Of a stretch of DNA of 21,129 bases, positions 1 to 21,129 are shown one piece after another. This DNA comes from a virus: positions 1 to 21,129 of IMG/VR virus record IMGVR_UViG_3300032224_000619; one strand, 5' to 3'. The translations under genes were made by a program, and so were the position numbers. Every line of letters begins with the position of its first letter. Position 1 is the first letter of the stretch. Under the pieces are notes generated by a model. That model was not told the origin of the DNA. It searched no databases and saw only the letters and a program-made list of their open reading frames with translations.

Positions 1-33
1 CTTAGTCTTGACCTTAAACATATTGGCTGGCAT
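1..33 (-). CDS. 5' end of a divergent minus-strand gene (partial)
   Basis: On the minus strand an ATG at 33-31 opens a frame reading MPANMFKVKTK that runs off the left edge without a stop. Directly upstream on that strand is AAAGGAAGAAG, a purine-rich Shine-Dalgarno-like stretch touching the start codon, which other genes here lack. Only 11 codons are visible, so no function can be given. If real, it is the only minus-strand gene in the window, and 34-346 is a divergent intergenic region. Confidence 0.45.
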   Translation of the reverse strand, partial: MPANMFKVKTK

Positions 34-103
34 CTTCTTCCTTTATGAGACACTACTGTTCTTATATAGTAAGAAAAGATCTGTTACTGAGTATTAATTA
101 CAT

Positions 104-148
104 AGTTATAGTAGGATAGCTCTTACTATAACTACACGTTTTAGAGGT
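104..148 (+). ncRNA. Possible small RNA upstream of an orphan terminator
   Basis: A perfect 10-bp hairpin (AGTTATAGTA 104-113, TACTATAACT 124-133, 10-base loop) is followed 15 bases later by a rho-independent terminator on the same strand. No + strand gene lies upstream, because the left-edge gene points away. The terminator therefore implies a short + strand transcript from about position 40-100. The 5' end is unknown and no convincing promoter was seen. It could also be an attenuator for the leader of the next gene. Confidence 0.3.
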
Positions 149-187
149 AAGCCCTGCTTGGTTAATACTAAGTGGGGCTTTATTTTT
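149..187 (+). terminator. Rho-independent terminator in divergent region
   Basis: A 13-bp stem including G-U pairs (AAGCCCTGCTTGG 149-161, CTAAGTGGGGCTT 168-180) with loop TTAATA is followed by a U-rich tract, TTTATTTTT. The T tract is only on the + side, so it acts on rightward transcription although no rightward gene precedes it. Confidence 0.7.
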
Positions 188-217
188 ATCCATCGTTTTT
201 TCGTTTAATAATCCAAC

Positions 218-298
218 ATCAAAGCGCATCGTCACAAAAACTTTGATAGGAAACCATTACAGCATGTTCGAGCTGTAATGTAAAGGCTTTATAAGCCT
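218..298 (+). promoter_or_regulatory. Structured leader of the 347-862 gene: three hairpins
   Basis: Three perfect hairpins stand in a row. The first is ATCAAAG/CTTTGAT (218-224 with 241-247). The second is CATTACAGC/GCTGTAATG (255-263 with 272-280, 8-base loop). The third is AGGCTT/AAGCCT (284-289 with 293-298, loop TAT). They end 48 bases before the start codon. The rest of 188-346 is an AT-rich spacer. An RNA leader affecting stability or translation is likely; no known riboswitch class was recognised. Confidence 0.4.
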
Positions 299-346
299 GA
301 TCTAGAACACAATCTATTATTTATTTATCTATTAAAAACAATTATC

Positions 347-862
347 ATGAACAAAATCGTTTTAGAATCTGCAAAAGGAGTAAAAGGTAACAAAGTACAA
401 CTTACTTTCTCACAAATTGTCAATACTGGCAAATCATCAAATAACATTCTTGGTCTATTAAATGCATCTGACGATCGCTTTAATCAGTCTAAGCCTCGTT
501 TTGCATGGTTATCTGGTGAGAAAGCAGATATCACTGCGCAATTTGGCATCGATGTAACTAACCTTGCTGAAGGTGAAGAGCTTATCATTAACCAAGAAGA
601 TCCACGTCTTGCTGGTGCACCTGATATGCCATTGAACATTCAGATTGTAGAGACTACAAAAGGTACAGAGTATGATGTAGCTAACTTTGAGACACGTGCT
701 AAGCGTGCTGGCAAAGATGGCGACTTCATTCTTCACAACGGTTTGTATATCTATAGCCGCTCACTAGTAGTAACAGGTGAAGCAAAGCATGTTATTCTTG
801 AAGGCACTACTCGTTTAGACGTAGCTCAAGCTGCTGATGCTATTGCATCTGCATTGAACTAA
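347..862 (+). CDS. Stand-alone phage protein of unknown function, 171 aa
   Basis: A complete frame starts at an ATG preceded by AAAAACAATTATC, an A-rich leader without a Shine-Dalgarno sequence. The protein is soluble, with no signal peptide or membrane segment. The middle is acidic (VTNLAEGEELIINQED) and the C-terminal part looks like alternating strands ending in an Ala-rich helix (DVAQAADAIASALN). I do not recognise the family. The gene has its own structured leader and a strong terminator, so it is probably monocistronic and possibly made in quantity; its more regular codon use would fit. A nucleoid-like or early host-takeover protein is possible, but nothing in the sequence proves it. 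Confidence 0.85.
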   Translation: MNKIVLESAKGVKGNKVQLTFSQIVNTGKSSNNILGLLNASDDRFNQSKPRFAWLSGEKADITAQFGIDVTNLAEGEELIINQEDPRLAGAPDMPLNIQIVETTKGTEYDVANFETRAKRAGKDGDFILHNGLYIYSRSLVVTGEAKHVILEGTTRLDVAQAADAIASALN

Positions 863-885
863 TCTAAGGTTTAGTTTGTAAACAG

Positions 886-917
886 GGGAGTATAGTTTCT
901 ATGCTCCCTTTTTTTTT
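886..917 (+). terminator. Rho-independent terminator after the 347-862 gene
   Basis: A 10-bp stem with one G-U pair (GGGAGTATAG 886-895, CTATGCTCCC 899-908) and loop TTT is followed by nine T residues (909-917). It sits 24 bases past the stop codon and should separate this gene from the next. Confidence 0.9.
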
Positions 918-937
918 CTATTCTTAAAATACACGCC

Positions 938-1204
938 ATGGCTACTAAAAAAACAACTATTAAGAGAGTTCGAATGGACGAACTTGGTCTATATTTAAAT
1001 ACAATAGAACTAGACCATAAACCACGAACAAATAAAGAGCGAGCGGAGTTGGTAACTAAATACTTTAATGTAAAGTGTTTAGAAGAGGATGTAAATAATT
1101 ATGAGAGACTTTTAAAAGAATACGATTACATAGTACATGAAGATTACGAGCTTGAGTCAAGACGTCAAGAGTATTTTTCACACCTAGGGTTTATATTTAT
1201 ATAA
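938..1204 (+). CDS. Small phage protein, 88 aa, possibly helical DNA-binding
   Basis: A complete frame starts ATGGCTACT, 20 bases after the terminator. The N-terminus is Lys-rich (MATKKTTIKRVRMDEL). The segment TNKERAELVTKYFNVK (about residues 31-46) is helix-turn-helix-like in spacing and is followed by an acidic helical stretch (LEEDVNNYERLLKEYDY). Family not recognised. A small DNA-binding or adaptor protein is possible, but this is inferred from composition only. The tRNA-like locus follows within 11 bases of the stop, so the two may share a transcript. Confidence 0.7.
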   Translation: MATKKTTIKRVRMDELGLYLNTIELDHKPRTNKERAELVTKYFNVKCLEEDVNNYERLLKEYDYIVHEDYELESRRQEYFSHLGFIFI

Positions 1205-1214
1205 GCAGTAGGAT

Positions 1215-1342
1215 AGTCCAGTGGCGGAATGGTAGACGCTAATACGATAGAGTAAAAAGATAAGTGAGACTATACCCAAGCGGATAAATATAGTTACCAT
1301 CGGGAAACATTACTCATACAGGTTCGAATCCTGTCTGGACTA
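1215..1342 (+). tRNA. tRNA-like gene with an oversized, non-canonical interior
   Basis: The two ends are clearly tRNA. A 7-bp acceptor pairs AGTCCAG (1215-1221) with CTGGACT (1335-1341), discriminator A at 1342. The D arm is GCG-GAATGGTAGA-CGC (1224-1239), as in Leu-type tRNAs. The T arm is ACAGG-TTCGAAT-CCTGT (1318-1334). Between D and T arms lie 78 bases, far more than a normal anticodon plus variable arm, and no 5-bp/7-nt anticodon arm could be found. The interior can pair GAGTAA (1250-1255) with TTACTC (1310-1315) and ACTATA (1269-1274) with TATAGT (1289-1294). CCA is not encoded (ACT follows). It could be an intron-bearing tRNA, a fusion of two tRNA remnants, or a tRNA mimic. Confidence 0.55.
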
Positions 1343-1345
1343 CTA

Positions 1346-1361
1346 GACAGCTTGGAAAGAC
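1346..1361 (+). repeat. GGAAAGAC hairpin motif, copy 1
   Basis: GACAGCTTGGAAAGAC is the first of three copies of GACASCTYGGAAAGAC in the window. It begins 4 bases after the tRNA-like 3' end. The hairpin is GCTTG (1350-1354), loop GAAAGA, CAGAC (1361-1365), with one mismatch. A T-rich stretch follows. Confidence 0.55.
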
Positions 1362-1377
1362 AGACATCTTTTATTAA

Positions 1378-1385
1378 TCCTTTAA
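1378..1385 (+). promoter_or_regulatory. CCCTTAA-like leader element (variant)
   Basis: TCCTTTAA lies 18 bases before the ATG at 1396. It resembles the ACCCTTAA elements found 18-20 bases before three other start codons, with one base changed in the core. Confidence 0.25.
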
Positions 1386-1395
1386 AACTTAAATT

Positions 1396-1734
1396 ATGAA
1401 TGAACAAAAATTAATAGCAGGTATGTATGTAAGAATACCTGAAACTGTTACTAGTCACTCACAGTTTGTAAGCAGAAAGAAAGAGTATTTAGTACTTGAT
1501 GTAGAAAAACTAGCTAAGAATACATACTTCCATATTATCGAAGACAAGGGTAATATTGTACTATGCATTCTAGACAACTGTTCTTTTCTTAATGGTGGTA
1601 GCTGGGAAATTATAGAATCTAAGAGAACTTTAATAAACATAGATAAAGTAGTTTCTAGTAAACAATATCAAGCAGCATTATACTTCTTAGCAGGTATTGG
1701 TTTTGGTTATTTAATATTTGCTTTATTATCATGA
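1396..1734 (+). CDS. Small protein with C-terminal membrane anchor, 112 aa
   Basis: A complete frame with an A/T-rich leader (ACTTAAATTATG). The first ~85 residues look soluble and beta-rich (MYVRIPETVTSHSQFVSRKK, EYLVLDVEKL). The last ~22 residues (YQAALYFLAGIGFGYLIFAL) form one hydrophobic segment, so this may be a tail-anchored inner-membrane protein facing the cytoplasm. It overlaps the next gene by ATGA, suggesting translational coupling with the radical SAM enzyme. Family not recognised. Confidence 0.75.
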   Translation: MNEQKLIAGMYVRIPETVTSHSQFVSRKKEYLVLDVEKLAKNTYFHIIEDKGNIVLCILDNCSFLNGGSWEIIESKRTLINIDKVVSSKQYQAALYFLAGIGFGYLIFALLS

Positions 1735-2600
1735 AGCCTGCTTTAATAGAAAAAGTCAGTAGAAAGACTTTTAAAATTAGAGAATCAGGTAGATCTAGCG
1801 ATTATATAAGCCCCTCATTTGGTTTTGGCTGCTTACTAGAATGTGGCTACTGCTATATGAAGCGCCATAAACCAAAGGGGCTTAGTGTTGCTAAGAATAC
1901 AGGTGATATACTAACAGAGATTAACAATCATGCATTCTTTTATGCTGATGTTCCTAAACCTAATCAAACAGATGAACATTTTATTACTTACGATATTGCA
2001 TGCAATGAGGACTTTGCGCTCCATGCCAAGTATCATGATTGGGAAAGAATATTTGAATTCTTTCGCACGCATCCTATTGCAAAAGCTACACTTGCGACTA
2101 AAATAATACCGCTTGACTTTCTAGAATACAATCCTGAAGGTAAAATAAGAATTAGATTTAGTCTAATGCCACAAAAGATATCAAGCATACTAGAGCCTAA
2201 TACTAGTTTAATCATTGATAGAATCAAAGCTATTGATGCATTTATAGATGCAGGATACGATGTGCATGTTAACTTTAGTCCTGTAGTAGTATATCCTGGT
2301 TATTTAGAGGACTATGCTGAATTGTTTGAGATGTTAGAGCATTATGTAGATTACAAGGATCAAGTAAAAGCTGAAGTAATCTTCTTAACTCACAACAAGT
2401 CTAAGCATATCTACAATCTTATAAATAATGTACCAGGTGAAGATTTGCTATGGACTCCTGACAACCAAGAGACTAAGAATTCACAGTATGGGGGTGAGAA
2501 TATTAGATACCAACTAGGCTTAAAAGCTAAGTATATCCAAGACTTCAAAACTTTACATGAATCTATAATCAGCTGGTGCACAATTCGTTACATTTTTTAA
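1731..2600 (+). CDS. Spore photoproduct lyase-like radical SAM protein
   Basis: 289 residues. The radical SAM cluster motif C-x3-C-x2-C is explicit at C34-C38-C41 (GCLLECGYCYMKRHK), followed by the Tyr and basic residues typical of the spore photoproduct lyase (SPL) family. C91 in YDIACNED lies about where bacterial SPL carries its catalytic H-atom-donor cysteine; that alignment is my inference. SPL repairs the UV thymine dimer 'spore photoproduct' using SAM and a [4Fe-4S] cluster. Host and phage of this type do not make spores, so the substrate may be another DNA photoproduct or nucleic acid. The N-terminal region before the cluster is shorter than in Bacillus SplB (motif at C34 rather than about C90). 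Coupled by ATGA to the preceding membrane-anchored protein. Confidence 0.8.
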   Translation: MKPALIEKVSRKTFKIRESGRSSDYISPSFGFGCLLECGYCYMKRHKPKGLSVAKNTGDILTEINNHAFFYADVPKPNQTDEHFITYDIACNEDFALHAKYHDWERIFEFFRTHPIAKATLATKIIPLDFLEYNPEGKIRIRFSLMPQKISSILEPNTSLIIDRIKAIDAFIDAGYDVHVNFSPVVVYPGYLEDYAELFEMLEHYVDYKDQVKAEVIFLTHNKSKHIYNLINNVPGEDLLWTPDNQETKNSQYGGENIRYQLGLKAKYIQDFKTLHESIISWCTIRYIF

Positions 2601-2609
2601 ACTATCTTT

Positions 2610-2795
2610 ATGCAGAAATTCAAACTAATCTTTGTGGGAATAACAATAGGTATATTAATAAGCATCTTTATAGACAAAGCTACTTATAAGCCTGTTGTAG
2701 AAGAATACCACATTACTCTAACACAGGATTGGGAAAAGACCTGTAACGCTCGTGAAAAAGCATATTATGAACATTTACTTAGAACTAAGCCATGA
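2610..2795 (+). CDS. Small single-pass membrane protein, 61 aa
   Basis: Residues about 5-21 (KLIFVGITIGILISIFI) form an N-terminal membrane segment after a basic start (MQKFK). The remaining ~40 residues (YKPVVEEYHITLTQDW) are polar and end in a basic tail, so they would probably lie in the periplasm. It follows the SPL-like gene by 9 bases and overlaps the next small gene by ATGA. The topology resembles many phage membrane micro-proteins, including inner spanins, but no lysis gene is near. Function unknown. Confidence 0.6.
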   Translation: MQKFKLIFVGITIGILISIFIDKATYKPVVEEYHITLTQDWEKTCNAREKAYYEHLLRTKP

Positions 2796-2890
2796 TTAAA
2801 GAATTAGAATTCTGGTTTAAATACATTATAGTTATTGTACTAATTGTGTACATACTTAAACGACTATCATGTTATGAATTTCTTTATTAA
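2792..2890 (+). CDS. Membrane micro-protein, 32 aa
   Basis: ATG at 2792 overlaps the previous stop (ATGA). The frame reads MIKELEFWFKYIIVIVLIVY then ILKRLSCYEFLY and stops at 2888-2890. Nearly the whole protein is one hydrophobic helix flanked by Lys/Arg. The ATGA coupling and clear membrane pattern argue for a real gene despite its size. It may partner with the preceding membrane protein. Function unknown. Confidence 0.5.
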   Translation: MIKELEFWFKYIIVIVLIVYILKRLSCYEFLY

Positions 2891-2908
2891 CTAAACAACA
2901 AGAACAAT
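2888..2908 (+). repeat. 21-base leader repeat, copy 1
   Basis: Starts with the TAA stop of the 32-aa gene, continues CTAAACAACAAGAACAAT, and supplies the AT of the next start codon. The same 21 bases recur at 3054-3074. Confidence 0.8.
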
Positions 2909-3056
2909 GAGTCACGACCAAAAAAGTTGGGAACAATTTAATAAAGTAGATGAGCCTACTTTAGCAATGTCAGCAATGTATGCTGCGGTTGAGTCCAAGT
3001 TAAAACCAAGAGGTACAAATCTAACACCTCCAAAAAAGAAACGTAAAAAGAAGTAA
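2907..3056 (+). CDS. Small hydrophilic protein with Lys/Arg-rich tail, 49 aa
   Basis: ATG at 2907 follows AACAACAAGAACA, a typical A-rich Bacteroidota-type leader. The frame begins MSHDQKSWEQFNKVDEPTLA and ends PPKKKRKKK before TAA at 3054-3056. The strongly basic C-terminal tail suggests nucleic-acid or acidic-protein contact. No family recognised. Codon pattern and leader support coding. Confidence 0.55.
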   Translation: MSHDQKSWEQFNKVDEPTLAMSAMYAAVESKLKPRGTNLTPPKKKRKKK

Positions 3057-3074
3057 CTAAACAACAAGAACAAT
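3054..3074 (+). repeat. 21-base leader repeat, copy 2
   Basis: Exact second copy of 2888-2908, again beginning at a stop codon. Here the sequence continues AATAAACCC, so there is no ATG at the repeat end and translation starts 21 bases further on, at 3095. Confidence 0.8.
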
Positions 3075-3076
3075 AA

Positions 3077-3084
3077 ACCCTTAA
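3077..3084 (+). promoter_or_regulatory. ACCCTTAA leader element
   Basis: ACCCTTAA begins 18 bases before the ATG at 3095. The same octamer precedes the starts at 10589 and 11224 at nearly the same distance. Confidence 0.35.
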
Positions 3085-3094
3085 ATTTCTAAAT

Positions 3095-3289
3095 ATGACA
3101 AAGTACAAAGTAGTGCAAGTAGATGAAACTGTATTCGCTATTAAAAAGCGTGTATTATTCTTCTTTTGGTCTTATGTGACCGTACCTAACTATCCTCGAA
3201 TAGTATGGACTTCTAATTCTTACAGAGGCGCAAAAGCATACCACACTTTATTGACTAATAAAGTAAAAAACACAAAGAAAACTAAGTAG
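3095..3289 (+). CDS. Small basic protein of unknown function, 64 aa
   Basis: Complete frame with an aromatic centre (VLFFFWSYVTVPNYPRIVWT) and a Lys-rich C-terminus (NKVKNTKKTK). The hydrophobic stretch is too broken by charged and Pro residues to be a clear membrane helix; a small beta fold is more likely. Preceded by an ACCCTTAA element. Last of the small-gene group before the polymerase operon. Function not recognised. Confidence 0.6.
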   Translation: MTKYKVVQVDETVFAIKKRVLFFFWSYVTVPNYPRIVWTSNSYRGAKAYHTLLTNKVKNTKKTK

Positions 3290-3304
3290 TCAAGCATCTT
3301 GACT
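3288..3304 (+). other. Hairpin at the end of the small-gene group
   Basis: AGTCAAG-CAT-CTTGACT is a perfect 7-bp hairpin overlapping the TAG stop of the 3095 gene. No T run follows, so it is a weak terminator at best; it may protect the mRNA 3' end. Confidence 0.4.
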
Positions 3305-3305
3305 G

Positions 3306-3338
3306 TTGCATAATTATTGTAAATTATTTATATTTACA
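3306..3338 (+). promoter_or_regulatory. Candidate Bacteroidota-type promoter with overlapping dyad
   Basis: TTG (3306-3308) and TATATTTAC (3329-3337) are separated by 20 bases, close to the Bacteroidota consensus TTTG then TAnnTTTG. A perfect dyad TGTAAAT-N7-ATTTACA (3318-3338) covers the -7 element, as an operator would. This is the only spacer over 100 bases before the replication operon and lies 65 bases upstream of the polymerase start. Confidence 0.35.
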
Positions 3339-3402
3339 GTTAGCTTTTTGTTTTCTAGTAAAATAGTAATTTACTAATTATCAACCTAATAAGTTCCAAC
3401 TT

Positions 3403-5412
3403 ATGATTTATTTAGTTACTAACCAGCAGAGTATGTTTACCTCTGCTGGTTACTCTTTGGCAACCGTCGAAGACTCAATAAAATACCTCAAAACACTAGA
3501 CATTATCGGCTTTGATACCGAGACTATGGGCTTAGACCCTTACACTAAACCTTTGCTATCTATGCAGCTAGGTGACGAACAAAAGCAGTATGTAGTAGAC
3601 TGCACGACTGTAGATCCCAAAGTTTACAAAGATTTGCTTGAAAGCAAGGTTTTGATCATGCACAATGCAAAGTTTGACTTGCGGTATCTATTTCACCATG
3701 GAATCGTGCCTACTAAAATCTTTGATACTTTTCTTATCGAGAGAATCCTGACTACTGGCATAGATACTGTTAGAAGATCGCTTGATGCAGTGGTGTATAG
3801 ATATTGCAAAATAGAACTTGATAAAACTGTGCGTGGTCATATTCATCGTGAAGGCTTGTCTACAAGAGTTATTAAATATGCAGCTGACGACGTTAAGTAT
3901 CTTCACCAAGTGATGAGAAAACAGCAGGTAGCATTGCAAGAGAATAACTTAACACGTGCTGCTAGTCTTGACAACGAGTTTGTTGTAGTACTAGCATACA
4001 TTGAGTATTGTGGCTTCTATATGAATCCACAAGACTGGGCTAAGAAATGCGAAGAAGACAAAAAAGATCTTGAAACTGTTAAGAAAAAGCTAGATGATTT
4101 TATTCTGGCTAATCCTGAGCAATATGCTGATTATATAGACAATCAGCTAGATTTATTTGCTCCAGGTGTGTCTACTAAAATTAATTGGTCATCTTCTAAA
4201 CAAGTAATAAGCTTTATGCAGTCTCTAGGCGTTGAAACACTTACTAAAGACAAAGAGACAGGCTTGTTTAAACACTCTGTTGACAAGAAAGTCTTGGGTC
4301 CACAGAAGAAGAAACACCCTATTATTCCTACGTACATTGAGTACACTGAGCATCAAAAAGTTGTAAGTACTTACGGCGACAACTGGTTTAGTTATATAAA
4401 CCCTGTCACCAAGAGAATACACAGCAATTTCACTCAGATTATGAATACAGGCAGGTTATCTAGTGGTCAAAAAGCTAACAAAAAGACTGGCATACCACAG
4501 GCACCTAATATGCAAAACATACCTAGTGATTCTAGAACTCGTAGTTGCTTCCAATCTCAAGATGGTAATGTACTAATAGTAAGTGACTATAGTGGCCAGG
4601 AGCAGATTGTACTTGCCAATAAAAGCTTGGACAATGACTTGTTGTATTTCTATTCACAGGGTCTTGGTGATATGCATAGTTTCGTAGCATCAAAGATCTT
4701 TCCTGAGTTATCAGGATTGTCGTTAGATGAAATTAAAAACAATCACAAAGACAAAAGACAAATTGCTAAAGGTGCAGGCTTTGCTATTAATTACGGCGGC
4801 ACAGGGATTACTATATCTCAAAACTTAAACATCTCTATCGAAGAAGGCGAGAAAGTATATCAAGAATACTTTAAAGCATTTCCTGGCTTAGCTAACTATT
4901 TTAAGCAAGAGAAGCAACGAGCATTGAGTTTGGGCTACATAGAATTTAATCCTATTAGTCGTCGTAAATGTTTTATTCCTTTTTGGGAAGATTATAAAAG
5001 ACTGCACGATGAAATCTATAAGACTACAGGATTCTGGGATGATTACAAGTATCACAAACAAGAAGAAACTGAAGAATTTCGACAGTTCTACAAACCTAAA
5101 GTGCGTGAGTATTTTATGAAGAAAGGCGATATTGAACGCATGTCTCTAAATTACCCGATCCAAGGATCGAGTGCTGACATTACTAAACTTGCAGGTATTT
5201 ATTTCTTTAGGTATCTAATAGAAAAAGGTTTAGTATTCAAAGTCCTTATGCCTAATGTAGTACATGACGAGTGGATTGTAGAATCTCCAAAAGAACTTGC
5301 AGAAGAAATGAAAAACAAACTACAAGAATGCATGGAAGATGCAGGTAAAGTATTTTGTAAAGTTGTTAAACTAAAAGCTGACCCTGTTGTGACTTCGCAC
5401 TGGCAGCATTAA
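3403..5412 (+). CDS. polA-like: DNA polymerase, family A, with 3'-5' exonuclease
   Basis: 669 residues, the replicative polymerase. The N-terminal DnaQ-fold proofreading domain shows ExoI D38/E40 (GFDTETMGL), ExoII N88/D92 (HNAKFDL) and ExoIII Y159-D163 (YAADDVKYL). The polymerase domain shows motif A at D395 (SDYSGQEQI), motif B R452-K456-F460-YG464-465 (RQIAKGAGFAINYGG) and motif C H621-D622-E623 (VVHDEW); the conserved NYPIQGSSAD is at about 583-592. There is no 5'-3' exonuclease domain, as in T7-type phage polymerases. All catalytic residues are present. It opens the replication operon behind the candidate promoter. Confidence 0.97.
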   Translation: MIYLVTNQQSMFTSAGYSLATVEDSIKYLKTLDIIGFDTETMGLDPYTKPLLSMQLGDEQKQYVVDCTTVDPKVYKDLLESKVLIMHNAKFDLRYLFHHGIVPTKIFDTFLIERILTTGIDTVRRSLDAVVYRYCKIELDKTVRGHIHREGLSTRVIKYAADDVKYLHQVMRKQQVALQENNLTRAASLDNEFVVVLAYIEYCGFYMNPQDWAKKCEEDKKDLETVKKKLDDFILANPEQYADYIDNQLDLFAPGVSTKINWSSSKQVISFMQSLGVETLTKDKETGLFKHSVDKKVLGPQKKKHPIIPTYIEYTEHQKVVSTYGDNWFSYINPVTKRIHSNFTQIMNTGRLSSGQKANKKTGIPQAPNMQNIPSDSRTRSCFQSQDGNVLIVSDYSGQEQIVLANKSLDNDLLYFYSQGLGDMHSFVASKIFPELSGLSLDEIKNNHKDKRQIAKGAGFAINYGGTGITISQNLNISIEEGEKVYQEYFKAFPGLANYFKQEKQRALSLGYIEFNPISRRKCFIPFWEDYKRLHDEIYKTTGFWDDYKYHKQEETEEFRQFYKPKVREYFMKKGDIERMSLNYPIQGSSADITKLAGIYFFRYLIEKGLVFKVLMPNVVHDEWIVESPKELAEEMKNKLQECMEDAGKVFCKVVKLKADPVVTSHWQH

Positions 5413-5424
5413 ACTAAACTAACT

Positions 5425-5892
5425 ATGGCAGTATCTATAAAACTAAACACGATGTCTTATCGTGAAAGAATTCGCGAATTACGTCAAGAAATTAGATTAT
5501 TCGAAGAATTAGAAACTTTAGAAGCATATTTTAAGCCATTGCGCAATGTAAATAACATGTATATGTTAGAATTACGTAGAATCTATGCGCAAAAACTATA
5601 CGACAAAGGCTTAACTTATTCAGAAATAGGTAGAACTTTTGGAATGACATACAATGTAGCAAAGCGTGCTATGTTAAATCCTTCTAACCCTGCGACATTT
5701 AGAGCTATTAAAGATCTACATGCTAAATGGTTAAAAGATAATGTCTATCCTGTGACCTATGATGGTAGAGTTTATGATTCTGTAACTACAAACACAACGC
5801 CTTACATTAGGCCGTTTACTTTAAAACCTGTTAAAAAATATGCAAAAGAGAACGTTAGTGCAATCTACGGCTACGGAGTCAATCATTGCTAA
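5425..5892 (+). CDS. Helix-turn-helix protein, 155 aa
   Basis: Starts 12 bases after the polymerase. An N-terminal charged helix (MSYRERIRELRQEIRLFEELE, about 10-30) suggests a coiled coil. The segment KGLTYSEIGRTFGMTYNVAK (about 61-80) is a clear sigma-70-region-4-like or resolvase-like HTH (T-x-x-E-I-G-x-x-x-G-x). The C-terminus is Tyr/Pro-rich. The last 53 bases overlap the helicase start in another frame. A transcription or replication-origin binding role is plausible; family not identified. Confidence 0.8.
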   Translation: MAVSIKLNTMSYRERIRELRQEIRLFEELETLEAYFKPLRNVNNMYMLELRRIYAQKLYDKGLTYSEIGRTFGMTYNVAKRAMLNPSNPATFRAIKDLHAKWLKDNVYPVTYDGRVYDSVTTNTTPYIRPFTLKPVKKYAKENVSAIYGYGVNHC

Positions 5893-6991
5893 TAAATTTA
5901 AAGGCATCATTGAAGTAGCACCGCGTGTAGGCAAGAGTAAAATAGTAATTGATGCTCTAAACACAGTAGAAGCTAACCTGAAAGTACTTATTACTGCACC
6001 AAGAAAAGAAATATTTGAGAGTTGGAAGAAAGAGTTTGAAATTTGGGGATTAAGAGAGAATATTTCTGTTGATTTCTTGTGGAGTAATAGCCTAAAGAAG
6101 AACAAAACTGCATATAATCTGATTATATGTGATGAGGTTCATGCTTACAATCTAAATGTCCTTAGTTTGCTTACACTAGAGCAAGCTAAGGGCACTAGGA
6201 TATTGAGCATTACGGGCACACTAGATGGCAATACTCAGTATTTGTTAGAGACTATGTTGAAGCAAGAAGTGTTGTATACCTATACTGTTGCTGAAGCTAT
6301 CAAAGATCAAATTGTAGCTGACTATGAAATCATATGTGTAGGCTGTGATTTAGATAACACGCTAAGCTATGTGCAAGCAGGTAATGCTGAAAAACCATTT
6401 ACACAGACAGAGTTAGCAGCTTATACTTATTGGAATGATGCATATCAAAAAGCTAAATCAAGACAGCAGTGGAGTTCGTTGAGATTCCTGATGTCTAAAC
6501 GCTTAGATGTAATCTACAATTCTAAGACTAAACTTGAGGCAACTAAGAAAATTCTATCTTTGCAAGATAGAGCAATTTCTTTTTCTGGGCGCCAAGAAAT
6601 AGCTGATCAATTAGGAGATGAATCTTTCCACAGTAAAGCTGATAAAACTGCATTAGATCGCTTTAAAGCAGGCAAAATTAACAAACTGAGCGTAGTTTCT
6701 ATGGTCTCAATGGGTGTTACTATTACCGATCTTAAAGTAGCAGTATTTAATCAACTTAAAAGTGAAGAAAATCTTGCTATTCAACAAGCTATGAGAGTAA
6801 TGAATATGGAAGGAGGCAAAAAAGCTACCATCTATATTGTGTACTTGAAGGGCACACAGGATGAAGTATGGATGCTGTCTGCATTACAAGGATTTGATCC
6901 TAGTAAAATCAAAACAATAGACTTAAAAGACTTACCAGATGGAAATAGTATTAAACCTAAAAGAGTTAGCAAAAAAAAGCCTGTGTCCTGA
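5840..6991 (+). CDS. SF2 (DEAD/DEAH-type) DNA helicase
   Basis: 383 residues with two RecA-like domains. The upstream motif RTLVQ (residues 4-8) matches the R-x-x-Q entry of SF2 enzymes and supports this early start despite a 53-base overlap with the previous gene. Walker A is APRVGKSK (27-34), motif II DEVH (98-101), motif III SITGT (123-127). In the C-terminal domain SMVSMGVTITDL (about 287-298) fits motif V and QQAMRV (315-320) a reduced motif VI. It resembles compact phage SF2 helicases of the UvsW/SSL2 kind that remodel forks or recombination intermediates. It also overlaps the next gene by 53 bases. Confidence 0.9.
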   Translation: MQKRTLVQSTATESIIANKFKGIIEVAPRVGKSKIVIDALNTVEANLKVLITAPRKEIFESWKKEFEIWGLRENISVDFLWSNSLKKNKTAYNLIICDEVHAYNLNVLSLLTLEQAKGTRILSITGTLDGNTQYLLETMLKQEVLYTYTVAEAIKDQIVADYEIICVGCDLDNTLSYVQAGNAEKPFTQTELAAYTYWNDAYQKAKSRQQWSSLRFLMSKRLDVIYNSKTKLEATKKILSLQDRAISFSGRQEIADQLGDESFHSKADKTALDRFKAGKINKLSVVSMVSMGVTITDLKVAVFNQLKSEENLAIQQAMRVMNMEGGKKATIYIVYLKGTQDEVWMLSALQGFDPSKIKTIDLKDLPDGNSIKPKRVSKKKPVS

Positions 6992-7499
6992 TGAGTATGT
7001 GCTGTTGTATCTAATGTATCACAAAGATTTTGATAGTATCCTAAATCTATACGGGGCCAAATATGCTCTAAAACTTAGAACAGGTTTAGCAAATTCTGGG
7101 TATATACTAGATGCTTCGGGAAAGTTTACAGAAACTAAGCTTAGCAATAAACATGTAGAGAAACTCTTGCATATAAGAACGGACAAAGTAAATTTTTGGG
7201 AGTTTTATAACTGCTACCCTGTCAAGGTTGGATCTCGCATTCTTCGTAGTGCGGGGCCAACCTCTCAGGTAGCATTAAAACACGAGAAAAAATACTTGGC
7301 TCGTATTAAAACAGAAGAGCAACACAAGCATGCAGTTGCAAGCATAGAGGCATATGTGGCTAAAGTAATTCAAACAGGCAAACAGCAATATCTACCTAAC
7401 ATGGAGACTGTAATGAATAATTCATTATGGGAACAATGGGGAGAGTTTATACAGCCGTTTGGGGCTGAAGGACAAGATTGGAATTCTCAAGTAATTTAA
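6939..7499 (+). CDS. Putative replication initiation or helicase-loading protein, 186 aa
   Basis: The N-terminus LKELAKKSLCPDEYVLLYLM (about 7-26) is a helical motif common at the start of Bacteroidota phage replication proteins, which supports the ATG at 6939 inside the helicase gene. The C-terminal section (ASIEAYVAKVIQTGKQQYLP then NNSLWEQW, about 134-170) resembles the C-terminal helical domain of phage replisome organisers and helicase loaders, which often end in a 'tfLnn..We.w' pattern. The position just upstream of the DnaB-like helicase fits a loader. Assignment rests on pattern memory and context, not on a catalytic motif. Confidence 0.6.
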   Translation: MEIVLNLKELAKKSLCPDEYVLLYLMYHKDFDSILNLYGAKYALKLRTGLANSGYILDASGKFTETKLSNKHVEKLLHIRTDKVNFWEFYNCYPVKVGSRILRSAGPTSQVALKHEKKYLARIKTEEQHKHAVASIEAYVAKVIQTGKQQYLPNMETVMNNSLWEQWGEFIQPFGAEGQDWNSQVI

Positions 7500-7504
7500 T
7501 AGAC

Positions 7505-7693
7505 ATGAATATAACAATAGACTTAGAAGAGGCAATTCTTACATTGGCTAAAGAAAAAGCTCTTTATAATTTTACAGATAACTCATTAAGTTATGAAGAA
7601 GCTTTGCTAACAGACATAGGCCCACAATTAGTACAAGCAGTTATAATGTACAGCAGGTACTACAGGCGAATATTAACGTCCTTAAAAAAATAA
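7505..7693 (+). CDS. Small helical protein, 62 aa
   Basis: The frame is open from a TTG at 7478, but the ATG at 7505, 5 bases past the previous stop, is the better start. The protein is mostly helical (ITIDLEEAILTLAKEKALYN) with an acidic first half and basic end (RYYRRILTSLKK). It lies between the putative loader and the helicase, 4 bases before the latter, so it may be a replisome accessory factor. Not recognised. Confidence 0.65.
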   Translation: MNITIDLEEAILTLAKEKALYNFTDNSLSYEEALLTDIGPQLVQAVIMYSRYYRRILTSLKK

Positions 7694-7697
7694 TCAA

Positions 7698-8777
7698 ATG
7701 GCTAAAATCAAATATTGGGATAGGCTAAAAGAAAGTATTGAACGTGGTAAACACGGTTTAAATACAGGCATACCTTTCCAAGGCTTTACTACTTTAAGTA
7801 ATCAGATAAAGAATATTCAACAAGGTCGTTATGATTTAATTTTTGCAGGTACCAGTGTCGGTAAAACAGCGTTTGTAAATTCTACTTATGTGTATGGTGC
7901 TATAGAGTTTTTACAAAATAATCCTGGTTATATCCATGATATCGAGATTATTTATTATTCTCTAGAGATTCCACCTGAGCATCAGATTGCTAAGCATATT
8001 GCTAGTTTGATATGGAGAAACCACGGTGTATTAACATCGGTAGACGAGATACTTTCTAGAGGTAATTTGCTAATCCGTCCTGAAGTCGAGGCATTGATAG
8101 ATTTATATCAATCACAGATGGAAGAGATACAGGATAAGTATTTACACTTTAGAAGCTCGTTGAATCCTGATTTCTTGTACAAAGACTTGATTACTTATGC
8201 TGAGAGTCGTGGGAAAGTAGTAAAGAGTCCTGAAGGTTTGATAGTTGATTATGTGCCTAACAATCCAGGCTTAATTACTCTAGTAGTAATAGACCATATT
8301 GGTCTTATAGGCTATAACAACTACAAAGATCTCAAGGAAGCTATCGACAAAGCATCTAGAACTTTAGTGTTCTTTAGAAACATGTTTAATTTCAGCCCTG
8401 TAGTAATTTCTCAGATTAACCGTAGCTCCGAGCAAATGGATCGTAGAGAAAATGACAGTTGGATGCCTATGTTGAGTGATATCAAAAACACTGGTAACGT
8501 AGCAGAAGACTGTAATACTGCTATTGGCATTGCTAGTCCGTTTTACTACGGCGTAGATAAATGCTTGGGCTACGACATTACTAAGTACAAGAATCGTTAC
8601 AGACTTGCTAAAATCTGCAAGAACCGTGACGGCGACGTAAATCTCTTGGCTAGCTTCCTGTTTATAGGCGAGTTTGGCGGTTATTATCAGTTGCCAAAAG
8701 CTGAAGATATGATGGGTAAGCCAGAAGAACTACGTAAAATCGACGATTATTATCGTTCACTAAACTCAGAATTATGA
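7698..8777 (+). CDS. dnaB-like: Replicative DnaB-like helicase
   Basis: 359 residues with a RecA-like core. Walker A AGTSVGKTA (50-58), catalytic Glu in YYSLE (E90), Walker B LVVIDHIGLI (195-204, D199), motif H3 SQINRSSEQ (238-246), and a DnaB H4-like SDIKNTGNVAEDCN followed by KNRDG, matching the arginine-finger region. The DnaB N-terminal dimerisation domain is missing; only about 45 residues precede Walker A, as in several short phage helicases, so loading may depend on the neighbouring small proteins. It unwinds the fork 5'-3' ahead of the family A polymerase. ATGA overlap with the next gene. Confidence 0.9.
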   Translation: MAKIKYWDRLKESIERGKHGLNTGIPFQGFTTLSNQIKNIQQGRYDLIFAGTSVGKTAFVNSTYVYGAIEFLQNNPGYIHDIEIIYYSLEIPPEHQIAKHIASLIWRNHGVLTSVDEILSRGNLLIRPEVEALIDLYQSQMEEIQDKYLHFRSSLNPDFLYKDLITYAESRGKVVKSPEGLIVDYVPNNPGLITLVVIDHIGLIGYNNYKDLKEAIDKASRTLVFFRNMFNFSPVVISQINRSSEQMDRRENDSWMPMLSDIKNTGNVAEDCNTAIGIASPFYYGVDKCLGYDITKYKNRYRLAKICKNRDGDVNLLASFLFIGEFGGYYQLPKAEDMMGKPEELRKIDDYYRSLNSEL

Positions 8778-9067
8778 TAGTAGAAAAATATGAGTGGGTT
8801 AAGAAACAACTCACAGATTTCCCTGCGCTAAGAGATAGTAACGAGAGATTATATTATCGATACTTGCTAGCAATGGGTTATGATGTAGACACTAAAACTG
8901 CTAAAGAATTTTTAAAAGATATGGAAGCTAGAGCAATACCGTATTTAGATTCTGTAAGTAGAGCTAGTCGTAAAGTACAAGAAGAACATCCACATTTACG
9001 TGGAGAGCTGTATAACAAACGTAAAGTAAAACAAGAACAAATAAAAGAAGAAATCCAAAGTATGTAG
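8774..9067 (+). CDS. Conserved phage protein, 97 aa
   Basis: The pattern FPALRDSNERLYYRYLL and SVSRASRKVQEEHPHLRG (about residues 58-78) matches a small family seen in many phage replication regions ('etvsRasRkiQe..P.LRg'), function unknown. It has no known catalytic motif, and its C-terminus is Lys/Glu-rich helix (KRKVKQEQIKEEIQ). ATGA coupling to the DnaB-like helicase suggests joint expression and perhaps contact with it. Confidence 0.75.
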   Translation: MIVEKYEWVKKQLTDFPALRDSNERLYYRYLLAMGYDVDTKTAKEFLKDMEARAIPYLDSVSRASRKVQEEHPHLRGELYNKRKVKQEQIKEEIQSM

Positions 9068-9068
9068 T

Positions 9069-9320
9069 ATGCAATTAACTTTTAAAGACTGGGGTAAGCC
9101 TCATGGAATCGCAGGAAGCATTAAATCACACGATCCTAAAAAATCAAAACAAGAAGCAGAAAGAATTCTATTTTATCAAGAAGAACTAACTCCGCAAGGA
9201 GGAAGATTCGAGCTTTTTAGAGAACCACAACACACAGATGAAGATGTCAATAAAGCTAAGAATTGGCTAAGACATAACCAAGATGTAGTAAGCATTAAAG
9301 TGGTTAAAGCCCTTGTATAA
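9069..9320 (+). CDS. Small protein of unknown function, 83 aa
   Basis: Starts 1 base after the previous stop. Mixed polar sequence with KKSKQEAERILFYQEEL (about 25-41) as a charged helix and EDVNKAKNWLRHNQDVVSIK near the end. Not recognised. It is the last gene before the inserted HNH homing gene, and the frame is intact, so that insertion is intergenic. Confidence 0.7.
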   Translation: MQLTFKDWGKPHGIAGSIKSHDPKKSKQEAERILFYQEELTPQGGRFELFREPQHTDEDVNKAKNWLRHNQDVVSIKVVKALV

Positions 9321-9369
9321 TCTAGATTTTTTGCGTATCTTTATTAAGTAATCTAATCAAAAATTTATA

Positions 9370-9861
9370 ATGGAAACATGGAAACAAATTCCTTCTTATG
9401 AAGGACTTTATGCTATTAGTGATTGTGGAAATGTCAAGTCTATTAGGAAAAACAGATGCCTAAAACCTACTGTAGATGCTAAAGGATATCTTTATGTTTC
9501 TTTATGTAAATCAGGCAAAGAAATAAAATATAAAATCCATAGGCTTGTAGCACTATCATTTATTGAAAATCCTAATAATTATGATCAAGTGGATCATATT
9601 AATAGGATAAAAGATGACAATAGTATTAAAAATCTTAGATGGGCAAATAATAGTATAAATGCTCATAATACTATGTCTAGAAAAAATAGTACTTCCAAGT
9701 TTAAAGGAGTTTCTTTAGATTCTTCTTCAAGATTAAAAAAGTGGAAAGCAGTTATTAATATTAATAAAAAAGCTTTTCATCTTGGTAGATTTTTAACAGA
9801 AGAAGAAGCACATGAAGCACGTTGTAAATTTGAAAAAGAGTATAGTAGTTTACACAACTAA
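9370..9861 (+). CDS. Free-standing HNH homing endonuclease (NUMOD4-HNH-AP2)
   Basis: 163 residues. The N-terminal NUMOD4 motif is WKQIPSYEGLYAISDCGNVK (4-23). The HNH_3 core is IHRLVALSFIENP then VDHINRIKDDN and NLRWAN, with the metal-site His in DHIN. The C-terminal AP2-like DNA-binding segment is SKFKGVSLD then WKAVININ and FHLGRF. It is more AT-rich, with many AAA/AAT codons, than neighbouring genes, consistent with a mobile origin. It lies between two intact genes of the replication block, and no group I core surrounds it, so it is free-standing. It would nick or cut cognate DNA to spread itself into related phages. Confidence 0.9.
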   Translation: METWKQIPSYEGLYAISDCGNVKSIRKNRCLKPTVDAKGYLYVSLCKSGKEIKYKIHRLVALSFIENPNNYDQVDHINRIKDDNSIKNLRWANNSINAHNTMSRKNSTSKFKGVSLDSSSRLKKWKAVININKKAFHLGRFLTEEEAHEARCKFEKEYSSLHN

Positions 9862-9888
9862 CTGTAATTATTAATTAAAAAATAAAAA

Positions 9889-10563
9889 ATGGCGCAATTA
9901 GTATTCCTTGTAGGAAAAAGTGGGATGGGGAAGTCGACTTCTCTAAGAAATCTTAATCCCGATGAAACTGTAATCATTAATACAGACCAAAAAGCCTTGC
10001 CGTTTAAGAATTTCTCTGCTAAGTATAGCGAAGAGAAAAGAAACTACCGCAAGACTTCAGACATTAACATCGTTATCAGCACTTTACAAAAGGTAAATAC
10101 TTTACCTAATGTAAAAACCGTAGTAATTGACACATGGTCAAGAATTATGACTGATACAGTAATGTCACAAAGTTTCCGTGCAGAGAAAGGTTTCGACAAA
10201 TGGTCGAAAATGGCTGCGGCTCAGTATGATCTAATCAACACTGTGAATGATGTGATGAGAGATGATATCATTGTATATCTAATCGCTCACCCAGAAACTC
10301 ACTATGATGATTCAGGATTCTCTTCTGAGCGTATTGGTGTACAAGGCAAAATGCTAGAGCGTTTTGTTCCTGAGTCATTTAGTACTATTGTACTTTACTC
10401 AGAGATTGTTAAAACACCTGGACAACCAAATCGACATGTGTTCCGCACAGTGTCGTCAGGTAATGATACCTGTAAAACTCCGCTAGAAATGTTCGAGGAA
10501 GACCTCATCGACAATGATCTAGTAGATGTAAACAACAAAATTCGTGAATATTATTCAATTTAA
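9889..10563 (+). CDS. Sak4-like RecA-fold ATPase (AAA_24)
   Basis: 224 residues. Walker A GKSGMGKST (9-17) and Walker B VKTVVIDTW (75-83, D81), followed by IIVYLIAHPE, a sensor-like strand. The single short RecA-like domain matches phage Sak4/AAA_24 proteins, used for single-strand annealing or strand exchange with a phage SSB. Its neighbours downstream are two SSB-like acidic-tail proteins, and a RecE-like nuclease and RusA-like resolvase lie further on, giving a full recombination set. The expected partner is the phage SSB. Confidence 0.85.
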   Translation: MAQLVFLVGKSGMGKSTSLRNLNPDETVIINTDQKALPFKNFSAKYSEEKRNYRKTSDINIVISTLQKVNTLPNVKTVVIDTWSRIMTDTVMSQSFRAEKGFDKWSKMAAAQYDLINTVNDVMRDDIIVYLIAHPETHYDDSGFSSERIGVQGKMLERFVPESFSTIVLYSEIVKTPGQPNRHVFRTVSSGNDTCKTPLEMFEEDLIDNDLVDVNNKIREYYSI

Positions 10564-10569
10564 TCTTTA

Positions 10570-10577
10570 ACCCTTAA
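10570..10577 (+). promoter_or_regulatory. ACCCTTAA leader element
   Basis: ACCCTTAA begins 19 bases before the ATG at 10589. Same octamer as at 3077 and 11204. Confidence 0.35.
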
Positions 10578-10588
10578 TAACTTAAAAA

Positions 10589-11173
10589 ATGGAGAATTTA
10601 ATTTGGGACGGCGTTCCCGCACAACGCACAAGAAAATCAGAGAAGTATGATTTCGCAGTAGTAACTATGTCAGCAATCGATAAGCCAGGTGCAGGTCGTA
10701 AGTTTACTTTCAACAAAGCAGCACAAAGTGTATTAGGAATCAACGGAGAAGACCGTGTTTCTTTTGGCTTCAGTACTGATCGTACAATTATTGCTGTTCG
10801 TAAAGCAGCAGGTGATGCAGGTTTGAAACTTACAAAAACTTGTACTCTTAGCGACAAGCGTACTTATGACTTCATTGCTAAAATCTTGGATCTTGATATC
10901 ACTCAAGAAACAGATTTAGAGATTGTAGTATCTAACGGTTTGCTTACTTTAAATCGTCTTACATGGCTAACAAACAAAGTTAATGATGAAGTTCAAGACG
11001 CTGCTCCTTACCAAGAAGAAGAATATATCTCTGCTCCTGCAGTAGAACCAGTAGTAGAAGAGGAAAGAGCTAAAGAAAGCTTTGAACTTGCAGGTGAAGT
11101 AGAAGAGGAAGAAGAAGAGGTATTTGAACTACCTGCTTCTGAGTCTGAAGAATCAACTGAAGACGTTTGGTAA
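10589..11173 (+). CDS. Acidic-tailed protein, possible SSB-like or recombination accessory, 194 aa
   Basis: The first ~130 residues form a compact, probably beta-rich domain with basic patches (VPAQRTRKSEKYDF, KPGAGRKFTFNKAAQ, LSDKRTYDF). Residues ~135-194 are a long disordered acidic tail (AGEVEEEEEEVFELP) ending STEDVW. Acidic tails with a terminal aromatic residue mark ssDNA-binding proteins that recruit partners. Sandwiched between the Sak4-like ATPase and another protein with the same kind of tail. No family recognised with certainty. Confidence 0.65.
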   Translation: MENLIWDGVPAQRTRKSEKYDFAVVTMSAIDKPGAGRKFTFNKAAQSVLGINGEDRVSFGFSTDRTIIAVRKAAGDAGLKLTKTCTLSDKRTYDFIAKILDLDITQETDLEIVVSNGLLTLNRLTWLTNKVNDEVQDAAPYQEEEYISAPAVEPVVEEERAKESFELAGEVEEEEEEVFELPASESEESTEDVW

Positions 11174-11203
11174 TCCACAACTAACTAATTTTTTAATTTT
11201 TTT

Positions 11204-11211
11204 ACCCTTAA
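11204..11211 (+). promoter_or_regulatory. ACCCTTAA leader element
   Basis: ACCCTTAA begins 20 bases before the ATG at 11224, inside an extremely T-rich leader. Third exact copy of this octamer at this position relative to a start codon. Confidence 0.35.
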
Positions 11212-11223
11212 TTTTTAACAACA

Positions 11224-11817
11224 ATGATTAATTTAAATGACACGTCGTTTGACGCAAAAGAAGGTTCAGTAATTTTTAACAACGGTAACGCAGGTGTAGC
11301 AGAGAATGTAGCTATGTCTGTAGTAAAACGTAAAGCAGAAGACAAGGAAAATTCTCCTGAGTACAAGCTTGTGTTTACTGACGAAAATGGCGGTGCTTGT
11401 AACAGCTCTTTCTGGTATGTAGAGAAAGCAACTGCATATGCTAGCGTAGAGGATCAAATCAAGAAACAAGGTACCGTGTTGAAACACGTTATCCACTCTA
11501 TCTATGGTGGTACTTATCAGTTACCTTCTTTCAACTCTGCTAAAGAGATGTTGGATGGCTGTATGAAAATCATCCGTGATGGTCTTCCAAATGCAGGTAA
11601 ATTCCGTGTGTTTGCTAACTATGGCTCTACACAGTCTGTGAAGAATTATATCCAACCACGTTCTTGGGTTCCATTTGTAGAGAACATGAGTGTTCCTGCA
11701 GCTGAGACTCGTTTGAAAGCTGGTAACATCGATGCTATGCAACGTCTTGAGCGTGATAATGTAGCTCCTACTTCTACACCGTCTGCGGATTCTATTATCG
11801 ACAACGATAATTGGTAA
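11224..11817 (+). CDS. Probable phage single-stranded DNA-binding protein, 197 aa
   Basis: A soluble protein with a likely OB-type N-terminal part (VAENVAMSVVKRKAEDKENS, EYKLVFTDENGGACNSSFWY, about 28-65), aromatic and basic positions suited to ssDNA stacking, then a disordered segment (PTSTPSAD) and an acidic tip ending IIDNDNW. Codons are regular, and the gene ends at a strong terminator, consistent with a highly expressed protein. The SSB role is inferred from position between the Sak4-like ATPase and the primase, tail type and apparent expression level, not from a recognised motif. Confidence 0.6.
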   Translation: MINLNDTSFDAKEGSVIFNNGNAGVAENVAMSVVKRKAEDKENSPEYKLVFTDENGGACNSSFWYVEKATAYASVEDQIKKQGTVLKHVIHSIYGGTYQLPSFNSAKEMLDGCMKIIRDGLPNAGKFRVFANYGSTQSVKNYIQPRSWVPFVENMSVPAAETRLKAGNIDAMQRLERDNVAPTSTPSADSIIDNDNW

Positions 11818-11836
11818 AAATCCCTTAATTTTACAA

Positions 11837-11868
11837 AGCGGGTCCACTAACGGGCCCGCTCTTTTTTA
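11837..11868 (+). terminator. Strong rho-independent terminator
   Basis: AGCGGGTCC (11837-11845) pairs with GGGCCCGCT (11852-11860), 9 bp with one G-U pair and loop ACTAAC, followed by CTTTTTTATT. It ends 2-3 bases before the primase ATG at 11871, so primase must depend on read-through or a promoter inside this short spacer. Confidence 0.92.
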
Positions 11869-11870
11869 TT

Positions 11871-12869
11871 ATGGGCGAGATCAATCTAAATTCTATTGCA
11901 TTTAACAATCTGATTACCAGGGAAGATTTGTTTAGTCTTGTACCACAAGAAAGTATCTACAGTTTCTATTTAAATGAAGATATTAGCTCTCTAGGAGTGT
12001 ATCATAGTCCTCTTCGTGAAGATAATATACCGTCTTTTGCACTGTATTTTCATAAAATCAATAGAGATATCTTAATGTTTAAAGATTTTGCTACTAATGA
12101 CACAGGTGATGTAGTTGTATTAGTAATGAAGATGTTTGGCTTAGGATATAAAGATGCTATTCACAAGATAGCATTTGATATGAAGCTTAGTGCTTTTAAT
12201 GTAGATTCGACAAAGCAAGTATTCTCAGGCATTACTAGATTGGTAGAAAAAACAAGGGTAGACTTAGGTATTAAAACTAGACCATGGATGGTTAAAGACC
12301 GCAACTATTGGTCCCAGTTTGGTATACATAAAGTTACTCTTGAGAAATTTAACGTGTTTCCTATTACTCATATTTTCTACAACGACACTGCCGTAAAAGC
12401 AAGTGATTTAGCGTATGCTTACGTAGAAACTAAAGACGGCAGGACAAGTTATAAAATCTATCAACCTTTAGAAATTAGAGTCAAGAAATGGATCAATAAT
12501 GCTGACTACAGCGTTCACCAAGGTTATACACAGCTTGCTAAACATGGCGAGTTACTTGTTATTACTAAGTCTCTTAAAGATGTAATGAGTCTTCATGATT
12601 GTCCAGGCGTATCTGCGATAGGCCTACAGTCTGAATCTGTTACAATGAAAGACTCGGTGATGGAAGAGTATAAATCTAGGTTTAAAAAAGTAGTGTGCAT
12701 CTTTGATAATGATGCTGCGGGTATTAAACTATCAGAAAGTTTTACTGAAAAGTATCATATACCGCACTATTTTATGCCAAAGATTGACGGCGTAAAGGAT
12801 TTTAGTGATCTAGTAAAAGCCAAAGGAAAGGATTTCGCAATAGAATATTTCAACAACTTAAAAATTTAA
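11871..12869 (+). CDS. DnaG-like primase (TOPRIM), 332 aa
   Basis: Residues ~40-105 match the N-terminal domain of phage DnaG-type primases (VYHSPLREDNIPSFALYF, FKDFATNDTGD, FGLGYKDAIHKIA) but lack the zinc-binding Cys/His set. The TOPRIM domain spans ~225-300: LLVITKSLKDVMSL (229-241) at the first motif, where classical TOPRIM has Glu-Gly, and FDNDAAGIK with D279/D281 as the second metal motif. The Ser/Thr-Lys version (T-K-S-x-K-D) is familiar from other phage primases. It makes RNA primers for the polymerase. No C-terminal helicase domain; that job belongs to the separate DnaB-like protein. Confidence 0.85.
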   Translation: MGEINLNSIAFNNLITREDLFSLVPQESIYSFYLNEDISSLGVYHSPLREDNIPSFALYFHKINRDILMFKDFATNDTGDVVVLVMKMFGLGYKDAIHKIAFDMKLSAFNVDSTKQVFSGITRLVEKTRVDLGIKTRPWMVKDRNYWSQFGIHKVTLEKFNVFPITHIFYNDTAVKASDLAYAYVETKDGRTSYKIYQPLEIRVKKWINNADYSVHQGYTQLAKHGELLVITKSLKDVMSLHDCPGVSAIGLQSESVTMKDSVMEEYKSRFKKVVCIFDNDAAGIKLSESFTEKYHIPHYFMPKIDGVKDFSDLVKAKGKDFAIEYFNNLKI

Positions 12870-12871
12870 CT

Positions 12872-15158
12872 ATGACTAAAGCAGAATCGCTTAGTAAAGT
12901 TAGTAAGGAATTGATGTTGAAGGAGCCGTTTTACGGCTTTTTCCTTTTAATGCTCAATAAAGTATGGGACGCTAAGCGTGTACCTACAGCATGTGTGAGC
13001 AAAAACAACATTAATTATCAGCTTACTATTAATCCTGAGTTTTGGGAAAGTCTTATAGACAAACACCAAATGGGATTACTCAAACACGAGCTCAAGAGGG
13101 CTCCTTATACAGTAATGTATATGTAAAATGTCTTAAATTGACGGGAACTGCCTTAGAGCTTTATCTACCAAGTACACACAGTGATGTAGTGTATGGCCAG
13201 AATAATTACCTGGGTAAGGTAAAAAAGATAAAGATTGGCAAATCCGCAGCCAAATTTCTTATTATATGATTTATTTTTGGTATATTGTAGTCTAAATACT
13301 TACATATATGAAAACAAAAATAGAACAAGAAGTAATTGATTACTATATTATTGATAAACTATCGGGACAAAAAATTGCAAGCATATTAAAAATAAATCCT
13401 AAAACAGTGTTTGCTATTTTAAAAAGAAATAATATAAAATCAAGAACTTTGTCTGAAGCAGCAATGAAGTATACTTGCCAAGATGATTTTTTTAATGTTA
13501 TAGATACAGAGAAAAAAGCATATTGGTTAGGAGTATTATTTGCTGACGGTAATATTACGAAAAAAGCAAGTAAATCTGGACAAATTATTTTTTCATCAAA
13601 AGATAAAGAATGGGTAAAACTATTTTTATTAGATATTGGATCAAATAATTCTCCAAATTGTGAATATCAAAAACTATATAAAAAGTATATATGGAAAGCT
13701 CAAATAACTTCAGCTAAAATGTATGACGATTTAAATAATTTAGGATGTACACCTGCTAAAACCAAAACAATTAGAATACCTGCAATAAAAAATAAGCTAG
13801 TCCATCATTTTATAAGAGGTTATTTTGACGGTGATGGTACAGTAGGTCTTTATAAAAACCTAAAAAATAATGATTGGAAAATCTTAAAATCAGGTTTTTG
13901 TTCTGGTTCACAACAATTTATTAGCGATTTATTAGAAATAATACCAGTAAAAAATAAAAAAATTAAACAAGTTAAAGAATGTTATATTACACAGCACTCT
14001 TTAAATGATACTCTTAATCTATTTAAATACATGTATAAAGATTGCACAGTATGTTTAGAAAGAAAAAGAGAAATTTTTATTAATTATTTAGACACATATA
14101 AACCAAGAAAGAGGTTCAACGACTACAATAGACCATCCTAATAAGGATGAAGGTATAGTCTGATCTCATGTGAAAGCATGAGTTAACATAAATGCTTGCA
14201 TATTGCATTTAACCATCTTACTAGTACGTTTCCGTTTAGTGATAAGAAGCTGGCTAATATTGCATTTGACTTAGAGATTAATCAATTTATTGACCCAGAA
14301 TGGCTCCCTGAAGGAGGTTTAACACTAGATACTTATCCAGAGTTAAACTTAGAGGCTAAACAGGGCAGTAGATATTATTATTCTAAGTTGCTTGCAGCAA
14401 AACAGGATAAAGATAAAAAAGGCACATCAGGTTGTCCCAATTTTGACAAACATTGTGACCAAATGGATAATGGAGAAGATCCTGCAAACCATGATACTTG
14501 GGAAGAATTTGAAGATTTACCAGAAGCAGAGAGAAAGCTTATTGAAAAGCAGGTACAACGTGTGCTTAGCGAGGTAAAAGAGCAAACAGAAAAGCGTCAG
14601 GGAAATGTTCCTGGTGAGATGGTAGGCAAGATTCTTATCGAAGTAATTGAGAAAGCTAAGTTTAATTGGCGTGAGTATGTACGTAGATTTGCTGGCAACA
14701 GTACTAAAATTTATACTAAGAAAGTACGACGCAAAGAGAACAGAAGGTTTTCCGATAATCCTGGACTAAAGATCAAAATGCGTCAACACATGTTGTTGGC
14801 TATTGATACATCAGGATCCGTAAGTGACGCAGAGCTAAAAGAATTTATGAATGAAATATTTCATATTTACAAACAAGGCGTAGATGTTACTATCGTACAA
14901 TGTGATACGGAAATTAAAAGCATTAGATCTTATAAAGGTGCTTTAGATTTAGAAGTAGGTGGAAGAGGAGGAACAAGTTTTGATCCTGTATTAGAATACT
15001 TCAATGAGAATCTCAAGAAATATACTAGTCTAGTATATTTTACCGACGGCGAATGTGATACCGACATAAAGCCGCGTGGACCCATTTTATGGGTGTTATC
15101 AGAAAGGTCTTATAATAACGAAAACCTTCCTGGAAAAGTAATCAAGTTAGAACTTTAA
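12872..15158 (+). CDS. Metallopeptidase-VWA protein split by a group I intron (join 12872-13092, 14195-15158)
   Basis: Exon 1 is 221 nt, exon 2 is 964 nt; joined they encode 394 residues. Splicing after U13092 and G14194 restores HELLHIAFNHL, an HExxHxxxxH metal site (H72, E73, H76, H81), which neither exon holds alone. KLANIAFDLEIN follows, as in DUF2201-type putative metallopeptidase domains. The C-terminal VWA-like domain carries the MIDAS motif DTSGS (278-282). An acidic linker lies between. The partner is the MoxR-type AAA+ ATPase starting 10 bases downstream; MoxR/VWA pairs act as chaperones or insert metals (CobS/CobT-like). Without splicing, exon 1 ends in a stop at 13124-13126, giving an 84-aa product. 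Confidence 0.85.
13093..14194 (+). other. Group I self-splicing intron, 1102 nt
   Basis: P1: 5' exon GAGCT (13088-13092) pairs with GGCTC (13099-13103), with the required U-G pair at the splice site. P10: intron CAAG (13093-13096) pairs with 3' exon CTTG (14195-14198). The intron ends in G (14194). The core includes GACGGGAACTGCC near 13139-13152, AATCCGCAGCCAA near 13242-13254, P7 CGACTA (14120-14125) with TATAGTC (14154-14160), P8 CATCC/GGATG (14134-14149) and P9 CTCATG/CATGAG (14165-14182). It carries the LAGLIDADG gene. Insertion is exactly in codons for a metal-binding HExxH motif, the sort of conserved site such introns target. Confidence 0.93.
13308..14141 (+). CDS. Intron-encoded LAGLIDADG homing endonuclease, 277 aa
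   Basis: The two LAGLIDADG motifs are YWLGVLFADG (72-81, D80) and FIRGYFDGDG (168-177), so it works as a single-chain monomer. The N-terminal ~45 residues form a helix-turn-helix of the YYIIDKLSGQKIASILKINP type that may aid DNA recognition or self-regulation. It cuts intronless alleles of the VWA gene to spread the intron, and may also assist folding as a maturase. The 3' end overlaps the ribozyme core: its last codons contain the 5' strand of P7 and half of P8. AT-rich codon use differs from the host gene. TTATTTTTGGTATATTG at 13271-13287 could be its own promoter, weakly. Confidence 0.92.
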   Translation: MKTKIEQEVIDYYIIDKLSGQKIASILKINPKTVFAILKRNNIKSRTLSEAAMKYTCQDDFFNVIDTEKKAYWLGVLFADGNITKKASKSGQIIFSSKDKEWVKLFLLDIGSNNSPNCEYQKLYKKYIWKAQITSAKMYDDLNNLGCTPAKTKTIRIPAIKNKLVHHFIRGYFDGDGTVGLYKNLKNNDWKILKSGFCSGSQQFISDLLEIIPVKNKKIKQVKECYITQHSLNDTLNLFKYMYKDCTVCLERKREIFINYLDTYKPRKRFNDYNRPS

Positions 15159-15168
15159 AAATTAACAC

Positions 15169-16338
15169 ATGAATCAAGTAAAATTAAACGTTGAAGAGTT
15201 AAAAAGCTTTGTTAAGCACATGATTGTAAACAATCAAACTATCCAAGCACAAGGTAAAGTACCTGTTGCGGTCAACATCGAAGGCGATGCGGGCCTTGGC
15301 AAGACTTCTGCTATCATGCAGTTAGGCCAAGAATTAGGTAAGCAAGTAGTAAAACTAAACTTAGCACAGCTAGAAGAGCTAGGTGACTTAGTTGGTTTTC
15401 CTGTTAAAGAATATCAAGTAAAGAATGCAGAAGGTAAAACTTTATGGATTACTGAGCAAGAGATTGAAATAGCTAACCAAAAAGGCTACCGTGTTGTAGA
15501 TAAGCGCATGTCTCATGCTGCTCCTGAATGGATTCAAGGTAAAGGTGAGGGTGGTATCTTAATTCTAGATGACTACACTCGTGCTGATCAGCGTTTTACC
15601 CAAGCAACTATGGAATTACTAGACCGCCAAGAGTATGTGTCTTGGAAGCTTCCTAAAGATTGGCACATTGTCCTAACTACAAATCCAGACAACGGTGACT
15701 ATAATGTTACTAGTCTTGATGTAGCGCAAAAGACTCGTTTCATTTCTGTAGAGCTTAAATTTGATGTAGATGTGTGGGCTAAGTGGGCAGAGACTGCAGG
15801 TATTGACGGTCGTTGTATTAACTTCTTGTTGATGCACCCTGAAAGTATTACGCAAAGAATTAATCCTCGTTCTGTGACTACATTCTTTAATGCTATTACA
15901 TCTATTGAAGACTTTGATAGCAACTTGCCTTTGATCCAAATGATCGGTGAGGGCTCAGTAGGACCAGAGTTTGCTGGTTTGTTTACTATGTTTATCAATA
16001 ACAAGTTAGACAGGATTATTAGTCCTAAAGATATCTTAGAAAAAGATACTCAGTATGTGTTGAATACTCTTACCAATGTTATCGGAAAAGACGATGAATA
16101 TCGTGCTGATATTGCCAGTGTATTAGCCACTCGTATAGTAAACTATTCATTGAACTTCAGCACTAAGCATTCTGTACCACAAGATATGGTAGACAGATTG
16201 GTAGTACTAAGCACGGAATCTAGTGTGTTTACTGAAGACTTGAAGTATCGATTAGTTAAAGATATTATTAACGGCAACAAAGTAAAGTTTGCTAAATTAA
16301 TTATGAACCAAGAAGTCATGAAAATGGCTATAAACTAA
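15169..16338 (+). CDS. MoxR/CobS-type AAA+ ATPase, 389 aa
   Basis: Walker A GDAGLGKT (39-46), Walker B ILILDDYTRAD (130-140, D134-D135), sensor 1 TTNPD (170-174), and R190 in AQKTRF as probable arginine finger. The inserts and the phrase 'DDYTRADQRFTQATMELLDRQ' fit the MoxR/CobS clade. It would form a ring that remodels a protein target recognised by the VWA partner encoded just upstream. The first 35 residues form a helical lead. Gene spacing (10 bases before, 5 after) ties it to the VWA gene and the unknown 403-residue gene. Confidence 0.9.
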   Translation: MNQVKLNVEELKSFVKHMIVNNQTIQAQGKVPVAVNIEGDAGLGKTSAIMQLGQELGKQVVKLNLAQLEELGDLVGFPVKEYQVKNAEGKTLWITEQEIEIANQKGYRVVDKRMSHAAPEWIQGKGEGGILILDDYTRADQRFTQATMELLDRQEYVSWKLPKDWHIVLTTNPDNGDYNVTSLDVAQKTRFISVELKFDVDVWAKWAETAGIDGRCINFLLMHPESITQRINPRSVTTFFNAITSIEDFDSNLPLIQMIGEGSVGPEFAGLFTMFINNKLDRIISPKDILEKDTQYVLNTLTNVIGKDDEYRADIASVLATRIVNYSLNFSTKHSVPQDMVDRLVVLSTESSVFTEDLKYRLVKDIINGNKVKFAKLIMNQEVMKMAIN

Positions 16339-16343
16339 GAATC

Positions 16344-17555
16344 ATGAGCAATAAAATATTTTACAAGTCCTTGTATATTACCAGTTTAGAGACGGATTAT
16401 AAAGGCGACATTTTATCTTTAGATGTTGAAACTATTGGAGTAATACACGAAGACGATGTCAAAGCTATCCCTTATACTACTTATACACAAAAACCGTATG
16501 AGAAATATTTCTTGATGCCTGGCACAGCAGTGCCTAGGGTAAAACTACAAAACCTATCTGTAGATGCTGGAATTAAAGTAGTGCGTTCTCCTGAAGATGC
16601 TGATAAAGTATTTGTTGGCAAAAACAGTTTTAGTAAAATGTCCAAATCTGGACATGTGTATGCTGTCGAAAAAGCTTTAATTGAGGCTTATCTCAATTCT
16701 GAAGCTTTGACTACAGATGAGTATATCACTGATCGATTAAGAATAGCATTGCTTAATGCTGAGCATACTTACATTGCTATGGATTACAGTGCTAGAAATT
16801 TCTTCATAGGCAATGTACCTAATAAGCAACAAGTAATGCTGCGAACTCTTCATGATAAGTCTCCTAATAGATTAAAATCTAACAATTTTACTTATGAGCA
16901 TTATATTATTGAAGGTAATTATTGTGAGATGTTAGATAAAGCTTTAAATAGCTCTAATTTGCAGATCTGCAACGAACAGGATTTATTAGAAAATCTTAAT
17001 GGTGATGATGCATTGATTATTTCACAAGGTGAGTTTAATCAGTTATCGGAGATGTTTAGGAGTTCTGACAAAGATAATCACGTACTTGCTATGGAGATTA
17101 TGGCGAATTCTAACTATTCTCAAAGTATTTTTTACTTGATGAGATTGTTTAAAGATTTCAATCAGCATATGGCTGGTCAAAAATCTAGAAACCATGTTAA
17201 TTTTAAGAGCCTACTCAGCTATTTATCTATGGGTACTGCAACTTATAATTGGGATGTAACAATTAATAAAGTGTTAGAGACTATCAAAAACAAAGGTTTG
17301 TTAACCGTACAAATGATTGAAGAGGCTTTTGTTGCATATGAATACGAAGTAAAAGCTTATTCTGTCCAAGAGAATTCTGTGATTCAGATTAAGTCTTACA
17401 CTTTACATCCAGATTATGCAGCGTTTCTTAACACAAATTATGTAAACACTGTAAAAGAGGATTTTATTCCTGTAGAAACAGTAGAGGTTCCTGAAGAACC
17501 TCAAATATTAGCCGACGTAGTACCTGATAAAACAGAGTCTATTAGTTGGAATTAA
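16344..17555 (+). CDS. Large unknown protein linked to the MoxR/VWA pair, 403 aa
   Basis: Starts 5 bases after the ATPase. Soluble, no membrane segment. N-terminal ~180 residues look mixed alpha/beta (SLYITSLETDYKGDILSLDV). The middle (~200-330) is helical (LAMEIMANSNYSQSIFYLMR, GLLTVQMIEEAFVAYEYEV). The C-terminus is disordered and acidic (VEVPEEPQILADVVPDKTE) and ends ESISWN. No catalytic motif is evident and I do not recognise the family. By position it may be the substrate, adaptor or third subunit of the MoxR/VWA machine. The Trp-containing acidic tail recalls the tails at 11173 and 11817. Confidence 0.75.
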   Translation: MSNKIFYKSLYITSLETDYKGDILSLDVETIGVIHEDDVKAIPYTTYTQKPYEKYFLMPGTAVPRVKLQNLSVDAGIKVVRSPEDADKVFVGKNSFSKMSKSGHVYAVEKALIEAYLNSEALTTDEYITDRLRIALLNAEHTYIAMDYSARNFFIGNVPNKQQVMLRTLHDKSPNRLKSNNFTYEHYIIEGNYCEMLDKALNSSNLQICNEQDLLENLNGDDALIISQGEFNQLSEMFRSSDKDNHVLAMEIMANSNYSQSIFYLMRLFKDFNQHMAGQKSRNHVNFKSLLSYLSMGTATYNWDVTINKVLETIKNKGLLTVQMIEEAFVAYEYEVKAYSVQENSVIQIKSYTLHPDYAAFLNTNYVNTVKEDFIPVETVEVPEEPQILADVVPDKTESISWN

Positions 17556-17564
17556 GAGAGAAAT

Positions 17565-18059
17565 ATGGTAAGCGCAATTAAATTAGAATTTCCAGAGTTT
17601 ATTACACATATTCCTCAAAATAAAAAACTATGGGTCAAGATTGGTTACAATAAGATTCATGCAAGTGCGCATTTTTCCACGCGGGCGGCTCTAGTGGCCG
17701 CCATGCATGGATATATTGAGAAGCATATTCCACCAAACCTTACTATCCAAGGTCCCGTAGAAACTAAATTGATTGTATATGCGCCGATAAACTTCGGCAG
17801 TGTAAAAATGACTCTTAGCAGACAGACAGGTAGACGACAAATTAGTTGGAAACCTGCTTTGGCTAGCTATAAACCAAATTGGGATATTGGAAATCTGGCC
17901 CTAGTATGGCTAAAATCATTAGATGATGTGTTGATCAAAAAGGGGATACTACCCGACGATACTATTGAGTACATACAACGCACAAGTTATGAGTTTAGAC
18001 CTGTAAAAGATTTCAAAGACAGAAAATTAGTATACGAACTAAAAACAATTAAACGATGA
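17565..18059 (+). CDS. rusA-like: RusA-like Holliday junction resolvase, 164 aa
   Basis: The catalytic signature of RusA is visible: KPNWDIGNLALVWLKSLDDV (103-122) corresponds to 'KPDiDNl.K...DaL' and ILPDDTIEYI (128-137) to '..DDsqv'. The expected acidic residues D107, D120/D121 and D131/D132 are present. The usual KPD is KPNWD here, a small deviation. RusA enzymes resolve four-way junctions arising in phage recombination and packaging. Stop and next ATG overlap (ATGA), coupling it to the nuclease. Confidence 0.8.
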   Translation: MVSAIKLEFPEFITHIPQNKKLWVKIGYNKIHASAHFSTRAALVAAMHGYIEKHIPPNLTIQGPVETKLIVYAPINFGSVKMTLSRQTGRRQISWKPALASYKPNWDIGNLALVWLKSLDDVLIKKGILPDDTIEYIQRTSYEFRPVKDFKDRKLVYELKTIKR

Positions 18060-19075
18060 GCGTGGATTATAGAGACATTCCCGCATTAAATCAAAGTTCC
18101 TTAAAGAAAATATTGACTCATCCTCAAGACTACCTCAATGCGATCAAACGCAATGAGGAGTCTAAAGAGGATCACTTTATTTTTGGCACACTAGTAGATT
18201 TAATGTTGACAGGAACAAAAGAAGAATTTGATAGCAAGTTTTATGTTATCAAACAAGACATTAGTATTACCGATGCTGTAAAAGCTATTGTAGACGGTGT
18301 TGTAGAAGAGGTACGCAACCTTGGCGTAGATTTATCCTTGTGGACCAATGAGCGTGATGTAATTCTAAAGCATGTGAAGTATCAAAACTACCAAGGTAAC
18401 TGGAAAGATGATACCAGAATCGATGCTATTATCAAAGCTGCTCAAGGATATGTAACGTTATTGGAAACTGTCGGCAACCGCACAATAGTCACCGACCTTA
18501 CGTATTCTAAAGCAGTAAATGCTGTAGCAGGATTACGTTCTGATAAGTTTACTCAAGAGTTTTCTATGCCTGCAAAGAAATATCCTGAGCATATTCAAGT
18601 AATTGATAAATTTATTGTGAGCTTTAAGCACTTAGATTTTAACATCAAGGGCGAATTAGACAGAGTTATCATTAATCACCAAACTCAACGAATTAAACCC
18701 CTCGATTTTAAGACTACAAGTAAGCCGATTATAAACTTTATGAGTGAATTTTGGAAACTACGGTATGATTTTCAGGCAGCGACGTATTCTTTAGGATTAG
18801 TATCCCATCCAGAAATCAAAGAGTTGCTTGACAAAGGCTATACTATGGAGCCATTTAGATTTATAGTAGCTCACTCTGAGTCTATTACTGCTCCTATGGT
18901 ATTTACAGTGCCGATGAAAGTAATCACTATAGGCACCTACGGCGGCGAAACTTCAGTAAGATATTATGAGGGTCTTGAACAAGCTTTGCAACGTTACGAA
19001 TTTGCTACAACTAACAATCTTTGGGATTATCCTAAAGAGTATTACGAAAAAGGATCGATTGATATAGAACTATGA
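18056..19075 (+). CDS. RecE/Cas4-like PD-(D/E)XK exonuclease, 339 aa
   Basis: N-terminal LNQSSLKKIL then FGTLVDLMLTG (43-53) are typical of RecE/DUF3799-type nucleases. The catalytic core is GELD (199-202), PLDFKTT (215-221, D217 and K219) and the motif IV Q240-x3-Y244 (FQAATYSLGL). It would digest dsDNA ends 5'-3' to expose single strands for the Sak4-like annealer and SSB. No Cys cluster of the Cas4 Fe-S type was seen. Coupled by ATGA on both sides. Confidence 0.85.
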   Translation: MSVDYRDIPALNQSSLKKILTHPQDYLNAIKRNEESKEDHFIFGTLVDLMLTGTKEEFDSKFYVIKQDISITDAVKAIVDGVVEEVRNLGVDLSLWTNERDVILKHVKYQNYQGNWKDDTRIDAIIKAAQGYVTLLETVGNRTIVTDLTYSKAVNAVAGLRSDKFTQEFSMPAKKYPEHIQVIDKFIVSFKHLDFNIKGELDRVIINHQTQRIKPLDFKTTSKPIINFMSEFWKLRYDFQAATYSLGLVSHPEIKELLDKGYTMEPFRFIVAHSESITAPMVFTVPMKVITIGTYGGETSVRYYEGLEQALQRYEFATTNNLWDYPKEYYEKGSIDIEL

Positions 19076-19689
19076 CGACAATGAAATTCACAAAAACCGC
19101 AACTTTTCTCTTTCCACTAACGACCATTCCTAAAAGTTTGTTTGAGTGTAACATCAAAGATGTATTTGGAAGAACTAAGTTTACTACAAGATTTGTTAAT
19201 GCTTTCTCTTCTAGTACTTGTATTAACAAGTATCAAGAAGAACCAGGCTTAATATTTATTGTAACTAAACAATATCAAGATGTGGGTTTTGAGGCTTTCT
19301 ATACAACGATAACTTCTTTCCCCAACTATGTAGATGATTATGATGATTCAGGGTATCTAGTGTTTATTTTTAGGATTCCTGAAGAAAATCAGAAAGATTA
19401 TGAGTTAATACTAAACGGGAAATATTCAAAAATTTCGCAGCAAAGTAAAAAATTAATACTAGGAAATAACTTTTTTACAGGAAAAGCCTTTACTTTGCCA
19501 TTAATCTTAAACAAATCTGAAGCATTAAAAACAAGTTGGGAAGATCGGCTTAGTCTTCCATGGTCTCCTGCAGTTTTGGGAGATCAAGAAGTTTGGCCAA
19601 TAATTGACTCAGTAGAAGAAGTCTTGACGCCTGATGTGATGAAAAACATCGCAATGACATCAAAACTAACACCATCGGGGGAGTTTTAA
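19072..19689 (+). CDS. Phage protein of unknown function, 205 aa
   Basis: The ATG at 19072 overlaps the nuclease stop; a second ATG at 19081 is an alternative. Soluble mixed fold: PNYVDDYDDSGYLVFIFRIP (about 85-104), LILNGKYSKISQQSKKLI (about 112-129), and SWEDRLSLPWSP near 155-166. The family is not recognised by name, though it looks like small proteins often placed near phage recombination genes. Last gene of the operon; a GC-rich hairpin covers its stop codon and a terminator follows 44 bases later. Confidence 0.7.
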   Translation: MTTMKFTKTATFLFPLTTIPKSLFECNIKDVFGRTKFTTRFVNAFSSSTCINKYQEEPGLIFIVTKQYQDVGFEAFYTTITSFPNYVDDYDDSGYLVFIFRIPEENQKDYELILNGKYSKISQQSKKLILGNNFFTGKAFTLPLILNKSEALKTSWEDRLSLPWSPAVLGDQEVWPIIDSVEEVLTPDVMKNIAMTSKLTPSGEF

Positions 19690-19697
19690 GCTCCCCC
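19677..19697 (+). other. GC-rich hairpin across a stop codon
   Basis: GGGGGAG (19677-19683) pairs with CTCCCCC (19691-19697), 7-base loop containing the TAA stop. No T run follows; probably a 3' stabiliser or pause element ahead of the real terminator. Confidence 0.5.
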
Positions 19698-19732
19698 TAT
19701 ATGGGCTTCTACAATCTTTTATAAAGATGATT

Positions 19733-19796
19733 AGAGAGGGAGGATTTAAGTTAAACAAGGGTTTTAAATTAAATCGGGAGCCTCCCTCTCTTTTTT
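19733..19796 (+). terminator. Rho-independent terminator of the recombination operon
   Basis: AGAGAGGGAGG (19733-19743) and CCTCCCTCTCT (19781-19791) form a perfect 11-bp stem around a 37-base AT-rich interior, then a run of T (19791-19796). Confidence 0.85.
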
Positions 19797-19807
19797 AACT
19801 AGTCATA

Positions 19808-19839
19808 TAAGTCACAAAAACACATATAATTGTGACTTA
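19808..19839. repeat. Perfect 10-bp inverted repeat
   Basis: TAAGTCACAA (19808-19817) and TTGTGACTTA (19830-19839) around a 12-base AT-rich loop. Neither side has a T tract, so it is not a terminator. It may be an operator or the base of the structured RNA that follows. Confidence 0.5.
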
Positions 19840-19936
19840 CAAGACAAGTTAAGATAAGGGGTAAAAATTGCCACATATCTAAATACGAAATGTAATAAGG
19901 GATAGGCGCAACAACTCCCGTTTTCAATAGAACGCT

Positions 19937-19952
19937 GACAGCTCGGAAAGAC
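19937..19952 (+). repeat. GGAAAGAC hairpin motif, copy 2
   Basis: GACAGCTCGGAAAGAC. Hairpin GCTCG (19941-19945), loop GAAAGA, CGAGC (19952-19956), all five pairs Watson-Crick. Confidence 0.6.
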
Positions 19953-19961
19953 GAGCAACAT

Positions 19962-20045
19962 ACGCTGAGAAGGTAACTGGGTTGCCCGAGCAGGCCGTAC
20001 ACCTGCAGTGTCAAAATGAAGGACGTTCGAATCGTCAGCAGCGTG
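19962..20045 (+). tRNA. Degenerate or unusual tRNA-like structure, anticodon position GTA
   Basis: 84 bases with all four arms in tRNA order. Acceptor ACGCTG (19962-19967) with CAGCGT (20039-20044). A D-arm-like GGTAA-CTGGG-TTGCC (19972-19986). An anticodon-like arm GCAGG-CCGTACA-CCTGC (19990-20006), a perfect 5-bp stem with 7-nt loop and GTA (Tyr) at 34-36. A 14-15-base variable region. T arm GACG-TTCGAAT-CGTC (20022-20036). Deviations: C instead of the invariant U33, a too-short D loop, a 6-bp acceptor and a 4-bp T stem. These suggest a tRNA relic or mimic rather than a working tRNA-Tyr. A second ACGCTG (19932-19937) could compete for the same 3' strand. Confidence 0.4.
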
Positions 20046-20107
20046 CAAGACAACGGCGAATATAAGCCAAATGTTTAGCCCGCGCGGGGCAATTAATTAA
20101 CGGCTTG

Positions 20108-20123
20108 ACGGGTGGCCACCCGT
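20108..20123. repeat. Perfect 16-base palindrome
   Basis: ACGGGTGG followed by CCACCCGT, fully self-complementary. As RNA it forms a 6-bp stem with a GGCC loop; as DNA it could be a dimeric protein site. Confidence 0.6.
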
Positions 20124-20139
20124 GACACCTCGGAAAGAC
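20124..20139 (+). repeat. GGAAAGAC hairpin motif, copy 3
   Basis: GACACCTCGGAAAGAC. Hairpin CCTCG (20128-20132), loop GAAAGA, CGGGG (20139-20143) with one G-U pair, then ATTTTTA, so this copy may also act as a terminator. Confidence 0.6.
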
Positions 20140-20176
20140 GGGGATTTTTAAAACGACACGACATGACAACAAAAAA

Positions 20177-20224
20177 CCCTCTACACCTGAGAATAGAGGG
20201 AGACTTACAAACTTCTCTGTAAGT
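20177..20224. repeat. Two tandem perfect hairpins
   Basis: CCCTCTA/TAGAGGG (20177-20183, 20194-20200, 10-base loop) and ACTTACA/TGTAAGT (20203-20209, 20218-20224, 8-base loop), two bases apart. No T tract follows on either strand. They end 84 bases before the HNH gene. Confidence 0.5.
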
Positions 20225-20308
20225 GGGGTAGATACAAAGATATTAAATAACAATAAATATGACACCAAAAGAAATGTATTAATAGGATTAAAGTATTATA
20301 TTTGCAAT

Positions 20309-20839
20309 ATGAAAAAAATAATAAAATATCCAAATTATTATGTGACTAAAGAAGGCAAAGTATTTAGTTCCAAATCTAATAAATTCTTAAGACCATCATT
20401 TGATAAACAGGGCTACGCAAGGGTTGGAGTCTATATTGGTAATTATAAAACAAAGACAATAAAAATACATAGACTTATTGCGGAAACATTTATTGATAAT
20501 CCATTTAACAAAAAAGATGTAAATCATATTAATGGAATAAAAAGTGATAATAGAGTTGAGAATCTTGAATGGTGTACAAGAAGTGAAAATATAAAACACG
20601 CTTTTAGAACTGGATTGAGTAAAATTTCAGATAATCAAAAAAATCGATTTATTCAAATGACAAAAGCACAAATAGGTAGCAAAAATCCATCAGCAAGAAA
20701 AATAATTAACACATTAACAGGGGAGGTATTTAATACAATAAAAGAAGTACTTCCTTTAGTTAATTTAAAAAGAACCACTTTTCAAGCTATGTTAAATAAT
20801 CAAAATCCTAACAAAACAAATTTTAAATATTATGATTAG
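20309..20839 (+). CDS. Free-standing HNH homing endonuclease (NUMOD4-HNH-NUMOD1)
   Basis: 176 residues. The N-terminus has a NUMOD4-like YPNYYVTKEGKVFSSKSN segment. The HNH_3 core is IHRLIAETFIDNP, VNHINGIKSDN and NLEWCT. The C-terminal NUMOD1-like DNA-binding helix is IINTLTGEVF then LVNLKRTTFQAMLN. Very AT-rich codon use, unlike its neighbours. TATATTTGC (20297-20305) just before the ATG matches the Bacteroidota -7 element TAnnTTTG, which would give an almost leaderless mRNA, but no -33 partner is seen. Its stop overlaps the next gene's start by 8 bases. It differs from the 9370 gene in its C-terminal domain, so the two arrived separately. Confidence 0.9.
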   Translation: MKKIIKYPNYYVTKEGKVFSSKSNKFLRPSFDKQGYARVGVYIGNYKTKTIKIHRLIAETFIDNPFNKKDVNHINGIKSDNRVENLEWCTRSENIKHAFRTGLSKISDNQKNRFIQMTKAQIGSKNPSARKIINTLTGEVFNTIKEVLPLVNLKRTTFQAMLNNQNPNKTNFKYYD

Positions 20840-21050
20840 TCCTAAAGAAAAAGCAATAGAACTATTTGAACAAATGTATACTTGCTATCAAGGTCATATT
20901 GACGCATACACAGCCAAGCAATGCGCATTGATTACAGTTGATGAGATATTACAAAATTTTGGCCAATTAACAGAAGGAGCTAACTTTTATACAAGTTATA
21001 ATACTATTAAATTTTACCAAGAAGTAAAACAAGAATTAGAAAAGCTATGA
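20832..21050 (+). CDS. Small conserved phage protein, 72 aa
   Basis: ATG at 20832 lies inside the end of the HNH gene (ATGATTAG shared). The pattern MISPKEKAIELFEQM then AKQCALITVDEIL (about 28-40) is common in small all-helical phage proteins of unknown function. ATGA overlap with the next gene. The intact frame shows that the HNH element landed just upstream without breaking it. Confidence 0.75.
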   Translation: MISPKEKAIELFEQMYTCYQGHIDAYTAKQCALITVDEILQNFGQLTEGANFYTSYNTIKFYQEVKQELEKL

Positions 21051-21129
21051 GACAACTAGTATACAACGCAGTAACCTGCACAGAGTGCAACGAGACTATC
21101 GTTAGCTACCACAGACATGACTACAAGAC
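21047..21129 (+). CDS. 5' end of a small zinc-ribbon-like phage protein (partial)
   Basis: ATG at 21047 overlaps the previous stop. The frame reads MRQLVYNAVTCTECNETIVS then YHRHDYK and runs off the right edge. The C-x2-C followed by I-x-S-x-H-x-H-D-Y is typical of a short phage family that continues with a second Cys pair ('HDY..C.C'), so a zinc-binding knuckle is likely. The second half is outside the window. Confidence 0.7.
   Translation, partial: MRQLVYNAVTCTECNETIVSYHRHDYK

Follow-up and report, generated by a model that had tools for sequence, protein, structure and literature searches.

In the early leaders of phage lambda, the boxB element forms a 5-bp hairpin whose purine loop is GNRA-like, and very few phages are known to use protein-free antitermination. 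HK022 putL is about 70 nt long, has two stem-loops just downstream of PL, and acts on RNA polymerase without phage proteins (PMC9378689). Phage tRNAs counter tRNA-targeting defences (PMC10264068, PMC11555353), and phage T6 counters Septu through a homing endonuclease that amplifies tRNA-Tyr (PMC13096335). Here we analyzed a 21,129-nt stretch of viral DNA (the window), whose DNA polymerase resembles those of crAss-like phages and has its best annotated match in a Leptolyngbya phage.

The initial annotation had marked positions 19890-20160 as a GC-richer non-coding region. This description was confirmed: the stretch is intergenic, its GC content is 51.7% compared with 34.8% for the whole window (0.14% of 271-nt windows are equally rich), and its longest ORFs are at most 84 aa and antisense. 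Folding energy alone does not set the stretch apart from chance (MFE z = -1.1; 28 of 200 shuffles do equally well); thus, its many hairpins prove nothing by themselves. Two of the hairpins have the common loop GAAAGA. The idea that the region is bounded by terminators is weak: five terminator-like sites were found in 17000-21129 against 2.1 expected, but one of them is the second of these hairpins itself.

Instead of one RNA of about 270 nt, as proposed initially, 19899-20143 contains a conserved phage RNA module twice, with a tRNA-like RNA between the copies. The module has a closing stem (P1), a GACA linker, and a 5-bp hairpin (P2) with the loop GAAAGA, usually followed by A. In module 1, P1 (19905-19936, + strand) is formed by GGCG (19905-19908) and CGCT (19933-19936), and its loop holds ACTCCC and TTC-AATA-GAA; in a related locus, L036, the stem is AGCA/TGCT. 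GACA and P2 copy 1 follow at 19937-19957 (+ strand; GCTCG-GAAAGA-CGAGC, then A; 38.4 bits and E=3.8e-8 with covariance model R1). P1 of module 2 (20108-20123, + strand), identified by sequence and by a P1 scan, is the perfect palindrome reported previously, ACGGGTGGCCACCCGT, which is exact (ACGGGT-GGCC-ACCCGT) and abuts the GACA of copy 2 (20124-20144, + strand; CCTCG-GAAAGA-CGGGG, then ATTTTT; R1, 36.2 bits, E=1.4e-7). Copy 3 is located at 1346-1366 (+ strand; R1, 31.3 bits, E=2.5e-6), where P2 is GCTTG-GAAAGA-CAGAC with one mismatch; its counterpart in the close relative L219 is GCCTG/CAGGC. These three are the only clear copies in the covariance-model search of the window, the next best hit scoring 8.2 bits. 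A reading as degraded tRNA genes only is unsupported; a reusable P1-GACA-P2 module is present besides the tRNA-like genes.

tRNA-like element 2 (19961-20045, + strand) begins 4 nt 3' of hairpin copy 1. It has an acceptor (19961-19967/20039-20045; TACGCTG/CAGCGTG), a hairpin (19972-19986), an anticodon-like arm (19990-20006; GCAGG-CCGTACA-CCTGC, with GTA in the loop), and a T-arm (20022-20036; GACG-TTCGAAT-CGTC). The constrained cloverleaf folds at -25.8 kcal/mol, in agreement with the tRNA-like fold noted earlier, and neither ARAGORN nor cmscan calls a tRNA there; ARAGORN predicted no tRNA in the whole window. Element 2 departs from canonical tRNAs in having no D-arm signature and a C at position 33. 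tRNA-like element 1 (1214-1342, + strand) has an acceptor (TAGTCCAG/CTGGACTA), a Leu-type D-arm and a canonical T-arm, and departs from them in the long insert that replaces its anticodon arm. The acceptor at the same place in L219 is TAGTCAGG/CCTGACTA, a compensated difference. In L219, the place of window positions 1205-1214 is taken by about 200 nt of non-coding, structured-looking sequence, located about 210-250 nt ahead of a tRNA-like gene starting at 1420.

Two ACGCTGA segments (19932 and 19962) had been described as competing for one CAGCGT (20039). The positions are correct, but the first ACGCTGA is part of the conserved module (AATAGAACGCTGACA), which is found without a following tRNA-like gene in L103, L215 and L216; functional alternative pairing is therefore unsupported, and the apparent competition is probably incidental. 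The earlier suggestion of an unrecognised structured phage RNA near tRNAs, unrelated to GOLLD, gained support. Rfam 15 covariance models returned nothing at the gathering threshold across the whole window, and cmscan of 19690-20310 returned only sub-threshold chance matches up to E=5, with no GOLLD or ROOL among them. Matches to miRNA-like families near 19785-19893 scored under gathering and were set aside as chance. In the related loci, the only families at gathering were tRNA, RNase P, and one unrelated cis-regulatory family.

Two close relatives, L004 and L005 (neighbouring proteins 95% identical), lack 19896-21050 (+ strand): homology runs until about 19895 and is found again from the MRQLVYNAVTC gene, the 3' boundary being approximate. 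At this place both are without the RNA region, an HNH homing-type endonuclease ORF (20309-20839, + strand; PHROG HNH families, best E=3.6e-41), and one small ORF. Judged from this comparison, the RNA region and the HNH ORF are parts of one insertion. The contig that carries L215 and L016 is from another close relative (exonuclease fragment 94% identical). L215 holds the same 63-nt module at 89% identity elsewhere in the genome, downstream of two tRNA-like genes and upstream of a thioredoxin gene. Elsewhere in the window, replication genes flank another free-standing HNH-like endonuclease ORF (9370-9861). A VWA/metallopeptidase-like gene is split at 12872-14196: the first ORF stops after ...GLLKHEL, homology is found again at MHIAFNH (phrog_1314), and a LAGLIDADG-like ORF (13308-14141) separates the halves. 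The arrangement suggests that a group I intron within the HExxH codons has escaped recognition, but Rfam finds no intron.

The hairpin is present at more than 180 phage and prophage loci in many bacterial phyla. A collection scan with the pattern GACASNYCGGAAAGACGRNS gave at least 120 loci, and a search of 84,980 bacterial and archaeal genomes with a stricter pattern yielded 62, distributed among Pseudomonadota, Bacteroidota, Clostridia, spirochaetes, Planctomycetes, Verrucomicrobia, Dependentiae and others. Named phages with the hairpin include about 60 Vibrio phages, Iodobacter phiPLPE, Xanthomonas FoX2, Bacillus 055SW001, Erwinia phiEt88, Aeromonas phiA005 and Stenotrophomonas BUCT708. Two other matches were discarded as chance: the single match of GTTGCCCGAGCAGGCCGTA in viral contigs, apparently within coding DNA of an unrelated contig, and a 20-nt match at the 3' end of an ssRNA phage, in which the hairpin does not form. 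In the open-access literature, we found no paper containing the letters of the motif save one unrelated eLife paper; an earlier description is possible.

The scan pattern left three outer stem pairs free and required only Y-R at one other pair. Among the matches listed, the three free pairs were all formed in 107 of 117 distinct hits, and the Y-R pair was C-G in 56, T-A in 40, T-G in 21, and C-A in none. Tolerance of T-G and complete absence of C-A are as predicted for an RNA on this strand. An alignment of 42 variants showed compensated changes in four of the five stem pairs; because only variants forming three or more pairs had been admitted to it, the counts from the scan are the fairer test. 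In addition, a P1 helix ending 0-2 nt before GACA was found across loci with p=2e-11 against permuted upstream sequence. The module recurs in phages and prophages of many phyla with covarying stem pairs, and the pairs are compensated in unrelated loci on one strand. An RNA hairpin family is well supported by these data, and its function we infer below. A sigma70 -35 box (TTGACA) was rejected as an explanation of the linker: T precedes GACA in 86 of 117 hits, the base before it is mostly C, and no -10 is conserved downstream. A general long-range helix 3' of the hairpin was not found overall (p=0.18), only a subset of about 10%, with 13-20 bp, being significant.

Further features were observed near some of the hairpins. 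Several proteobacterial phages (L150, L024, L207 and L048) have a second common motif, (C)CGGAGATCAGCACCGG(C) (GGAGATCAG[TC]ACC in a hairpin), near GAAAGA hairpins, and some prophages (L080, L053 and L117) have, ahead of the hairpin, a conserved domain of about 130 nt (TTGATGGGT...CCCTTAACTGGTGGCCTGGTAATCAGGG...GAGAAATACAGG). Small hypothetical ORFs annotated over structured RNA regions in Vibrio phage K453 (L026, 2895-3256) and Xanthomonas phage FoX2 (L027, 1653-2152) are probably spurious.

We then examined the genomic context of the family. In E. coli and Klebsiella prophages, an untranslated leader of 500-1000 nt separates a CI-like repressor from the left early operon, and the hairpins are located within it; in enterobacterial prophages, the module begins about 45 nt into the untranslated leader, as counted from the predicted start. 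At seven loci, a pL-like TTGACC-N-TAANNT sequence is positioned 81-82 nt ahead of the first hairpin. After the pL-like site, the prophage leaders carry a two-stem unit (AGTTGTT/AACAGTT, then GACA-P2). In five of them, counted by the exact sequence searched, a strong intrinsic terminator follows and stands between hairpins. The leaders with pL and terminator are mutually related and thus represent few independent cases. In enterobacterial and related prophages (L222-L225, L151, L091, L100, L107, L119, L144 and L090), the leader terminator is immediately preceded by a common tag, TGCTGTGTGTAGTCTTGG. Proteus prophages show the same order (cro, cI, hairpin, small gene, exonuclease), and genes for repressors, replication initiators and exonucleases adjoin the chromosomal copies. 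Strict intrinsic terminators within 300 nt downstream were found at only 9% of all loci, and their enrichment is weak.

By analogy with known early leaders, we propose for the module a put-like role as an antitermination or anti-pausing RNA, which may also serve untranslated tRNA-like RNAs; this is a tentative reading in which our confidence is somewhat short of even. As HK022 put and lambda nut do, the module would act in cis while part of the nascent transcript. After its synthesis, its RNA would modify the transcribing RNA polymerase or recruit a universally conserved host factor, and the polymerase would then resist pausing and termination, enabling phages to produce untranslated leaders, tRNAs, and tRNA-like RNAs whose transcription would otherwise be cut short by Rho or intrinsic terminators. 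In the window phage, the module is predicted to drive transcription through the tRNA-like RNA into the segment with the HNH gene and small ORF. Presence across phyla favours a universal target. Points against this reading are the small share of loci with a strict terminator downstream and the existence of copies immediately 3' of a tRNA or antisense to structural genes (Vibrio phages). The more specific reading, a near-universal antiterminator RNA acting directly on RNA polymerase and coupled to anticodon-less tRNA-like phage RNAs, is possible but rather doubtful. Two stem-loops just downstream of an early leftward promoter, the arrangement that characterizes put, are present in enterobacterial prophage members, at the genomic address that putL has in HK022. 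By sequence, the module is outside the put family: its motif is absent from the genome of HK022, the put type phage, and the cI-distal region of HK022, the expected place of putL, looks different.

A second context emerged from tRNA features, which had not been looked for. On the strand of the hairpin, tRNA T-loops (TTCGATT, TTCGAAT, TTCGAGT and others) showed the strongest enrichment of all 7-nt loops within 800 nt. In 167 regions, T-arms numbered 74 on the hairpin strand versus 2 on the opposite strand, and ARAGORN tRNAs within 600 nt numbered 31 versus 0; only 25 of the 74 same-strand T-arms are inside a recognised tRNA. Closing acceptors could be assigned for 66 elements, often 90-155 nt long. 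Of these, 38 are not called tRNA, and many have a normal acceptor and T-arm with an insert replacing the anticodon arm; some hairpins precede ordinary tRNAs (Leu, Thr, Asp and Met). Retention of acceptor and T-arm without a usable anticodon arm, together with compensated acceptor changes, is what would be expected of anti-defence decoys, i.e., tRNA-like RNAs that absorb or outlast tRNA-cutting defence nucleases with the hairpin as a stabilising 5' cap. The T6 tRNA-Tyr case (PMC13096335) likewise recalls the GTA-bearing element beside the HNH gene in the window. We nevertheless consider decoys unlikely, because the hairpin also occurs without a tRNA-like partner (a T-arm lies within 600 nt in 50 of 167 regions), notably in early-operon leaders, and because some partners are ordinary tRNAs.

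The acceptor of the tRNA or tRNA-like RNA begins 0-7 nt past the hairpin, mostly 4-5 nt, in 25 of the 66 elements, and all partners starting within 15 nt fall in this range. Such a constant short spacer to the acceptor 5' end, together with four tandem hairpins ahead of tRNA-Leu in L183, could indicate a processing or stability leader that controls RNase P access or blocks exonucleases. However, most copies have no tRNA directly downstream, and such a leader would leave P1 and the early-leader copies unexplained. We regard this function as quite unlikely.

Conservation of the 20-nt sequence might also reflect a homology island or ssDNA hairpin for exchange of phage modules. Between-locus alignments start at -10 to 0 and end at +20 to +23 around the hairpin: L044 and L143 are 97.5% identical from -2 onward with no similarity upstream, whereas L055 and L081 are 96% identical up to +21 with no similarity downstream. 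L023 and L026 differ by insertions at the hairpin, and the module is at different genome places in the window phage and L215. The points at which similarity breaks off suggest, as a suggestive reading only of alignments that were seeded by the common hairpin, that flanking domains have been swapped while the hairpin stays. However, the stem-pair pattern (T-G tolerated, never C-A) and the strict strand agreement with tRNAs indicate an RNA, and exchange can be a by-product of conservation; a recombination linker is accordingly, in our estimation, distinctly unlikely. Vibrio phages in which long structured non-coding regions and tRNAs accompany the hairpin, with promoter-like sequence 5' and terminator-like sequence 3', would fit part of a large ornate RNA of the GOLLD/ROOL kind, with a structural or other function. 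This is highly improbable given that Rfam has no match, the abundant non-coding RNA of about 800 nt in ICP1, which we examined, lacks the hairpin, and the conserved unit is small and modular. An origin of replication, also raised initially, or chance structure without function would suit a GC-rich intergenic palindrome and an ordinary overall folding energy but is extremely improbable, as cumulative GC skew climbs smoothly through the region to the window end with no change at the site, and the three window copies (E<=2.5e-6) are conserved across phyla with covariation.

Bacterial termination should destroy long untranslated phage RNAs. A short module found at early leaders and before tRNA-like RNAs, in phages from Bacteroidota and Clostridia to Planctomycetes, would offer a directly testable and perhaps general solution to this problem. 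In addition, the analysis points to a large class of tRNA-like phage RNAs that have gone unannotated because gene callers overlook them or place spurious ORFs over them.

Compared with the described systems, the module resembles GOLLD and ROOL in being a structured phage RNA near tRNAs and differs from them in having no Rfam match and in being a small repeated unit rather than a single 600-800-nt fold. Its partners are like phage tRNA genes in acceptor and T-arm, some being ordinary tRNAs, but over half are unrecognised as tRNA, with inserts in place of the anticodon arm. With lambda nut (boxA-boxB), it has in common a 5-bp hairpin with a purine loop in early leaders; by contrast, the module has a GAAAGA hexaloop, an invariant GACA linker and a far wider host range, and we noticed no boxA and identified no linked N protein. 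HK022 put differs in its two long stems, where the module has a 5-bp hexaloop hairpin, and in a genome without GACA-GAAAGA, and the module spans phyla and often abuts tRNA-like genes. What the module has in common with put is a pair of neighbouring stem-loops, spanning about 60-70 nt, with which an early untranslated leader begins right after a pL-like promoter; in some members, a strong intrinsic terminator comes next.
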